Assembly (NCBI RefSeq): GCF_003046545.1
Contig: NZ_QAAA01000002.1
Location: 62,001-126,000, forward strand
Origin: Rhodovulum imhoffii
Lineage (GTDB): Bacteria > Pseudomonadota > Alphaproteobacteria > Rhodobacterales > Rhodobacteraceae
Direction of reading: 5' to 3'
DNA: 64,000 nucleotides
Part shown: positions 1 through 64,000 of the stretch, piece by piece
Layout: the number at the start of each line of letters is the position of its first letter
How positions within the stretch are numbered: position 1 is the stretch's first letter
The notes under the pieces: model-generated
Told to the model about the DNA's origin: nothing
Databases searched by the model: none
What the model saw: only the letters and a program-made list of their open reading frames with translations
Made by a program: the position numbers and the translations under genes

Positions 1-16
1 TTCCGTTACGACCCAT
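1..16 (-). CDS. Possible 5' end of a divergent gene, cut by window edge
   Basis: Read on the minus strand, an ATG at position 16 opens the frame M-G-R-N-G before the window ends. It is preceded at 2 bases by a purine-rich GGGGGAGG (18-26 on the minus strand), a strong Shine-Dalgarno match. It would be transcribed divergently from moaA. Only five codons are visible, so the product cannot be named, and the call rests on the ribosome binding site alone. Confidence 0.3.
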
Positions 17-123
17 GGCCTCCCCCGTTTTCCTGGCCCCGCCAGCCTAACCCGGCCCGTGCCCCTGGGCAACAACGCGTAAAACCACTTGCTCGTTGCA
101 ACGACCCCTCTTAACTTTGCGCC

Positions 124-1131
124 ATGATGACGCAGCCTCCGCTGATCGATCCTTTCGCCCGTGCCATCAGCTACCTGCGGGTTTCGGTGACGGACCGATG
201 TGATTTCCGGTGCACCTATTGCATGGCCGAGGAGATGACTTTCCTGCCCAGGCGCGAACTGCTCTCGCTGGAGGAACTGGATCGTCTGTGCTCTGCCTTT
301 GTTCGGCTGGGGGTGCGCAAACTGCGCGTGACGGGCGGGGAACCGCTGGTCCGGCGCGGCATCACGGAGTTCTTCTCCGCCATGGGCCGCCACCTGGGAA
401 CCGGGACGCTCGAGGAACTGACGCTCACGACCAACGGTTCCCAGCTGGGGCGGTTCGCGAAGGATCTGCACGCGGCAGGAGTCCGGCGGGTAAATGTCAG
501 TCTCGACACGCTGAACGCGGAAAAGTTCGCCCGCCTCACCCGCTGGGGACGGCTCGATCGGGTCCTCAACGGAATAGATGCCGCCCGAAGTACCGGGATG
601 CGAATCAAGATCAACGCCGTGGCCCTGAAAGGCTTCAACGAGGACGAGATTTTTTCTCTCGCCGCATGGTGCGCCGGAGAAGACATGGATCTGACCTTTA
701 TCGAGGTCATGCCGATGGGCGACATAGGCACGGAAAACCGGCTGGACCAGTACTGGCCGCTCAGCGACCTGCGGGCACGGCTGGCGGCCCGCCTGACCCT
801 CACCGACCTGTCGGAACGCACGGGCGGCCCGGCGCGCTATGTCCGCGTGGGGGAAACCGGGCAAAAAATCGGTTTCATCACCCCGCTGACCCATAATTTC
901 TGCGAAGGCTGTAACCGGGTCCGGCTCAGCTGCACCGGCCAGCTTTATACCTGCCTCGGGCAGGAAGGTAGTGCCGACCTGCGCGCGCCCCTGCGCGCCC
1001 GGAGCGATGATCGCGCGCTGGAACAGGCCATCCGTGCCGCCATCGCCACCAAGCCCAAAGGGCACGACTTCGATTATTCCCGCGGCATACGCGGACAGAT
1101 GAGCCGCCACATGAGCCACACCGGCGGCTAA
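124..1131 (+). CDS. moaA: GTP 3',8-cyclase MoaA (molybdenum cofactor biosynthesis)
   Basis: Radical-SAM enzyme that rearranges GTP to 3',8-cH2GTP, the first step of molybdopterin synthesis in the cytoplasm. The N-terminal [4Fe-4S]-SAM motif CDFRCTYC gives C26, C30 and C33. The C-terminal cluster motif [10 protein letters not shown]...C gives C260, C263 and C277. The protein ends in the double glycine (HTGG) that is essential in the family. The length of 335 aa is normal. No clear Shine-Dalgarno precedes the tandem ATGATG, so the start could be position 124 or 127 and the message may be weakly led or leaderless. The gene stands alone; its stop codon overlaps the stop of the convergent priA. 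Identification is secure. Confidence 0.96.
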
Positions 1132-3317
1132 AGAAAACTCTGCGGGTCGATATCCACCGCCAACCGCAACCCGGCGGGCGGTGTGTGCGGGGCAAGCCAG
1201 TCGGCAATCGCATCTTGCAGCGGCGCCCCCTTGGTCACCTTGACCAACAGCCGCACCCGGTGCCGCCCGCGAATCCGCGCAATCGGTGCCGGCGCGGGGC
1301 CGAAGACCTGCGCGCCGATGCGGCGCAGAGGCCCGTCATGGCGCGCCAGCGCGGTGCCGAAATCAAACGCGGTCTCCGGGGCGGGCGCGGACAGGATGAT
1401 CCCGGCCAGACGTCCGAAGGGGGGCATGCCCGCAGCCTTCCTCTGCCCGGCCTCAGCCCGCCAAAAACCCTCCTCGTCCCCTGTCAGGATAGCACGGATC
1501 ACCGGGTGATCGGGCTGCCAGGTCTGCAACAGTGCCTGCCCCTTTTGCGCTCCGCGCCCGGCACGGCCCGCCACCTGCCGCATCAGTTGGAAGGTATGTT
1601 CCGCCGCCCGCAAATCCGACCCTTGCAACCCCAGATCCGCGTCGATCACCCCGACCAGGGTCAGTTTGGGAAAGTTATGCCCCTTGGCGACAAGCTGGGT
1701 CCCGATGATCAGATCGGCCTCGCCGGCGGCGATGGCTTCGATCTGCGCCTTCAGAGCGCGGGCGGAACCGAAAATATCCGACGACAACACCGCCAGACGC
1801 GCCTCGGGGAACAGCACGGCGGCTTCTTCGGCCAAGCGTTCCACGCCCGGCCCCAGGGCCGCCAGTTTCCCGGCCACCCCGCAGGAAGGACACGCCTCCG
1901 GCACCGGGCGGTTTTCCCCGCATTGATGGCAGACCAGCCGCTTTCTGAAACGGTGTTCGACCATGCGCGCATCGCATTGGGAGCAGCCGATCTGGTGCCC
2001 ACAGGCCCGGCACACGGTAACCGGGGCATAGCCGCGCCGGTTCAGAAACAGCATCGCCTGCTGCCCGGCCCGGACACGCGCGCCCACCGCACGCTCAAGC
2101 GACGGCGAAATCCAGCGCCCCGGCGGCACCGCCTCCACCCGCATGTCGACCGCGCGCATCCGCGGCATTCCACCGGCCCCGAACCGGGCGCCAAGATTCA
2201 GCCGCGCATATTTGCCGGCCTCGGCATTCGCCCAGCTTTCCAGAGACGGCGTGGCCGACGCCAGAACCACCTGCGCCGCCCCCAGCGACGCCCGCAGCAC
2301 CGCCATGTCGCGCGCGTTGTAAAGCACGCCGTCTTCCTGCTTGTAGGAACTGTCGTGTTCCTCATCCACGACGATCAGCCCAAGATCCCGAAACGGCAGG
2401 AACAGTGCCGAGCGCGCCCCCACGACCAGTTGCGCCCCCCCCTGCCCGACCATACGCCAGCAGCGGCGGCGTTCCGTCATGGTGACGCCGGAATGCCACT
2501 CCGCCGGGCGGGCGGCGAAGCGATCCTCTACCCGGGTCAGAAACTCCGCCGTCAGGGCGATTTCAGGCAGCAGGACCAAAACCTGACGGCCACGGGCAAG
2601 GCATTCGGCCACGGCTTCAAGATAAACCTCTGTCTTGCCCGACCCCGTCACCCCTTTCAAAAGCGTCGTTCCGTACGCCCCCGCACGCACCGCAGCGCGC
2701 AGAAGGCCTGCGGCGGTGGCCTGATCGGGGGCCAGCGGCTTGCCGGGACGCGCCGCATCAAGGCGCGGATACGGGCGATCGCGGGGCGTATCCTCCTCCA
2801 GCACCGTACCCGCTGTGACCAGCCCCCTGACGACCGAGGTCGATACCCCCGCCTGTGCCGAAAGCTCCCCCATCGTGACGGGCAGGCCACCATAGCCCTC
2901 CAGAACGTCCAGAACGCGGGCGCGGGCCTGCGTCAAGCGTGCGGGGGCCGCCCCGCCGCGGCGATAGACCTTCTGCATCACGGGCCCTTCCGCCAACCCC
3001 GGCGCACGGGTCGCCAACCGCAGCATCGCCCAGAGCGGGGTAAGGGTATAATCCGCGGCACGAATCAGAAATGTTCGCATCGCCTCACCCATCGGGGGAA
3101 GGTCAAGCACACAGATCACGTCACGCAGGCGCGCGGGATCAAGTGCGCTCTGCCCCGCCCCCCAGACCACGCCAACGACCTTGCGCGGTCCCAGCGGAAC
3201 CCGGACGAAATCCCCGGTGGCGCAGCCCCCCTCCGGCGCGCGATAGTCCAGAAGCCGGCCGATCGGCTGTGCCGTCAGGACCGCGACGGGCTTGCCCTGT
3301 TCGAACTCGGGTATCAC
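1128..3317 (-). CDS. priA: Primosomal protein N' (replication restart helicase PriA)
   Basis: Superfamily 2 3'-5' DNA helicase that recognises stalled forks and reloads the replisome. Walker A reads [12 protein letters not shown] and Walker B DEEH. The zinc-binding cysteine array follows, starting [13 protein letters not shown] and continuing CHQCG and CPSCG, and then the helicase C domain. I prefer the GTG at 3317 (about 729 aa), because a purine run GGAAAGG lies about 8 bases upstream. An ATG at 3353 in the same frame would add 12 residues but has no visible ribosome binding site. The stop codon overlaps the moaA stop tail to tail. Confidence 0.93.
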
Positions 3318-3401
3318 CGGGCGGGCCTTTCCGCTTTCGGTACACGAAAGCATGCGGTATCAGGGGCGCGACAATTTGCACCAAATCGCAGGACACGCCC
3401 G

Positions 3402-4055
3402 ATGAAATTCTTCGTTGATACCGCCGATGTGGACGCCATCGCAGAACTGGCCCAACTGGGCATGGCCGACGGCGTCACCACGAACCCCTCGCTGATCCTG
3501 AAATCCGGGCGCGACATTCTCGAGGTCACGCGTGAGATCTGCGCGCTGGTCGATGGCCCGGTCTCCGCCGAGGTCGTGGCACAAAAGGCCGACGCCATGA
3601 TCGCGGAAGGCCGAAAGCTGGCGGACATCGCGGAAAACATCGCCATCAAGGTGCCGCTGACCTGGGATGGCCTGAAAGCTTGCAAGGTGCTGACCGGCGA
3701 AGGCCGCATGGTCAACGTCACGCTGTGCTTTTCGGCGGCGCAGGCGCTTTTGGCGGCCAAGGCCGGGGCGAGTTTCGTCTCTCCCTTCATCGGGCGGTTG
3801 GATGACATCAATCTGGACGGCATGGACCTGATCGCCGATATCCGCGCGATCTATGACAATTACGGGTTCGAGACGCAGATACTGGCGGCGTCGATCCGCT
3901 CGGTCAACCACATCGCGCAGGCCGCCGTCATCGGGGCGGACGTGGCCACCGCGCCGCCCGCTGTCCTCAAGGCGATGGCCTGCCACCCGCTGACCGACAA
4001 GGGCCTGGCCACCTTCATGACCGATTGGGAAAAAACGGGGCAGAAAATCCTGTGA
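3402..4055 (+). CDS. tal: Transaldolase, short (fructose-6-phosphate aldolase-like) type
   Basis: 217-residue single TIM barrel of the small transaldolase/FSA family, acting in the non-oxidative pentose phosphate pathway. It opens [13 protein letters not shown]. The Schiff-base lysine lies in AIKVPLT (K83). The TTNPSLILK and ASIRSVNHI stretches are typical phosphate and substrate elements. The ATG at 3402 is chosen because homologues start at this MKFF; the frame is open much further upstream, but that part has no protein-like content and overlaps priA. Family members can be transaldolase or F6P aldolase; sequence alone does not settle which. Confidence 0.92.
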
Positions 4056-4090
4056 TCCTGCGTTAAACTGCAAAAAACAGGACCGAAGGT

Positions 4091-4780
4091 ATGAGCAGGA
4101 CCCCAAACTCCGATCTGCGTGCGCAGATCATCGCCAACCCCGAAACGATCCTTTCGGACCCTGACGTGATGCGCGCCCTCGTCGGGGCGAATGAACGCAT
4201 GATGGGCGACAATATCGTCGATCTGCGCAGTATCGCGATGGAAAAGCTGGAAAACCGGCTGGGCCAGCTGGAACAAACCCACCAGCAGGTGATCGCGGCG
4301 GCCTACGAGAACCTCGCCGGAACCAAGCAGGTGCACCGGGCCGTCCTCCGCCTGTTGGATCCGACGGATTTCGAAAGTTTTCTTCTGACTCTCGGCAGCG
4401 ACGTCAAGGACGCCCTGCGCATCAAGGCGCTGCGGCTGGTGCTGGAGACCGGCTCTGTCGAACAGGCGCACGCTCTGCGCCAGTTCCAGAACCTGCTGCT
4501 GGTGGAAAGTCCCGGTTTTATCGACTCTCTCTCCAACAACCGCCGACAGGTGAACCTGCGAATCTGTCACCCCCATGGGGACCCTCATCTCTATGGCGGC
4601 GAAGCACCGTCCATCAGATCGGAGGCGTTGTTGCGCCTCGATCTGGGGACGGGCCGGCTGCCCGGACTTCTGGTCATGGCGGCCGAAGCCCCGGAAACCT
4701 TCGCCCCGAACCAGGGAAGCGACCTTCTTGCCTTTTTCGCCGGCGTATTCGAACGCACCATGCGCCGCTGGCTGGGATGA
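4091..4780 (+). CDS. DUF484 family protein (GAF-like)
   Basis: 229-residue protein of the DUF484 family, cytoplasmic and of unknown biochemical role. The N-terminal third (about residues 1-80) is helical, with a coiled-coil-like stretch (NIVDLRSIAMEKLENRLGQL). The rest resembles a GAF fold. It overlaps xerC by ATGA (4777-4780), the pairing also common in gammaproteobacteria, which suggests translational coupling and perhaps a link to chromosome dimer resolution. No catalytic motif is visible. Confidence 0.85.
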   Translation: MSRTPNSDLRAQIIANPETILSDPDVMRALVGANERMMGDNIVDLRSIAMEKLENRLGQLEQTHQQVIAAAYENLAGTKQVHRAVLRLLDPTDFESFLLTLGSDVKDALRIKALRLVLETGSVEQAHALRQFQNLLLVESPGFIDSLSNNRRQVNLRICHPHGDPHLYGGEAPSIRSEALLRLDLGTGRLPGLLVMAAEAPETFAPNQGSDLLAFFAGVFERTMRRWLG

Positions 4781-5712
4781 GCCTGACCCTCACCCCCGCC
4801 CTGAGGGACGCGCTGGAAACATGGCTGGCGCAAGAAAAGGCCTTGCGCGGGGGAACGGACAATACGCTCAAGGCCTACCGCGCGGATGTGCTGCGGTTCC
4901 TGAGCTTTCTGGCCGGGCACCTGGGCGGCGCCCCCGGCCCGGCAGACCTGCGGCGGCTGGGAAAACGCGACATGCGTGCATGGATGGCCCATGAACGCGG
5001 GCGCGATCTGGGGGCGCGGTCTCTGGCGCGGGCGCTGTCGGCGGTCAAGGGGTTCTACCGCTGGCTGGCCCGGCGTGAAGGATTCGACCCGACGGCGGTG
5101 CTTTCGGTCCGCGCGCCGCGCTTCAGGCCCGGCCTGCCCCGTCCGCTGGACGAAACCGCCGCCCGCGCGGTACTGGATATTGCGGGCACACAGCATGAGA
5201 CCCCCTGGGTCGCCGCGCGCGATACGGCGGTGGTGACACTCCTTTATGGCTGCGGCCTGCGTGTTTCAGAGGCACTCTCCCTGACCGGGCGTGATCATCC
5301 CCTGCCCGATACCCTGCGCATCCGCGGCAAAGGCGGAAAAGAGCGCCTGGTCCCCGTCCTTCCCGCCGCACGGGCGGCGGTGGCGGCCTATGCCCGGATC
5401 TGCCCGTACCCCCCTGCCCCGGAAGGGCCGCTGTTTCGCGGTGTGCGGGGCGGGGCGCTGAATCCGCGGCTGGTCTCCCGGCTGATGGAACGCACGCGCC
5501 TTCAGCTTGGCCTGCCAGCCAGCGCCACCCCCCACGCCCTGCGTCACAGCTTTGCCACCCACCTTCTGCGCGCGGGCGGAGACCTGCGCGCCATACAGGA
5601 ACTTCTGGGCCACGCCTCGCTCTCCACAACCCAAGGCTATACCGCCGTCGATACCACCCGCCTGCGCGAAGTCTATGAGCAGGCCCACCCACAAGGCCGC
5701 GCACGGGAGTAA
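4777..5712 (+). CDS. xerC: Tyrosine recombinase XerC
   Basis: Site-specific tyrosine recombinase that, with XerD, resolves chromosome dimers at dif. An N-terminal SAM-like core-binding domain (about residues 10-100) is followed by the catalytic domain. Catalytic residues visible are R162 (GCGLRVSEAL), K185 (GKGGKERL), H253 and R256 (HALRH), H279 (LLGHASL) and nucleophile Y288 (TTQGY). The length of 311 aa is typical. The start overlaps the DUF484 stop. The chromosomal context, away from phage or integron genes, favours XerC over a mobile integrase. Confidence 0.93.
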   Translation: MSLTLTPALRDALETWLAQEKALRGGTDNTLKAYRADVLRFLSFLAGHLGGAPGPADLRRLGKRDMRAWMAHERGRDLGARSLARALSAVKGFYRWLARREGFDPTAVLSVRAPRFRPGLPRPLDETAARAVLDIAGTQHETPWVAARDTAVVTLLYGCGLRVSEALSLTGRDHPLPDTLRIRGKGGKERLVPVLPAARAAVAAYARICPYPPAPEGPLFRGVRGGALNPRLVSRLMERTRLQLGLPASATPHALRHSFATHLLRAGGDLRAIQELLGHASLSTTQGYTAVDTTRLREVYEQAHPQGRARE

Positions 5713-5977
5713 CCCCCCTCCCACAGCGATCGCGACTGCCCCAGAAGAGGCCACGAAGCAGTGTTTCGCACTTTCCGGTCATCTTCGCGCGGCCGTGGAC
5801 GATTCTCCCGTAGCCTTTGTGTGGCGACGCTTTTCCTGCCGGTCGCACAGATACGGACGGCCTGAACCGGACGGTCGGCCAGCCATCACTTCACCGCGGG
5901 GGGTGTGACCGTCAGGGGGCGAAGCCGCTCCATCGCCCGCCCGCTTGTGGTAAGGCTGCGCAACAGACCACGCAGGA
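5713..5977. other. Intergenic stretch between convergent xerC and ileS
   Basis: About 265 bases with no credible gene on either strand. Only GC-rich shadow frames without family features are present. The ileS terminator lies at its right end. I see no clear terminator for xerC. Confidence 0.6.
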
Positions 5978-6006
5978 TAAAAACAAGGGCCGTGCGGCCC
6001 CTGTTT
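5978..6006 (-). terminator. Rho-independent terminator of ileS
   Basis: On the minus strand the sequence just after the ileS stop forms a stem of GGGCC/GGCCC extended by AACA/TGTT around a GCAC loop. It is followed by a T-rich tract (TTGTTTTTAT). This is a standard intrinsic terminator in the right place. Confidence 0.75.
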
Positions 6007-8912
6007 CAGGTCAACGCCTTGTCGCAGCGTCCGCAGGTGCCAGGATGGGCGTGGGTCCCGACATCGGGCAGGATCTTCCAGCAACGCTGGCACTTTTCAC
6101 CCTCGGCCTTCTCGAAGACAACACCAACCCCCTCTGCCTCCGGCAGGCGAAAGGCTTCCTGCGGGCTGGGGTCCCCCGTCATCTGGATCGAAGACGTGAT
6201 ACAGATTTCCGCGAAATCCACCGTCTTGAGCGCGGCCAAAACCCCCGCATCGCGCACATGCACCACCGGGGCGGCCTCAAGGCTGGCGCCGATCACCTTC
6301 TCACGGCGCTGCACCTCCAGCGCGGCGGTCACCACGCGACGCACATGGCGCACATCGGCCCATTTCCGGGCCAGCGTTTCATCCAGCCAGTCGGCGGGCG
6401 TAGCCGGAATGTCCTGCAAATGGACGGACCCATCTTCCGACGGAAAGCGCGCCAGCCACACGTCCTCCATCGTGAAGACCAGTACAGGTGCCAGCCAGGT
6501 GGTCAGGCGGTGAAACAACAGATCCAGAACCGTGCGGGCAGCCCGCCGGTTCAAACTGTCGCTGGCGTCGCAGTAAAGTGCATCCTTGCGGATGTCGAAG
6601 TAGAAGGCCGACAGATCCACCGTGCAAAAATTGAACAGCGTCTGGAAAACCCCCTGAAAGTCATAGGCGTCGTAGCCGCTGCGCACCTTGTGGTCCAACT
6701 CCGCCAGGCGGTGCAGCACCCAGCGGTCCAGTTCCGGCATGTCGGCGGGGGCGATGCGCTCTTCCTCCGAAAACCCGCTGAGGTTGCCCAGCATGAAACG
6801 CATCGTGTTGCGCAAACGGCGATAGCCGTCGGCAACGCCTTTCAGAATCTCCGGCCCGATCCGCAGGTCGGCGGTATAATCCGATTGCGCCACCCACAGC
6901 CGCAGGATATCGGCGCCGTATTCTCGGGTCACATCCTCCGGCGCCACCGTGTTGCCGAGCGACTTGGACATCTTGTTGCCCTTCTCGTCCAGCGTGAACC
7001 CGTGGGTCAGCACCCCGCGATAGGGCGCGCGCCCCCTGGTGCCGCAGGCTTGCAGCATGGAAGAGTGGAACCACCCGCGGTGCTGGTCTGTCCCCTCGAG
7101 GTAAAGATCGGCGATGCCGTCTTCGGCGCCGTCGGCCCGGTCGCGCAGCACGAACGCATGGGTCGAGCCCGAATCGAACCAGACATCGAGCACATCGAAG
7201 ACCTGCTCATACGCCTCTGAATCGTGCTCATTGCCAAGAAAGCGTTCCTTCGCACCGGGTTTGTACCAGGCATCCGCGCCCTCCTGCCGGAAGGCGGCAA
7301 CGATGCGCGCGTTCACCGCCGCATCGCGCAGCAGGAAATCCGGGTCCGTCGGCAAGACCCCTTTCCGGACGAAGCACGTCAGCGGCACACCCCAGGCGCG
7401 CTGGCGCGACAGCACCCAGTCCGGGCGGCTTTCGATCATCGCATAAAGACGGTTGCGGCCCTTGGGCGGCGTCCACTTCACCAGCTTGTCGATGCTGGTC
7501 AGGGCGCGCTTGCGGATGGTGTCGCCATGGCGGCCCATGCCATCGTCCAGCTTGCGGTCGATGGCGGCAAACCATTGGGGGGTATTCCGGTAGATCACCG
7601 GAGCCTTGGAGCGCCAGGAATGAGGATAGGAATGCTTGATCTTGCCCCGTGCAAGAAGCCCGCCCTGCCCGGCCAGCTTGTCGATCACCGCCTTGTTGGC
7701 GTCCCCCTCCTTGCCGTTGGGACGGAGAATGCAGGCACCTCCAAAGAACGGCAGGTCGGGCCGGAAGGATCCATCGTCCATCACGTTGTAGGTGATGACC
7801 TGATCGAGCATCCCAAGGCCACGGTAGAGTTCGAATTCCTCCATCCCGTGTGACGGCGCACAATGCACGAATCCGGTGCCTTCCTCGTCGGTGACGAACC
7901 CGGCGGCGCGAAAATCGCGCGGTTCGTCCCACTCTCCGTCCGCGCCTTCGGCCCCTGCCAGCGGATGCGCGAGGGACAGGCGCGAAAGCTCCTCACAGGA
8001 TACGGCGCGCACACGGCGATACATGCCCGGCTGGAGACGCGCACGGGTCATGACCTGGCCGGCCAGTTTGTCAGCCAGCAGGAAACGGTCCCCCACGCTG
8101 GCCCAGCACTCTTCGGGCGTTTCGGTCACTTCGTACAGGCCGTAGTCAAAGCTCTCCCCGAAGACCACCGCCTTGTTGGACGGAATCGTCCACGGCGTCG
8201 TCGTCCAGATGACAACGTTCGCGCCTTTCAAGTCACCGTCCGTCAGTACCGGGAATTTCACCCAGATGGTAAAGCTTTCCTTGTCCTTGTACTCCACCTC
8301 GGCCTCGGCCAGCGCGGTCTTTTCCACGGGCGACCACATCACCGGCTTGGATCCCTGATAAAGCGTACCGTTCATCAGGAATTTCAGGAATTCCTCCGCG
8401 ATCACGGCCTCGGCATGATAGTCCATGGTCAGGTAGGGATCGTCCCAGTTCCCGGTGATGCCCAGGCGCTTGAATTCGGCGCGCTGGATGTCGATCCACC
8501 CTTCCGCGAAGCGGCGGCACTCCTGACGAAAATCGATGACGGGAACCGCGTCCTTGTCTTTCCCCCTGGCGCGATATTGCTCCTCGATTTTCCACTCGAT
8601 CGGCAGGCCGTGGCAGTCCCAGCCCGGAACATAGCGGGAATCGCGCCCCATCATTTGCTGGCTGCGAACGATGAAATCCTTCAACACCTTGTTCAGCGCG
8701 TGGCCAATATGCAGGTGGCCGTTGGCATAGGGCGGTCCATCATGCAGGATAAAGGGCTTGCGGCCTTCCTTTTCGCGCAACCGGTCGTAGATTCCGATCT
8801 TCTCCCAACGGGCCAGCCACGCGGGCTCCCGTTTGGGCAGGCCGGCGCGCATGGGGAAATCCGTTTCGGGCAGAGTCAGGGTATCTTTGTAGTCGGGCGT
8901 CTCTGCGGACAT
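6006..8912 (-). CDS. ileS: Isoleucine--tRNA ligase
   Basis: Class Ia aminoacyl-tRNA synthetase of 968 aa that charges tRNA-Ile and edits misactivated valine. The ATP motifs are HIGH (68-71, in GHLHIGHALNK) and KMSKS (647-651). The C-terminal zinc finger (C941, C944, C960, C963) is retained, so this is the bacterial type. The tryptophan-rich WTTTPWTIPSN stretch belongs to the editing domain. The ATG at 8912 has an AAGGA about 9 bases upstream. It is a single-gene unit with its own terminator. Confidence 0.97.
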   Translation of the reverse strand: MSAETPDYKDTLTLPETDFPMRAGLPKREPAWLARWEKIGIYDRLREKEGRKPFILHDGPPYANGHLHIGHALNKVLKDFIVRSQQMMGRDSRYVPGWDCHGLPIEWKIEEQYRARGKDKDAVPVIDFRQECRRFAEGWIDIQRAEFKRLGITGNWDDPYLTMDYHAEAVIAEEFLKFLMNGTLYQGSKPVMWSPVEKTALAEAEVEYKDKESFTIWVKFPVLTDGDLKGANVVIWTTTPWTIPSNKAVVFGESFDYGLYEVTETPEECWASVGDRFLLADKLAGQVMTRARLQPGMYRRVRAVSCEELSRLSLAHPLAGAEGADGEWDEPRDFRAAGFVTDEEGTGFVHCAPSHGMEEFELYRGLGMLDQVITYNVMDDGSFRPDLPFFGGACILRPNGKEGDANKAVIDKLAGQGGLLARGKIKHSYPHSWRSKAPVIYRNTPQWFAAIDRKLDDGMGRHGDTIRKRALTSIDKLVKWTPPKGRNRLYAMIESRPDWVLSRQRAWGVPLTCFVRKGVLPTDPDFLLRDAAVNARIVAAFRQEGADAWYKPGAKERFLGNEHDSEAYEQVFDVLDVWFDSGSTHAFVLRDRADGAEDGIADLYLEGTDQHRGWFHSSMLQACGTRGRAPYRGVLTHGFTLDEKGNKMSKSLGNTVAPEDVTREYGADILRLWVAQSDYTADLRIGPEILKGVADGYRRLRNTMRFMLGNLSGFSEEERIAPADMPELDRWVLHRLAELDHKVRSGYDAYDFQGVFQTLFNFCTVDLSAFYFDIRKDALYCDASDSLNRRAARTVLDLLFHRLTTWLAPVLVFTMEDVWLARFPSEDGSVHLQDIPATPADWLDETLARKWADVRHVRRVVTAALEVQRREKVIGASLEAAPVVHVRDAGVLAALKTVDFAEICITSSIQMTGDPSPQEAFRLPEAEGVGVVFEKAEGEKCQRCWKILPDVGTHAHPGTCGRCDKALT

Positions 8913-9084
8913 GGGGTCTGGTCCTTGGGCAAGTCAGGCAAATGATGCGGCGGCGCGAAGGACTCGGCGCCTTTCCCCGGCGGCCCCGAAAGTCAGAGCG
9001 CCGGGCCGGTAATTCGGGAGAAAATGGCTATGAGCTGCACCATGCCCCGGCTTATAGGCGCCCTGCCCGGCCCCGTAAAGACCA

Positions 9085-9918
9085 TCAGCGGGCCATCCAA
9101 CCCTCGGCCAGAAGCGGCGCCGCGCCGGGATCAATCCGGTGGCGGTGACACAGCGCCTCCAGATAAGAGCCCGGCGCCGGCATCCCCCCCAGAACACGCG
9201 CAATATGGCGCCGCTGGTGGCCGTAGATATGTACGGAATACACGCCTGCCCCCTCGAACGCCTCTGGTGGCAGGCCGGGGGTGTGCAGCTTGTGCAGTTC
9301 CTCGATCCGCAGCGGGTAAAAGGCGGCAGGCGGCAGAGCATGGTGCGCCTCGCCCGTCTGCCTGAGAAAATGCGCGAACGCTTTCGGCCCGGCGCATCCC
9401 CAGGGCAGCGCCTCGATCCCCCAGCTTTCCCCTTGGGCGATGCGGCGGCGGGCCAGCCGGTGGGCGCGCCCCCCCCGCCACGGCTGCACGGGGTTTGGGG
9501 CGGAAACGAATGCCAGCATCGCCGCCAGCGTGGGCGACTCCGCAGGCAGGCGCATCACCCCCGTTGGGTAGGTGCCCCGGTGCGACACCCCAAAAACATG
9601 GGGGGACACAAAGGCCAGCGGACGCACGCAATAGGCATCCAGATCCGCCCATATGAACGCAGTTTGCCGAAACAGGTGTAGACGAAAGATATCGGAATAG
9701 AGCGCCACCCGATGGCGGTCGCCATCGGAAATATCGAACGGCGGGGCACAGATTTCCGCCGCCGGGCGCGTTTCGACCCCTTCGGGCACCCCTCCGACCG
9801 GCGCGGGGACATGAAGTACCACGCGATGCCCCCGATCCACGAAAGAGCGCAGGCAAAGCTGTTCCACCCAGCTCAGCCGCGGGCCAACCCAAAGACCGCC
9901 GATCACGGGCAAGGTCAT
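9085..9918 (-). CDS. Sugar-binding DXD-motif glycosyltransferase-like protein
   Basis: 277-residue protein whose centre carries IWADLDAYCVRPL, the DXD metal/nucleotide-sugar motif of the alpha-1,4-glycosyltransferase/capsular polysaccharide synthesis group. It is preceded by the usual DGDRHRVALYSDIFR stretch. It probably transfers a sugar to a surface glycan or glycolipid; donor and acceptor are unknown. The start at 9918 (MTLPVIGG) is chosen because its ATG overlaps the upstream gene's TGA as ATGA; a longer reading from 9939 would run further into that gene. No signal peptide or membrane segment is seen, so it is likely cytosolic. It forms a two-gene operon with the GT25-like gene. Confidence 0.72.
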   Translation of the reverse strand: MTLPVIGGLWVGPRLSWVEQLCLRSFVDRGHRVVLHVPAPVGGVPEGVETRPAAEICAPPFDISDGDRHRVALYSDIFRLHLFRQTAFIWADLDAYCVRPLAFVSPHVFGVSHRGTYPTGVMRLPAESPTLAAMLAFVSAPNPVQPWRGGRAHRLARRRIAQGESWGIEALPWGCAGPKAFAHFLRQTGEAHHALPPAAFYPLRIEELHKLHTPGLPPEAFEGAGVYSVHIYGHQRRHIARVLGGMPAPGSYLEALCHRHRIDPGAAPLLAEGWMAR

Positions 9919-10670
9919 GGCTGTCCCTCCGGTTTCCACGCCAGGCCTTCACCTGCGCGAACAGCACGTACGCGAAGGGGGCCTTCACGGGTCAGGCCAG
10001 TGCGCCGATCGCCCTCGGCCACCGGACAAAGGGGGGTACGTGTCCAGCTTTCACGCCGCACCGGCGGCACGCGCGCATGGGGGCGTTGCAGATCGGCGCT
10101 TTCATAAAACAGCGGCCGGCGCGGGGTGAACACCCGCAGCCCCGGCATTGCGTAAGCTGTGAAAACATCAAAGGGGCGCCCGGTTTCCAGAGACCTCCGC
10201 ATCGCCGCGCGCCAGGCTTCCAGCCCCCGGTCGCTCAGGTACAGGATCGCTATCGCCCCGGCCATCGAGTAAAGGCGCAGCCAGTCCTCCCCGGCCTCGG
10301 CGGCCAGCGCAAGCCCCATGATCGCCCGATGCCCCAGGCCCGCTTCCTGCGCGACCTGTTCGGGCAGGCAGCCGAACTGGCTGACCCCGAGATAGACAAT
10401 GTCCGCGTCCCAGGGCAGCGGCGGCAGGACGGCGCCCGTCAGGGCAAGATCGTCTTCCAGTACCATCAGGGGCAGGTGCGCACCCCCCGCCGTCGCGGCA
10501 AGATGGGCACGGGCGCAGCCCAGCGCATGACGGCGGGCAGGAACGCCGGGGCGAAATTCAGGTATGATGCCCATCCCCGCCAGTAAGGCCTGCATATGCG
10601 CACGCCGCGCCCCGGCCATTGGCAGGGAAATCACACGGCAGGCAACGGTGGTCAGATCGAAGGCGGTCAT
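9915..10670 (-). CDS. Glycosyltransferase family 25-like protein
   Basis: 251 aa. N-terminal features match the LPS-type family 25 transferases: VISLPMAGARRAHMQALL, the acceptor-side GCARAHLA stretch, and the acidic LMVLEDDLALTG motif near residues 68-79 that stands in for DXD. A middle segment (MAGAIAILYLSDRGLEAW) resembles the family's conserved gain-of-loop region. It is the first gene of a two-gene minus-strand operon with a partner overlapping by ATGA, so the two likely modify the same surface glycan. The C-terminus is rich in Arg and Pro and has no recognisable domain. Confidence 0.68.
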   Translation of the reverse strand: MTAFDLTTVACRVISLPMAGARRAHMQALLAGMGIIPEFRPGVPARRHALGCARAHLAATAGGAHLPLMVLEDDLALTGAVLPPLPWDADIVYLGVSQFGCLPEQVAQEAGLGHRAIMGLALAAEAGEDWLRLYSMAGAIAILYLSDRGLEAWRAAMRRSLETGRPFDVFTAYAMPGLRVFTPRRPLFYESADLQRPHARVPPVRRESWTRTPLCPVAEGDRRTGLTREGPLRVRAVRAGEGLAWKPEGQP

Positions 10671-10726
10671 GTCCGGTCCGGCAAGGGCATTCGCAGACTA
10701 TGGCCGGGGGGCAAAGCCCTGTCCAG

Positions 10727-11725
10727 TCAGGGGCGGGAAAACACCCCCGCAAGCGCCCGCTGAAGCAACGCGCTGACCGAGGGGCGTTTGCGCGACCGGA
10801 ACGGCAGCGGCCGGCAGACCTCCATCGCGGCCACGCCGACCCGTGCGGTCAGCGCCCCGTTCACAACCCCTTCACCAAACCGGCGGGACACCTTCGCCAG
10901 AACGCCCCCCCCGGCGATGGACCCGATCAGGTCATCGCCAACGGCCACCGCACCGGTAGCGACGAGATGCGTCATCACCGCCCGGCCAAGCCGCAGGCTG
11001 CCGAAAAACCCCGCGCGCCCGCCGTAAATCTCCGCAATGCGCCGGATCATTCGCAGGTTCGCCGTCAGCGCCGCAGCCAGATCCGCCAATGCCAGAGGAA
11101 CAAGAGCCGTCACAGCGGCAACCTGACGCGCGGCGGCCTCGATCTCCCGGGTGGCGGCGGCATCCAGAGGTGCCAGCAACTCCGCTTCGGCCAGGGACAA
11201 CAGCGCATCGGCATCGAACATGTCGTCGCGCCGCTCTTCCAGGCGGTCGCGGCCCCAGCGTATATCCCCCCGCCCGGCATAAAGATCCAGCAGGCGATCC
11301 AGAACCTTGCGGGCGGCCGTCAAATCCGAAGCGGCCAGTGCCGCATCGGCTTGTTGATGCAGGTCATCCAGGCGGCGCAAGCGGGCAAAAGCAGCCATCT
11401 CGCGCAATATCAACACCAGCAGCGTCACGCCGCCCAGCGCCAGCAAGCCCAACGCCAAACCGCCCAATACGCTGCTGCGCGACAAAAGCCCGGTGACGAA
11501 ATCCCAGGCGGCAATCGAGATCGCCAGCCCGAGGAGCCCCACGAATGCAGCCCAGAACAGCCGCAGAGTCCGCGAAGGCCGCCGCGCGGCCAGAAGGGCT
11601 ACGGCCCGCATCGCCTGCCCGGTGGGCGGATCGTCGGGCAGATCGGGTACCGGAGGCGCGGTGGCCGGGGTTTCGGGCGTATCGGACGTTTCATCGAGAT
11701 CGAACAGAACAGGCTTTCGGCTCAT
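10727..11725 (-). CDS. TIGR01620/DUF697 family membrane protein (YcjF-like)
   Basis: 332 aa inner-membrane protein. The first 50 residues are acidic, with many Pro and Asp. Two adjacent membrane helices follow (about residues 57-80 and 86-108), then a long Ala/Arg-rich helical domain ending in the DUF697-like segment (VVNGALTARVGVAAMEVCRPLPF). It starts by ATGA overlap with the upstream ycjX-like GTPase, the conserved partner in proteobacteria. The function is unknown; the pair is stress-associated in enterobacteria. Confidence 0.83.
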   Translation of the reverse strand: MSRKPVLFDLDETSDTPETPATAPPVPDLPDDPPTGQAMRAVALLAARRPSRTLRLFWAAFVGLLGLAISIAAWDFVTGLLSRSSVLGGLALGLLALGGVTLLVLILREMAAFARLRRLDDLHQQADAALAASDLTAARKVLDRLLDLYAGRGDIRWGRDRLEERRDDMFDADALLSLAEAELLAPLDAAATREIEAAARQVAAVTALVPLALADLAAALTANLRMIRRIAEIYGGRAGFFGSLRLGRAVMTHLVATGAVAVGDDLIGSIAGGGVLAKVSRRFGEGVVNGALTARVGVAAMEVCRPLPFRSRKRPSVSALLQRALAGVFSRP

Positions 11726-13143
11726 AGCAAACGGTCCCCGAACAGGAACTCCGCGGCACGGTCCAGGCGGATATGGGGCGGCCCTTCGCCGGGTTTGAGG
11801 GTCAGCCGGGCCGGGGCGAACCGCATGATGTTATAATCTCCGTCCAGCCAGGTTGCCGCGCCCGCGCGGGCAGGCTCCAGCAACACGGAGGGGTCCTCCG
11901 GCAACTCGCCGGGATAAAGCGCCGCCTGGCGCCCGGTCTCCAGCAAGGTGCCGCGCACACAGTCCAGCGTGTCGCCATTGTGCGGACGGGTTTCCTCAAC
12001 CGTGGCGCGCAGCGCGGCGATCGACATGGCCGAGGTCTGTGCCCCGGCGAAATCCGCCCGGCGACGGGCATCGCGCATCAGGGCCTGCATGATCGCGGTC
12101 ATCCGCCCGTGCTGGCTGTGGTGCAGGTGATCGGCCTTGGTGGCCGCGAACAGGATACGTTCCACCCGCTTGCCGGTCAGCAAAGAACTCAGAAACGCAT
12201 TCCTCCCCGGCCGGAAGGCGCCAAGGATGTCCGTCATCGCCCGGCGAAGATCCTCGACCGCGCGCGGACCGGCATGGATCGCGCCAAGGGCATCGATCAA
12301 CACCACCTGCCGGTCGATCCGGGCAAAATGGTCGCGAAAGAAAGGTTTGACGACCTCGCGCTTGTAGGCCTCATACCGCCGCTCCATCTCGCGCCAGAGG
12401 CTGCCACGCGGGGCGCTGCCCGACACCGCCGGCAGCGGCGCAAAGGTCAGCACCGGCGATCCCGCCAGATCTCCGGGCAGCAGGAAGCGGCCGGGCGAAC
12501 AATCGGAAAAGCCGGCCTCCCGCGTTTGGGCCAGGTAGGCGGTAAAACTGGCGGACATGGCCTGGATCGCGGGTTCGTCCAGCGGCCGGGCGGCGTCCAG
12601 CCCGTTCAGCGCCTGCACCAACGCCGTACCGCCGGGGCGCTCGGGCATATGGGAAAGCGTGTCGGCAGACCACTCGGCATAGGATTTCTCCATCAGGCCG
12701 AGATCCAGCAACCACTCACCTGGGTAATCGACGATATCCAGATGCACCGTGCGCAGCCCGCGCACCGCCCCCAGAAGGCCTCCGGGGCGCACCTTCAGCG
12801 ACAGGCGCAACTCCGATACCGCACGGGTGGATTCCGGCCAGTGGGGATCGTGGCCGGTCAGCGCGGCAAGATGCGCCTCATAGTCGAATCGGGGCACGGT
12901 GTTATCCGGCTGGGGCTGAAGATACGCCGCCTGAATCGCCCCCGAGGCGGCGGCGCGCAGTTGCGGCATGCGCCCCCTCTCCATCAGGTTGGCGACCAGC
13001 GAGGTGATGAATACGGTCTTTCCTGCCCGGGACAGGCCCGTCACGCCAAGGCGGATCACGGGCTCCATGAAGGTTTCGCTGACCGTCGCGCCCAAGCTCT
13101 CCAAACCGCGTGTTACACCGTCTGCAATATCACCGATGCGCAA
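11722..13143 (-). CDS. YcjX-family P-loop GTPase-like protein (DUF463)
   Basis: 473 aa from the preferred TTG at 13143, which has GGGAGG about 4 bases upstream on the minus strand and gives a length typical of YcjX. The in-frame opening further upstream (to 13350) runs through the divergent truA region and is unlikely. The P-loop GLSRAGKT lies near residue 38, and the family signatures DIVDYPGEWLLDLGLM (Walker B region) and FAATKADHL (NKXD-like) are present. It is probably a cytosolic or membrane-associated nucleotide-binding protein of the stress-induced YcjX/YcjF pair. It is translationally coupled to the downstream membrane partner. Confidence 0.85.
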   Translation of the reverse strand: MRIGDIADGVTRGLESLGATVSETFMEPVIRLGVTGLSRAGKTVFITSLVANLMERGRMPQLRAAASGAIQAAYLQPQPDNTVPRFDYEAHLAALTGHDPHWPESTRAVSELRLSLKVRPGGLLGAVRGLRTVHLDIVDYPGEWLLDLGLMEKSYAEWSADTLSHMPERPGGTALVQALNGLDAARPLDEPAIQAMSASFTAYLAQTREAGFSDCSPGRFLLPGDLAGSPVLTFAPLPAVSGSAPRGSLWREMERRYEAYKREVVKPFFRDHFARIDRQVVLIDALGAIHAGPRAVEDLRRAMTDILGAFRPGRNAFLSSLLTGKRVERILFAATKADHLHHSQHGRMTAIMQALMRDARRRADFAGAQTSAMSIAALRATVEETRPHNGDTLDCVRGTLLETGRQAALYPGELPEDPSVLLEPARAGAATWLDGDYNIMRFAPARLTLKPGEGPPHIRLDRAAEFLFGDRLL

Positions 13144-13247
13144 AGGGGCCTCCCTCGTTTGGGGGCCAACGTAAGCATAGCCCGCCCCGACCGCCAGCCC
13201 AAAGCGTGCCGATTGCCAAGACCGCATTGTCGCGGTAACGCAGACCC

Positions 13248-14015
13248 ATGCCAAGGTTCGCGCTGAAAATCGAATATGACGGGGCGCCGTTTTCCGGCTG
13301 GCAGCGGCAGACCGGCGTGCCTTCCGTTCAGGGGGCGGTCGAGGCTGCACTGGCCCGGCTGGAATCCGACGTGCCCTCCATCGCCGCCGCCGGTCGAACC
13401 GATGCGGGCGTGCACGCGCTGGCGCAGGTGGCCCATTGCGACCTGAAGCGCGACTGGGATCCTTTCCGCCTGAGAGAGGCCCTGAACTTCCATCTCAGAC
13501 CCGCGCCCGTGGCAATCGTCCAGGTCGTGCGGGTGGCACAGGATTTCCACGCGCGCTTCTCCGCCCTTGAACGCCAGTATCTGTTCCGGCTGGTCAGCCG
13601 CCGCGCGCCGGTGACCCATATGCGCGGGCTGGTGTGGCAGGTGCCGCACACGCTTGAGCTTGCCCCCATGCAGAAGGCCGCCCGCCACCTCCTGGGCCGG
13701 CACGATTTCACCACCTTCCGCGCCTCGATCTGCCAGGCGGCCTCCCCGGTCAAGACGCTGGACGAACTGTGCATCGAGAAAATCCCCTTTCCCGGCGGAT
13801 CGGAGTTCCGCTTTCACGTCCGCGCCCGCAGTTTCCTGCACAATCAGGTGCGCAGCTTTGTCGGCACGCTGGAGCGAGTCGGCGCAGGCGCATGGCCCCC
13901 GCAGGCGGTCAAAGCCGCGCTGGAGGCCCGCGACCGCGCCGCCTGCGGCCCGGTCTGCCCGCCACAGGGGCTTTATCTCGCCCGCGTGGAGTATCCGCAG
14001 GATCCGTTCGCCTGA
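13248..14015 (+). CDS. truA: tRNA pseudouridine(38-40) synthase TruA
   Basis: 255 aa. Catalyses pseudouridine formation at positions 38-40 of the tRNA anticodon stem-loop. The catalytic Asp is D52 in [11 protein letters not shown]. The opening [16 protein letters not shown] and the [17 protein letters not shown] segment are family-diagnostic. The ATG at 13248 gives the expected N-terminus. It is divergent from ycjX with a gap of about 100 bases that must hold both promoters. Confidence 0.95.
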
Positions 14016-14075
14016 CCCCCTTGCCAGCCCGCGCCGTGTCGGCAAAACTCGACCAACCCTGCAAGGAGCGCCCCC

Positions 14076-14510
14076 GTGAAGACCATCCACATTCTCAACG
14101 GTCCCAACCTGAACCTGCTGGGCAAGCGGCAGCCGGAGATCTATGGCCACGACACACTGGACAGCATCGCCGCAACCTGCAAGGCGCTGGGACAGGAACT
14201 GGGGCTGGACGTGGCGCTTTTCCAGTCGAACCACGAGGGGACGATCGTCGATCAGATCCAGACAGCGCGGGCAACCGCGGACGGCATCATCCTGAACCCC
14301 GCGGCGTATACGCACAGTTCCGTGGCCATCCTCGATGCGCTCTTGGCCTTCGATGGCCCGGTGATCGAGGTACACCTGTCCAACATCCACAAGCGGGAGA
14401 CGTTTCGCCACCACTCCTACGTCTCGCGACGGGCGGATGCGGTGATTGCAGGCTGCGGCGCACAGGGCTACAGCCTTGCCCTGCGCCACATGGCAACCCT
14501 TCTGGACTGA
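14076..14510 (+). CDS. aroQ: Type II 3-dehydroquinate dehydratase
   Basis: 144 aa dodecameric-type dehydroquinase catalysing the third step of the shikimate pathway. The opening [17 protein letters not shown] carries the catalytic loop Arg and Tyr. [16 protein letters not shown] and [13 protein letters not shown] supply the Asn, Ser and His residues of the active site. It starts at GTG 14076, with AAGGAG 7 bases upstream. It is followed three bases later by an FAD-linked dehydrogenase gene. Confidence 0.95.
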
Positions 14511-14513
14511 GAC

Positions 14514-15890
14514 ATGACAATCGAGACCGCCCTTGAGGCGTTGCGGTCCCTTCCCGGCGCGCGCCTGACCAAGACCCGCGCAGCACGGCAGGCCCACGGC
14601 GAAAACGAGACCCACTTTCCCCCCGCACCGCCCCACGCGGTGGTCTTTCCCGAAACCACCGGGGACGTTTCGGAAATTCTGAAAATCTGCAATACCCATG
14701 GCTGTCCGGTGACCGCCTTCGGCGCGGGGACTTCCCTGGAAGGGCACCACCTGCCCGTGCGGGGGGGCATCAGCCTCGACACCAGCCGGATGAACAGGGT
14801 TTTGCGCATCAACACCGAAGACATGGATGCCACCGTCCAACCCGGCGTCACGCGCGAAGACCTGAATACCCGGCTGCGCGCCACGGGTCTGTTTTTTCCC
14901 GTCGATCCGGGCGCGAACGCGACGCTCGGCGGGATGGCCGCCACCCGTGCCAGCGGCACCACCGCCGTGCGCTATGGCACCATGCGGGAAAACGTTCTGG
15001 CGCTGGAGGCCGTTCTGGCCGACGGCCGGATCGTCCGCACCGGCACGCGGGCGCGCAAGTCCTCGGCGGGTTACGATCTGACGCGCCTTTTGGTCGGCTC
15101 GGAGGGAACTTTGGCAATCCTGACCGAACTGACCGTGCGCCTTCAGGGCCAGCCGGAAGCGATCTCGGCCGCGACCTGCCGGTTTCCCTCCGTCGAGGAT
15201 GCGGTCAACACGGTCATCACCACCATCCAGTCCGGCCTGCCGATGGCACGCATCGAACTGGTGGATGAGATGATGGTCCGCGGCTTCAACCTGCACCAGG
15301 GCTCCGACCTGCCCGAGGCACCACACCTGTTCCTCGAGTTCCACGGCTCCGAAGCCGGCGTGGCGGAACAGGCGGAAAGCTTCGGCTCCCTGGCGCGGGA
15401 CTTCGGCGCCGCCGGTTTCCGCTGGACGACACATAGCGAAGACCGATCCGCGTTGTGGCGCATGCGGCATCAGGCGCATCTGGCCACCCGCGCGCTGAAC
15501 CCTTCCAGACGGGTGTTGTCCACCGATGTCTGTGTCCCGATCTCACGCCTTGCCGAGGCCGTGAAAACCGCCCAGACAGACAGCCGCGCCCTTGGCCTGA
15601 CCTGTACCATCGTAGGTCATGTCGGGGATGGAAACTTCCATTGCGGCGTGCTGATCGACCCGGGAGACCCAGACGAAACATCCCGCGCCGACACATTTTC
15701 CGACAAGCTGGCAAAGCTCGCGCTGAATCTTGGCGGCACGGTCACCGGCGAGCATGGAATCGGGCTGGGCAAGCGAAAATACATGCATGCCGAACATGGC
15801 GACGCCGTCGCGATCATGCGCATGCTGAAGTCCGCCCTGGACCCGAGCGGCATCCTCAACCCCGGCAAGCTTTTGCCGGATGCGGACTAA
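14514..15890 (+). CDS. FAD-binding D-2-hydroxyacid (D-lactate/glycolate-type) dehydrogenase
   Basis: 458 aa flavoprotein of the vanillyl-alcohol-oxidase/PCMH superfamily, closest in layout to cytochrome-linked D-lactate dehydrogenase (LDHD/GlcD). The FAD domain (about 35-215) holds VTAFGAGTSLEGHHL and DPGANATLGGMAATRASGTT. The C-terminal domain holds the metal/substrate histidines in HVGDGNFHCGVL and GEHGIGLGKRKYM. It presumably oxidises a D-2-hydroxy acid and passes electrons to the respiratory chain; the exact substrate cannot be read from sequence. Its stop overlaps that of the convergent aminotransferase gene. Confidence 0.88.
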   Translation: MTIETALEALRSLPGARLTKTRAARQAHGENETHFPPAPPHAVVFPETTGDVSEILKICNTHGCPVTAFGAGTSLEGHHLPVRGGISLDTSRMNRVLRINTEDMDATVQPGVTREDLNTRLRATGLFFPVDPGANATLGGMAATRASGTTAVRYGTMRENVLALEAVLADGRIVRTGTRARKSSAGYDLTRLLVGSEGTLAILTELTVRLQGQPEAISAATCRFPSVEDAVNTVITTIQSGLPMARIELVDEMMVRGFNLHQGSDLPEAPHLFLEFHGSEAGVAEQAESFGSLARDFGAAGFRWTTHSEDRSALWRMRHQAHLATRALNPSRRVLSTDVCVPISRLAEAVKTAQTDSRALGLTCTIVGHVGDGNFHCGVLIDPGDPDETSRADTFSDKLAKLALNLGGTVTGEHGIGLGKRKYMHAEHGDAVAIMRMLKSALDPSGILNPGKLLPDAD

Positions 15891-17053
15891 AGCACCGCCC
15901 GGATCCGGGAAAGCGCCTCCTCGATCGCCTCAAGGCTGTTGGCGTAGGAAAACCGCAGGTAACCTTCGCCAAACGCACCGAAACTCGTCCCGGCGACTGT
16001 CGCCACACCCGCCTTCTCCAGAAACAGATCCTGCGCGGCACGGGATTCCAGCCCCGTGCCGGCGATGTTGGGGAAGGCGTAAAACGCACCGCCCGGGGTG
16101 GTGCAGTGCACCCCTGGCAAAGCGTTCAGCCCGGCCACGATGGCACTGCGGCGGCGGGTGAACTGGGCCATCATCTCCGACACCGCATCCTGCGGCCCGG
16201 TCAGCGCCGCCAGACCCGCGTATTGCGCCGCCGCGTTCACACAGGAATGGGTGTTGATGCAAAGCCGCGTTGCGTGCTCTGCCAATGCGCGGGGCCAGAC
16301 GCCATAGCCCAACCGCCACCCTGTCATCGCGTAAGTCTTGGACCAGCCGTCCAAAAGGATCACACGGTCGGCAAGCTCGGGGTAGCGCAGCAGGCTGACA
16401 TGCGCCCCATCATACAGCATCCGGCTGTAGATTTCGTCCGACAACACCACGACATGGGGATGGTCGGCCAACCCCGCCACGAGCCGGTCCAGTTCCGCCT
16501 TCGGAACAACGCCCCCGGTCGGATTCGCGGGGCTGTTGAGGATCAGAAGCCGGGTGCGTGCGGTGATCCGGGCCAGGACGGCCTCGGCATCGAAGGCAAA
16601 GCCGGTTTCCTCGCGCAGGGCGATGGGCACCGGGGTGGCGCCGGAAAAACGGATAACGGACTCGTAAATCGGAAAACCGGGATTCGGGTACAGGATCTCC
16701 GCCCCGGACTGGCCAAACATCATCGCCGCGAAGAACATCGTCGGCTTGCCGCCGGGCACAACGACAACCTGCGCGGGGTCCACGCGCGCATCATGGCGCC
16801 GGTAAAGGTCTTCGGCCACGGCCTCACGCAGGGCGGGCAGCCCGTTGGCGGGGGTATAACCGTGATGCCCATCGCGCAGCGCCTTCACGGCGGCCTCGAC
16901 GATATGACCGGGGGTTTCGAAATCGGGCTGTCCGATGCCGAGATTGACAATCGTGCGTCCCTGCTCCGCCAAAGCCTGCGCGCGGGCCAGAACCTCGAAC
17001 GCGGATTCCGTACCGAGCCGCCCCATGCGATGAGCCAATTGCCAACCGGCCAT
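15887..17053 (-). CDS. Class I/II PLP-dependent aminotransferase
   Basis: 388 aa fold-type I transaminase. IVNLGIGQPDFETP and GYTPANGLPALREAVA are N-terminal motifs of the aspartate aminotransferase group. NSPANPTGGVV binds the cofactor, the Schiff-base lysine lies in DGWSKTYAMTGWRLGYG, and the carboxylate-binding Arg lies near EGYLRFSYANS. It is a standalone gene, so its substrate is undetermined (aspartate/aromatic-type amino acids are likely). Confidence 0.88.
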   Translation of the reverse strand: MAGWQLAHRMGRLGTESAFEVLARAQALAEQGRTIVNLGIGQPDFETPGHIVEAAVKALRDGHHGYTPANGLPALREAVAEDLYRRHDARVDPAQVVVVPGGKPTMFFAAMMFGQSGAEILYPNPGFPIYESVIRFSGATPVPIALREETGFAFDAEAVLARITARTRLLILNSPANPTGGVVPKAELDRLVAGLADHPHVVVLSDEIYSRMLYDGAHVSLLRYPELADRVILLDGWSKTYAMTGWRLGYGVWPRALAEHATRLCINTHSCVNAAAQYAGLAALTGPQDAVSEMMAQFTRRRSAIVAGLNALPGVHCTTPGGAFYAFPNIAGTGLESRAAQDLFLEKAGVATVAGTSFGAFGEGYLRFSYANSLEAIEEALSRIRAVL

Positions 17054-17120
17054 CCGTTCCCTCCCACCGTTTTTTCCATACTTCCCATTTTCTTCCCGCC
17101 GTACAACATGAAAGCGCGCC

Positions 17121-18329
17121 TTGACTCGCCGGGCCGGGCGCGCTTCAACCCTTCACCTGAGCCAGCACGCCGGGAGACACACCATCACACGCAAGGACAT
17201 CCCCATCACCACCGAACGCACCGCCCGGCAATTCATACGCCACCCGCGGCCCGACCGGCATGCCCTGCAAACCGGCGCGCTGGTACTTATCGCCTTCGCG
17301 GTGATGCTGCTTTTGCTGGTCAAGGCAAAGTTTCTGCTGATCTCGCTGGCAACGGCGATCATGGTCTTCAGCTTCACCAGCGATGCGATCAACTTCATCG
17401 CCACACGCCGCATCGGCCCCCTGCGGGTGCCCAACTGGCTGGCTTCCATCGCGGCGCTGATCCTCATAACGCTGACGCTTCTGGGGGTGACGTCGCTGGT
17501 GCTTTCACAGGTGAATACGGTGCTGAGCACCGCCCTGACCTATGTCGAAAGCACCCCTGCGGCGATTGCCTCGATGTTTTCCTGGGCCGGCCCGGACGTG
17601 GAGATGGCAGTGCTCAATTCTGTCCAGACGCTGGATGTCTCCAGCTACCTGAAATCGCTGGCCGGACAGGCGGGCAGCCTGATGCAGGGAACCGTTCTGG
17701 TGATTCTGTTCGTCACCTTTCTGTTCGGGGAACGGATATGGTTCTCGACCAAACTGACCAATTTCTTCGGAGACCCCGAAACCGCCGAACAGGTCGGGGA
17801 CATCGTCACCTCGATCATTTACAAGGTGAACTATTACCTGCTGATCAAGACCGCCGTCAGCGCCGCGACCGGGTTCTTGGTGTATCTTATGGCCAGGGGC
17901 TTTGGTCTGGACCTGGCGGTTGCCCTCGGCATCATGGCTTATATCCTGAATTTCATTCCCAATATCGGGTCTATCGTGGCGACGCTTCTGGTCACGCTGG
18001 TCACCTACGTGCAGTTCACCGATCCGGCGTTAACGGTCGCCGTGTTCCTGACCGTCTCGGGGTTGCAGTTTTTCATTGGCAATGTCATAGACCCTATCCT
18101 GATGGGCCGGGCGCTGCGGCTTTCGACTTTTGGCATCCTGCTGTTCCTGGCTTTCTGGGGGGCGGTTTGGGGCATACCGGGAATGTTCCTTTCGGTCCCG
18201 ATCATGGTCGGCACGCTGATCGTCTGCAGCCACATTCCCAGCCTGCGCCCGATCGCGGTACTCCTCTCGCGTGAGGGGTTGCCGGAACCCGTACCCGACC
18301 GATCCCTGAGAACCGATGAGGCCGCCTGA
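17121..18329 (+). CDS. AI-2E family (DUF20/PerM-like) membrane transporter
   Basis: About 380-402 aa polytopic inner-membrane protein with seven to eight hydrophobic segments: an N-terminal pair near residues 50-85, one at about 100-125, and a cluster in the C-terminal half. It carries the family's FIPNIGSIVATLLVTLV and GRALRLSTFGILLFLAF stretches. Family members export small molecules or ions; the AI-2 link is not general. The start is uncertain: the only conventional codon is TTG 17121, without a good ribosome binding site, whereas a GGGAG at 17170 precedes a non-standard ATC at 17184. The N-terminal 40 residues should be treated as provisional. Confidence 0.82.
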   Translation: MTRRAGRASTLHLSQHAGRHTITRKDIPITTERTARQFIRHPRPDRHALQTGALVLIAFAVMLLLLVKAKFLLISLATAIMVFSFTSDAINFIATRRIGPLRVPNWLASIAALILITLTLLGVTSLVLSQVNTVLSTALTYVESTPAAIASMFSWAGPDVEMAVLNSVQTLDVSSYLKSLAGQAGSLMQGTVLVILFVTFLFGERIWFSTKLTNFFGDPETAEQVGDIVTSIIYKVNYYLLIKTAVSAATGFLVYLMARGFGLDLAVALGIMAYILNFIPNIGSIVATLLVTLVTYVQFTDPALTVAVFLTVSGLQFFIGNVIDPILMGRALRLSTFGILLFLAFWGAVWGIPGMFLSVPIMVGTLIVCSHIPSLRPIAVLLSREGLPEPVPDRSLRTDEAA

Positions 18330-18387
18330 AGCCCTTGTGGTTCCCGCGTGCAGCCGGCAAGAACCGCGCCTCCAACCCGGACATCCC

Positions 18388-19230
18388 ATGCCGCCCCGAT
18401 TTTCCGCTCTTGTTTCCCGCGCAGTGCGGCAGGCCTCTGTCTGCGGTCATTTCGGGGAGTTCCTGCAAGGCCGTCTTGGTCCGGGGGGGGCGATCGTGCT
18501 GATTACCCTGCCCTGTCCGGTTCTTCGGGCTCACGCGGTATGGCAGCCCGGTCGCGGCTTCGGATTTTGGCAAGGTGCAAGGCCGGTGCTGCGGCTGGCG
18601 GATCTGCGGGCACTGTTCGCGCGCGCCCTCGGAACGGCCCCGTTCGGGCGTGCCCGCCTGTCCTGTACCATGCCGCCGGGCGGGGGTGCCGGGGCGTCGA
18701 CAGCAGCGCGCCTGGCACTGCTGCGCTGTCTGCGCCCCAACCTGCAAAACGAAGCCGGGCTGTGCCTGTCCCTGGAAGGCGCGACCGACCCGTTGATGAT
18801 CGAGGCGCCCGAGCGCACGCTCTGGGCCCCGCGGGCGGCACGGGCTGTGGCATCTCTGCCGCCGCTGCCTGCATTCGATGTGCTTGGCGGGTTCGCCGGC
18901 CCCGGCCAGCGCACCGACCCGTCCGACTCACGCTTTGCCGATATCTCCGATCTGGTCATCCGCTGGAAAACGGGGCCCGACCGGGCCGCGCTGGCCGATC
19001 TTGCCACCGAAAGCGCGCGGCGCAATCACGCTCTGCGCGGGGGGGCCGATCCAGCCCCGGTTCTGGCACTGGGGCGGCGAATGGGCGCCCTGGGCCTGGC
19101 CAGTGCCCATACCGGCGCAGCACAAGCCTTGTTGTTCGCACCCGGCACCATACCCCCGGAGGCCCGCGCAGCCATGCAGGATGCCGGGTTGTCCCACATC
19201 ACCCGTTTTCGCATCGGAGATCCGCGATGA
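18388..19230 (+). CDS. bluE: L-threonine kinase BluE (cobalamin aminopropanol arm)
   Basis: 280 aa GHMP-type kinase related to PduX. ASVCGHFGEFLQG is the N-terminal signature and MPPGGGAGASTAARLAL is the glycine-rich ATP loop. In Rhodobacterales this family (BluE) phosphorylates free L-threonine to L-threonine-O-3-phosphate, the substrate of CobC decarboxylase. The context agrees: it overlaps cobD by ATGA and cobC follows. The start is uncertain. ATG 18388 is chosen by domain onset; ATG 18316, overlapping the upstream permease gene, is an in-frame alternative, and neither has a strong Shine-Dalgarno. Confidence 0.85.
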   Translation: MPPRFSALVSRAVRQASVCGHFGEFLQGRLGPGGAIVLITLPCPVLRAHAVWQPGRGFGFWQGARPVLRLADLRALFARALGTAPFGRARLSCTMPPGGGAGASTAARLALLRCLRPNLQNEAGLCLSLEGATDPLMIEAPERTLWAPRAARAVASLPPLPAFDVLGGFAGPGQRTDPSDSRFADISDLVIRWKTGPDRAALADLATESARRNHALRGGADPAPVLALGRRMGALGLASAHTGAAQALLFAPGTIPPEARAAMQDAGLSHITRFRIGDPR

Positions 19231-20165
19231 ACAGCCTTGCCCTGCTCATCGCCCTGGGGCTGGAGACCGCCTTCGGCTGGCCGGATCGTCTGCACACCCG
19301 CATCAGTCACCCGGTGATGTGGCTGGGCCTTCTGATCGACGCGCTGGAAAGCCGCTGGAACACCGGATCGCCACAACGCCGGCTGGCCAAGGGCGCGGCC
19401 TGTACAGCGGTGACGGTGGCCGCGGCAACCCTGCCCGCCGCTGCTGTGGCCGCGGTGCTGCCCGACGGAGCGGTCGGAGCAATCCTGACGGGTCTTCTGG
19501 CTGCGCCCCTGGTCGCACCGCGCAGCATGTACACCCATGTCGCCGCCGTGGCCCGGCCCCTGTCGCGCGGCGATCTGGCCGCGGCAAGGCAGGCCGTCAC
19601 GATGATCGTCGGGCGCAACCCCGCACATCTGGACGCGCCCGCCATCACCCGTGCGGCACTGGAAAGCCTGGCCGAAAATACCTCTGACGGGGTCGTGGCC
19701 CCGGTTTTCTGGGGGGTATTTCTGGGCCTGCCGGGCATTGCGGGCTACAAGGCGATCAACACGCTCGACAGCATGATCGGCCATCGCAGCACCCGTTTCA
19801 TGCATTTCGGCCGTGTGGCCGCCCGGCTGGATGACGTGGCCAACTGGGTGCCCGCGCGGCTGACAGGGGGGCTGTTCTGCCTTGCCGGGGCCGCCCCCCG
19901 GAATGTGTGGAAGGTCATGAAGCGCGACGCGCGCAAGCACCGTTCTCCCAACGCCGGCTGGCCAGAAGCAGCGATGGCCGGGGGACTGGGCGTACGCCTG
20001 TCCGGGCCGCGCTGCTATGACGAAACGCTTGACGACGACCCTTGGCTGAACGAAACCGCCCCGGATCCGGCGCCGGAAACACTCTGGCAGGGGCTTGGCC
20101 TCTATCTCAGGGCGGTGGCGGGGCTGGCGCTGGGGTTGGCGGGCCTTGCGCTGGCCGGACTCTAA
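19227..20165 (+). CDS. cobD: Adenosylcobinamide-phosphate synthase CobD/CbiB
   Basis: 312 aa integral membrane protein that condenses adenosylcobyric acid with (R)-1-amino-2-propanol O-2-phosphate. Family motifs are FGWPDRLHTRISHPVMWLG, SLAENTSDGVVAPVFW and AINTLDSMIGHRSTRF. Four to five hydrophobic segments are visible, including the terminal LYLRAVAGLALGLAGLALAG. It starts at 19227 by ATGA overlap with bluE. The symbol follows the Pseudomonas denitrificans nomenclature (CbiB in Salmonella). Confidence 0.93.
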   Translation: MNSLALLIALGLETAFGWPDRLHTRISHPVMWLGLLIDALESRWNTGSPQRRLAKGAACTAVTVAAATLPAAAVAAVLPDGAVGAILTGLLAAPLVAPRSMYTHVAAVARPLSRGDLAAARQAVTMIVGRNPAHLDAPAITRAALESLAENTSDGVVAPVFWGVFLGLPGIAGYKAINTLDSMIGHRSTRFMHFGRVAARLDDVANWVPARLTGGLFCLAGAAPRNVWKVMKRDARKHRSPNAGWPEAAMAGGLGVRLSGPRCYDETLDDDPWLNETAPDPAPETLWQGLGLYLRAVAGLALGLAGLALAGL

Positions 20166-20180
20166 GGCCATCAAGACGGC

Positions 20181-21152
20181 ATGACACGGATCAGAGACCA
20201 TGGCGGCGACCTGGGTGCCGCGATCGCACGGTTCGGCGGCACGCCGGAAGGCTGGATCGATCTTTCCACCGGCATCAACCGCGTGCCCTTTCCGCTGCCC
20301 GGCCTGCCGGCGAGCGCATGGCGTGACTTGCCCGGGCAGGCTTCGCTGGAGGCGCTGAAGGACACCGCACAGGCGGGGTTTCACACCCGCTGGCCGGTGC
20401 TGCCCTTGGCCGGGGCACAGGCGGCAATTCAGCTTCTGCCCCACCTGGCCCCGCGGGGGCAGGCGCGCATCCTTGGCCCAACCTATAACGAGTATGCCGC
20501 AGCCCTGGCGGATGCGGGCTGGCAGGCCACGCAGGTTTCGGATGTCGCGGCACTGGCGGGGGCGGATCTGGCCATCGTCGTCAACCCCAACAACCCGGAT
20601 GGCCGCACACACAGCCCTGACGCCCTGCGCGCGCTGTCCGCCAAAACGGGTCTTCTGGTTGTCGATGAAAGCTTTGCCGACGCGCATCCGGACCTATCAC
20701 TGCTGCCTGGCACGCGGCCTGAAAACGTGATCGTGCTGCGCTCTTTCGGAAAATTCTACGGCCTGGCCGGGGTGCGGCTGGGCTTTGTACTGGGGGATGC
20801 GGCGCATCTGGCGCGAATGGCTGCGCGCGCCGGGCCGTGGGCGGTATCCGGCCCGGCGCTTGAGATCGGGCGCGCGGCCCTGGCCGATCAGGACTGGACA
20901 GCACGCAGCATCGCCCGGCTGAGGCAGGACGGCGTCCGTGCCGATGCCCTGGCTGCGCGGGCGGGCTGGCGGCCGGTGGGGGGGACGGCACTTTTTCGGC
21001 TGTTCGAAGTCCCAGACGCCACCGCCGCGCGGGACCGTCTGGCGGCAGCACATATCTGGAGCCGCATCTTCCCCTATTCCGGATGCTGGTTGCGCCTCGG
21101 CCTGCCGGGCACGGAGGCCGAATGGTCACGCCTGGCTGCCGCTCTCGACTGA
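20181..21152 (+). CDS. cobC: Threonine-phosphate decarboxylase CobC
   Basis: 323 aa PLP enzyme that decarboxylates L-threonine-O-3-phosphate to (R)-1-amino-2-propanol O-2-phosphate. The N-terminus has the CobC signature [13 protein letters not shown] and [14 protein letters not shown]. The cofactor site has [10 protein letters not shown], and the Schiff-base lysine is in [15 protein letters not shown]. It lies 15 bases after cobD in the bluE-cobD-cobC operon, giving kinase, ligase and decarboxylase of one branch. Its 3' end overlaps the convergent cobQ by 27 bases. Confidence 0.92.
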
Positions 21153-22598
21153 ACCGGCCGCAGCAAAAAGTGCATCAAGCCGCATGTGAGTTTCAAGATG
21201 CTCCGCCAGTGCATCCAGAGTTTCTTCGACCGCAGCGCCGTAGGATCGCACCCCCCCCTCGAGCCCAAGCGCCCCAAGCCAGGCCCGGCGAAACCCGTCA
21301 TCCCCGAACAGCCCGTGCAGGTAGGTGCCCACAACATGACCGTCGGCAGACACCGCGCCCTCGGGACGTCCCGCGATATGGGCAAAGGGGCGCGCACGGT
21401 CCGGACCATCCGTCTGGCCGATGTGAATCTCATAGCCCGTCAGGCCCGCCCCCGTCGCCGCATGCGCGGCGGTCACGCGGGTCAGGGTCTTGCCCGGCAG
21501 CATATGCGTTTCCACGTCCAGCAGGCCAAGCCCCGGCGTCTCTCCCGGTGGACCTTCCAGCCCTTCGGGGTCATGGATGACATTGCCGAGCATCTGGTAC
21601 CCGCCGCACAGGCCCAGAACCCGCCCGCCGCGCCGCATATGGCCGGCCAGGTCCACATCCCACCCCTGTGCACGCAGGAACGCCAGATCGCCACGGGTGG
21701 ATTTGGTGCCCGGCAGAATCACCAGATCCGCGTCCCCCGGCAGGGGCCGGCCCGGCGGCACCATCGTCAGGCGCAGGGCGGGTTCCAGCTTCAGCGGATC
21801 GAGGTCATCGAAATTGGCAATGCGCGACAGCATCGGGCAAACCACGTGAAAGGCGCCCTGACCGCCGGACGCGCCCATGTCCACGGCATCCTCTGCGGGC
21901 AGGCGGTGCGCCTGTGCGAACCATGGCACCACGCCAAGACCCGGCCAGCCGGTCCGCGCCCCGATCATCCGGTAACCGTCCTCGAAAAGCCGCGGGTCGC
22001 CCCGGAACTTGTTGATGACAAACCCCCGGATCAACGCGGCATCGTCACGGTCGATCACCGCCTGCGTGCCCACGATCTGCGCGATCACTCCGCCCCGGTC
22101 GATATCCCCCGCCAGCACAACCGGCACCCCGGCGGCGCGGGCGAAGCCCATGTTGGCGATGTCGCCCCTGCGCAGGTTGACCTCTGCCGGAGATCCCGCC
22201 CCCTCGACGATCACAAGATCCACCCCGGCGGCAAGGCGGCCAAAGCTCTCCAGCACCGCGGGCATCAACGTGGGCCTGACGCCACCGTAATCGCGCGCCC
22301 ACAACGCCCCCCGGCTTCGCCCCTGCACGACAACCTGCGCGCCGGTATCGGTTTCGGGCTTCAGCAAGACCGGGTTCATATCGCTGTGCAGATCCAGCCC
22401 GCAGGCCACCGCCTGTAGCGCCTGCGCCCGGCCGATCTCACCGCCATCCACGGTGACGGCGGCATTGTTCGACATGTTCTGCGGCTTGAACGGCGCGACA
22501 CGAAGCCCCCGCTGCCGCGCCGCCCGACACAGCCCCGCGACCAGAATCGACTTGCCCACGTTGGAGCCCGTGCCCTGAATCATGATCGCCCGCGCCAT
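21126..22598 (-). CDS. cobQ: Cobyric acid synthase CobQ
   Basis: 490 aa glutamine-dependent amidase that converts adenosylcobyrinic a,c-diamide to adenosylcobyric acid. The N-terminal ATPase domain opens [19 protein letters not shown] with its P-loop. The C-terminal class I glutaminase has the nucleophile Cys in [11 protein letters not shown] and the catalytic His in [18 protein letters not shown] 22598 has AAGGGG about 7 bases upstream; an in-frame extension to 22730 would overlap the divergent cobT and is rejected. Confidence 0.94.
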
Positions 22599-22694
22599 AC
22601 CGCCCCTTTCCGCGACAACCCGCCCCTTTTGCCCAGGACGATTGCAGCCCCCGAAGTCACCCCCTAAAACACCGCCACAAACACGAGGGCCAAC

Positions 22695-23702
22695 ATGCGC
22701 ACAGAAACGACATTCGCCACCGATCTGCAACGCAAGATCGACATGAAAACCAAGCCGCTTGGCTCACTGGGCCGGATCGAGGAACTGGCCACCCAGATCG
22801 CCAGCCTGCAAGCCACGCTGACCCCCCGGATGGAAACCTGCCAACTGACCATCTTCGCCGCTGACCACGGTATCGCGGATGAGGGCGTTTCCGCATTCCC
22901 GAAAGAAGTGACGCGCCAGATGGTGCTGAATTTCTTGCAAGGCGGCGCAGCAGCGAACGTATTCGCGAAAACCGTGGGGGCGGAGCTCCGGGTTGTCGAC
23001 GCGGGAATCGCGGGCCAGCCGTTCGACATGGAGGGCCTGCTTGATCGCCGCATCGCGCCGGGCACACAGAGCTTCCTCTCCGGCCCCGCGATGACGCAGG
23101 TACAGTGCGAAGCCGCGCTGGAAGCCGGGCGCGACCTGGGCGTCGGGGGCGACTGGGACGCGGTCGCCTATGGCGAGATGGGAATCGCCAATACCTCCTC
23201 GGCGACCGTGCTGACCCATAAGCTGACCGGCGCACCGATCGACGCGATCATCGGCCGCGGCACGGGGCTGGACGACGCCGGGCTGGCCCGCAAGCGCGAC
23301 ATCCTGACCCGTGCCAGCGCCCGTACCGGCGAACTGACCGCCATCGGAGCCCTGTGCGAATATGGCGGCTTCGAAATCGCCATGATGGCCGGAGCCATGC
23401 AGGGGGCCGCTCAGGCGGGGCGCATCGTGATCGTGGACGGGTTCATCGCCTCTTCTGCCGCGCTGGTCGCCGTGCGCATGGCACCGGAGGCGCGCAAGGC
23501 GATGGTGTTTGCCCATGGTTCCGCCGAAACCGGACATCGGAAAATGATGGCCGCAATGGATGCACAGCCGCTTTTGCAGCTGGGCTTGCGTTTGGGCGAA
23601 GGCACCGGGGCGCTGCTGGCGTGGCCGCTGCTCCGGGCGGCGGCGGACATGCTCAATGAGATGGCAAGCTTCGACGACGCCGGCGTCTCGGAGCCGGCCT
23701 GA
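22695..23702 (+). CDS. cobT: Nicotinate-nucleotide--dimethylbenzimidazole phosphoribosyltransferase
   Basis: 335 aa enzyme that makes alpha-ribazole 5'-phosphate from NaMN and DMB (CobT in Salmonella, CobU in P. denitrificans). [15 protein letters not shown] is the N-terminal signature. [26 protein letters not shown] and the catalytic Glu in [15 protein letters not shown] are all present. It is divergent from cobQ (96 bases apart) and coupled to cobS by a TGATG overlap. No riboswitch lies in the divergent gap. Confidence 0.95.
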
Positions 23703-24460
23703 TGCGCGCGCGGGCCGAGGAAATCGGTCTGGCGCTGCAATTCCTGACGCGCCTGCCAGTGCCGGTTGGAACCGGGTTCGACAGTGCCGCCATGGGCCGC
23801 GCGATGGCGTGGTTTCCGGCGGTCGGGCTGGCCGTAGGGGGCGTTATGGCGGCGGCGTTCGCTCTGGGCGGGTGGATCTGGCCCGCGCCGGTGGCGGCCG
23901 GGCTGGCCATTGCTCTGGGCGTGGCTCTGACCGGCGGGTTGCACGAGGACGGGCTGGCGGATGCCGCCGACGGGCTGGGCGGGGGTGCCACCCGAGAACG
24001 GGCGCTTGAAATCATGCGCGACAGTCGCATCGGCAGCTATGGCATGCTGACCCTGGTGCTGGTTCTGGGGCTGAGTGCCGCTGCCTTGGCACAGTTCGGG
24101 CCATGGCAAGGGGCGGCAGGGCTGATCGCGGCCCATACGCTGGCACGATACGCCATGCTGCCGCTGATGGCCACCCTGCCCTATGCACGGGCCGGGGGCG
24201 CGGCCAGCTTTACCCGCCAGAGCCTGCCACTGACCGGCAAGCGCATCGCCCAGGCCACGGCGCTGACGGCTTTGGGGTTTGTGGCGCTGACGATCGGGCC
24301 GGGGGCTGCCGTCACGGCCGCCCTGACCACCTGGGGACTGGTGGCGGGCGCGCGCCGTTACCTCGCCCACCGGCTGGGCGGTTATACCGGCGACACCCTG
24401 GGCGCGGTCGGCAAGATCGCCGAACTGGGCGTTCTTCTGGCGGTTCTGGCATGGGTCTGA
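23702..24460 (+). CDS. cobS: Adenosylcobinamide-GDP ribazoletransferase (cobalamin synthase)
   Basis: 252 aa membrane enzyme that joins AdoCbi-GDP with alpha-ribazole (phosphate) in the last step of the nucleotide loop (CobS in Salmonella, CobV in P. denitrificans). QFLTRLPVPVG is the family opening. The acidic metal motif is GLHEDGLADAADGLGGG, followed by RDSRIGSYGMLTL. Five or six hydrophobic segments run to the C-terminus. The start overlaps cobT by one base and the gene overlaps the phosphatase gene by 10 bases. Confidence 0.93.
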   Translation: MRARAEEIGLALQFLTRLPVPVGTGFDSAAMGRAMAWFPAVGLAVGGVMAAAFALGGWIWPAPVAAGLAIALGVALTGGLHEDGLADAADGLGGGATRERALEIMRDSRIGSYGMLTLVLVLGLSAAALAQFGPWQGAAGLIAAHTLARYAMLPLMATLPYARAGGAASFTRQSLPLTGKRIAQATALTALGFVALTIGPGAAVTAALTTWGLVAGARRYLAHRLGGYTGDTLGAVGKIAELGVLLAVLAWV

Positions 24461-24972
24461 TCCTGCTGCGCCACACCACCCCGGACGTACCGCCCGGCAC
24501 CTGCTATGGGCGGCGCGACGTGCCGCTTTGCCCCGGCTTCGCCCAGGAAGCCGAAGCCGTGCTTGCCTCTTTGCCGGATGTGAGCCGCATCGTGACCAGC
24601 CCCGCCACCCGCTGCCGCCGGCTTGCGGCCCGCGCGGGCACGCGGAAGGAGGTGAAAGTCAGTGTCGATTTCCGTTTGGCGGAGATGGATTTCGGCGCGT
24701 GGGAAGGTCGGCCCTGGGCCTCCGTTCCGCAGGCCGAACTGGACGCGTGGGCCCGCGATTTCTTCACCGCGCGCCCCCATGGCGGGGAAAGCGTCGCCTC
24801 GCTGATCGGCCGCACCCGGCAGGTTCTGGCCGCCTATCACGAGGAGCGTGTCCTCGCCGTAACCCATGCCGGGATCATGCGCGCGGCCCGTTACGTGCTG
24901 GGCGACCCGGACCCCTGGCACACCCCCATCGCCTTCGGCGCCTGTCTGGATGTGGGCGCCTTCTCTGCGTAA
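24451..24972 (+). CDS. Histidine phosphatase, probable alpha-ribazole phosphatase
   Basis: 173 aa member of the phosphoglycerate-mutase/histidine phosphatase family. The catalytic RH is in LILLRHTTPD. The second Arg lies in TSPATRCRRLA, the acid in EMDFGAWEGRPW, and the second His in AVTHAGIMRAARY. It overlaps cobS by 10 bases, so it most likely dephosphorylates alpha-ribazole phosphate or cobalamin 5'-phosphate (CobC of Salmonella). No symbol is given, to avoid confusion with the decarboxylase called cobC above. Its 3' end overlaps the convergent cbiZ by 82 bases. Confidence 0.85.
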   Translation: MGLILLRHTTPDVPPGTCYGRRDVPLCPGFAQEAEAVLASLPDVSRIVTSPATRCRRLAARAGTRKEVKVSVDFRLAEMDFGAWEGRPWASVPQAELDAWARDFFTARPHGGESVASLIGRTRQVLAAYHEERVLAVTHAGIMRAARYVLGDPDPWHTPIAFGACLDVGAFSA

Positions 24973-25610
24973 GGGTTGGCCAGCCAGTCCGCCGCGCCCT
25001 GGGCGACGGACTCGTATACGGCACGGCCAAGGGCCTCTCCGATTTCCGTGTGAAGGCCGCAAAACTCCATGTCGCCCGACAGGGCGGCAAGGACGATGCA
25101 ATCGGTTCCCGTCCCCGTCGCCTGCCCCGTCGGCAGGACGATCCCGGCGTCGAGAATCGCGGTCGTTCGGGCTTGTGCGGCGATGCTGACGGCCTCGATC
25201 AGGGCAGTCTCCGTGAGGCCGGGGGACAGGTGGACCAGAAGGTTGATCGTCCCCCAGCCCTGCCCCACCCCCAGCCGCGAGCCGATCCGTTCCGCATTGG
25301 ACAGGCCCACGGTGGCAATGCACTCCGCCCGTGCCCGCCCCACCTGGGCGAACCGTCGGACATGGCCCTCCAGACAGCGCGAGGTCAGCATCGTCACCGC
25401 ATCCTTCGCGTCGCGGGCCGCAAGCTGGGCGCGCAACCACGTTCCAACGTCCAGATCAAGCGTCAGGTCGGCATTGCGGACCTCGCGCCAGAGAACACGC
25501 CGCGCGGTTACGAAGCCGGGCCGGTGGGAGGCCCAGCTCAGCACCCTATGGGGAGCACCCAGGTCGGCCTCCAGCCACGGGGGGGACAGGGTCAGGCGCA
25601 GGTCAGTCAT
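24891..25610 (-). CDS. cbiZ: Adenosylcobinamide amidohydrolase CbiZ
   Basis: 239 aa CbiZ-family enzyme that cleaves the aminopropanol arm of adenosylcobinamide or pseudocobalamin to give adenosylcobyric acid, allowing imported corrinoids to be rebuilt with DMB. Family stretches are VLSWASHRPGFVTARRVLW, LTSRCLEGHVRR, ATVGLSNAERIG, GTINLLVHLSPGL and TGTGTDCIVLAA. ATG 25610 is chosen; it overlaps the stop of btuF by 8 bases. It is the third gene of the riboswitch-led btuB-btuF-cbiZ operon. The last 25 or so residues are poorly conserved-looking and lie in the overlap with the phosphatase gene. Confidence 0.88.
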   Translation of the reverse strand: MTDLRLTLSPPWLEADLGAPHRVLSWASHRPGFVTARRVLWREVRNADLTLDLDVGTWLRAQLAARDAKDAVTMLTSRCLEGHVRRFAQVGRARAECIATVGLSNAERIGSRLGVGQGWGTINLLVHLSPGLTETALIEAVSIAAQARTTAILDAGIVLPTGQATGTGTDCIVLAALSGDMEFCGLHTEIGEALGRAVYESVAQGAADWLANPYAEKAPTSRQAPKAMGVCQGSGSPST

Positions 25611-26424
25611 CGATCGGAGGTTGGCGCGCTTCGGCCAGGCGTGCAACAGCATCCAGAACATGGGGCGTTCCGCACGTCCAGTCCGGCCCGCTTGTGGCGA
25701 TGCGCCCGGTAGCGGCAAACCTGCCAAGCGCCGGATGCCGCAGGAGTTCCTCGGCCCGCGATGTCCCTGGATAGGGGCGCGACATCACAATCAGGTCGGG
25801 CTGCGCCATGACGATTTCCTCAAGCGAGAGATACCCGCTGCCCTGTCGCCCCCACCGTGCCGAAAGGTTTGAAAATTCCGCCGCTTGCAGAATGTCATGG
25901 CTGAGCGTCCCCGCCCCTTGGGTAAACCCATTGGCGGAGAACAGGGCCGCCTCGGGCCCGGCGCCTCCGGGCCGAATCCGGGCCAGCCGGGTTTCGAACG
26001 CAGCGATCAACGCCTCGGCCCGGTCCTCCCGCCCCAGAACGCGGCCCACTTCGCGCAGGCGGTCGGGCACCTCTTGCAGGCTGTACGTCATCGGAACCTG
26101 CACGACCGGAACACCAAGGCGGCGCAGCATATCCAGCGTTGCGGGATTGGAATATCGACCGGCCAGAACCAGATCCGGGCGCAGGAGAAAGATTTCCTCC
26201 GCCCCGCCACTATTGGTATGGAAGGCCTGAGCGACTTCTGCCATCGGCGAACTCATCGGATCCGCCCCGATACGACTGACGGACAAAAGCTGACCTGGCC
26301 CGGCCAGCAGCATGGCAAGCTGGTCGGTACACAGGTTGATCGACACGACCCGCCGGGGCGGGTCGGCCTGTGCCGTGCCGGCAAGTCCCAGCACGACAAG
26401 GGCTATAGCTCTAAAAATCCGCAC
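25603..26424 (-). CDS. btuF: Corrinoid ABC transporter substrate-binding protein (BtuF-like)
   Basis: 273 aa from a GTG at 26424, which gives a clean signal peptide (MRIFRAIALVVLGLAGTAQA). A longer in-frame reading from 26502 would lie inside btuB. The mature protein is a class III periplasmic binding protein: RRVVSINLCTDQLAMLL at the N-terminus, EEIFLLRPDLVLAGRYSNP and YLSLEEIVMAQPDLIVM in the two lobes. The location between btuB and cbiZ points to cobalamin/cobinamide delivery. It overlaps btuB by 14 bases. No btuC or btuD is in the window. Confidence 0.83.
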   Translation of the reverse strand: MRIFRAIALVVLGLAGTAQADPPRRVVSINLCTDQLAMLLAGPGQLLSVSRIGADPMSSPMAEVAQAFHTNSGGAEEIFLLRPDLVLAGRYSNPATLDMLRRLGVPVVQVPMTYSLQEVPDRLREVGRVLGREDRAEALIAAFETRLARIRPGGAGPEAALFSANGFTQGAGTLSHDILQAAEFSNLSARWGRQGSGYLSLEEIVMAQPDLIVMSRPYPGTSRAEELLRHPALGRFAATGRIATSGPDWTCGTPHVLDAVARLAEARQPPIDD

Positions 26425-28237
26425 GCAGGCCAACGAAGAAACTGCGCTCGGCGGTATTGTAGCCTCCCGCGGTCTGGTAGTCCTCGTCAAAGAGGTTTTC
26501 AACCCGCAGATAGGCGGTTGCGGTTTCCGTCAGATCGTAGGTGAGCGCAGCGTTGGCCAGCGTGTAATCCCCGACCTTGTGGCCGGACGGGGCATAGGCG
26601 CTGGGCTTTACATCGGCAACGTGCCGCACCTCGAAGGTGGAAGACAGGCGATCGCTCAACCCGGCCTCAACCCCCATCAGCAGGTCGTGACGCGGCACGC
26701 GCGCCATCCGCCCGTCGGGGTCTTTCGCGTCCGTGTAGGTGTAGTTACCATAAAGCGCGACAGTTTCGGCAAGCGCGTAACGGCCCGAAAACTCCACGCC
26801 CTGGGTGCGGGTGGTTCCGGGAACCTGCCGGTAGCCGCCGGGCAGCGGGCCGAAGAACCCGTCAGGATCATGAAAGCCGATCAGATCATCGACCTCGGTA
26901 TAAAACGCCGTCACCTTGGCAAAGCCCGTCTCATACCGCTTTTCAAGTCCAATCTCGGCGCTGCGGCTTTTCTCGGGTTCCAGCGTGACGCCATCCAGAG
27001 CGTAGGGACCGAAACGTTCGTAAAGAGACGGTGCCCGGTAGCCGGTGCCCAGAACCGCGCGCAGGGTCAGATCCTGTTGAATCTGCCAGGCCAGCGCGCC
27101 GCGGCCGGAGAACTCACCATCGAAGTCGTCGTCATCGTCGTAGCGCAGCGACAGCGACAGGTCGAGCGCATCGGTCGCAGCATGCTGAACCTCCCCGAAG
27201 ACCGAACGGCTCTCACTATCGGATTTCACCCCGTCCACGGTGGATTTTTCTTCCATCCAGATCGCACCGAACGCCAGCCGGGTTGCGGCGGACAGATCGG
27301 CACCGCCCTTGTATTCCAGCCTGGTGCGCTCCCCCTTGTAATTGAGGCTATAGAAGCTTGGCACATTGTGCTGATCGCGCTCGATCTCATAGGCGGAGAC
27401 GGCAACCTCATGGGTCAGCACACCCTGCCGGTACTCGGCAAAGGCCCGAACGCCCGTACGGGTGGACTCCGTTTCACTGTCCAGATGACCGATGTCCGCG
27501 TCAAACTCGACGGTTCCATCGGCATGAAGCGCCGAGAGGCCAAGGCGCAGGGACTCTGTCAGCTGGTAATCCGCCGAAAAGGTCAGCAAGGTCTGTTCGA
27601 AGCCGTCATCCTCATCATTGTCGGGTTTGGTGGAAAAGCCGTCTGTCTCAACCCGCGAGAGCGTCAGCGCAACGGAGCCCTTCCCGGTTTTGTTGGTGAG
27701 CGTCGCGGTCCCGGAAACAGTGCCGAAGCTGCCGGCCTCGACCACGCTCCCCAGCGAGAACCCCATCCGGTCCGGCTTCCGCGTGGAAATATCCACAACC
27801 CCAGCAATCGCAGAGGAACCGTAAAGCGCAGATTGTGACCCCTTAAGCACCTCGACCCGGCCCGCCAGACCCGATGTCAGCGTCCCGAAGTTGAAGGCTG
27901 TCTGGGTGCTGGACGGGTCCGTGACATCGATACCGTTGATCCGCACCCCGACATAGCTGCCGCCAAGGCCACGCACGCGCAGGGTGGAATTCGCGCCCAG
28001 CCCGCCATTGGAGGAAAACGACACACCCGGCAGCCGGCTGAGCGTTTGCCCGACGCTCTGGCCGGCGCCGTCAAGTTCATCTTGCTCCACCACTTCGACG
28101 GTGGCGCCGGTGCGGTTGATTTCCACCGGCAGCAACGCCGCAGAGGCCACGATCTCATCCAGAAGCAGGCTTTCGGCATGGACCGAAAACGGTGCAAGCG
28201 CCGCCACCCCCGCGATTGCAAAAAGGCGTTGTGTCAT
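26411..28237 (-). CDS. btuB: TonB-dependent cobalamin/corrinoid receptor BtuB
   Basis: 608 aa outer-membrane receptor. The signal peptide is MTQRLFAIAGVAALAPFSVHA. A TonB-box-like LLDEIVASA follows, then the plug domain (about 45-150: TLSRLPGVSF, TLRVRGLGGSYVGVRING, VEVLKGSQSALYGSSA). The 22-strand-type barrel has Asp/Glu-rich loops (PDNDEDDGF, YDDDDDFDGEF) that could bind Ca2+ as in BtuB. It ends in the outer-membrane aromatic VGLRADF. ATG 28237 is chosen by signal peptide. It is preceded on the same strand by a cobalamin riboswitch, which fixes the substrate class. Confidence 0.93.
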   Translation of the reverse strand: MTQRLFAIAGVAALAPFSVHAESLLLDEIVASAALLPVEINRTGATVEVVEQDELDGAGQSVGQTLSRLPGVSFSSNGGLGANSTLRVRGLGGSYVGVRINGIDVTDPSSTQTAFNFGTLTSGLAGRVEVLKGSQSALYGSSAIAGVVDISTRKPDRMGFSLGSVVEAGSFGTVSGTATLTNKTGKGSVALTLSRVETDGFSTKPDNDEDDGFEQTLLTFSADYQLTESLRLGLSALHADGTVEFDADIGHLDSETESTRTGVRAFAEYRQGVLTHEVAVSAYEIERDQHNVPSFYSLNYKGERTRLEYKGGADLSAATRLAFGAIWMEEKSTVDGVKSDSESRSVFGEVQHAATDALDLSLSLRYDDDDDFDGEFSGRGALAWQIQQDLTLRAVLGTGYRAPSLYERFGPYALDGVTLEPEKSRSAEIGLEKRYETGFAKVTAFYTEVDDLIGFHDPDGFFGPLPGGYRQVPGTTRTQGVEFSGRYALAETVALYGNYTYTDAKDPDGRMARVPRHDLLMGVEAGLSDRLSSTFEVRHVADVKPSAYAPSGHKVGDYTLANAALTYDLTETATAYLRVENLFDEDYQTAGGYNTAERSFFVGLRADF

Positions 28238-28375
28238 ATTCTGTTCCGTTCTCACGGCCGGTCCTGCCGGCCTTTGCAACGATGTCCGTGAAGGGATTAC
28301 CTTCCGCAGACGGCGAGCATCACCACTACGGAACCTGCCGTTGCCCGCGCGCGCCCCGCACGCGGACCGGGTGAT
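28238..28375 (-). other. Leader between riboswitch and btuB start (expression platform)
   Basis: 138 bases with no coding potential. GC-rich inverted segments (around 28345-28366) could form the regulatory hairpin. There is no T-run, so control is more likely by sequestering the start region than by transcription termination. The Shine-Dalgarno before btuB is weak (GGAAC). Confidence 0.5.
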
Positions 28376-28548
28376 CGCCCTGGCAGGTCTCCTGGCTTGC
28401 GGGTCGTCGCTTGGCTGGCCTTCCCGGTTTCCCAGTGGCGTTGTCAGCCGCGCTCTCCGCCTACAGTTGCGGGGGCAGCCGCGGAATTGCCCGAAGGCGC
28501 ACCGCGTTCCCTTTTCATCCGGGCAGGCCCGGAAACCAAGGCAGGGCC
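28376..28548 (-). promoter_or_regulatory. Cobalamin riboswitch upstream of btuB
   Basis: Read on the minus strand, the conserved cobalamin riboswitch elements appear in order. First is GGTTTCC with AAAAGGGAA and GCGGTG, then the invariant GCTGCCCCCGCAACTGTA box (28460-28477). Next comes the B12 box core GCCACTGGGAAA with its flank, and finally CAAGCCAGGAGACCTGCC. Helix P1 pairs GCCCTGCC at the 5' end with CCAGGGC (28377-28383). It controls btuB-btuF-cbiZ, presumably repressing on coenzyme B12 binding. The expression platform lies within 28238-28375. Confidence 0.93.
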
Positions 28549-28590
28549 GGAGTAGCCCCCGGCCCTGCCCCTGTCAACATTCCGTTAAGC

Positions 28591-29934
28591 TCAGAACAAC
28601 ACGCCAGGCAGCCAAAGTGCGATCTGCGGAAAAATCACCACCAGCGCCAGCCCGAGGATCTGCAGCGCCACGAAAGGCAGGGCCGCCATGTAGATATCGA
28701 CGATGGTAATCTCCTTGGGCGCAACCGAACGCATGTAAAACAGGTTGTAGCCGAATGGCGGCGTCAGGTAGGCCGACTGCATGCTGAGGATGAACAATAC
28801 CGCGAACCAGACCGTATCGAAGCCCAGGTCCCGCACGACGGGGATGTAGATCGGGACGGTGATGAAGATGATGGCGAAATCGTCCAGAAACATCCCCAGC
28901 AGGAAGTAGCTGATCAGCATCGCCACGATCACCGCATAAGGCGCCAGCCCGAGATCGTCGATCAGTTCGGAAACCATCATCCCCGCCCCAAGCCCCACAT
29001 AGACCTTGGAAAAGAACACTGCGGCAATCGCAATCCAGATCAGCATTCCCATCAGCTTGGCTGTGGTTTCCATCACGTAGCGCAACATCTGCCAGTCCAC
29101 CCGGCGGCGCTGCACCGCGATCAAAAGCGATCCCGCCGCGCCGATGGCCGCCGCCTCGGACGGCGATGTCACCCCCCCGATAATGCCCCCCAGAACCGCC
29201 CCCACCAGAAGCGCAGGCGCAATCAGATGCCGCAACGACTTGAGCTTTTCGAGGCCGCTGTAGCGTTCCCCGACCGGCGCGGGGGGGCCAAGGCTCGGGT
29301 CCAGACGGCAACGGATCAGCACGTACGCGATGTAGATGCCGGCCAGCATCAGCCCCGGCATCAGGCCGGCGGCGAACAGCTTGCCCACCGAATCGCGCGA
29401 CAGGAACGCGTAGATGATCATCAGGACACTGGGTGGAATCAGAAAGCCAAGCGCCCCCCCTGCCATGATTGTCCCGGTGACCAGCCGCTTGTCGTACCCG
29501 CGCTTGAGCATCGCCGGCAGCGCGATGATACCAAGGCTGACGGTTGCGGCACCGGACACCCCGGCCATGGCCGCGATCATGGCGCAGATCAGCACCGTCC
29601 CCACGCCAAGCCCGCCGGGCAGCCCGCCCATCAGCTTGTGGATCATCTCGAACAGGTCGTCGGTAATCCCGGAACGTTCCAGAACCAGCCCCATGAAGAT
29701 GAACAGTGGCAGCGACACCAGCAGGAAATTGTCCATCGCCCCATAGGCAGAGGCCAGCAGCAGGTCGAGCCCGCCGGTTCCGAACATCATGTAGGCACTG
29801 CCCATGCCCGAGATCATGAGCGCCCAGGCCAGCGGTGCGCCGATCGCCATAAGCCCCAGCATCGAGGCAAACATGATGGCGGTTATTGTCATGGGGTCGA
29901 GATCGGCCATGTCCATTCCTTTCGGCTGGGGCAT
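28591..29934 (-). CDS. dctM: TRAP transporter large permease (DctM/SiaM-type)
   Basis: About 440 aa integral membrane subunit of a tripartite ATP-independent periplasmic transporter, with 12 or so hydrophobic segments. Family motifs include SLPLFIFMGLVLERSGI, GVSGAATVSLGIIALPAM, MAGGALGFLIPPSVLMI, GGVTSPSEAAAIGA and FGYNLFYMRS. The start could be M1 (29934), M7 or M9 of this frame. It is the last gene of dctP-dctQ-dctM. The neighbouring catabolic operon suggests a C4-C5 carboxylate or amino acid derivative such as glutarate or 5-aminovalerate; this is inference. Confidence 0.92.
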   Translation of the reverse strand: MPQPKGMDMADLDPMTITAIMFASMLGLMAIGAPLAWALMISGMGSAYMMFGTGGLDLLLASAYGAMDNFLLVSLPLFIFMGLVLERSGITDDLFEMIHKLMGGLPGGLGVGTVLICAMIAAMAGVSGAATVSLGIIALPAMLKRGYDKRLVTGTIMAGGALGFLIPPSVLMIIYAFLSRDSVGKLFAAGLMPGLMLAGIYIAYVLIRCRLDPSLGPPAPVGERYSGLEKLKSLRHLIAPALLVGAVLGGIIGGVTSPSEAAAIGAAGSLLIAVQRRRVDWQMLRYVMETTAKLMGMLIWIAIAAVFFSKVYVGLGAGMMVSELIDDLGLAPYAVIVAMLISYFLLGMFLDDFAIIFITVPIYIPVVRDLGFDTVWFAVLFILSMQSAYLTPPFGYNLFYMRSVAPKEITIVDIYMAALPFVALQILGLALVVIFPQIALWLPGVLF

Positions 29935-29964
29935 CGCCCCGCTTTGTCGCTGTGGGCCCGTGGC

Positions 29965-30537
29965 TCAGTGCATCGTTTCGGGCAGATGCGTCTCTGCAAG
30001 GATCTCATCCTCCGGCGCGCGCGGGTCGTTGAACCGCACCCCGAACGTCCGCAAAACAGAACGCAGGAATTCCGCAAGGTTTTGCAAAAACAAAAGCCCC
30101 ACGGCGATGGGAATGACCGTCTTCACCGGATAAAGCGGCGGCTGCCACACGCTGCGGGCGGAAAACTCACGCATTTCCCAGGAGTCCGCGGCGAACTCCA
30201 CGGCCATGCGGAAAAACACCGCCAACACAACCAGCCCAAGGCCAAAGACAATGGTGTCGCACAGCGCCTGAATGCGCGAAGACAGGATGCCGTAGATCAC
30301 CTCGGAGCGCACATGGCTGTGGTGGCGCAGCGCATAGCAGCCCGCCAGCATGCAGAACGCCCCGAACAGCATGGTTGAAAGTTCGTGCGCCCAGATCGTG
30401 GGGGAGTCGAGAAAATACCTGGCCACGATCTCGATCAGCAAGATGACGATCAAGACCAGAGACAGCCCCGAAATGGCCCGCCCGACGAACTCGGACAGGC
30501 CATCCTGCACTTGCAGGTATCTGGTAAAAACCTTCAC
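29965..30537 (-). CDS. dctQ: TRAP transporter small permease (DctQ)
   Basis: 190 aa with four hydrophobic segments (about 18-40, 52-70, 92-118 and 140-165). It carries the family pattern ISGLSLVLIVILLIEIVARY and LSTMLFGAFCMLAGCYALR. It starts by ATGA overlap with dctP (30534-30537) and lies 30 bases before dctM. It forms the membrane complex with DctM. Confidence 0.9.
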   Translation of the reverse strand: MKVFTRYLQVQDGLSEFVGRAISGLSLVLIVILLIEIVARYFLDSPTIWAHELSTMLFGAFCMLAGCYALRHHSHVRSEVIYGILSSRIQALCDTIVFGLGLVVLAVFFRMAVEFAADSWEMREFSARSVWQPPLYPVKTVIPIAVGLLFLQNLAEFLRSVLRTFGVRFNDPRAPEDEILAETHLPETMH

Positions 30538-31547
30538 TTCAGGCGTCCTTCGGCCCTGGCGTTTTCCGCGAGAATCTCAACCGCGCGGGCGTTGCGTTCC
30601 GACTTTGCCGCCTCTTCCTGCCAGACAGACTGGGCAGCCTCCGTCAGGCGGGCGGAGTCTTCTGCGGGAAGGGTCGAAAATTCGAAAATGTCGCCATCCT
30701 GCACGATCTTCTGGTTGCCCTCTTCCAGCCAGTTGTGAATATCGGCGGCGTATTGGTCGATGGCGTCGCGCAGGATCTGCCGATGCGTCTCGGAGAGGCC
30801 TTCCCAGACATCGGGGTTGATGATCACCGTCTCGATCCAGCCGGGATTGAGCAGGTTGAGAAAGGTGTAATGCGTGGCGGCCTCGTGCAGCTTGAGTTGC
30901 TCATACTCCACCGGGCCGCCGTAGATCGCCCCATCGATGACACCCGTGGACAAACCGATGTAAAGCTCCTGCGCGGGCAGGTAGACGGTAGGAATATCGA
31001 AGGCCTCCAGCACCTTGGCCATCTGCCCGGTGGCGCGAATCTTCATGGATTTCAGATCCTCGAGGCTGTTGACCGGCTCTTTGGTCAGCAAGTCGTAGTT
31101 GCTGCCGTAGCCCCGTCCGATCAGCTTGACGCCTTTCCCGGCATAGGCCTCGGCCAGCAGCGTATCCAGACCCTTGTCCTCGAAAAGCGCGCGCGCTTCT
31201 TCGGCTGTGGTCCAGGCCCCGGGCAGGCCGGCCTCGATATTGCCAAGGTCCAGTTGCCCGCCCCAGTAACTGCCCACGCCATAGGCGATATCGATGGTTC
31301 CCTTGGAAACCGCATCCACGAACTGATCGCTGGCAACCAGTTCACCGCCCCGGAAATACTGAATACGCAGATCGCCGCCGCTGGCCTCTTTCACGGTGTC
31401 GCGCATCTTCTTGGCGAATTCGTCCATCTCGGTGCCATAGAAGGTGTGAAACCGCAGACGAACAGTTTCGGCAGCGGCCACACTGGCCAAGCCGATGGAC
31501 GCCGCAATCCCGAACGCGATGCCCTTGACGATAACGGTTGTGTTCAT
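30534..31547 (-). CDS. dctP: TRAP transporter substrate-binding protein (DctP)
   Basis: 337 aa periplasmic binding protein. The signal peptide MNTTVIVKGIAFGIAASIGL continues to ASVAAA-ET. DctP motifs are VRLRFHTFYGTEMDEFAKKM, the ligand-carboxylate Arg in SMKIRATGQMAKVLEAF, and QELYIGLSTGVIDGAIYG. It is the first gene of the TRAP operon, with a 425-base AT-richer leader upstream. The substrate is not determinable from sequence; the carboxylate-binding Arg implies an organic acid. Confidence 0.92.
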   Translation of the reverse strand: MNTTVIVKGIAFGIAASIGLASVAAAETVRLRFHTFYGTEMDEFAKKMRDTVKEASGGDLRIQYFRGGELVASDQFVDAVSKGTIDIAYGVGSYWGGQLDLGNIEAGLPGAWTTAEEARALFEDKGLDTLLAEAYAGKGVKLIGRGYGSNYDLLTKEPVNSLEDLKSMKIRATGQMAKVLEAFDIPTVYLPAQELYIGLSTGVIDGAIYGGPVEYEQLKLHEAATHYTFLNLLNPGWIETVIINPDVWEGLSETHRQILRDAIDQYAADIHNWLEEGNQKIVQDGDIFEFSTLPAEDSARLTEAAQSVWQEEAAKSERNARAVEILAENARAEGRLK

Positions 31548-31905
31548 ATGTCTCTCTCCCTAACACAGGTTGTGGGCGCAGCGCCGCGGCAAGAGACGGC
31601 AAAATACACGCCATACTGCTCACTATTCAAAACACCCAAGACGGATTACAGGAGATTTTCGCGCAGAATTTTGCGGCTTGTCCACTTTTCTCTGCTCCCC
31701 CCCGATCCTCAAATCACAAAGAAAAAACGAAATCTTACCTTGCTTCGCTGGATGTTTCACTCTCGCCGGACCTCGGTCGCTCCTCCTGGGGGCAACACTA
31801 TTAACGCTCATTTTTTTGCGCAACATAAAATTGAATACCAAGGCACACAAAGGTGACAAACCCCGCGTCATCCCGGGGCGGCGGGCAGGAATCGGGCAGC
31901 CTGCA
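31548..31905. other. Long intergenic region upstream of the TRAP operon
   Basis: About 360 bases without a credible gene. The middle (31700-31860) is clearly richer in A and T than the rest of the window, with runs such as GAAAAAACGAAA and CATTTTTTTGCGC. It probably holds the TRAP promoter and regulator sites; I could not fix a -35/-10 pair with confidence. Possible small transcripts cannot be judged. Confidence 0.55.
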
Positions 31906-31938
31906 ATGAAAAACGGCGCAGCCGGAAAGCCGCGCCGT
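31906..31938 (-). terminator. Rho-independent terminator after the aldehyde dehydrogenase gene
   Basis: On the minus strand ACGGCGC and GCGCCGT pair around a 12-base loop and are followed by TTTTTCATT. It sits about 35 bases after the stop of the aldehyde dehydrogenase gene, separating that operon from the TRAP operon. Confidence 0.78.
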
Positions 31939-31972
31939 ACCTGTAGGCCCATCCCCGCGTCAGAGCGCAATA

Positions 31973-33412
31973 TCAGGGGGCGAAACTGTAGGCGGTCTTG
32001 ACCGTGGTGTAGAATTCGGCGGCATAGCGGCCCTGCTCCCGCGAACCGTAGGAAGACCCCTTCCGCCCGCCGAACGGCACATGGTAATCGACCCCCGCCG
32101 TGGCAAGATTAACCATCACCATCCCTGCCTGGGAGCGCCGTCTGAACTCCCGCGCATATTTCAGGCTGGAGGTGCAGATGCCGGAGGAAAGGCCGAATTC
32201 CGTATCATTGGCAACAGCCAGGGCCTCCTCGAAATCCGCAACGCGGATGACGCTGGCGCAGGGGCCGAAAATCTCCTCCCGCGTGCTGCGCATGACGTTG
32301 GAGGCATCGAGAAACAGCGCCGGGCGCTGAAAGTACCCCTCTGTGGCACCGTTGATCCGCTCCCCGCCCATGACCTGCGCCCCTTCCTCCGTGGCCAGCG
32401 CGACATAGGAAAGGTTGTTGTTCAACTGGCTTTCGCTGGCCACCGGACCAATCTGGGTGTCGGGCTCCAGCGCATTGCCGACACGCAGCGCCTGAACCTC
32501 GGCACAAAGCCTGTCGACGAAGGCGTCGTGGATACCCGCCTGAACGATCAGCCGGGACGAGGCCGTGCAACGCTGGCCTGTCGAATAGAAGGCCCCATTC
32601 ACACAGGCGGCGATGGCGGTGTCCATGTCGGCGTCGTCCAGAACCACCATGGGGTTCTTGCCGCCCATCTCCAACTGCACCTTTTTCAATCCTTCGGCCG
32701 CGCGCCCAGCCAGCGCCCGCCCGACGGAGACAGAGCCGGTAAACGAAATCGCATCGATCAGCGGGTGGCTGACGATCGCCTCTCCCACGACAGACCCGCG
32801 CCCCATGACAAGGTTGAATACACCCGCCGGAACACCGCTGTCGTGAAGGATCTGCGCCAGCAGATGCGCCGAGGCCGGTGTCAGGTCGGCGGGCTTGCAA
32901 ACCACCGTGTTGCCATAGGCCAAAGCCGGGGCAATCTTCCACGCCGGAATGGCGATGGGAAAATTCCATGGCGTAATCAGCCCGACCACCCCCACAGGTT
33001 CGCGCATCACTTCAACATCCACGCCGGCACGAACCGAAGCCACCGCATCGCCTTGCACCCGCAGCGATTCCCCCGCGAAAAACTTGAAAATCTGTGCGGC
33101 ACGGGCTGTTTCCGCAATCGCCTCGGGGAGGGTCTTGCCCTCTTCGCGGGCAAGAACGCGGCCCAGTTCCTCCTTGCGGGACATCAGCGTCTGGCCAACC
33201 CGCTCCAGCAGGTCGGCGCGCACCTGCGGGCTGCTTGCGGCCCAACCGGGCAAAGCCGCGTGGGCGGCCTGTGCCGCGGCCTCCACCTGCGCGGCCGTGC
33301 CCTGGGCGAACAGGCCCACAAGATCGGACAGATCGGAGGGGTTACGATTCTCGCTGGCGGAGCCGCCCGCGACCCATTCCCCGCCAATCAGGTTCTTGTG
33401 AATCTCACTCAT
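31973..33412 (-). CDS. NAD(P)-dependent aldehyde dehydrogenase (semialdehyde type)
   Basis: 479 aa ALDH-superfamily enzyme. TPWNFPIAIPAWKIAPAL is the coenzyme segment. The general base Glu lies in LEMGGKNPM, and the nucleophile Cys in STGQRCTASSR. EEIFGPCASVIRV and the C-terminal PFGGRKGSSYG complete the fold. It resembles 2-oxoglutarate-semialdehyde and glutarate/succinate-semialdehyde dehydrogenases. Lying after a GABA/5-aminovalerate-type transaminase and glutaryl-CoA dehydrogenase, it probably oxidises glutarate semialdehyde to glutarate (DavD-like); 2-oxoglutarate semialdehyde is the main alternative. Confidence 0.85.
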   Translation of the reverse strand: MSEIHKNLIGGEWVAGGSASENRNPSDLSDLVGLFAQGTAAQVEAAAQAAHAALPGWAASSPQVRADLLERVGQTLMSRKEELGRVLAREEGKTLPEAIAETARAAQIFKFFAGESLRVQGDAVASVRAGVDVEVMREPVGVVGLITPWNFPIAIPAWKIAPALAYGNTVVCKPADLTPASAHLLAQILHDSGVPAGVFNLVMGRGSVVGEAIVSHPLIDAISFTGSVSVGRALAGRAAEGLKKVQLEMGGKNPMVVLDDADMDTAIAACVNGAFYSTGQRCTASSRLIVQAGIHDAFVDRLCAEVQALRVGNALEPDTQIGPVASESQLNNNLSYVALATEEGAQVMGGERINGATEGYFQRPALFLDASNVMRSTREEIFGPCASVIRVADFEEALAVANDTEFGLSSGICTSSLKYAREFRRRSQAGMVMVNLATAGVDYHVPFGGRKGSSYGSREQGRYAAEFYTTVKTAYSFAP

Positions 33413-33436
33413 CAGAAATCTCCGGCAAAACAGGGG

Positions 33437-33460
33437 GCGCCGCCGGAACCCCGGCGGCGC
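33437..33460 (-). promoter_or_regulatory. Intercistronic hairpin between gcdH and the aldehyde dehydrogenase gene
   Basis: A perfect 10-bp GC-only stem (GCGCCGCCGG with CCGGCGGCGC) around a 4-base loop, without a following T-run on either strand. It more likely stabilises or processes the polycistronic message than terminates it. Confidence 0.55.
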
Positions 33461-33483
33461 GATATGTCAGCATGTCGCCCGGT

Positions 33484-34698
33484 TCAGAAAAACGCCTGCA
33501 ATCCGGTCTGGGCACGCCCCAGGATCAACGCGTGCACATCATGGGCGCCCTCATAGGTATTCACCGTCTCGAGGTTGCACATATGGCGCATCACCGGGAA
33601 AGTTTCCGATATGCCGTTGCCACCATGCATGTCCCGCGCCAGCCGCGCAACATCCAGAGACTTGCCGCAATTGTTGCGCTTGACGATGGAAATCATCTCC
33701 GGCGCGGCATTGCCTTCGTCCATCAGCCGCCCAACACGCAGGCTGGCCTGAAGGCCAAGGGCGATTTCGGTCATCATGTCGGCAAGCTTTTTCTGGTAAA
33801 GCTGCGTCTGCGCCAGCGGGCGGTCGAATTGCTTGCGATCCAGACCGTATTGCCGCGCGGCATGCCAGCAGGATTCCGCTGCCCCCAGAACCCCCCAGCT
33901 GATGCCATAGCGCGCACGGTTGAGGCACCCGAACGGCCCCTTCAGACCCTCGACATCGGGCAGCAGGGCCTCTTCTCCGATCTCGACCCCCTCCATCACG
34001 ATTTCCCCGGTAACTGAGGCGCGCAGGCTCAGCTTGCCCTCGATCTTGGGGGAGGACAGCCCCTTCATGCCCTTTTCCAGCACAAAGCCGCGAATCTTGC
34101 CGCCATGGGCATCGGATTTCGCCCACACAACGAACACGTCGGCAATGGGGCTGTTGGAAATCCACATCTTGCTGCCCGACAAGCGATACCCGGTGTCGGT
34201 CTTCTCGGCGCGGGTCTTCATGCCCGCAGGGTCGGACCCCGCGTCGGGTTCGGTCAGGCCAAAGCAGCCGATCCATTCGCCGGAGGCGAGTTTGGGAAGA
34301 TATTTCCGGCGCTGTGCCTCGGACCCGTAGGCGTAGATCGGGTACATCACCAAAGAGCTTTGCACCGACATCATTGACCGATACCCTGAATCCACACGCT
34401 CGATCTCGCGCGCAATCAGGCCATAAGCCACGTAAGACGCCCCTACCCCGCCATAGTCCTCGGGTACGGTCACCCCGAGAAGCCCCATTTCCCCCATCTC
34501 CCGGAAGATGGCCGGATCGGTCACCTCGTCGCGATAGGCCGCCACCACACGCGGGGCCAGCTTTTCCTGGGCATAGGCCGCTGCGGCGTCGCGGAGCATG
34601 CGCTCCTCCCCGGTCAGCTGGTTCTCCAGCAGGAACGGATCATCCCAGACGAAACTGGACAGGTCGGGTTTGCTTTGAATGCTCAGATCTTTCGCCAT
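33484..34698 (-). CDS. gcdH: Glutaryl-CoA dehydrogenase
   Basis: 404 aa acyl-CoA dehydrogenase that oxidatively decarboxylates glutaryl-CoA to crotonyl-CoA in lysine/glutarate degradation. Segments typical of GCDH are [41 protein letters not shown] and the catalytic Glu in [38 protein letters not shown] supports the flavin site. It lies 11 bases after the transaminase gene, so it is co-transcribed. Confidence 0.93.
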
Positions 34699-34709
34699 CG
34701 GCTCCTCCC

Positions 34710-36011
34710 TCAGGCTGCTTCGGCGGTTTTTGTCACGGCGGCCTCGATCGAAGCCTCCAGAATGTCGGCTGCCTCGTCGACCAGCGCCATAGGCGTGGTC
34801 AGCGGCGGCAGGATACGCACCACGTTGCCCCGCGTGCCACAGGGCAGGACGATGAGCCCCCGCGCCTCGGCCTCGGCCACGATGGCCTGGGTCAGCGCCG
34901 GGTCCGGGTCACGGCTGCCGCGATCACGCACCAGTTCGAAGGCAACCATCGCGCCAAGCCCGCGGACCTCCCCGATACAAGCCATGCCCTGCCGCTCCGC
35001 CACCGCTTTCAGGCGGGTTTGCAGCCGCTCGCCGATTTCAATGGCACGGGCGCACAGATCTTCTTCCGCGATCACATCCAGCACCGCGTTGGCGGCAGCC
35101 ACGGCCAGCGGATTGCCGGCATAGGTTCCACCGACCCCGCCCAACGGGGCGGCATCCACGATTTCCGCCCGCCCCGTCACGGCGGACAGCGGAAACCCTC
35201 CGGCCAGCCCCTTGGCCATGGCCACAAGATCGGCCGCCACTCCGGCATGTTCAAAGGCGAAAAGCTTGCCTGTCCGCGCGATTCCAGCCTGCACCTCGTC
35301 GGCGATCAGGACGATCCCATGGGCGTCGCACAGCGCACGCAGGGATTTCAGGAACCCGGCGGGCGCAATATTGAAGCCCCCCTCGCCCTGCACCGGTTCT
35401 ATGATGATGGCCGCAACGCGTTCCGGATCTATGGTGGATCTGAAAAGCTGTTCCAGCGCCGCCAGGCTCATCTCCGGCGTCACCCCATGATAGGCGTTCG
35501 GAAACGGCGCGTGATATACTTCAGGCGGCATGGCCCCGAAATTCTTCTTGTAGGGCATGACCTTGCCACAAAGGGCCATCCCCATCAGCGTGCGGCCGTG
35601 GAAAGCCCCCGAGAACGCGACGACGCCGGAGCGCCCGGTATAGGCGCGGGCCATCTTGAGCGCATTTTCAACCGCTTCGGCCCCTGTCGTGACCAACAGG
35701 GTCTTCTTGGCGAATTCGCCGGGGGCGGCGGCGTTCAACCGTTCGGCCAGGCGCAGATAGCTTTCATAGGGCGCAACGTGAAAGCAGGTATGGGTAAAGG
35801 CTTCTGCCTGCCCGGCCACGGCCGCCATGATCCTGGGGTGGCGATGGCCGGTATTGTTCACCGCAATCCCGGCGGCGAAATCGATATATCGCTTGCCGTC
35901 CACATCCCACAATTCGGCGTTTTCGGCGCGCTCTACATAGATGCCCCGCGTGGCGGCCCCCTGGGCAACTGCGGCAACGCGCCGGGTTTTCAGATCGTCA
36001 GACTTGGTCAT
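34710..36011 (-). CDS. gabT: 4-aminobutyrate/5-aminovalerate-type transaminase
   Basis: 433 aa class III PLP aminotransferase. [71 protein letters not shown] and the lysine region [16 protein letters not shown] are all in the GabT order. It uses 2-oxoglutarate as acceptor. Neighbouring gcdH suggests 5-aminovalerate (DavT function) rather than, or besides, GABA. ATG 36011 has GGGAGGA upstream at 6 bases. It is the first gene of the gabT-gcdH-aldehyde dehydrogenase operon, divergent from its likely regulator. Confidence 0.9.
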
Positions 36012-36045
36012 CGCTGATTCCTCCCAACTTCCGGTCAGGTTTACC

Positions 36046-36110
36046 TTTGCGCAGGATTTTGAGCCAGTACTTTCTTCCAACTTGTGCAAATCCCTGCAAT
36101 CGCATAGCAA
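36046..36110. promoter_or_regulatory. Candidate operator/promoter between gabT and the XRE-cupin regulator
   Basis: Two imperfect inverted half-sites, TTTGCGCAGGATTT (36046-36059) and AAATCCCTGCAA (36088-36099), lie about 40 bases apart in the divergent gap. For the plus-strand regulator, TTGTGC (36082) and TAGCAA (36105), spaced 17 bases, could be -35 and -10 boxes, so the right half-site falls in the spacer. This is a visual call only. Confidence 0.3.
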
Positions 36111-36135
36111 AACAGCGTTTCGGGGAGGCTTTCAT

Positions 36136-36714
36136 ATGCACGAGTTCGATGTCGGCGCACGTCTGAGAGAATTACGCAAGAGTTTTGGAATGTCCCAGCG
36201 GCACCTGGCCGAGTCGGCAGGCGTGCCCCACGGGCAGATTTCAATGATCGAAACCAACCGCAGCAGCCCTTCGGTATCCTCTTTGCGCAAGATTCTGGGC
36301 GGCATGGGAATTGGGATGTCAGAGTTTTTCGAACCGGACGCACAAGACAGCGGGCAGGTATTTTTCACCCCCGGCGAATTGCGCGACCTGACCTCCCGCA
36401 TTTATTCGGGCGCCGGCCAGGCGCAAGGCAGGATCACGCTCAAGCAGGTCGGCGATGCCCGCAGCCACAACCTTCAGATCCTGCACGAAACCTATGACCC
36501 CGGCGCGGATACGGGCGAGACCATGCTGGAGCATCTCGCCAGCGAGGGCGGCATCGTCATTTCCGGTGAAATAGAACTGACCGTCGGCAAGTGCCGCACG
36601 ATTCTGAAGGCGGGCGACTCCTACCTGTTCAATTCGCAGGAACCGCACCGCTTCCGCAATATCAGCGACAGACCGGCGACGGTGATCTCCGCCTGCACGC
36701 CGCCTTATCTTTAG
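36136..36714 (+). CDS. XRE-family transcriptional regulator with C-terminal cupin
   Basis: 192 aa. An N-terminal helix-turn-helix ([20 protein letters not shown] through [12 protein letters not shown], about residues 9-62) is joined to a cupin sensor domain (about 115-190: [37 protein letters not shown]). This PuuR-like layout commonly controls amine, GABA or amino acid catabolism. It is divergent from gabT with 124 bases between, so it likely regulates that operon and itself. ATG 36136 has GGGGAGG upstream. Its stop overlaps that of convergent mtnA. Confidence 0.9.
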
Positions 36715-37799
36715 GCCTTCTCCGGAAACAGCGCCGCCAAGCCTGCGGCGCTGGCCTGTGCCACGCCACGTTCGGTGATCAGACCGGTTACCAGCGCCGC
36801 AGGCGTTACATCGAAAGCCGGGTTTCGCGCGGGTGTGCCGTCGGGGGAAATCTGTACCCACCCGATCTTCCCATCGGGCAAACGCCCCTGCACGCGGGTC
36901 ACCTCATCCTGCGCCCGCTCCTCGATCGGGATTTCCCGCACCCCGTCCGTGACCGTCCAGTCTATTGTGGGCGATGGCAGCGCCACGTAAAACGGCACCC
37001 CGTTGGCCTGTGCGGCCAGGGCCTTCAGATACGTACCGATCTTGTTGCAGACATCGCCCTGTGCGGTGGTGCGGTCCGTCCCAACGATACACAGGTCCAC
37101 CTCTCCGTGCTGCATCAGGTGGCCGCCCGCATTGTCCACGATCAGGTCATGGCTGACACCGTGGTGGTTCATTTCCCATGCGGTCAGCTGCGCGCCCTGA
37201 TTGCGTGGACGGGTTTCATCCACAAAAACATGCACGTCGATCCCCGCCTCCGCCGCGTGATAAATCGGTGAGGTCGCGGTCCCCCAATCCACCGTCGCCA
37301 GCCAGCCCGCGTTGCAATGGGTCAAAACGTTGACGCGCCCTCCCCCCTTCTTCGCGGCGATGGCGCGAATGATCTCCAGCCCGTGCTGACCGATTCGACG
37401 ATTGGTTTCCACGTCTTCGTCACAAATCTCCGCCGCGCGGGCAAAGGCAGCCCCGGCGCGGGCCTCGAGGGGCAACGGCCTGAGGAGACGATCCATTTCA
37501 TCCAGCGCCCAGCGCAGGTTGATCGCCGTGGGCCGGGTTTCGTGCAAGACCCGCCAGGTTTCCGTCAGTGCGTCATCGGAGGGATCCGCCACCATCTGTA
37601 CCGCCACACCATAAGCCGCCGTCGCGCCGATCAGGGGGGCCCCACGCACCCACATGTCGCGGATGGCATCGGCAAAGGCGGTGCGGCTTTCCAGGGACAC
37701 GATTCGCAACTCATGGGGAAGCCAGCGCTGGTCGATGATCTTTACCGTTCCGTCCCCGTCACGCCAGATGGAGCGGTAATGAGTGCCGTCGATCTTCAT
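36711..37799 (-). CDS. mtnA: S-methyl-5-thioribose-1-phosphate isomerase MtnA
   Basis: 362 aa aldose-ketose isomerase of methionine salvage (MTR-1-P to MTRu-1-P). Catalytic Cys is in [17 protein letters not shown] and Asp in [34 protein letters not shown] and [16 protein letters not shown] are family-diagnostic. ATG 37799 has AAAGGA 6 bases upstream. No other methionine-salvage gene is adjacent, so it may serve full salvage elsewhere or the MTA-isoprenoid type shunt known in this group. Confidence 0.94.
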
Positions 37800-37894
37800 G
37801 CGAGATCCTTTCGCTGCATATGCCTTGCGCGACAGGTTTCACATTTCCGAGGCGGGCGGCAACCGCCTATTCGCCACAGGTCCGGGGGAAAACG

Positions 37895-37971
37895 TGGCGC
37901 GGTTGACGGGGCTCGAACCCGCGACCCCCGGCGTGACAGGCCGGTACTCTAACCAACTGAGCTACAACCGC
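37895..37971 (-). tRNA. tRNA-Asp (GTC), copy 2
   Basis: 77 bases including encoded CCA. Acceptor stem is GCGGTTG/CAACCGC, the anticodon loop CTGTCAC closes a CCGGC/GCCGG stem and gives anticodon GTC. The T-arm has GGTTCGAACC and the discriminator is G. It is identical to the copy 24 bases upstream. Confidence 0.96.
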
Positions 37972-37995
37972 GCTTTTGTCGGGTCGGGAAGGCAG

Positions 37996-38072
37996 TGGCG
38001 CGGTTGACGGGGCTCGAACCCGCGACCCCCGGCGTGACAGGCCGGTACTCTAACCAACTGAGCTACAACCGC
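37996..38072 (-). tRNA. tRNA-Asp (GTC), copy 1
   Basis: Same 77-base sequence and cloverleaf as the downstream copy, with anticodon GTC and encoded CCA. The two form a tandem pair with a 101-base period and are probably co-transcribed on the minus strand. Confidence 0.96.
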
Positions 38073-38262
38073 GTATGCCTTCCGGGTCATCCCGGCGTGA
38101 GGTGCCTTTTAGGCAAGCTGCCCGGCGGCGTCAAGCGGCTGCGTCATGAAAAAACGCATTTGCGCAAACGGGATGCGAAACACGATCTTTCCCCTTCGTA
38201 TCGCCGGACAGAAACTCATGAGAGCCGGGCGGGTCTGCAACCTGCCGTGGCCTGAAATCCCG
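38073..38262. other. Intergenic DNA between tRNA-Asp and the IS remnant
   Basis: About 190 bases with no credible gene or RNA. It should hold the promoter of the minus-strand tRNA-Asp pair. Confidence 0.5.
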
Positions 38263-38472
38263 TCAGCCTGCGGTTTCGCGGTTTGACCTGAGCGAAGTTC
38301 CCGGGCCAGTACAGACTTGCCGATGGACGAACTGGCCTGCCCCTATCGGGTGGTCCGGTTTCAGTCTTAGTGCATGACGGGTCTCGGCCACCGATCGGCC
38401 CTGCGATACCAGTACGTCGACCTGCCTCAGCTTCGCGACGATCTCTTCCGGCTTGTGCCTCTTCTGTCCCAT
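38263..38472 (-). pseudogene. IS3-family transposase OrfA fragment
   Basis: The frame from ATG 38472 begins MGQKRHKPEEIVAKLRQVDV and LVSQGRSVAE, the N-terminal helix-turn-helix start of IS3-family OrfA. After about 34 residues the similarity to the expected HTH stops and the rest (RHALRLKPDHPIGAG) looks like translated end-of-element DNA. No OrfB is present. It is best read as an internally deleted insertion sequence. Confidence 0.7.
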
Positions 38473-38519
38473 TCCTTCGTCCTCCAACTGGCCCGAAAGC
38501 CTACTTCAGGGAGGACCAC
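38350..38519 (-). mobile_element. Remnant of an IS3-type element with imperfect inverted ends
   Basis: GTGGTCC at 38350-38356 and GGACCAC at 38513-38519 are inverted copies flanking the OrfA start, with further loose similarity on each side (CCGGTTTCAG against TCCCTGAAG). They could be the two termini brought together by deletion of the OrfB part. Boundaries are approximate. Confidence 0.4.
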
Positions 38520-38698
38520 TTTCAGGGAGCAGACCACCGGCACCTCCTCCTTGCCTCAAAATTAGCGGGCAAAGCGTCTACAAATCTAGGGGCACCTCAG
38601 CCGAACGGCGCGGCGTTGCGCATGCCACCACGCATAAAAGTGGTTGCACCGCTGCACGGAAGCAATTAGATCACCACCTCACAAGACCTCAGGCTTGC

Positions 38699-38788
38699 GG
38701 AGAGGTGCCGGAGTGGTCGAACGGGGCGGTCTCGAAAACCGTTGAGGGTGCAAGCCCTCCCAGGGTTCGAATCCCTGTCTCTCCGCCA
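38699..38788 (+). tRNA. tRNA-Ser (CGA)
   Basis: 90 bases with encoded CCA. Acceptor GGAGAGG/CTCTCC, anticodon loop CTCGAAA (anticodon CGA), a long variable arm (TTGAGGGTGCAAGCCCTCCC) and T-arm AGGGTTCGAATCCCT. It faces the tRNA-Ser(GGA) gene 1.8 kb away in the opposite direction. Confidence 0.96.
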
Positions 38789-38814
38789 CTTGCCCCCGCG
38801 AAAGCGTTCTCCCG

Positions 38815-38840
38815 ATCCGGCTGCGGCCGGATTTTCTCGT
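38815..38840 (+). terminator. Terminator after tRNA-Ser (CGA)
   Basis: Perfect 7-bp stem ATCCGGC/GCCGGAT around a TGCG loop, followed by TTTCTCGTT, 27 bases after the tRNA. Confidence 0.72.
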
Positions 38841-39070
38841 TGTATTCGAGGGTTATGCGGTTGGGGCTGAGCACTGCCCCTGCTGCCAGGCGGCCCGGAG
38901 GCGGTCTCACAGGGCCGATATTCTCCGGACCTCGTGACTGCGCCAATTTGGTGAATTTCTTGCAAGTAACTGAAAGCGGAAAACTTTTTGAGAGCGTCCG
39001 CGAAGCGGTTCGACGTGGGTGGCGTTAGCGAGATGGAACAGAATTCCAACTTGCTACCGCCTTGGCGGCC
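38841..39070. other. Intergenic DNA between tRNA-Ser (CGA) and the chimeric pseudogene
   Basis: 230 bases without a credible gene. An open frame on the minus strand that runs across the tRNA is an artefact of the tRNA complement. Confidence 0.5.
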
Positions 39071-39543
39071 TCACTCGGAGGCGCAGTCTGACATGCCTTG
39101 AGAGGCTTCCCAGTCGGCGTAATTGCGTCCGTCCGGGAGTTTCCAGAGGATCCGGCCATTGGCGCTCGCACCAATGACCGCCGCAGCTGCGGCAGAGGCA
39201 GACGTGAAGCTGTAGGCGCTTGTGAAGACAAGAAAATCGCCTTCCTCGCGGAGCACACCCTTCTCGACAAGGGTGTTCCGGAGCGTGACCGTCCCTCTCG
39301 GTATTGTTCGCGTCGTCCGGACCCTTGCCCTCGAACCTGCTGCGACGACGAAATCCCCGGAGGGCCCAATTCCCATCTCTGCCGCGAAGCCCTCGCCTCG
39401 GAAGAAGAACCGAGGGCTTTCATGGATTTCAGCCTCTGGCAGTTCTCGCCCTGCGATCTGCTCCGGCGCACGACCGCGGACTTCTCGGAAGAGATCCCAG
39501 CCCAGGGCTCCAACCAGCGTTTTTGTCTGATCCACGAACTCGT
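39071..39543 (-). pseudogene. C-terminal fragment of a DUF4357-containing protein
   Basis: In one frame the minus strand reads EDYERLDEFVDQTKTLVGAL, GWDLFREVRGRAP, and then a DUF4357-like segment (RGTVTLRNTLVEKGVLREEG, FTSASAAAAAVIGASANGR, WKLPDGRNYADWEASQ). DUF4357 usually closes GIY-YIG nuclease-type or restriction-associated proteins. The expected N-terminal part is missing. An ATG at 39535 exists in frame but is unlikely to be a native start. The upstream end joins the DUF3883 fragment in another frame. Confidence 0.62.
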
Positions 39544-40197
39544 CCAGCCGTTCGTAGTCTTCACCTCGATCAGCCGCGACCGGCCATCCTGCTCGAAGCT
39601 GGCGATGTCGTAGCCGGCACCGTCACCGTCCTCCTCCGACACCCAGCGGACCTTGCGCGCGAGGTCGTCGCGGCCCGCCGCCCGCAGCGCCAACCGCTCA
39701 TGCGCCAGCACGCGTTCCTCTCCCGCGCGGCCGAGGACACGGTTACGCTCGTCGCGGCCGGCTACGTCGGACTTCCTGGCGATCCGCAACATCAGGTCCA
39801 GCTCCTGCGGTGGCGGCTGGTTCGACAGCGTCGGCGGCGGCCCGATCCAGATCTGCGCCGCATCGTGAAGGCCGGTGGGTGGTCGGTTGCCGGGGACCCG
39901 CAGGACCCACTCCGGATGCGAGTTCATCCATCGCAGAACGGCATCCTCAAGCGAGCTCTGGAAGTTGAAGGCGGGTGCGAGGCCAGTCAGCCAGGTCTCA
40001 CCTAGCGCCTTGAGCACGGCACTGATGTTCTGGTGCTTGTATTCGATTGCCTTTGCGGACCGATCGATCCGGTCTGCAAGCTGTCGATATGATGCCGCCT
40101 TGTTCAGGGGTTTCCCCGCGAGGTCATCGAACAGCATCGCGAAGTAATCCGCGACGATCAGATCGTTCTCTTCGTCCGTCCAGGGCCCGGTCGACAT
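39544..40197 (-). pseudogene. N-terminal fragment of a DUF3883 (PD-(D/E)XK-like) protein
   Basis: From ATG 40197 the first 218 residues read as an intact protein start (MSTGPWTDEENDLIVADYFA), ending in a DUF3883 segment. That segment is GRAGEERVLAHERLAL, GYDIASFEQDGRSRLIEVKTT and NGW; GYD and IEVK correspond to the nuclease-fold acidic and lysine residues. After W218 the same frame stays open to 39025 but carries only low-complexity shadow residues, while the next frame carries a DUF4357 tail. The gene is therefore truncated in its third domain element. Such proteins accompany defence and restriction loci. Confidence 0.66.
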
Positions 40198-40539
40198 TGC
40201 GCCAGGCTATGGGCGCGAAGTCTGTTTGTCATCAGAGACTTCCGGCAGGGATTTCGCTGCTATCGTCGGCCCCATGCACCAGCGCACCGGACCGGTGATC
40301 GGCCGCCACGGAGCCGTCCTTCTGACCGCCCTGCGCCTTCGTGTCGGTCTCCGTCACCGGATTATCTCGCGAACGGGGCGACCCCATGAACCCGGCAACC
40401 CATTGGAAATGCGAGAATGTTTTGCGCCGTCCTGTGGCCGTCGAGGGGCGCTCGAAGAGAGACGCAGGCCATTCGGAGACCCTTTCTACGTCAAGCGCCC
40501 GGTCTCCGAAGGGCGGATGGCCCTGCCAACGCCCTTTGA
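40198..40539. other. Intergenic DNA upstream of the DUF3883 fragment
   Basis: About 340 bases. Several frames are open on both strands, but none shows a ribosome binding site or protein family features. I see nothing assignable. Confidence 0.5.
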
Positions 40540-40573
40540 AACAAAAAGAAAAAGGGCCCCAATCGGGGCCCTT
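40540..40573 (-). terminator. Terminator after tRNA-Ser (GGA)
   Basis: On the minus strand a perfect 9-bp stem (AAGGGCCCC with GGGGCCCTT) around a 4-base loop is followed by TTTCTTTTTGT. It lies 23 bases beyond the tRNA 3' end. Strong intrinsic terminator. Confidence 0.88.
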
Positions 40574-40595
40574 GGACGGATTCAGCATTTGAGTG

Positions 40596-40685
40596 TGGCG
40601 GAGAGACAGGGATTCGAACCCTGGAGACGGTTTCCCGCCTACACGCGTTCCAGGCGTGCGCCTTCGACCACTCGGCCACCTCTCC
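40596..40685 (-). tRNA. tRNA-Ser (GGA)
   Basis: 90 bases with encoded CCA on the minus strand. Acceptor GGAGAGG/CTCTCC, anticodon stem CACGC/GCGTG with loop CTGGAAC (anticodon GGA), long variable arm, T-arm AGGGTTCGAATCCCT. Its 3' third is identical to that of tRNA-Ser (CGA). Confidence 0.96.
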
Positions 40686-40759
40686 GTGGCGTGGGGTGTA
40701 GCCTCGAAACCTCTGCAAACGCAAGAGGGTTCTTGCAACTTTTCCCACGCTTGTCGCCC

Positions 40760-43198
40760 TTATCGTCCATCTCCATCACCATCCTCGGATGGCTCGATTT
40801 CAGGATGATACTCATCCCGCCTCAGCGCATTGCTGCTGTCTTGCGCGGTGTCCCCGCATGAGGCAACCAATGTTTGCACGGCATCCGGGTTGCGCAGCCA
40901 GATATCGCGCTGTGCGTAGGGAATTTCGATCCCCTCTTCGGTGAAACGGCGCGCGATCTCGTGATTGATTGCGCTGCGTACCGAAAGACTATAGTTCACA
41001 TCGCTCAGGATCACGCGGATTTCGAACTCCAGTGCATCGGCGCCGAAACTGATGAACAGAACCGAAGGCGCAGGATCCACCACGACCAACGGCTGCGCCT
41101 GGGCGATCTCCATCAGGATTTTTTCAACCTTCCGGGTATCCGTACCATAGGCCACGCCGACCGGGATGATGACCCGCCCCATCAGGCTCTGATGGGTCCA
41201 GTTCGTGACATGTCCCGAAACGAGGTCGGAGTTTGGAACGATCACGTTGGTCCGGTCAAAGGTTTCGATCAGGGTCGAACGTACCGAGATATCCTTCACC
41301 GTCCCCATTACGCCGCCGACTTCGATCCAATCTCCCTGACTGACGGGACGCTCGATCAACAAGATGATGCCGGAGACGAAGTTTGACACGATGTTCTGCA
41401 GCCCAAAGCCGATTCCGACCGAAAGCGCCCCCGCCACGATAGCAAGAGACGACAGGTCGATCCCGGCCGTTGTGATGGCGACGATCACCGCGAGGATCAC
41501 CCCCAGATATCCGACCCCGGAGATAAGCGCGCTCTGCCCTCCCCTGTCGATCCGGGTCTTGGGCAGAACCGTATTGCGCAGCGTCCCCTGCACCACCCGC
41601 GTCAGACCATAGCCGATTGCGAAGACAACGGCGAAAACCAGAAAATCGGATGGGGAAATCCGGGTTCCCCCGATCGTGAACCCCGAAAGAAACCGCGACC
41701 AGAGCTCGGTCAGGTCGGCGATCCGGGCCCCCCAGATCAACGCCAGAAAAGGCAAGGCCAGAAAAGCAAGCCCAAGCCCCAGAAGCGTCGGGATGAGCGA
41801 TCGCTGTGCGCCCCCTTCCCCTGCGGTCCCGGTCAGAAATTCGTACAGGTCATCCACAAACCGCTGCAACACAAGCAACAGCGCGAAAAGCCCCAGCGTC
41901 AGAACGGAGGGAAACACGAAAAACACAGCCGCATCGCGATACCCGATAGCGGCAAGAACCGCCCCGGCCACGGCAGCCAGCATTCCCAACCGGCCCACGA
42001 ACTCTGTCAGGCGCGCGCCATAGGCCCAGCCATCGACAACACTTTCCCCACTGCCTTTGCCGCGATCATGCTGCCGCACCAGTCTGCCGATCAGAAACAG
42101 CAGCAGTGCCATCGATACAATCAGCGGAAAGGACAAGACCGCGCGGACAGACTCGCTGTAATCATAGCTCTTGAACAGGAAGTCCATGACCACCCCGACA
42201 GACAGGATGACCCCCGTCATCGTGGTGTACAAGCGCCCCTTGGCAATACTGTCTTCCGGAATAATCAAAACCTGCTTGGAAACGGGCGTTTTCGGGAAGA
42301 CCTGCCCGCCCAGCCAGCGGGCGGTAAACGGGACCAGGCCGATCAGCGGCAGCAGATTGAGCACCGCCGTCCCCTGCGGCCCGAAGATGCCGGTAGATTT
42401 GGCGGCCGCCGTCAGGGCAAGAACCCCCACCACCGGAACGATGATCTGCCCCAATGAACTGAGAGACCCGTAAACCGCGCGCCCACGCCGCTTGCCGCGG
42501 GTGAGGATGCGGCTGGTCACACGTTCCATCCAGCCGCGTCCCCGGCTGACGAGAACCCCGGCCAGAACAATAAAGAACAGCGTTACAGGCAGGTCTTCAC
42601 GCATGTTCATACGATGGGCCGGGTCCTGTATATTCGTCCGCAGCTCCTCCCAGATCCCACGCCCGGTCTCGATCAGTGTCGACAGCCCCTCGCCCCAGAG
42701 CACCGGGTTAAGCGGCGTTGGCCCCAGGGACATCAACTCATCCGCCTGCCGGTCGCGAATGATCTTGTCAGCCTCGCGGATCAACCCGTCCGCCCGGCGA
42801 TAGGCCAGCTCCGCCTGCAAAACCGGCGCGCGCAGCTCCGCCAGTTGCTTGTTCAGTTCTGTCCGGCGTGCGGCGATATCCTCGGCCTCGGTGCCGCCAT
42901 CGGGGACCGGGCCCAGCGCATCGATCTGTTCCTGCAAAGTGGCGATGCGGCTGGCGTTGATATCCTGCGCACTCAGAAACCTCGTCCGCGCCTCCGTCAG
43001 CGCGGCCCGCAGGGTTTCAAGCGTGGCATTGCTTGCCTGACCCTCGGCCAGCAGATTCTCGGCCCGGGTCGCCAGGATCTCCCACGTCGTGTAATCGGGG
43101 ATGGTCGCCTCCTCGACGGGCTGGGCAAGAACCGGCGCCGCCGGCAGGCAAGACAGAACAAGGGTCAGGCAGACCAGAATGCGGCACAAAAGGGTCAC
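40760..43198 (-). CDS. Large MscS-family mechanosensitive channel (DUF3772 type)
   Basis: 812 aa. Signal peptide (MTLLCRILVCLTLVLSCLPA, PVLAQ), then a periplasmic coiled-coil/DUF3772 region (about 30-190), about ten membrane helices, and the MscS pore and beta domain. Pore-region motifs are GIGFGLQNIVSNFVSGIILL and LIERPVSQGDWIEVGGVMG, with the C-terminal EGIEIPYAQRDIWLRNPD. It likely gates on hypo-osmotic shock. GTG 43198 is chosen because it overlaps the cysteine synthase stop as GTGA. It is the last gene of trgB-like/cysK/mscS. Confidence 0.9.
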   Translation of the reverse strand: MTLLCRILVCLTLVLSCLPAAPVLAQPVEEATIPDYTTWEILATRAENLLAEGQASNATLETLRAALTEARTRFLSAQDINASRIATLQEQIDALGPVPDGGTEAEDIAARRTELNKQLAELRAPVLQAELAYRRADGLIREADKIIRDRQADELMSLGPTPLNPVLWGEGLSTLIETGRGIWEELRTNIQDPAHRMNMREDLPVTLFFIVLAGVLVSRGRGWMERVTSRILTRGKRRGRAVYGSLSSLGQIIVPVVGVLALTAAAKSTGIFGPQGTAVLNLLPLIGLVPFTARWLGGQVFPKTPVSKQVLIIPEDSIAKGRLYTTMTGVILSVGVVMDFLFKSYDYSESVRAVLSFPLIVSMALLLFLIGRLVRQHDRGKGSGESVVDGWAYGARLTEFVGRLGMLAAVAGAVLAAIGYRDAAVFFVFPSVLTLGLFALLLVLQRFVDDLYEFLTGTAGEGGAQRSLIPTLLGLGLAFLALPFLALIWGARIADLTELWSRFLSGFTIGGTRISPSDFLVFAVVFAIGYGLTRVVQGTLRNTVLPKTRIDRGGQSALISGVGYLGVILAVIVAITTAGIDLSSLAIVAGALSVGIGFGLQNIVSNFVSGIILLIERPVSQGDWIEVGGVMGTVKDISVRSTLIETFDRTNVIVPNSDLVSGHVTNWTHQSLMGRVIIPVGVAYGTDTRKVEKILMEIAQAQPLVVVDPAPSVLFISFGADALEFEIRVILSDVNYSLSVRSAINHEIARRFTEEGIEIPYAQRDIWLRNPDAVQTLVASCGDTAQDSSNALRRDEYHPEIEPSEDGDGDGR

Positions 43199-44220
43199 GA
43201 TTGATATACCTCGGGCAGTGCACGCGCGGATCCGCCCAGCCAATGCGGCACCGGCAGGCCCTTTTCATGCAGGAAAGCGGGGTTGAAGAGTTTCGACTGG
43301 TAGCGCGTGCCGTAATCGCACAACACCGTGACGATGGTATGGCCCGGCCCCATCTCGCGCGCCATGCGCATGGCCCCGGCAACGTTGAGACCGGACGATG
43401 CCCCAAGGCAAAGCCCTTCATGTTCCAGCAGATCAAACAGCACCGGCAGGGCCTCCGCATCCGGGACGCGGCAGCAAAAATCGGGGGCAAGCCCGTCGAG
43501 ATTGGCCGTGATGCGCCCCTGCCCGATCCCTTCGGCGATTGACGACCCCTCCGAGGTCAGCACGCCGGTGGTGTAATAGCTGTAAAGCGCCGCCCCCTCC
43601 GGGTCCGCCAACCCCACCTTCACACCCTTCGGCTGCAACGCCAGCGCCGTGCCCGCCAAGGTCCCGCCGGACCCGACCGCGCAGATGAACCCGTCCAGCT
43701 TGCCGCCGGTTTGCTGCCAGATCTCCGGCCCGGTGGTTTCCAGGTGCGCCTGCCGGTTGGCGGTATTGTCGAACTGGTTGGCCCAGATTGCGCCGTTCGG
43801 CTCGGTTTTGGACAGTTTCCCGGCCAGCCGTTCCGAATAACGAACGAAGTTGTTCGGATTCGAATACGGCGCGGCAGGCACCTCTACCAGGTCCGCACCG
43901 GCCAGGCGCAGCATGTCCTTTTTTTCCTGGCTCTGGGTCTCGGGGATCACGATGACCGTACGAAACCCCATCGATGCCCCTGCCAGCGCCAGCCCGATAC
44001 CGGTGTTGCCCGCCGTGCCCTCAACGATGGTGCCGCCGGGGCGCAACGCCCCGCGCGCCACGGCATCGCGAATGATCCACAGCGCGGCACGGTCCTTGAC
44101 CGACTGGCCGGGGTTCATGAACTCCGCCTTTCCGAGAATCTCACAGCCCGTGGCTTCGGAGGGACCGTTCAACCTGACCAGAGGTGTATTGCCGACCAAA
44201 CCGGCGAAATCCTTGCGCAT
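43195..44220 (-). CDS. cysK: Cysteine synthase (O-acetylserine sulfhydrylase family)
   Basis: 341 aa PLP fold-type II enzyme. The Schiff-base Lys is in NPGQSVKDRAA, the phosphate loop in GTAGNTGIGLALA, and the substrate segment in ICAVGSGGTLAGTA. It makes L-cysteine from O-acetylserine and sulfide. ATG 44220 (MRKDFAGLVGNTPLVRL) with AAGGTG upstream is chosen over 44280. The trgB-cysK order matches the tellurite-resistance locus described in Rhodobacter sphaeroides. The C-terminus is somewhat longer than CysK, with a GLPVPHWLGGSARALPEV tail. Confidence 0.9.
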   Translation of the reverse strand: MRKDFAGLVGNTPLVRLNGPSEATGCEILGKAEFMNPGQSVKDRAALWIIRDAVARGALRPGGTIVEGTAGNTGIGLALAGASMGFRTVIVIPETQSQEKKDMLRLAGADLVEVPAAPYSNPNNFVRYSERLAGKLSKTEPNGAIWANQFDNTANRQAHLETTGPEIWQQTGGKLDGFICAVGSGGTLAGTALALQPKGVKVGLADPEGAALYSYYTTGVLTSEGSSIAEGIGQGRITANLDGLAPDFCCRVPDAEALPVLFDLLEHEGLCLGASSGLNVAGAMRMAREMGPGHTIVTVLCDYGTRYQSKLFNPAFLHEKGLPVPHWLGGSARALPEVYQS

Positions 44221-44276
44221 CCGGGCACCTTTTCTGTCTCGCGTTTCACCCTGCCTAGCGGTGCCACGCGGGCAAC

Positions 44277-45383
44277 TCAAGCGGCCTGCCGCAACCGCTC
44301 ACGATGTCTTGCAAGCCACATCAGGGAAATGACCAGCGGGGCGTTCTCGATCTCCCCACTGTCCATCAGCGGCGCGATGGCGTCAAATGGAAGGACATGG
44401 GCGCGGATATCCTCACCCTCGGACAAAACACCGCCAAGGCCCGCCGCGCTTTCAGGTAAGTCGGCCTCTGCCAGAAAGGAATACATGTATTCCGCGTTCG
44501 CCCCCGGAGAGGGGTAATAGCCATGGATGCGGTGCAAACGCCCTACCTCAAGTCCCGCTTCCTCCCGTGCCTCGCGGCGGGCGGCGTCATGCGGCGTTTC
44601 GCCCGCATCCACCAGTCCGGCAATGACTTCCAGCGACCATGCCTGCCCGTCCCCCCGTGCGACGGGGCCAATGCGGAACTGCTCAATCAGCAGCACACGG
44701 TCACGTACCCGGTCATAGGGCAATACCGTCGCCACATCGGCGGTGACGAAGGCCGCCCGGTTGATCGGCGCGGACATGGCCCCGTCGAAGCGGCGGTGGC
44801 GCAGATCGTATTCCTCGACAGCATAGAAGTTTTCATAGGCAAAACGGCGGGCGAGAATTTCAACATCCCCTGTCCCGGTCGGTCGGCGCAAGGCTGCGGG
44901 CCGGTCCCCCCCGGCCTGCAACCGCGCCTGCGCCCGGTTGCGCAGCATCATGATCCGGGGCCTGATCTGGCCGGGGTCGCGCTGACCATGGCGGGCCATG
45001 ATCTCCGCCGCCGTGGCCAGCGCCAGCGCACTGTCGGCAGCCAGCCATGCGGGAAAGTTCCAGTCTCCCGCCAGGGCGGGCGCCTCCGGCTGAAACGCCG
45101 TGGCGACAACCCGGCCCGCTTCGGTCACCAGTTCGACCCGCCGGGGGACGTAACCCAGACATGCGTGGTAATGGAAAAGACGCGCCTGCGCCGCCTCATC
45201 CAGCCCCCGGACCAATACCCCCGCCACATCATCCCCCGACCCGGGCACCAGCATCGCCCCCAAACCGGTCGCCATCGCCTGATGGCCGGGAAGCCTGGCC
45301 GCCACGGCCTGCATGTCCTGCCCGCTGACGCATGAAAACAACGGCGGATGGCACAAGGTGCCGTAAAGAAAAACGTCGGTCAT
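44277..45383 (-). CDS. trgB: TrgB-like fusion: gamma-glutamylcyclotransferase-like plus Nudix hydrolase
   Basis: 368 aa two-domain protein. Residues 1-150 are a gamma-glutamylcyclotransferase/AIG2-like fold (MTDVFLYGTLCHPPLF, with the YGTL binding loop). Residues 190-340 are a Nudix domain with a complete box, GLVDAGETPHDAARREAREE followed by AGL, of the ADP-sugar pyrophosphatase type (LPYDRVRDRVLLIEQFR). It resembles TrgB of R. sphaeroides, which with CysK affects tellurite resistance. Its stop lies 60 bases before the cysK start, and the genes are probably co-transcribed. Biochemical substrate is not established from sequence. Confidence 0.85.
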   Translation of the reverse strand: MTDVFLYGTLCHPPLFSCVSGQDMQAVAARLPGHQAMATGLGAMLVPGSGDDVAGVLVRGLDEAAQARLFHYHACLGYVPRRVELVTEAGRVVATAFQPEAPALAGDWNFPAWLAADSALALATAAEIMARHGQRDPGQIRPRIMMLRNRAQARLQAGGDRPAALRRPTGTGDVEILARRFAYENFYAVEEYDLRHRRFDGAMSAPINRAAFVTADVATVLPYDRVRDRVLLIEQFRIGPVARGDGQAWSLEVIAGLVDAGETPHDAARREAREEAGLEVGRLHRIHGYYPSPGANAEYMYSFLAEADLPESAAGLGGVLSEGEDIRAHVLPFDAIAPLMDSGEIENAPLVISLMWLARHRERLRQAA

Positions 45384-45401
45384 ACTGCCTCGAAACCGGC
45401 T

Positions 45402-46610
45402 TCAGGCGGGCCGCGTCACGGTAATCTGTGTCACGTCACAGTTTCCGCTGTGAAAAGTCGCCGCGCAAGCGGTCAGGTACAAGTTCCACATGCGCCGGAA
45501 GCGCGCATCGAACCCCTGCGCGGATATTTCGTCCCACCTGCGGTTGAAGACCTCGTGCCAGCGGCGCAAGGTCAGCGAATAGCTTTCCCCGAACTCGAGA
45601 GAGCGGGTCACCTCCAGCCCGGCCGCGCGCACCTGGTCGCGCAGGGCCGCGGGGCTGGGCAACATGCCACCGGGAAAAATATATTTCTGAATGAAATCAA
45701 TACCATTTCGGTAAATTTCGAACCGGCGCTCCTGCACGGTAATGATTTGCAGCGTGGCGTGACGTCCGGGGCGCAAACGGCTGCGCAGGCTGTCGAAATA
45801 GATCGGCCAGTATTTCTCGCCCACGGCTTCGAACATCTCGATCGAGGCGATACCGTCGTATTCGCCCCTGTGGTCGCGATAGTCCTGAAGCCGGAAGTCC
45901 ACCCTGTCCGAAAGCCCGGCATTGCGGATGCGCGCCGCGGCGTACTCGTATTGCGCGCGGCTGATGGTCAGGCCGGTGACCCTGAGACCCTGCCGGGCCG
46001 CGTATTCCGCAAACCCGCCCCAGCCGCAGCCGATCTCCAGCACATGGTCACCCGGCTGCGCGCCCATCTCCGCGATTATAGAGGCGTATTTCTGCTCCTG
46101 CGCCTTTTCAAGGCTTTCCTGCCCGGTCCGGAACAGCGCGGAAGAATAGGTCATGCTGTCATCCAGCCAAAGACTGTAGAACTCATTCCCCAGGTCATAG
46201 TGATGGGAGATATTGCGCCGCGCCTGCCGTCTGGTGTTGCGCTGCAACCAGAACCGCAATTTCTCGAAGGCGCGTATAACGGACTGGCCGGGAAAGCCGT
46301 CATATATCTCATCATTGTCGGCATGGACGAGATCCATGAACGCCATCAGGTCCGGGGAGGACCAACCGCCGTCCAGATAAGCCTCACAAAAGCCGAGATC
46401 GCCTTCGCGGATCAGCCGGGCGAACAGGTCGTTATCCTGCACATTCACCTGCGCGACCGGGCCGGGGCCGCGCCCCTCGGCGCGAAAGCGGCGCCCGTCA
46501 GGCAGTACGAAATCCAGTTGACCCCGCCCCATGGAACTGGCCACATCGAACACCTGCGAAAAATAACGCGGCAAGTTCTGCTGACCCTTTGTCGATTTCA
46601 GGACGTCCAT
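45402..46610 (-). CDS. cfa: Cyclopropane-fatty-acyl-phospholipid synthase family protein
   Basis: 402 aa SAM-dependent methyltransferase acting on membrane lipid acyl chains. The N-terminal lipid-binding region (about 20-130) contains the family stretch DLGFCEAYLDGGWSSPDL. YDLGNEFYSLWLDDSMTYS, the SAM loop VLEIGCGWGGFAEYAARQG and IEMFEAVGEKYWPIYF follow. Start at ATG 46610, with GGGAG at 6 bases, is preferred to 46646. It lies 54 bases after photolyase on the same strand, possibly the same transcript. Confidence 0.9.
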   Translation of the reverse strand: MDVLKSTKGQQNLPRYFSQVFDVASSMGRGQLDFVLPDGRRFRAEGRGPGPVAQVNVQDNDLFARLIREGDLGFCEAYLDGGWSSPDLMAFMDLVHADNDEIYDGFPGQSVIRAFEKLRFWLQRNTRRQARRNISHHYDLGNEFYSLWLDDSMTYSSALFRTGQESLEKAQEQKYASIIAEMGAQPGDHVLEIGCGWGGFAEYAARQGLRVTGLTISRAQYEYAAARIRNAGLSDRVDFRLQDYRDHRGEYDGIASIEMFEAVGEKYWPIYFDSLRSRLRPGRHATLQIITVQERRFEIYRNGIDFIQKYIFPGGMLPSPAALRDQVRAAGLEVTRSLEFGESYSLTLRRWHEVFNRRWDEISAQGFDARFRRMWNLYLTACAATFHSGNCDVTQITVTRPA

Positions 46611-46664
46611 CCCGTCTCCCTTTTTTCGGTTTTTGGCAGATTGCACCCGGACAGGGCAAGAAGT

Positions 46665-48086
46665 TCACACGCGCACGGTTTCATAAGCCGCCAGCGCCCG
46701 CGCCCGCCCGGCGCTCAACCCGATAACCGGCTGTGGAGGCGGATCGCCGGGAGAAAGGTTCCAGCGGCGTGGAATGGCCCGATAGTAAGACAGCGCCGTG
46801 TCCGTCGGGCGGGCGCGCCCCTCGGCAAGCCACCTGTCGGTATACACACCGTGCGGATCGAACCTTGCCAACTGCGTGTCCGGATTGAAAATACGAAAAT
46901 AAGGCGCCGCGTCCGGTCCCGACCCGGCGGTCCACTGCCAGCCCATCGCGTTGGAGGCCGGGTCCCAGTCGATCAGATGCTGGGCGAACCATGCCTGCCC
47001 GATGCGCCAGTGGGTCAGCAGGTGCTTGGTCAGATAAGAGGCGGCGATCATCCGCGCCCGGTTGTGCATCGTCCCGCTGACATGCATCTGGCGCATCGCG
47101 GCATCGACGAAGGCGACGCCGGTACGGCCCTGTTTCCACGCCAGCACCTCGGGGGCGTTGGCCTCGGCATTCCACGGGAAGGCATCCCATCGCGTGCGCC
47201 AGTTGGCCGTCAGCAGCCGGGGGGTATGATACATCAGGTGATAGGCAAACTCACGCCAGGCAAGTTCCCTGAGGAATGTCTCCGCCCCCGCGACACCCGC
47301 GTCCATCGCCATCATCCCCGCCTGCCAGCAACGCCGCGGACCGATCTCCCCCCAGGCGAGATTCTCCGAAAGGCCCGAGGTCGCGGGCAGGTCCGGGCGG
47401 TCGCGGTCCCCCGTATAGCGCGGCAGGCGCTCCTCCAGAAACTGTTCCAGCCGATCGGCGGCGGCCTCTTCCCCGACACGCACATGTGCGGCAACGACAT
47501 CCGCACCACGCCCCATCCCCGCCCCCATGTGCCAGTCCGCGATATCTTCGCTGCGGGGCCAGATATCGGGCGCGGTGAGATTGGCTGGGGACGCCAGAGG
47601 CGGTTCGGCATCCAGAACCCTCAGCGCCTTCCAATAGGGCGTATAAACCTTGTAGTGGCGGCCCGCCCCTGTCTCCAGGGCCCAGGGTTCGAACACCACG
47701 TGGCCACCAAAGCTGCGGGCGGCCACACCTCGTCTGGCCAGCTCCGCCTTGAGCGGCATGTCGCGCGCGATCGAGTCCGGGTCATAGCAGCGATTCCACA
47801 CCACGGTGCCGGCCCCGGTTTCCGCGACCAGCTCCAGCAGCGTCTCCCGCGCCGGGCCACGCCGGCATACCAGTCCGGCCCCCAGTTGGCGCAGGCGCTT
47901 GGCCAGTCTCTCGACCCCCAGCCCCAGCCGCCAGCGCGGGGCGGCCCCCAGTGACTCTACCGTTTCGTCATGCAGAAAAACGGGAATCAGCGGCCGCGCG
48001 CGCGACACGGCGGCCGCCAGGGCCGGGTTGTCCGAAAGACGCAGATCGCGCCGGACCCACCAAAGGATGGGGGAGGATGAAACCAT
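46665..48086 (-). CDS. phrB: Deoxyribodipyrimidine photolyase (class I)
   Basis: 473 aa flavoprotein that repairs cyclobutane pyrimidine dimers with light. The N-terminal alpha/beta antenna domain starts ILWWVRRDLRLSDNPAL. The FAD/DNA domain has NLAWGEIGPRRCW, ELAWREFAYHLMYH, FVDAAMRQMHVSGTMHNRAR and SNAMGWQWTAGSGPDAAPYF. The tryptophan chain and substrate residues appear intact, which favours a CPD photolyase over a cryptochrome. ATG 48086 has GGGAAAG upstream. Confidence 0.92.
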   Translation of the reverse strand: MVSSSPILWWVRRDLRLSDNPALAAAVSRARPLIPVFLHDETVESLGAAPRWRLGLGVERLAKRLRQLGAGLVCRRGPARETLLELVAETGAGTVVWNRCYDPDSIARDMPLKAELARRGVAARSFGGHVVFEPWALETGAGRHYKVYTPYWKALRVLDAEPPLASPANLTAPDIWPRSEDIADWHMGAGMGRGADVVAAHVRVGEEAAADRLEQFLEERLPRYTGDRDRPDLPATSGLSENLAWGEIGPRRCWQAGMMAMDAGVAGAETFLRELAWREFAYHLMYHTPRLLTANWRTRWDAFPWNAEANAPEVLAWKQGRTGVAFVDAAMRQMHVSGTMHNRARMIAASYLTKHLLTHWRIGQAWFAQHLIDWDPASNAMGWQWTAGSGPDAAPYFRIFNPDTQLARFDPHGVYTDRWLAEGRARPTDTALSYYRAIPRRWNLSPGDPPPQPVIGLSAGRARALAAYETVRV

Positions 48087-48131
48087 GTCTTTCCCGGTAC
48101 TTGAGGTCAAACTTGCCCGCAGGCGCAAAAC

Positions 48132-49358
48132 CTACAATTCGCAATCTAGTGCACGGATCAGCCGGTCAACCTCAAGCGGCGAGTTATAATGCACAAGGCT
48201 GATTCTCAGCACCCCTTCCGCAGGATCAACCCCCATCGCGGACAGCAGGCGGGGCGCATAGAAATTGCCCCCCCCCGTCAGGATGCCGTGCTTTGCCAGC
48301 CGTTCCGCCAGCGATACGCCCGGTTCGGGCACCTGAAGCGAAACGGTCGGCACCCGGTTCCATCCCGGCCGGTCCGGCCCAAGGATTCGCAGCCCGCGGC
48401 TGCGCAAGAACTCCAGCAACGGTTCCACCAGGGCAATCTCATGGGCACGGCACAGTTCCGCCACTTTCGCACTGCGCCCGACCGGATCGCGACCGGCACG
48501 GTAGTGATGCTCATACAACGCGTCGACATAATCGGCCAGCGCGGCACAGGCGGCAACCTGGGCGTGGTCCGGCCCGGCAGGGGTAAACCGGCACAACAGA
48601 TTCCCCGCATTGAAGTCATGGCCCTGATGGGGCAGCACCCGCGCCAGATCCCGCCGAAGCGTCATGATCCCCTGATGGGGGCCGAAGGTCTTGTAGGCCG
48701 AGAATAAGTAGATATCCGCCCCAAGCTTCCCAATATTGGGGAGCCCGTGGGGCGCGAAACTGACACCGTCAACGCAGGAGACCGCGCCCGCCGCACGAAT
48801 ACGGCTGCACAACGCGCCCACATCGTTCACATGTCCAAGGATGTTCGAACAATGGGGAAAGCACACCAGCCTTACCTTGTCGTCAAGCAGAACCTCCAGC
48901 CGCTCCGGGTGCAGTGCCCCGGTTTCCGGATCCACCTGCCATTCGCGAATCTCGACCCCCCCGTCGGCAAGGCGGCGCCAGACACCCGTGTTGGCCTCAT
49001 GGTCCTGGTTCGTCACGATGATGGCCGCCCCCGGCTTCAGCCACTGGCGGACGGCCTGCGCCAGGACGTAGGTATTCGCCGAGGTCGAGGGACCGAAGTG
49101 AATCTCATCCCGTGCCACCCCGAGATGCGCCGCCAGCCGATAGCGGGCCGCGTCCATTTCCTCGCCCGCCCGAAGGGATGGGGCCCCGACCCCATAGGGC
49201 TGCACCTTGCGTTCATGGTAAAAGCGGTTGAGGCGCCAGATCGTATAGCGGCACGGCAACGACCCGCCCGCATTTTCCATAAAGGCCAGCCGTCGCTGGG
49301 CCGGGTCCTGAAAAGCCGTGAACTGGTTGCGGACGAAAGCAAGGTCGAGGCTCGTCAT
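48132..49358 (-). CDS. Class V aminotransferase/cysteine desulfurase-like protein
   Basis: 408 aa PLP enzyme of the SufS/NifS-like superfamily. The Schiff-base Lys is in FSAYKTFGPHQGIM. IIVTNQDHEANTGVWRRLA carries the cofactor-stacking His, and VCFPHCSNILGHVNDV and CVDGVSFAPHGLP are also typical. The SufS active-site Cys segment (RSGHHCA) is not seen; the equivalent end reads RISLVHYNSPLEVDRLI, so sulfur transfer is doubtful. It may be a desulfurase relative, epimerase or lyase. Standalone gene after the photolyase unit. Confidence 0.78.
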   Translation of the reverse strand: MTSLDLAFVRNQFTAFQDPAQRRLAFMENAGGSLPCRYTIWRLNRFYHERKVQPYGVGAPSLRAGEEMDAARYRLAAHLGVARDEIHFGPSTSANTYVLAQAVRQWLKPGAAIIVTNQDHEANTGVWRRLADGGVEIREWQVDPETGALHPERLEVLLDDKVRLVCFPHCSNILGHVNDVGALCSRIRAAGAVSCVDGVSFAPHGLPNIGKLGADIYLFSAYKTFGPHQGIMTLRRDLARVLPHQGHDFNAGNLLCRFTPAGPDHAQVAACAALADYVDALYEHHYRAGRDPVGRSAKVAELCRAHEIALVEPLLEFLRSRGLRILGPDRPGWNRVPTVSLQVPEPGVSLAERLAKHGILTGGGNFYAPRLLSAMGVDPAEGVLRISLVHYNSPLEVDRLIRALDCEL

Positions 49359-49468
49359 GGGGCGGTCGTGTTATTCCTAACAATTCCTGCCCCTCTGAAT
49401 ACGGGGGGCGGTCTTGAGATGCAACAATTTGGAATTGCTCCACTTCAAACAAACCGCCCCGCGCAGGG

Positions 49469-51109
49469 TCAGCGATCCTCGGTGAGAAGACCGCGGTAGA
49501 TGGCAAAACACATCAGAAGCAACACAATGGTGAACGGCAGGCCGGTGGAAATCACCATCGCCTGCAATGCCCCCAGCCCGCCGCCAATCAGCAGCACAAT
49601 GGCCACGGCCCCTTCGAAAGTGCACCAGAACACCCGCTGGGGCAGCGGCGCGTCGATCTTGCCGCCCGCGGTGATGGTGTCGATCACCAGCGATCCTGAA
49701 TCCGAGGAGGTCACGAAAAACACGATCACAAGCACGATCCCGATCACCGAGGTGATGGAAGACAGCGGCAACTCTTCGAGCATTGCGAAAAGCGAGATCG
49801 GCGGATTGTAGCTGTCGATGACCTGTGCCTTCACCGCGCTGTTCGCCGGATCGCTGAGCACCTGCTCGATCGCCGTGCCGCCGAAGACAGCCATCCACAA
49901 CACGCAGACGAGGCTGGGCACGATCAGTACCGATATGATGAATTCGCGCACGGTACGGCCACGGCTGACGCGGGCGATGAACATGCCCACGAAGGGGGAC
50001 CAGGAAATCCACCACGCCCAGTAGAAGGTCGTCCAGCCATTCATGTACCCGGTATCTTCACGTCCGACCGGATTGGAAAGGGCGACAAGGTTCTTGCCAT
50101 AGGCCCCCATCCCGGCCACGAAATCCGACAGGATGATCATGGTCGGCCCGACCAGCAGCACGAAAACAAGCAGCAACGCGGCAAGCCCCATGTTGACCTC
50201 GGACAGCACCTTGACACCGCCATCCAGCCCCCGCAGGACCGAAACCAGCGCCACTGCCGTGATCACGGAGATCAGGATCACCTGAACCGTGGTATTGGCG
50301 GGAATGCCGAAGACATGCTCCAGCCCCGCATTCGCCTGCTGGGCACCGAAACCAAGCGATGTCGCCAGACCGAACAGCGTTGCGAACACGGCCAGCGTGT
50401 CGATGATGTGGCCGGTCCACCCCCAGACACGTTCCCCAAAGATCGGGTAAAAAGCCGAACGGATCGTCAGTGGCAAGCCCTTGTTATAAGTGAACAATGC
50501 CAGCGCCAGCGCAACAACTGCGTAAATCGCCCACGGATGCAGACCCCAGTGGTAGATCGTGGCCGCAAGCCCCATCGTCCGTGCGGCCTCGACATTTCCG
50601 GCAATAATTGTCCCGTCCTCCGCTATCGGTGACGGCACGCCCAGCGGCTCGGATATGGCCATGTGGTAAACGGGTTCCAGAACCCCGAAGAACATCAGGC
50701 CAATACCCATTCCCGCCGCGAACAACATCGCGAACCACCCGGCATAGGTGAAATCGGGTGTCGCATCACGCCCGCCCAGCCGGACCCGCCCGACAGGCAG
50801 GACAATCAGCAGCAAACAGAACAGAACGAACAGGTTGGCCGCACTGAGAAAGAACCAGTCAAAGGTGGAGGTCAGGAAAGGCCGCAGCGCCCCGAAGATA
50901 TCGGCAGCCTGCTGCGGCAAAGCCAATGCATAGAACACGAAGGCAACGATGGAGAGCCCCGAAATCATGAACACGGGGTTGTGGATGTCGAACCCGAAAG
51001 GCCCCAACTGGCCTTCCAGATTGTCCTGGCCGATCTCGTAATCGGTTTCGATGATATCCGCCGGCCCCTCGGGGGCGGGGATACCCGGTTGCGTGGATTC
51101 GTCAGACAT
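49469..51109 (-). CDS. BCCT-family betaine/choline/carnitine-type transporter
   Basis: 546 aa secondary transporter with 12 hydrophobic segments. MGIGLMFFGVLEPVYH and the aromatic motif GWTTFYWAWWISWSPFVGMF, which forms the trimethylammonium cage in BetP, are present, followed by IARVSRGRTVREFI. The short acidic N-terminus (IETDYEIGQDNLEGQ) resembles that of BetP/ectoine carriers. The C-terminal tail is very short, so osmosensing through a long C-terminal helix is unlikely. It lies 40 bases after a universal stress protein gene, a pairing seen for osmolyte carriers. Substrate is probably glycine betaine or a related compound. Confidence 0.92.
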   Translation of the reverse strand: MSDESTQPGIPAPEGPADIIETDYEIGQDNLEGQLGPFGFDIHNPVFMISGLSIVAFVFYALALPQQAADIFGALRPFLTSTFDWFFLSAANLFVLFCLLLIVLPVGRVRLGGRDATPDFTYAGWFAMLFAAGMGIGLMFFGVLEPVYHMAISEPLGVPSPIAEDGTIIAGNVEAARTMGLAATIYHWGLHPWAIYAVVALALALFTYNKGLPLTIRSAFYPIFGERVWGWTGHIIDTLAVFATLFGLATSLGFGAQQANAGLEHVFGIPANTTVQVILISVITAVALVSVLRGLDGGVKVLSEVNMGLAALLLVFVLLVGPTMIILSDFVAGMGAYGKNLVALSNPVGREDTGYMNGWTTFYWAWWISWSPFVGMFIARVSRGRTVREFIISVLIVPSLVCVLWMAVFGGTAIEQVLSDPANSAVKAQVIDSYNPPISLFAMLEELPLSSITSVIGIVLVIVFFVTSSDSGSLVIDTITAGGKIDAPLPQRVFWCTFEGAVAIVLLIGGGLGALQAMVISTGLPFTIVLLLMCFAIYRGLLTEDR

Positions 51110-51149
51110 GAAGTGTCCCTCCGCTCTCGCTCGGGTTTATGGTTGGGTC

Positions 51150-51575
51150 TCAGCCGGCGTGTTCACGCACCAGAAAGACCGAGGCGCTGGCGTGGCTTGC
51201 CAGCTTGCCGCCGTGGGACGGCCAGATGTAATCGCCCAGGTTCGGCAAATGCGACGCCATCACCACAAGGTCGGCGCCGGTTTCCTCCAGCGCATCGCGC
51301 AGGCGGGCATCCAGATCCGTAGCCGGATCGTGGCTGATCATCATCTTCGCATGCGCGGTAATCTTGTGGCGCGCGGCCTGTTCGGCGGCGAAGGCGTTCA
51401 GCTTCTGCTCAAACTCAACCGTCGTATGGGCCACCTTGCTCGGTTGCTCGGTGGTGACCGCGACATACGTCACCGGAACATGGTAGTGCCTTGCAAGATC
51501 GGCAGACGTGCTGAGTGCTCTTTCCAGCCGGTCGAGATGGGACAAATCCACCGGGGTCAGAATTTGGGTAAACAC
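51150..51575 (-). CDS. Universal stress protein, UspA family
   Basis: 141 aa single Usp domain starting at GTG 51575 (MFTQILTPVDLSHLDRLERA) with AGGGGA 6 bases upstream. The C-terminal part has VMASHLPNLGDYIWPSHGGK and LASHASASVFLVRE, close to the ATP-binding pattern G-2x-G-9x-G-S/T but with Gly to Ala or His changes, so ATP binding is not assured. It precedes and is likely co-transcribed with the BCCT carrier gene. Confidence 0.9.
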   Translation of the reverse strand: MFTQILTPVDLSHLDRLERALSTSADLARHYHVPVTYVAVTTEQPSKVAHTTVEFEQKLNAFAAEQAARHKITAHAKMMISHDPATDLDARLRDALEETGADLVVMASHLPNLGDYIWPSHGGKLASHASASVFLVREHAG

Positions 51576-51844
51576 GAATTTCCCCTGTTTTCATTTGGGA
51601 GCCACCGAGGGTCCGGCCTGCGGCAGCGCCCGTGAATTTTCGGCTCCAGGCACAAAGGGCCCAGCCGGTTGTGGGGAAAGCTTAGCTTCCTCAAGCGGAT
51701 TTCTCAACCAGATCGGCAGACAATACTGGATTTTAAATCAATTCAGGGCCTTATCCGCTTGTTTTTAGGTTTGTTTTTTAGAAACAGTCCCACCTATCGG
51801 CGGTGGGGCATGACACCCCGTGAAAAATACCTTCGTCATCCGAA
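51576..51844. other. Intergenic region upstream of the stress protein gene
   Basis: About 270 bases without a gene. The part from 51715 to 51790 is AT-rich (TTTTAAATCAATTC, GTTTTTAGGTTTGTTTTTTAG) and probably contains the uspA-BCCT promoter. A CCCACC/GGTGGG stem (51789-51807) may end the cys operon. Confidence 0.5.
51789..51807 (-). terminator. Possible terminator of the cys operon
   Basis: On the minus strand CCCACC and GGTGGG pair around a 7-base loop about 40 bases after the cysH-DUF934 stop. The following ACTGTTTCT is only weakly T-rich. Confidence 0.4.
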
Positions 51845-53011
51845 TTATTGCGCCTCGCAAGAGGCACGCAACCGCTCCTGATACGCGGCAGGCCGGTCGA
51901 GACTGGCACGCCACTGCGCCCATGGCTGGCGCTCAGCCTGAGCGGGAGAAATTTCCACTTCATTGAACCCCGACCGCAACGCCATCGGGAACTGATCGGC
52001 AATCAACGGGCCGGAGGCGCGCAACTGCCCGGCATAGCCCATCATCCGCAGACGCCGCGCCACGGTAAAGCCGCGCCCATCGGTAAACGATCCGAAAACG
52101 ATGCGGATCACCCCCGGGCCATCGAGACGCCCCAGAAGACTCGCCGGGTCGCAATCCGCGGGCAAGTCCAACGCCCCCTGCCCGCGCCACTCCTCCAGGG
52201 GAACGAACCCCCCGGCATGGTTGTCGGGCGCAAAACCCGCCTCGGTTACGATCACGTTCACTTTTTTCTCCTCCGCCTCTTCCTGCTGCGGAACGGGCCC
52301 ACGCACGGGCTTGCCGTTGATGAAATGGATTCCGCATTCCTGCTTTTCCCGGCCGCGCCAGCGGCCCGCACGCGCGTCTTCGCCTGCGGTCACCGGCGAG
52401 GTGCAGGGCGCGCATCCGATCGAAAGATACCCCCGTGCCACCAAAGGGTGCTTTGGCAGGCGGTTGTTGATCATGTAATCCTGCACATCCTGCGCCGCCC
52501 AGTGCGCCAGCGGGTTAACCTTGATGCGGGGGCCGTCAGATTCGAAAAACTCGATCCCGGCACGGGTTTGCGCCTGAAACCGCTTGCGGCCGGTGATCCA
52601 TCCGTCAAACCCCGCCAAGGCGCGCTCCAACGGCTCGGCCTTGCGCAGGGCACAGCAGGCATCCGGATCCTGCCTGTGCAACAGGCCCTCCGAATCCCGG
52701 GCAGCAAGGGCCTCGGGCCGGGCCCGGATGGTGCGCAGATCCATCAGCCCCAAAGCCGCGGCAACCTCCGACTGGTAGGCCAGCGTTTCCGGGAACAGCA
52801 TCTGCGTGTCGACAAACAGCACCGGCACGCTGCGGTCGATCACCGACAGCATGTGCAACAGAACCACCGACTCCGCACCGAAGGACGACACCAGCGCGAT
52901 CCGCCCCACCAACGGGTCGGTCAGGGCGTGTTCGAGAACCCTGATCCCCGCATGATGCCGGTAGCGCGCGTTCAGCTCCGCGATACGGGCGCCCCCCGGA
53001 TCATGCCGCAT
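51845..53011 (-). CDS. cysH: APS/PAPS reductase CysH fused in frame to a DUF934 protein
   Basis: 388 aa as read. Residues 1-250 are an assimilatory reductase: SSFGAESVVLLHM loop, the [4Fe-4S] ligands C119-C120 (DPDACCALRKAEPL), C200 and C203 (SIGCAPC), and the catalytic C226 in QECGIHF. The cluster implies adenylyl-sulfate (APS) reduction. Residues 251-388 are DUF934 (VNVIVTEAGFAP, GRGFTVARRLRMMGYAGQLR, DQFPMALRSGFNEVEI), usually a separate gene. The junction is a six-A run followed by GTGA, with GGAGGAG just upstream, so a separate GTG start (52261) for DUF934 is still possible. ATG 53011 overlaps cysI by 11 bases. Confidence 0.88.
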   Translation of the reverse strand: MRHDPGGARIAELNARYRHHAGIRVLEHALTDPLVGRIALVSSFGAESVVLLHMLSVIDRSVPVLFVDTQMLFPETLAYQSEVAAALGLMDLRTIRARPEALAARDSEGLLHRQDPDACCALRKAEPLERALAGFDGWITGRKRFQAQTRAGIEFFESDGPRIKVNPLAHWAAQDVQDYMINNRLPKHPLVARGYLSIGCAPCTSPVTAGEDARAGRWRGREKQECGIHFINGKPVRGPVPQQEEAEEKKVNVIVTEAGFAPDNHAGGFVPLEEWRGQGALDLPADCDPASLLGRLDGPGVIRIVFGSFTDGRGFTVARRLRMMGYAGQLRASGPLIADQFPMALRSGFNEVEISPAQAERQPWAQWRASLDRPAAYQERLRASCEAQ

Positions 53012-54665
53012 TCCGGGCCTCCCGCGGGTACAGGGCCGCCTTGAACGGGGCCGCCCCAAGACGGCGGAACGCCATCAGGAAGGTCTCCTCCGGTCCTTCG
53101 CGATGCTCCAGATAGGCCGCGATCAGCCGTTCCAGCGCCGGCAACAATTCCTCTGCGGAAAACCCCGGCCCGGCACGTTCACCCAGTACAGTTCTTTCCG
53201 TCCCGTCGCCTCCAAGGGTAATCTGGTAGTTTTCCACCCCCGCACGGTCCAGACCGAGTATCCCGATATGGCCGACATGGTGATGCCCGCAGGCATTGAT
53301 GCACCCGGATATTTTCAGCTTCAGCGGACCGATCTCGTGCTCCAGCTTCAGCGCATCAAACCGCTGTGCGATGGCTTGAGCGACAGGAATGGAGCGCGCG
53401 GTGGCCAGCGCGCAGTAATCCATACCGGGACACGCGATGATGTCTGAGATCAGCCCCACATTCGCCGTGCCCAGCCCGGCCCCCAGAAGCGCCGCATGAA
53501 GCGCGGGCAGGTCGGCCTTGTGCACATGGGGCAGGATGACGTTCTGTTCATGGCTGATGCGCAGGTCGTCATGGCTGTAACGTTCGGCAAGCCCCGCCAG
53601 CAGACGCATCTGGGCAGAGGTCACATCTCCGGGCACCGCCCCATGCGCCTTGAGAGACACCGTCACGATGGCATGGCCCGGCTGCCGGTGCGGGGACAGG
53701 TTGGTATCCGTCCAGGCCCGGAACACCGGATCGCTACGCCGCGCGGCCTCGAACCCGTCATCGCTGCGGCTTTCGAAGACCGGGGGCGCGAAGTGGGTCC
53801 GGATTTCGGCCAGGCGGACCTGATCGCCCCCCCCGAACAACGGCCGCAACTCCGAAAACCGGGCCTCGACAAGCCTGCGTATCTCTTCGATGCCATGTTC
53901 ATGAACCGCGATCTTGATACGCGCCTTGTATTTGTTATCCCGCCGGCCCAGAAGGTTGTAGGTGCTCAGGATCGCCTCGACATAAGGCAGCAGATCGGCC
54001 ACCGGCAGAAACGGGCGCAGCACCTTGCCCACCATCGGCGTTCGGCCCAGCCCGCCGCCGATACTCACCTCGAACCCCGCTGCGCCGTCCTCGTTCAGCA
54101 TGCGCAGGCCGATATCGTGGGCGCGGGTTACGGCCCGATCCCGCGGGCTGCCGGTGATCGCGATCTTGAACTTGCGCGGCAGAAACTGGAACTCCGGGTG
54201 ATCGGTGGACCACTGGCGCAGCAGTTCCGCCCAGGGGCGCGGATCCTCGATCTCGTCGGCGGCGGCCCCGGCGAAATGATCGGCGGTGACGTTGCGCACG
54301 CAATTGCCGCTGGTCTGGATCGCGTGCATGCCGACATCGGCCAGCGCCTCCAGCATATCCGGCACATCTTTCAGCTTCGGCCAGTTGAACTGGATATTCT
54401 GCCGCGTGGTGAAATGGCCATACCCCCTGTCCCACTGGTCCGCGATATGGGCCAGTTGGCGCATCTGACGCCCGGTGAGAGTCCCATAGGGGATCGCCAC
54501 CCGCAGCATGTAGGCATGCAGTTGCAGATACAACCCGTTCATCAGGCGCAGGGGGCGGAATTCCTCCTCGGTCAGCGCGCCGGACAGGCGGCGCTCCACC
54601 TGGTTGCGAAACTGCGCCACCCGGGCACGGACGAAAGCGTCGTCGAAAGCGTCGTATTCATACAT
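53001..54665 (-). CDS. cysI: Assimilatory sulfite reductase (nitrite/sulfite reductase hemoprotein)
   Basis: 554 aa siroheme/[4Fe-4S] reductase that takes sulfite to sulfide. Duplicated ferredoxin-like and siroheme half-domains show HFTTRQNIQFNWPKL and NCVRNVTADHF in the first half. The metal ligands are in the second half, CPGMDYC and SGCINACGHHHVGHIG. ATG 54665 (MYEYDAFDD) overlaps the DUF2849 gene by 8 bases. No CysJ-type flavoprotein is adjacent, so electrons probably come from ferredoxin or another donor; the upstream DUF2849 protein is a constant companion of such reductases. Confidence 0.92.
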   Translation of the reverse strand: MYEYDAFDDAFVRARVAQFRNQVERRLSGALTEEEFRPLRLMNGLYLQLHAYMLRVAIPYGTLTGRQMRQLAHIADQWDRGYGHFTTRQNIQFNWPKLKDVPDMLEALADVGMHAIQTSGNCVRNVTADHFAGAAADEIEDPRPWAELLRQWSTDHPEFQFLPRKFKIAITGSPRDRAVTRAHDIGLRMLNEDGAAGFEVSIGGGLGRTPMVGKVLRPFLPVADLLPYVEAILSTYNLLGRRDNKYKARIKIAVHEHGIEEIRRLVEARFSELRPLFGGGDQVRLAEIRTHFAPPVFESRSDDGFEAARRSDPVFRAWTDTNLSPHRQPGHAIVTVSLKAHGAVPGDVTSAQMRLLAGLAERYSHDDLRISHEQNVILPHVHKADLPALHAALLGAGLGTANVGLISDIIACPGMDYCALATARSIPVAQAIAQRFDALKLEHEIGPLKLKISGCINACGHHHVGHIGILGLDRAGVENYQITLGGDGTERTVLGERAGPGFSAEELLPALERLIAAYLEHREGPEETFLMAFRRLGAAPFKAALYPREARNAA

Positions 54666-54954
54666 GGCGAACCTCGGGGACCCGGGCATGGGCTGAAGGC
54701 CCCTGCGCGCGAAAGACTTCCCGGAAATGCATGGGCCGGGGGCCATCCGGGCCGGGCAGCATCTCGGCCAGATAGACCCCGACGACAGACGCGTCATCAG
54801 TGACCTCCTCCAGACGAAGCCGGGCACGGGCGATATCGGGGATGAGTTCCGCGTCGCGCACCTCCGGCACCCATGTCCCCAAGGGGCTCAGATAGACCAC
54901 ATGTCCCCCCAGCAGATCGTTGGCCGTCACAACCGAGAAAACCTGTTTGCTCAT
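54658..54954 (-). CDS. DUF2849 domain protein
   Basis: 98 aa small cytoplasmic protein (KQVFSVVTANDLLGGHVVYL, then TWVPEVRDAELIPD) of the DUF2849 family. It is found almost only between cysG and cysI in alphaproteobacteria. It overlaps cysG by ATGA and cysI by 8 bases. Its role is unknown; context suggests an accessory of sulfite reductase, perhaps in siroheme transfer or electron supply (inference). Confidence 0.85.
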   Translation of the reverse strand: MSKQVFSVVTANDLLGGHVVYLSPLGTWVPEVRDAELIPDIARARLRLEEVTDDASVVGVYLAEMLPGPDGPRPMHFREVFRAQGPSAHARVPEVRHV

Positions 54955-56345
54955 GAAAGCGCCTCTTTCAATTCCATCAGGGCCCCGGTTGCCGCACGCG
55001 GCGCCAGCCCCAGAAGCATCATCGCCGGGGCATCGCAGGCCCCGTTCTCAAGCGTCGTCGCCAGCGTTGCCAGCGTCCCCGGCAGAATCCGCTGATCCGG
55101 GCGTGACGCATTCTCCACGACAGTCACGGGCGTCTCGGACGCCGCCCCATGCATCATCAGCCGCCCCTGCAGGAAACGTGCCGCTCGCTTGCCCATGTAG
55201 ATCGCCGCCACGGCGCCAGGACGGGCCAGCGCCCTCCAATCCTGCTCCGCGAAGCCCTGCATGTCATGGGCCGTCAGCAGCCGCAGGGCAGAGTTGCGCC
55301 CCCGTCGGGTCAGGCTTTGCCCGATACCGGCTGCGGCCGCCGAAGCCGCCGTGATTCCGGGCACTACATGCCAGCCGATGCCAGCGGCCTCACAGGCCTC
55401 GATTTCCTCCTCCAGGCGCCCGAAAACGGACGGGTCGCCCGACTTCAGGCGCACAACCAGATCTCCCGCGCCGGCATGTTGCACCATCAGCGCATTGATC
55501 CTGTCCTGGGGCGTGGCGGCGGCAAAGCCACGTTTGCCGACATCGACGATCCGCGCCTCCCGCCGGGCGAGATCGAGAATCGCGGGTGGAACCAGCCGGT
55601 CGTGCAAGACGACGTCAGCCTCATCCAGCGCCCGTCGCGCCGCCAGCGTCAGAAGCTCCGGATCACCGGGGCCGGCGCCCACGAAGGCTACGTGGCCGTC
55701 CCGCTCCTTCTGCGTCATGTGGCGAGAAAGCAAGGAGCGAAGCACCGCCTCTGCCGCTGCCGCCCCTCCCCGACCCAGCGCACGGGGACCTGCAGAAAAG
55801 TAGAACTCCGCCCAGAAATCGCGGCGGCGACGGCCCTGGGGCAGGTGCGCGGCCAGCGGACGAAATGCCTGCCCGATCCGCGCCAGAAGACCAAGGCGAA
55901 CCGGCAGGCGCGCTTCCAGATCCGCCTTGAGGGCCCGGGCCAGAACCGGGGCCGCCCCCTCGGTCCCGATGGCAATGGTGACCGGATCGCGGTCGACGAT
56001 GGCGGGGGTGATGAAATCGCTCCTTCCAAGATCATCGACGACATTCACCGGCACCCCCGCCGCGCGGGCCAGCCGGACGACGGACGCGGTCTCTTCGTCT
56101 TCCCCGGTGGCGGCATAAACAAGGGCCGCGCCGGGAAGGTCCCCGGCACAGAGCGATCTCCGCGTCAGGCAGATACGGCCCGATGCCGCGAGGGCCTCCA
56201 GCTCGGCCGCGGGGGAACGGGCAAACACGTGCAGACACGCCTCGGTCCTGAGCAGGACACGCAGCTTGGAAAGGGCAATCTCTCCGCCTCCCACGATCAC
56301 GACAGGGCGGTCGGACAGGGACAGGAAGATCGGAAAATATTTCAT
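54951..56345 (-). CDS. cysG: Siroheme synthase CysG (methyltransferase/dehydrogenase/ferrochelatase)
   Basis: 464 aa bifunctional protein. Residues 1-200 are precorrin-2 dehydrogenase/sirohydrochlorin ferrochelatase (MKYFPIFLSLSDRPVVIVGG, VVDDLGRSDFITPAIVDRD). Residues 218-460 are uroporphyrinogen-III C-methyltransferase (VAFVGAGPGDPELLTLAA, VRLKSGDPSVFGRLEEEIE, VVPGITAASAAAAG, VTVVENASRPDQR). It supplies siroheme to CysI. ATG 56345 with GGGAG 8 bases upstream is chosen. It is the first gene of the cysG-DUF2849-cysI-cysH operon. Precorrin-2 is also a precursor of cobalamin. Confidence 0.94.
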   Translation of the reverse strand: MKYFPIFLSLSDRPVVIVGGGEIALSKLRVLLRTEACLHVFARSPAAELEALAASGRICLTRRSLCAGDLPGAALVYAATGEDEETASVVRLARAAGVPVNVVDDLGRSDFITPAIVDRDPVTIAIGTEGAAPVLARALKADLEARLPVRLGLLARIGQAFRPLAAHLPQGRRRRDFWAEFYFSAGPRALGRGGAAAAEAVLRSLLSRHMTQKERDGHVAFVGAGPGDPELLTLAARRALDEADVVLHDRLVPPAILDLARREARIVDVGKRGFAAATPQDRINALMVQHAGAGDLVVRLKSGDPSVFGRLEEEIEACEAAGIGWHVVPGITAASAAAAGIGQSLTRRGRNSALRLLTAHDMQGFAEQDWRALARPGAVAAIYMGKRAARFLQGRLMMHGAASETPVTVVENASRPDQRILPGTLATLATTLENGACDAPAMMLLGLAPRAATGALMELKEALS

Positions 56346-56369
56346 GGCGGGCTCCCAACTCCCCACCAA

Positions 56370-56497
56370 TATGGAATATTCTCCCTATGCTTTGCTATAC
56401 GCTTGGCGCAATAAACATTTTTGTTCCGATTTTTTGGCCTATAAGGAATTTTCACCTGAATCTTCCGAAAATGGCGGGCCGGCCGAATGCCCCACCC
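56370..56497. promoter_or_regulatory. Presumed promoter region of the cys operon
   Basis: 128 bases between cysG and the DUF882 terminator, AT-richer than the surroundings (GGAATATTCTCC, GCTATACGCTT, AAACATTTTTGTTCC). It must drive the minus-strand cysG operon. A short palindrome-like AATATT lies at 56374-56380. No regulator site can be assigned. Confidence 0.4.
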
Positions 56498-56532
56498 ACC
56501 GAAAACGAAAACGGCGGCCCGAAGGCCGCCAT
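56498..56532 (-). terminator. Terminator after the DUF882 gene
   Basis: On the minus strand a perfect 7-bp stem GGCGGCC/GGCCGCC around a TTCG tetraloop (56513-56530) is followed by GTTTTCGTTTTCGG. Good intrinsic terminator. Confidence 0.82.
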
Positions 56533-56547
56533 TACGTTTGCGGTTTT

Positions 56548-57069
56548 TCAGCCCCGCCAGTCGCGCCGGGGGCCGGTATCGACATGAACAAAGTTGCGGC
56601 GTGGGTACCAGCCAACCCCCCCCGCACCTTCGGAGCGCGCCAATTTGCACAGGAGAGAAGAGGAAACGCCTTCGACCCGGATGTCGAGCGCCTGTCCCTT
56701 CATGTGAAAACTGCTTGAGGCACCGCGCACCGACCGGTTTGTTCGGGGCGTCCGGTAGGCAGAGGTGATCTGAACCGGCCGGTCCGGGATACGGGCATTG
56801 ATGCGTCCGACAAGATCTAGAAGCTCCGCGTCCATTTCGCGGGCCTTGTCCACACGCAGGTCCCGCAGCATCCAGTAGACTTTTGTCAGCGCCTCCTTGT
56901 CGAGCCGGTGGCTGAACAACCCGCGGCGCACCAGCGTGCCTTGGAAGGACTCCCCCGTGCGGGGACGGATCAAGCGGAGTTCGCGGTCCGAAATCGCAAG
57001 CGCGGGGGCTGGCAGCGCGCATACCGAAACAGCCCCAAGACCACATAGGGCCTGACGTCTCGTCAGCAT
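56548..57069 (-). CDS. Tat-exported DUF882 (YcbK-like M15-type peptidase) protein
   Basis: About 173 aa from ATG 57069, with GAGG 5 bases upstream (the tandem ATG at 57072 is too close). The N-terminus MLTRRQALCGLGAVSVCALP carries a twin-arginine signal (TRRQAL), then an AxA cleavage site (PALA). The mature part has the M15-like zinc motifs: SAYRTPRTN, SSFHMKGQALDIRV (HxxxxxxD) and GVGWYPRRNFVHVDTG. It probably acts on peptidoglycan in the periplasm. It is divergent from the Mrp operon. Confidence 0.88.
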   Translation of the reverse strand: MLTRRQALCGLGAVSVCALPAPALAISDRELRLIRPRTGESFQGTLVRRGLFSHRLDKEALTKVYWMLRDLRVDKAREMDAELLDLVGRINARIPDRPVQITSAYRTPRTNRSVRGASSSFHMKGQALDIRVEGVSSSLLCKLARSEGAGGVGWYPRRNFVHVDTGPRRDWRG

Positions 57070-57195
57070 CATGTCCTCTGTCTGCTGATTCCGTGACTTC
57101 CCAAGGCGTTTAAAGAGCCCGCCGGGCACTGTAAACATCCGGTTCTCCGAACTTCGTATCATATGCCCCCCATCGGCAAAAATCCGCACATCCAC

Positions 57196-57440
57196 GGGGC
57201 CTGCGTACCCGCCCCGGCGGATTTAGAGAAAAATCCTTACCGGAAAACAAACGCCCCCGCAGAGGCACAAGATTGCGGTATTACCAGGTTTTCGACAGGT
57301 TTCTTTCAAAAACTGGCGCTTCACGCCTTGGCTAAGCCTGCGTGGTCGCATACCTAAAAACCAATCGAACCGGGCAGCAGCGTTTTCGCGCCCTCTTGGG
57401 CCGCACCCGGAACAAGGCAGGCAAAGGGTACAGGGGGTTC
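57196..57440. promoter_or_regulatory. Divergent region between the DUF882 gene and the Mrp operon
   Basis: 245 bases without a credible gene; it should carry promoters for both directions. The segment 57290-57350 is AT-richer. The Mrp start has CAGGGGG immediately upstream of ATG 57441. Confidence 0.45.
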
Positions 57441-60299
57441 ATGGAAAACGCGGGTGTATTTCTGCCGGTCATCGCGGCCTTACCGTTTCTGGGAGCTCTT
57501 CTGCCGGGGATAATGATACAGGCCGGGCGCAATGCCAGCGCCGCCTTTGCCGCTGCGCCGACCCTTCTTGCCTTCATCATGCTGATCATCTGCACCCCCT
57601 CCGTTCTGCGCGGTGAGGTGTTGCAGTTTCAGTTCGAGTGGCTTCCCGCCCTCGGGCTGAACGTGAATTTCATGCTGGACGGGCTGGGGCTTCTGTTCGC
57701 GGGGCTCATCCTGGGTATCGGGCTGCTTATCACGCTTTACGCACGTTTCTACCTTTCGCGCGAAGACCCGATGGGTCAGTTCTATACCTACCTGCTGCTT
57801 TTCCAGGGCGCGATGACAGGCATCGTCCTGTCGGACAACATCCTGCTTTTGTTGATTTTCTGGGAACTGACATCGCTCTCCTCCTTTCTGCTGATCGGCT
57901 ACTGGAAGCATTTGCCCGAAGGGCGTCAGGGCGCGCGAATGGCACTGACCGTGACCGGGATGGGCGGGCTGGCGATGATCGCCGGGATGCTGATCCTGGG
58001 CGATATTGCAGGCAGCTATGACCTGAGCGTGATCCTGACCCGGAAAGAGGCGATTCAGTCCAGCCCGCTATACTTGCCCGCGCTGCTGCTGATTCTCATG
58101 GGGTGTTTCACGAAATCGGCGCAGTTCCCGTTCCATTTCTGGCTGCCCCACGCGATGGCGGCGCCCACGCCGGTGTCGGCCTACCTGCACTCGGCCACGA
58201 TGGTGAAGGCCGGGTTGTTTCTGATGGCACGGATGTGGCCGGTGCTGTCCGGCACGCCGGAGTGGTTCTATATCGTATCCACGACCGGGCTGATAACGAT
58301 GGTTCTGGCTGCGGTGATCGCGCTTTTCAAGGATGACCTCAAGGCGCTTTTGGCCTTCTCAACGGTCAGCCACCTTGGGCTGGTGACGATGCTGCTGGGC
58401 CTTGGCACCAACATAGCGGCGGTCGCGGCAGTGTTTCACATTCTCAATCACGCGACGTTCAAGGCCGCGTTGTTCATGACCGCGGGAATTATAGACCACG
58501 AGGCCCATACAAGAGACATCAAACGCCTTGGCGGCCTGCGCCATCTGATGCCGGTAACGTTCGTCATCGCCACGCTGGGGGCCCTGTCGATGGCGGGCTT
58601 CCCGCTGCTCAGCGGGTTCCTCTCAAAAGAGATGATGCTGGAACAGACCGTCCATACGGTCTGGGCCGGGCCGGACTACGCCGTTCCGATTCTCGCCACT
58701 CTGGGGGCGCTGTTCTCGGCGGCCTATTCGCTGCGCTACATATTTCACGTCTTTGGGGGGGAGGTGCGCGACGATTACCCCTCCAAACCGCATGACCCTG
58801 CTTTCGGCATGTGGGCTGGGCCCGCATTGCTTATTGCGATTGCGATCCTGATCGGAATTTTGCCAGCCGTGGCGGAGCCGCTGGTGAAAATTTCCGCCTA
58901 CGCCGTGACCGGGGGGAATCTGCCTTATTTTCATCTCAAGATCTGGCATGGCCTGACACCGGCGCTGTTCATGTCGGTCATCGCGCTGACCGGTGGCGCG
59001 GGGCTGCTGGTGCTGCATCGTCCGCTGGAACGCGTCTGGAACGCCGTCCCCCGCCCCGAGGCCAAGGTCATCTTCGACGCGCTTGTTGGGGCCGCTACCA
59101 AAGCGGCACATTGGCTGACAGACACGCTGCACAACGGGCGCATGTCCCGCTATGCCTTCGTCTTCGCGCTGACGGTTCTGGGTGCGGGAGCGTTCGCGTG
59201 GCTGGGCGGAGAAATCGGGCCGCGGACCCGCGCGCTACAACCCGCCCCGCTGGCTGTCCTGGTGGGGTGGATACTGCTGGTCACCTGCACCACGGTCATG
59301 GTCAGCTACCACCGCCACCGTTTCCTCGCGCTGGTGCTGATGGGAGTGATCGGGCTGACCGTATCGCTCGGCTTCGTGTATCTTTCCGCACCGGATCTGG
59401 CGCTGACGCAGATCTCGGTGGAAGTGGTCACCATCATCTTGCTGCTTCTGGCCCTGAATTTCCTGCCCAAACGCACCCCCGTGGACAGCAGCCTTGCCCG
59501 CCGGGTGCGGGACGGCGCGCTGGCGATCACCGGCGGGCTTGCCGTGGCGGGGCTGAGCTTTGCCATGCTGACGCGGGATTTCGCGCTGCCCACGATCTCG
59601 GATTACCACCTCGTCAATTCCTACAAGGGCGGCGGAGGCACAAATGTCGTCAACGTGATCCTGGTGGACTTCCGTGGCTTCGATACGTTTGGGGAAATCA
59701 TCGTTCTGGGCATCGCCGCGCTGGTGATCTTTGCGCTGACGCGGTCGGTGCTGGATGGGCCGGGCGGACGCTGGCTGGCCGGCTGGGGGCCCGACGCCGA
59801 CGAGGCGGGTGACCGCCACCCGGTGATGATGGTTATCGCCACCCGCGTGATGATGCCCATTGCCCTGATGGTGGGGGCCTACATCTTCCTGCGCGGGCAC
59901 AACATGCCGGGCGGCGGGTTCATCGCCGGTCTGATCGTGGCGATCGCGCTGGTGATGCAGTATATGGCGTCTGGCTTTGCCTGGGCAGAGGCGCGCCAGC
60001 GTATCCGCTACCACGCGATGATCGCCACCGGCGTGCTCATCGCCAGCGCCACGGGGGTCGGTGCGTGGTTCAACGGACGCCCCTTCCTGACCAGCGATTT
60101 CGGCTATGTCACCCTCCCCCCGCTGGAGAAATTCGAACTGGCCACCGCGATGCTGTTCGACACCGGCGTGTTCCTGACCGTCGTCGGAGCGGTAATGCTG
60201 GCACTTGACAGCCTGTCCCGCATGGCCCGCCGCGCAGGAGAGACGGTGAACATCCACCCGATGGACATCAACCTTGGCCGCAACGGAAAGAAGGACTGA
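57441..60299 (+). CDS. mrpA: Mrp/Pha cation:proton antiporter, fused subunit A/B
   Basis: 952 aa. Residues 1-500 match the NuoL-like MrpA core: LLLIFWELTSLSSFLLIGYW with the conserved Glu, then KSAQFPFHFWLPHAMAAPTP with Lys and HFWLPHA. The MrpA C-terminal part includes LALTQISVEVVTIILLLLAL. The final 130 residues (RVMMPIALMVGAYIFLRGHN, MPGGGFIAGLIVAIAL) are MrpB, fused as in rhizobial/rhodobacterial PhaAB. It exchanges Na+ or K+ for H+ across the inner membrane. ATG 57441 is chosen by its ribosome binding site. The operon continues C-D-E-F-G. Confidence 0.93.
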   Translation: MENAGVFLPVIAALPFLGALLPGIMIQAGRNASAAFAAAPTLLAFIMLIICTPSVLRGEVLQFQFEWLPALGLNVNFMLDGLGLLFAGLILGIGLLITLYARFYLSREDPMGQFYTYLLLFQGAMTGIVLSDNILLLLIFWELTSLSSFLLIGYWKHLPEGRQGARMALTVTGMGGLAMIAGMLILGDIAGSYDLSVILTRKEAIQSSPLYLPALLLILMGCFTKSAQFPFHFWLPHAMAAPTPVSAYLHSATMVKAGLFLMARMWPVLSGTPEWFYIVSTTGLITMVLAAVIALFKDDLKALLAFSTVSHLGLVTMLLGLGTNIAAVAAVFHILNHATFKAALFMTAGIIDHEAHTRDIKRLGGLRHLMPVTFVIATLGALSMAGFPLLSGFLSKEMMLEQTVHTVWAGPDYAVPILATLGALFSAAYSLRYIFHVFGGEVRDDYPSKPHDPAFGMWAGPALLIAIAILIGILPAVAEPLVKISAYAVTGGNLPYFHLKIWHGLTPALFMSVIALTGGAGLLVLHRPLERVWNAVPRPEAKVIFDALVGAATKAAHWLTDTLHNGRMSRYAFVFALTVLGAGAFAWLGGEIGPRTRALQPAPLAVLVGWILLVTCTTVMVSYHRHRFLALVLMGVIGLTVSLGFVYLSAPDLALTQISVEVVTIILLLLALNFLPKRTPVDSSLARRVRDGALAITGGLAVAGLSFAMLTRDFALPTISDYHLVNSYKGGGGTNVVNVILVDFRGFDTFGEIIVLGIAALVIFALTRSVLDGPGGRWLAGWGPDADEAGDRHPVMMVIATRVMMPIALMVGAYIFLRGHNMPGGGFIAGLIVAIALVMQYMASGFAWAEARQRIRYHAMIATGVLIASATGVGAWFNGRPFLTSDFGYVTLPPLEKFELATAMLFDTGVFLTVVGAVMLALDSLSRMARRAGETVNIHPMDINLGRNGKKD

Positions 60300-60301
60300 C
60301 C

Positions 60302-60652
60302 ATGGAACTTCTGTTCGCAAGCGCCGTTGGCATCCTGACCGCGGCGGGCCTGTATCTGGTGATGCGGCAGAGGACATTCCCGGTGATCCTGGGAATCTCG
60401 CTGCTTTCCTACGCGGTAAACCTGTTCCTGTTCGCCAGCGGGCGGCTGGCGGTCAACATGCCGCCGGTCCTTCTCAAGGGGGTGGAAGACTTCACCGATC
60501 CGCTGCCACAGGCGCTGGTGCTGACAGCGATCGTGATTTCCTTCGGGATGACCGCGGTTGTCGTGATGCTGTCGCTGGGGGCGTATCTTTCCGCCCGCAG
60601 TGACCGCATCGACCTGAACGATACAGAAAAGACAGGGGACACCCGCCAATGA
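60302..60652 (+). CDS. mrpC: Mrp antiporter subunit C
   Basis: 116 aa, NuoK-like, with three membrane helices (2-22, 28-48 and 72-98). The motif PLPQALVLTAIVISFGMTAV is diagnostic for MrpC. It starts 2 bases after mrpA with GGA upstream and overlaps mrpD by ATGA. Confidence 0.93.
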   Translation: MELLFASAVGILTAAGLYLVMRQRTFPVILGISLLSYAVNLFLFASGRLAVNMPPVLLKGVEDFTDPLPQALVLTAIVISFGMTAVVVMLSLGAYLSARSDRIDLNDTEKTGDTRQ

Positions 60653-62166
60653 ACCACTGGATCATCGCCCCTGTCATCGTACCGGCACTGATCGCCGCGC
60701 TGATCGTGTTGTCGATGCGAAACCAGTTGATGTTGCAGCGGATATTTTCGGCATTCAGCACAGCGTTGCTTCTGGCCATCTCGCTGGGGCTGGCGTGGCA
60801 GGCCGCGGACGGAACGATCACATCGTATGAGTTGGGCAACTGGCCCGCACCATTCGGGATCGTGCTGGTGCTGGACCGGCTTTCGGCGCTGATGGCGGTT
60901 CTGACATCGGTCCTGGCCCTGCCGGTGCTTCTCTACGCGATCGGCAGCGAGTGGGACAGCCGGGGCACCCATTTCCACGCCCTGTTCCAATTCCAGTTGA
61001 TGGGCATTTTCGGTGCTTTCCTGACTGGCGACGCCTTCAACCTGTTCGTTTTCTTCGAGGTTCTTCTCATCGCGTCTTACGGGCTGATGATCCATGGCGG
61101 CGGCACCCGGCGGCTGCGGGCCGGGGTGCAATACGTGGTGTTCAACCTGTTGGGCTCGACACTGTTCCTTTTTGCACTGGGGACGCTCTACGCCGTAACC
61201 GGCACACTCAACATGGCCGACATGGCCGCGCGCGTCGCGGAGATCCCCGCCGCGGAAAGCGCCATGCTGCGGGTCGGCGCGGTGCTTCTTTTGCTGGTAT
61301 TCGCCATCAAGGCGGCGCTTTTGCCACTGCATTTCTGGCTGCCGGCCACCTATGCCGAGGCCCCCGCCCCCATCGCGGCGCTGTTTGCCATCATGACGAA
61401 GGTCGGGGCCTATGCCATCCTGCGGATGCACACGCTCGTATTCGGGCCGGAGATCGACATCACCGCCGATATCATCGGTCAGCTGGTGCTGGGCGCGGGG
61501 CTGATCACCCTTGCGATCGGGATGGTCGGCATCCTCGGGGCCACCGGCCTGGGGCGGATGGCTGCCTTCGCGGTGATCGGCTCCATGGGCACGCTGATGG
61601 TTGGCATGGCTGGATTCACGGAGCAGACGACCTCTGCAACGCTGTATTATCTCGTTCATTCGACACTGGCGGGGGCGGCCATGTTCCTTGTGGTGGACCT
61701 CGTGCGGGAGCGGCGCGCCGATGACGGGCTGCACCCGGGTCCGGCAATGGGACAACATGGCCTGGTAACGGCCCTGTTCTTCGGAGCGGCCATAGCCGTC
61801 GCGGGGATGCCCCCCCTGTCGGGCTTCATCGGCAAGCTGCTGATCCTTGACGCGGTGCGCGATCTCCCCGAGGTTTGGGCGATATGGAGCGTCATCCTCG
61901 TGACATCCCTGATTGCCATCGTCGGACTTGCGCGGGCGGGCAGCGTGGTGTTCTGGAAAACCGAGACCGGCCCGACCGGGCGGCGCCTGCGTGCACGCCA
62001 ACAGCCGAAGCTGCCGCTGGTCGTAACCTGTGGCATGATGGGAACGGTCGCGCTTCTGGCCGTATTTGCCGGCCCGATGAGCGCCTATCTCGACGCCACG
62101 GCGCAGCAGTTGTTCGACCGGGAGGCCTATATCTCGGCCGTGCTGCCAGAAGGAGGCCAGCCATGA
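60649..62166 (+). CDS. mrpD: Mrp antiporter subunit D
   Basis: 505 aa NuoN/M-like proton-pumping-type subunit with about 14 hydrophobic segments. The conserved Glu is in NLFVFFEVLLIASYGLM, and the Lys-containing helix is VFAIKAALLPLHFWLPATY followed by AEAPAPIAALF. ATGA overlaps occur at both ends. It forms the antiporter core with MrpA. Confidence 0.93.
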   Translation: MNHWIIAPVIVPALIAALIVLSMRNQLMLQRIFSAFSTALLLAISLGLAWQAADGTITSYELGNWPAPFGIVLVLDRLSALMAVLTSVLALPVLLYAIGSEWDSRGTHFHALFQFQLMGIFGAFLTGDAFNLFVFFEVLLIASYGLMIHGGGTRRLRAGVQYVVFNLLGSTLFLFALGTLYAVTGTLNMADMAARVAEIPAAESAMLRVGAVLLLLVFAIKAALLPLHFWLPATYAEAPAPIAALFAIMTKVGAYAILRMHTLVFGPEIDITADIIGQLVLGAGLITLAIGMVGILGATGLGRMAAFAVIGSMGTLMVGMAGFTEQTTSATLYYLVHSTLAGAAMFLVVDLVRERRADDGLHPGPAMGQHGLVTALFFGAAIAVAGMPPLSGFIGKLLILDAVRDLPEVWAIWSVILVTSLIAIVGLARAGSVVFWKTETGPTGRRLRARQQPKLPLVVTCGMMGTVALLAVFAGPMSAYLDATAQQLFDREAYISAVLPEGGQP

Positions 62167-62654
62167 TCCGCCGCCTGCTCCCCCACCCTTACCTGACACT
62201 TCTGCTGGTGATCGTCTGGCAGATGCTGGTAAACGACGTTTCGCCGGGCAGCCTGACGCTGGGCCTGATCCTGGGGCTGATCATCCCGATCATCACCGCA
62301 CCTTACTGGCCCAACCGCCCGGCGCTTCGCAACCTGCCAATGCTGGCAAGCTACTGCCTGATCGTGCTGTGGGACATCGTGGTGGCCAATGTCACGGTTG
62401 CGCGCATCATACTGTTCAAGCGTAACGAAGACATGCACCCCAACTGGGTCGCCATCCCGCTGGACCTGCGCACACCCGAGGCCATCACCATGCTTGCGGG
62501 GACAATTACGATGACGCCAGGCACGGTTTCGGCCGATCTGTCCGCCGATGGGCGTAGCCTGCTGGTACATTGCCTTGACGCACCCGATCCGGACGCGGTG
62601 CGTGCGGAAATCAAGCACCGCTACGAACGCCGGCTGAAGGAGATATTCGAATGA
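62163..62654 (+). CDS. mrpE: Mrp antiporter subunit E
   Basis: 163 aa with two N-terminal membrane helices and a cytoplasmic C-terminal domain. LWDIVVANVTVARIILF and ITMLAGTITMTPGTVSADLS are MrpE signatures. The start at 62163 is set by ATGA overlap with mrpD; an open frame extends further upstream inside mrpD but is not native. Confidence 0.92.
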   Translation: MIRRLLPHPYLTLLLVIVWQMLVNDVSPGSLTLGLILGLIIPIITAPYWPNRPALRNLPMLASYCLIVLWDIVVANVTVARIILFKRNEDMHPNWVAIPLDLRTPEAITMLAGTITMTPGTVSADLSADGRSLLVHCLDAPDPDAVRAEIKHRYERRLKEIFE

Positions 62655-62920
62655 TCGAATACGCGCTTTATTTTGCCATCGGCTGCTTCGCAGTGGCGCT
62701 GATGCTCAATCTCTACCGCATCGTGAACGCGCCGGTCCTGGGGGACCGCATTCTGGCGCTGGACACGATGGTCATCAACGCGATTGCATTGCTCAGCCTG
62801 TTCGGGGTGCTCAAGCAGACGTCGATCTATTTCGAGGCGTCGATGATCTTCGCCATGACCGGCTTTGTCTCGACCGTTTCCTACACGCGCTTCATGCTGC
62901 GCGGCGACATTATCGAGTGA
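62651..62920 (+). CDS. mrpF: Mrp antiporter subunit F
   Basis: 89 aa with three membrane helices. RIVNAPVLGDRILALDTMVI is the family motif (R-x-GP-x-x-DR-x-x-ALD). It overlaps mrpE by ATGA. Confidence 0.92.
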   Translation: MIEYALYFAIGCFAVALMLNLYRIVNAPVLGDRILALDTMVINAIALLSLFGVLKQTSIYFEASMIFAMTGFVSTVSYTRFMLRGDIIE

Positions 62921-62927
62921 GGGGGCC

Positions 62928-63317
62928 ATGGACCTGATCGCAGACCTGCTGATTTCCTTCTCCCTGATCGTTGCCGGGGTCTTCGGGCTTGTCGGCTCCT
63001 TTGGGCTGATAAAACTGCGCGACCCCATGTCGCGCCTGCATGGGCCGACCAAAGCCACAACCCTGGGCGTGGGCGGGGCGCTGGTTGCCTCAGTGCTGTA
63101 TTTCCTTCTGGTCATGAAGGATTTCAGCTTTCACGAGCTTCTGATCACGCTTTTCCTGTTCATGACCGCACCGATTACCGCCCATTTCATCGCCAAGATG
63201 CATATCCACCGCAACGAGCGGCGCGATACCCTGCCGGCAACCGGCACGGACCGCCCCTGGGCCACCTTCGAAAGCGATACGGAGCGCGCCCGCGCCGAAG
63301 CCCGCCGCCAGGGGTAA
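62928..63317 (+). CDS. mrpG: Mrp antiporter subunit G
   Basis: 129 aa with three membrane helices and a charged C-terminal tail (SDTERARAEARRQG). FGLIKLRDPMSRLHGPTKAT is the MrpG signature. ATG 62928 with GGGGG upstream, 7 bases after mrpF. Last gene of the operon. Confidence 0.92.
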   Translation: MDLIADLLISFSLIVAGVFGLVGSFGLIKLRDPMSRLHGPTKATTLGVGGALVASVLYFLLVMKDFSFHELLITLFLFMTAPITAHFIAKMHIHRNERRDTLPATGTDRPWATFESDTERARAEARRQG

Positions 63318-63388
63318 GCTTTTAGCTTGTCAGCACACGACCCGCATCCTAGAGTGCGCGTCCTGACGTCTGTCGTGATCGGTTTGAC

Positions 63389-63412
63389 GGTTGATTTGAG
63401 CGGTTGATTTGA
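63389..63412 (+). repeat. Tandem 13-base-period direct repeat at the mlaE start
   Basis: GGTTGATTTGA occurs at 63389-63399 and again at 63402-63412. The second copy supplies the TTG start of the permease gene; the first copy supplies the in-frame TGA just upstream. Confidence 0.75.
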
Positions 63413-64000
63413 ACGAGCCCGTATTAGATATCATCGCAGACGACCAAAGCCAGCGCCTGCTTCTTCGTGGCCCGGTCACCCTGTCCGGCCTGCCCCGACT
63501 GCAGGAGGCGCTGGAACGTGCCCCGGAAGGGGTCGTTCTGGATCTCAGCGAAACCGGTCGGCTGGACACCGCAGGCGCATGGGCAATCCTGAACTTGCGA
63601 GAGCGGCTGGGCGGGCTGGAGATCGCCGGAGCGGGAGATGCACATCGCGCGCTGCTTGCAACCGTAGAGGCCGCCCTGCCTCAACCGGACCGTGACGTTT
63701 CGCGCCGCCGCACCATCGCCGACTGGCTGGAAGGCGTGGGCCGCTCCGTCGCTGGCCATGGCCGCACAGGGGCGGAACTGACGGGCTATCTTGGCTTGTT
63801 TCTGGCCCGGATTGGCGCCAGCCTGCGCCATCCCACACGGTTTCGGCTGACCGCTCTCGTCCATCATTGCGAAGATGTCGGGCTGCGCGCAGTGCCGATC
63901 GTGGCTCTGATGTCCTTCCTGATCGGCGTGGTGCTGGCATTCCAGGGGGCGTTCCAGCTCCGGCGGTTCGGGGCGGAAATCTACGTGATCGATCTTATTG
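63409..64000 (+). CDS. MlaE-type ABC transporter permease with N-terminal STAS domain (partial)
   Basis: 197 codons to the window edge. From a TTG at 63409 (N-E-P-V-L-D-I) the first 95 residues resemble a STAS domain (GVVLDLSETGRLDTAGAWAI). The MlaE/Ttg2B permease follows (ADWLEGVGRSVAGHG, HHCEDVGLRAVPIVALMSFL, IGVVLAFQGAFQLRRFGAE). This family moves phospholipids between membranes. An in-frame TGA at 63397 forces the start downstream of it, and no ATG or GTG is near, so TTG is well supported, though no strong Shine-Dalgarno is seen. The C-terminus is outside the window. Confidence 0.86.
   Translation, partial: MNEPVLDIIADDQSQRLLLRGPVTLSGLPRLQEALERAPEGVVLDLSETGRLDTAGAWAILNLRERLGGLEIAGAGDAHRALLATVEAALPQPDRDVSRRRTIADWLEGVGRSVAGHGRTGAELTGYLGLFLARIGASLRHPTRFRLTALVHHCEDVGLRAVPIVALMSFLIGVVLAFQGAFQLRRFGAEIYVIDLI

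What the first reader, a model, noticed from the sequence alone, without database searches (positions are those of the whole stretch)
39500..39600. Chimeric pseudogene joining a DUF3883 start to a DUF4357 end
The minus strand carries a good DUF3883 protein start up to K-T-T-N-G-W, and from the same bases, one frame over, a good DUF4357-type C-terminus (E-D-Y-E-R-L-D-E-F onward). This is the expected scar of a deletion that fused two restriction/defence-associated genes, probably within GAAGACTACGAACGGCTGG. It implies that a larger defence island once stood here.
Basis: partly seen in the sequence, partly recalled or inferred. Interest (0 to 1): 0.55.

Follow-up and report, generated by a model that had tools for sequence, protein, structure and literature searches.

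The report
Fused relic of two defence genes
Two unrelated bacterial anti-virus candidate genes, each the remnant of a mobile DNA element parked at a different serine-tRNA gene, have been joined into one broken gene; the relic led to a widespread family of such elements that seem to insert with an enzyme type thought not to use tRNA genes.

Summary
On the minus strand, 40197-39544 is the first 218 codons of a NOV_C (old DUF3883) gene, PADLOC candidate PDC-S36. From 39546 to 39071 it is the C-terminal half of a GIY-YIG/DUF4357 gene, PADLOC candidate PDC-S14, in another frame. Intact, separate parents exist in relatives. They meet at a 3-bp overlap, TGG at 39544-39546.

NOV_C belongs to an element end behind tRNA-Ser(GGA). 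The DUF4357 tail belongs to a different element end behind the facing tRNA-Ser(CGA); a Paracoccus sanguinis genome shows that end intact. Both ends begin exactly at the tRNA 3' end (CTCCGCCA). In relatives these ends go with a large serine recombinase plus DUF2924, and often restriction-modification cargo. Searching from the recombinase alone, 23 of 40 loci had a tRNA-Ser at the expected end, none had another tRNA, and the five with neither tRNA nor end ran off a contig.

The chimera is ordinary gene decay. The element family is the interesting part: a 2014 paper states that serine recombinases are not known to target tRNA genes.

The parts
38699..38788 (+). tRNA-Ser(CGA); its 3' end is the attachment core of the left-hand element
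   Evidence: ARAGORN
38781..38975 (+). element end 'LE-A': conserved non-coding block beginning at the tRNA 3' end core CTCCGCCA
   Evidence: 18 other matches in the stretches compared, 17 of them starting at the core, 80-89% identical, behind tRNA-Ser of all four anticodons or without a tRNA
39071..39546 (-). C-terminal half of a GIY-YIG/DUF4357 gene (PDC-S14), front half lost
39544..39546 (-). fusion junction, 3-bp overlap TGG shared by both parents
39544..40197 (-). first 218 codons of a NOV_C/DUF3883 gene (PDC-S36), last ~60 codons lost
39025..40197 (-). 390-codon open frame that runs through the junction; residues after the join are wrong-frame
40198..40603 (-). element end 'LE-N' between tRNA-Ser(GGA) and NOV_C, starting at the same core CTCCGCCA
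40596..40685 (-). tRNA-Ser(GGA); its 3' end faces that of tRNA-Ser(CGA)
   Evidence: ARAGORN
38439..38536 (.). repeat that also lies at the ends of three other contigs, perhaps an insertion-sequence end, left of tRNA-Ser(CGA); its link to the fusion is a guess
   Evidence: 89-90% matches at contig ends

Best explanation
The feature is a dead chimera made by illegitimate joining between two mobile elements. One element sat behind tRNA-Ser(GGA) and began with a NOV_C gene (PDC-S36); another sat behind the facing tRNA-Ser(CGA) and had, next to its tRNA-side end, a GIY-YIG/DUF4357 gene (PDC-S14) pointing at the tRNA. A deletion with a 3-bp TGG overlap removed the NOV_C tail, everything between (in intact relatives: serine recombinase, DUF2924, restriction genes) and the front of the GIY-YIG gene. 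What remains is two tRNA-Ser genes, two element ends and an out-of-frame fusion. Shown: both parents, the join, the two element ends, an intact template for each side. Inferred: deletion as the event, the loss of mobility genes from this spot, and that the serine recombinase is what inserts these elements at tRNA-Ser 3' ends.
For: Halves and join. CGA side: in L180 (G023) the block LE-A is followed by an intact PDC-S14 gene pointing at it, then restriction-type genes (read by eye), a small ORF, a serine recombinase and DUF2924; stop-to-core spacing is about 280 bp there and 290 bp in the window. GGA side: of 80 NOV_C loci, 44 have a tRNA-Ser less than 600 bp upstream on the same strand (GGA 17, TGA 13, GCT 11, CGA 3), 19 have only the core at that spacing, 4 lack upstream sequence, 13 have neither; a serine recombinase converges on NOV_C within 3 kb in 48 of 62 loci with enough sequence (loci). 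Recombinase-first test: of 40 loci, tRNA-Ser in the expected orientation in 23, an element end in 32, one or the other in 35; the other 5 reach a contig end first; no other tRNA in any of the 40. tRNA-Ser(GGA) is nearly identical up to CCA in the 9 genomes compared and the flanks change right there. Lost parts not found in the draft.
Against: No relative was found with both elements intact facing each other at these two tRNA genes, so the state before the deletion is reconstructed. G161 has the two tRNA-Ser genes convergent about 38.6 kb apart, but with LE-A at GGA and other cargo. 13 of 80 NOV_C loci have neither tRNA nor core, and 14 of 62 have no recombinase in range. The far end of a single recombinase-bearing element was not located. 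The core alone is not rare: CCCTCCGCCAC occurs 6 times in this genome against 4 for the reversed control. Tyrosine-integrase prophages also use tRNA-Ser in Paracoccus (PMC6536676, passages), so the recombinase's role is an association only. The draft has 59 contigs, so lost pieces could lie in gaps.
Confidence: 0.85

Rival explanations
1. Balanced inversion or translocation between the two elements, leaving a reciprocal junction elsewhere.
For: The surroundings are rearranged: in the hits listed for the other genus genomes mtnA, the tRNA-Asp pair, tRNA-Ser(CGA) and tRNA-Ser(GGA) are never adjacent, and the usual CGA flank (obg-proA) is on another contig here.
Against: No reciprocal pieces found: the GIY-YIG query matched only its residues 132-291, in the window; the NOV_C tail was found only in the intact paralogue on C1.
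Confidence: 0.1
2. Both genes belonged to one element at tRNA-Ser(GGA) and the deletion was internal to it.
For: They are co-directional and on one strand.
Against: A GIY-YIG/DUF4357 gene was seen in 0 of 80 NOV_C loci, within at most 8 kb either side; L180 places the gene next to LE-A, as in the window.
Confidence: 0.08
3. The 390-residue fusion product is a working protein.
For: The frame is open.
Against: The residues after the join are the wrong frame, an openness also seen in the intact gene; the NOV_C domain is cut at profile position 51 of 91 for the genuine part.
Confidence: 0.03
4. Assembly artefact joining two places.
For: Element ends are repeated in the genome.
Against: The join lies in coding sequence with only 3 bp shared; the nearest copy of the NOV_C half in this genome is only 76% identical.
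Confidence: 0.04
5. One-base frameshift in a real two-domain gene.
For: The two frames overlap at the join.
Against: The parents are separate full-length genes, and no Pfam or PADLOC family matched covers both halves.
Confidence: 0.01

Closest known systems
PADLOC PDC-S36 (NOV_C/DUF3883 single-gene candidate)
   Same: The intact relative L066 matches nearly the whole profile (1-279 of 280, 3.5e-123); the window half matches 1-222
   Different: The window copy lacks the C-terminal part of the domain
PADLOC PDC-S14 (GIY-YIG + DUF4357 candidate)
   Same: The intact relative L024 matches 34-297 of 301 (3.5e-82); the window half matches 156-296
   Different: The window copy lacks the whole GIY-YIG half
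tRNA-integrated genomic islands (Islander, PMC4383910)
   Same: Elements start exactly at a tRNA 3' end, leave the tRNA intact, and form tandem arrays
   Different: The associated recombinase is a large serine recombinase, which that paper says is not known to target tRNA genes (passages read)
Serine-recombinase prophages of Paracoccus (PMC6536676)
   Same: Same bacterial family; of 16 such prophages a site was predicted for only one (Pami6, tRNA-Met), and 11 recombinases form one cluster without an identified site (passages read)
   Different: Those are phages; the relationship of their recombinases to the one here was not tested
Acidithiobacillus phage AcaML1 recombinase
   Same: Best row in the phage collection, 51% identity over 99% of the query
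   Different: No attachment-site comparison was made

Membership tests
PDC-S36 / NOV_C | Full NOV_C domain and full-length candidate profile | tested here: not met
   Window copy: NOV_C 1-51 of 91, PDC-S36 1-222 of 280; the intact relative L066 meets it
PDC-S14 | GIY-YIG half plus DUF4357 half | tested here: not met
   Only the DUF4357 half is present; parent L024 has both, its GIY-YIG just below the Pfam cut-off (20.7 against 22.6 bits)
PDC-S36 and PDC-S14 | Anti-phage activity | not testable with these tools
   PDC names are, as I recall, PADLOC's phage defence candidates; nothing here tests activity
tRNA-integrated element | Element end abuts the 3' end of an intact tRNA gene | tested here: met
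   Both window ends begin at CTCCGCCA of an intact tRNA-Ser; flanks change exactly after CCA in the 9 genomes compared. Whether the four non-element flanks there are empty sites was not tested
tRNA-integrated element | Second copy of the tRNA 3' core at the far end | tested here: inconclusive
   Found where elements stand in tandem, with a conserved 37-bp right end; not found at the far end of a single element, nor in the window
tRNA-integrated element | Own integrase | tested here: not met
   No recombinase ORF is left between the two tRNA genes; relatives carry Resolvase+Recombinase domain proteins
Large serine recombinase element | Recombinase shown to catalyse integration at that site | not testable with these tools
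   Association only

The most novel reading that the evidence does not exclude
A family of large serine recombinases in Rhodobacteraceae and some neighbours inserts elements at the 3' end of tRNA-Ser genes regardless of anticodon, stacks them in tandem through a shared CTCCGCCA core, and uses the stretch between recombinase and tRNA as a slot for defence genes, with NOV_C (PDC-S36) as the resident gene of one branch. In this genome all four tRNA-Ser types seen carry such an end (GCT and TGA with an intact recombinase, CGA and GGA collapsed into the chimera), so recombination between elements may also rearrange chromosomes.
Probability: 0.6. Interest if true: 0.65.

Novelty: new variant of a known kind. 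Interest (0 to 1): 0.5.

Why it matters
The broken gene itself matters little. It exposes the tRNA-side ends of a mobile element family that ties two orphan defence candidates (PDC-S36, PDC-S14) and much restriction-modification cargo to tRNA-Ser genes. If the serine recombinase is the integrase, it goes against the stated rule that only tyrosine integrases use tRNA genes, suggests where to look for serine-recombinase elements whose sites were 'not identified', and offers a conserved, multi-copy landing site.

Tried and rejected
Single two-domain family or frameshift: no matched family covers both halves. Plasmid origin: 22 plasmid records match, none covers 80% of the query, and all 20 listed lie within the NOV_C part; 2 were not listed. 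Protein-coding reading of five ORFs over the LE-A block, at 38263-38487 and right of NOV_C: no Pfam match better than E 0.18. The core as a search pattern: CCCTCCGCCAC occurs 6 times in this genome against 4 for the reversed control, so the core alone is not informative. Right end of single elements: the motif was found only in tandem-like positions, and nothing near the DUF2924 end of L062. In one search, 12 of the 80 NOV_C loci score, but most of these were used to build the matrix; the fair test is, where 9 sites in 8 of 40 loci score 40 to 56, eight of them at the start of an LE-A. Solved structures: no credible match for NOV_C (best E 0.096). AlphaFold2 of NOV_C from 24 relatives: mean pLDDT 50.9, too poor to search with, so no fold claim is made. 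Papers: ten searches; in the listings and passages seen I found no report of serine-recombinase islands at tRNA-Ser, but several of the searches were on other points and the library lacks most subscription journals. Read as passages only: PMC9580842, PMC4383910, PMC6536676, PMC12884075, PMC11476347, PMC3925955, PMC4701971, PMC8637289, PMC10654092.

Full report
1. Observation. The minus strand at 40197-39025 is one 390-codon open frame. Its first 218 codons are the N-terminal part of a NOV_C (PF13020, formerly DUF3883) protein, E 3.2e-11, profile positions 1-51 of 91; in another frame 39546-39071 carries DUF4357 (PF14267), E 3.9e-19. PADLOC independently calls the halves PDC-S36 (9.4e-92) and PDC-S14 (4.7e-38). 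This is far beyond chance.

2. Parents. In 149 sampled genomes of the family, this one included, the NOV_C half matches in 33 and the DUF4357 half in 26 at E <= 0.001. The best matches are full-length separate genes: NOV_C of about 277-281 aa (84% aa in G091, plus an intact paralogue in this genome on C1, 73%) and a GIY-YIG/DUF4357 protein of about 295-325 aa (89% aa in G130, 85% in G070). By eye, the latter follows type I or type III restriction genes in several genomes.

3. Junction. The NOV_C half aligns to L066 over chimera bases 1-654 and the DUF4357 half to L067 over bases 652-1093; the 3-base overlap is TGG at 39544-39546. So 'EDYERL' is NOV_C out of frame and the DUF4357 parent starts at DEFVDQ. 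Differences from the parents concentrate at third codon positions, so the join is recent. Neither the GIY-YIG front nor a second NOV_C tail was found elsewhere in the draft: deletion is the simplest event. A 3-bp overlap is compatible with end joining but could arise by chance.

4. The NOV_C side is a mobile element end. Among the best 80 of 329 relatives in genome contigs, a tRNA-Ser lies less than 600 bp upstream on the same strand in 44 (GGA 17, TGA 13, GCT 11, CGA 3); 19 have only the core CTCCGCCA at that spacing; 4 lack upstream sequence; 13 have neither. Twelve of the 80 score for a 37-bp motif just before the core, which I read as the right end of a preceding element in tandem; most of these served to build the motif, so this is description, not test. 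A serine recombinase converges on NOV_C within 3 kb in 48 of 62 loci with enough sequence, often with DUF2924. These 80 are the closest relatives, not an independent sample.

5. The DUF4357 side is a different element end. The block 38781-38975 (LE-A) begins at the 3' end of tRNA-Ser(CGA) and recurs, 80-89% identical, behind tRNA-Ser genes of all four anticodons or without a tRNA; of the 18 other matches aligned, one (L065) is a fragment without the core. This is the window's arrangement on the CGA side, with the gene's front cut off. It is the only LE-A stretch of the 19 examined that has this gene.

6. Recombinase-first test. The recombinase of L062 matches in 41 of 149 family genomes at E <= 1e-100. 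Of 44 full-length matches with at least 61% identity I fetched 40 (left out: G023:C10, already held as L180; G005:C5:193557; G082:C9; G110:C24). A tRNA-Ser facing the recombinase's 3' side occurs in 23 of 40; an LE or right-end motif in 32; one or the other in 35; the remaining 5 (L203, L205, L206, L209, L226) reach a contig end first. No other tRNA occurs in any of the 40 stretches, which are 5 to 19.5 kb long. The right-end motif, not trained on these loci, scores 40 to 56 at 9 sites in 8 of them, eight of the sites at the start of an LE-A. Two of the 40 are in this genome, at tRNA-Ser(GCT) and tRNA-Ser(TGA), so all four tRNA-Ser types seen here carry an element end.

7. Cargo. From 32 loci I listed 141 ORFs of at least 120 codons between recombinase and end and scanned 70 of them, from 20 LE-A loci. 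Leading Pfam families are of restriction-modification type (ResIII 9, N6_Mtase 6, DNA_methylase 5, HSDR_N 5, Methylase_S 5 of 70), with AIPR, Vsr and Abi_C at 2 each. No tyrosine integrase is among the 25 of 57 Pfam families shown; the other 32 were not shown. The choice leans towards LE-A loci; some left out look metabolic by eye (L193, L215, L230), so the cargo is not only defence.

8. Site polymorphism. For tRNA-Ser(GGA), nine genomes of the genus (this one included) share the 3' half almost letter for letter and differ right after CCA: LE-A in four, LE-N in the window, other sequence in four. Whether those four are empty sites was not tested.

9. Chromosome context. In the hits listed for the 15 other genus genomes, mtnA, the tRNA-Asp pair, tRNA-Ser(CGA) and tRNA-Ser(GGA) are never adjacent as in the window; the closest pairs I saw are mtnA and CGA about 18.5 kb apart in G159 and G162, and GGA and CGA about 38.6 kb apart and convergent in G161, which shares the window's MscS flank. 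Many lie on separate contigs, so order cannot always be judged. The usual CGA flank (obg-proA in G161) is at the start of contig C5 here. So the window interval is also a rearrangement point. The genus is probably Rhodovulum, since G150:C9 and G151:C15 have the lengths of R. bhavnagarense and R. euryhalinum contigs.

10. Known or new. [quoted passage not shown] A Paracoccus survey (PMC6536676, passages) counts 16 serine-recombinase prophages, with a site predicted for only one, in tRNA-Met; so a tRNA target for a serine recombinase is not wholly without precedent. The same survey lists tyrosine-type phages at tRNA-Ser. In the listings and passages of my ten searches I found no report of serine-recombinase islands at tRNA-Ser. 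The chimera is ordinary decay; the element family is a new variant of tRNA-integrated islands, with the recombinase's role inferred.

Noticed in passing
L065:17530-19477 (own genome, C1): A CRISPR-like array: a 28-base unit repeated 30 times at 66-67 bp spacing, close to the edge of the fetched stretch, just after an LE-A fragment at 17274-17373.
   Followed up: partly
L065:7450-10000 (own genome, C1): A 2.55-kb stretch bounded by two right-end motifs, with glutamine-synthetase-like and LysE-like ORFs (by eye) and no recombinase: perhaps a cargo-only element in a tandem array, followed by the intact NOV_C copy.
   Followed up: partly
L181, L178, L182, L184: Intact PDC-S14 genes in four genomes lie beside phage-like genes (by eye), so this gene may also travel with prophages.
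   Followed up: no
38439-38536: A ~98-bp repeat left of tRNA-Ser(CGA) also sits at the very ends of three other genomes' contigs, as an insertion sequence would.
   Followed up: partly
L190:1-200 (own genome, C5 start): A transposase-like fragment (by eye) sits about where tRNA-Ser(CGA) would be expected next to obg-proA.
   Followed up: no
L062:6364-10331: Possibly a minimal ~3.6-kb element (NOV_C, small ORF, recombinase, DUF2924) between tRNA-Ser(GCT) and tRNA-Phe; its far end was not found.
   Followed up: partly
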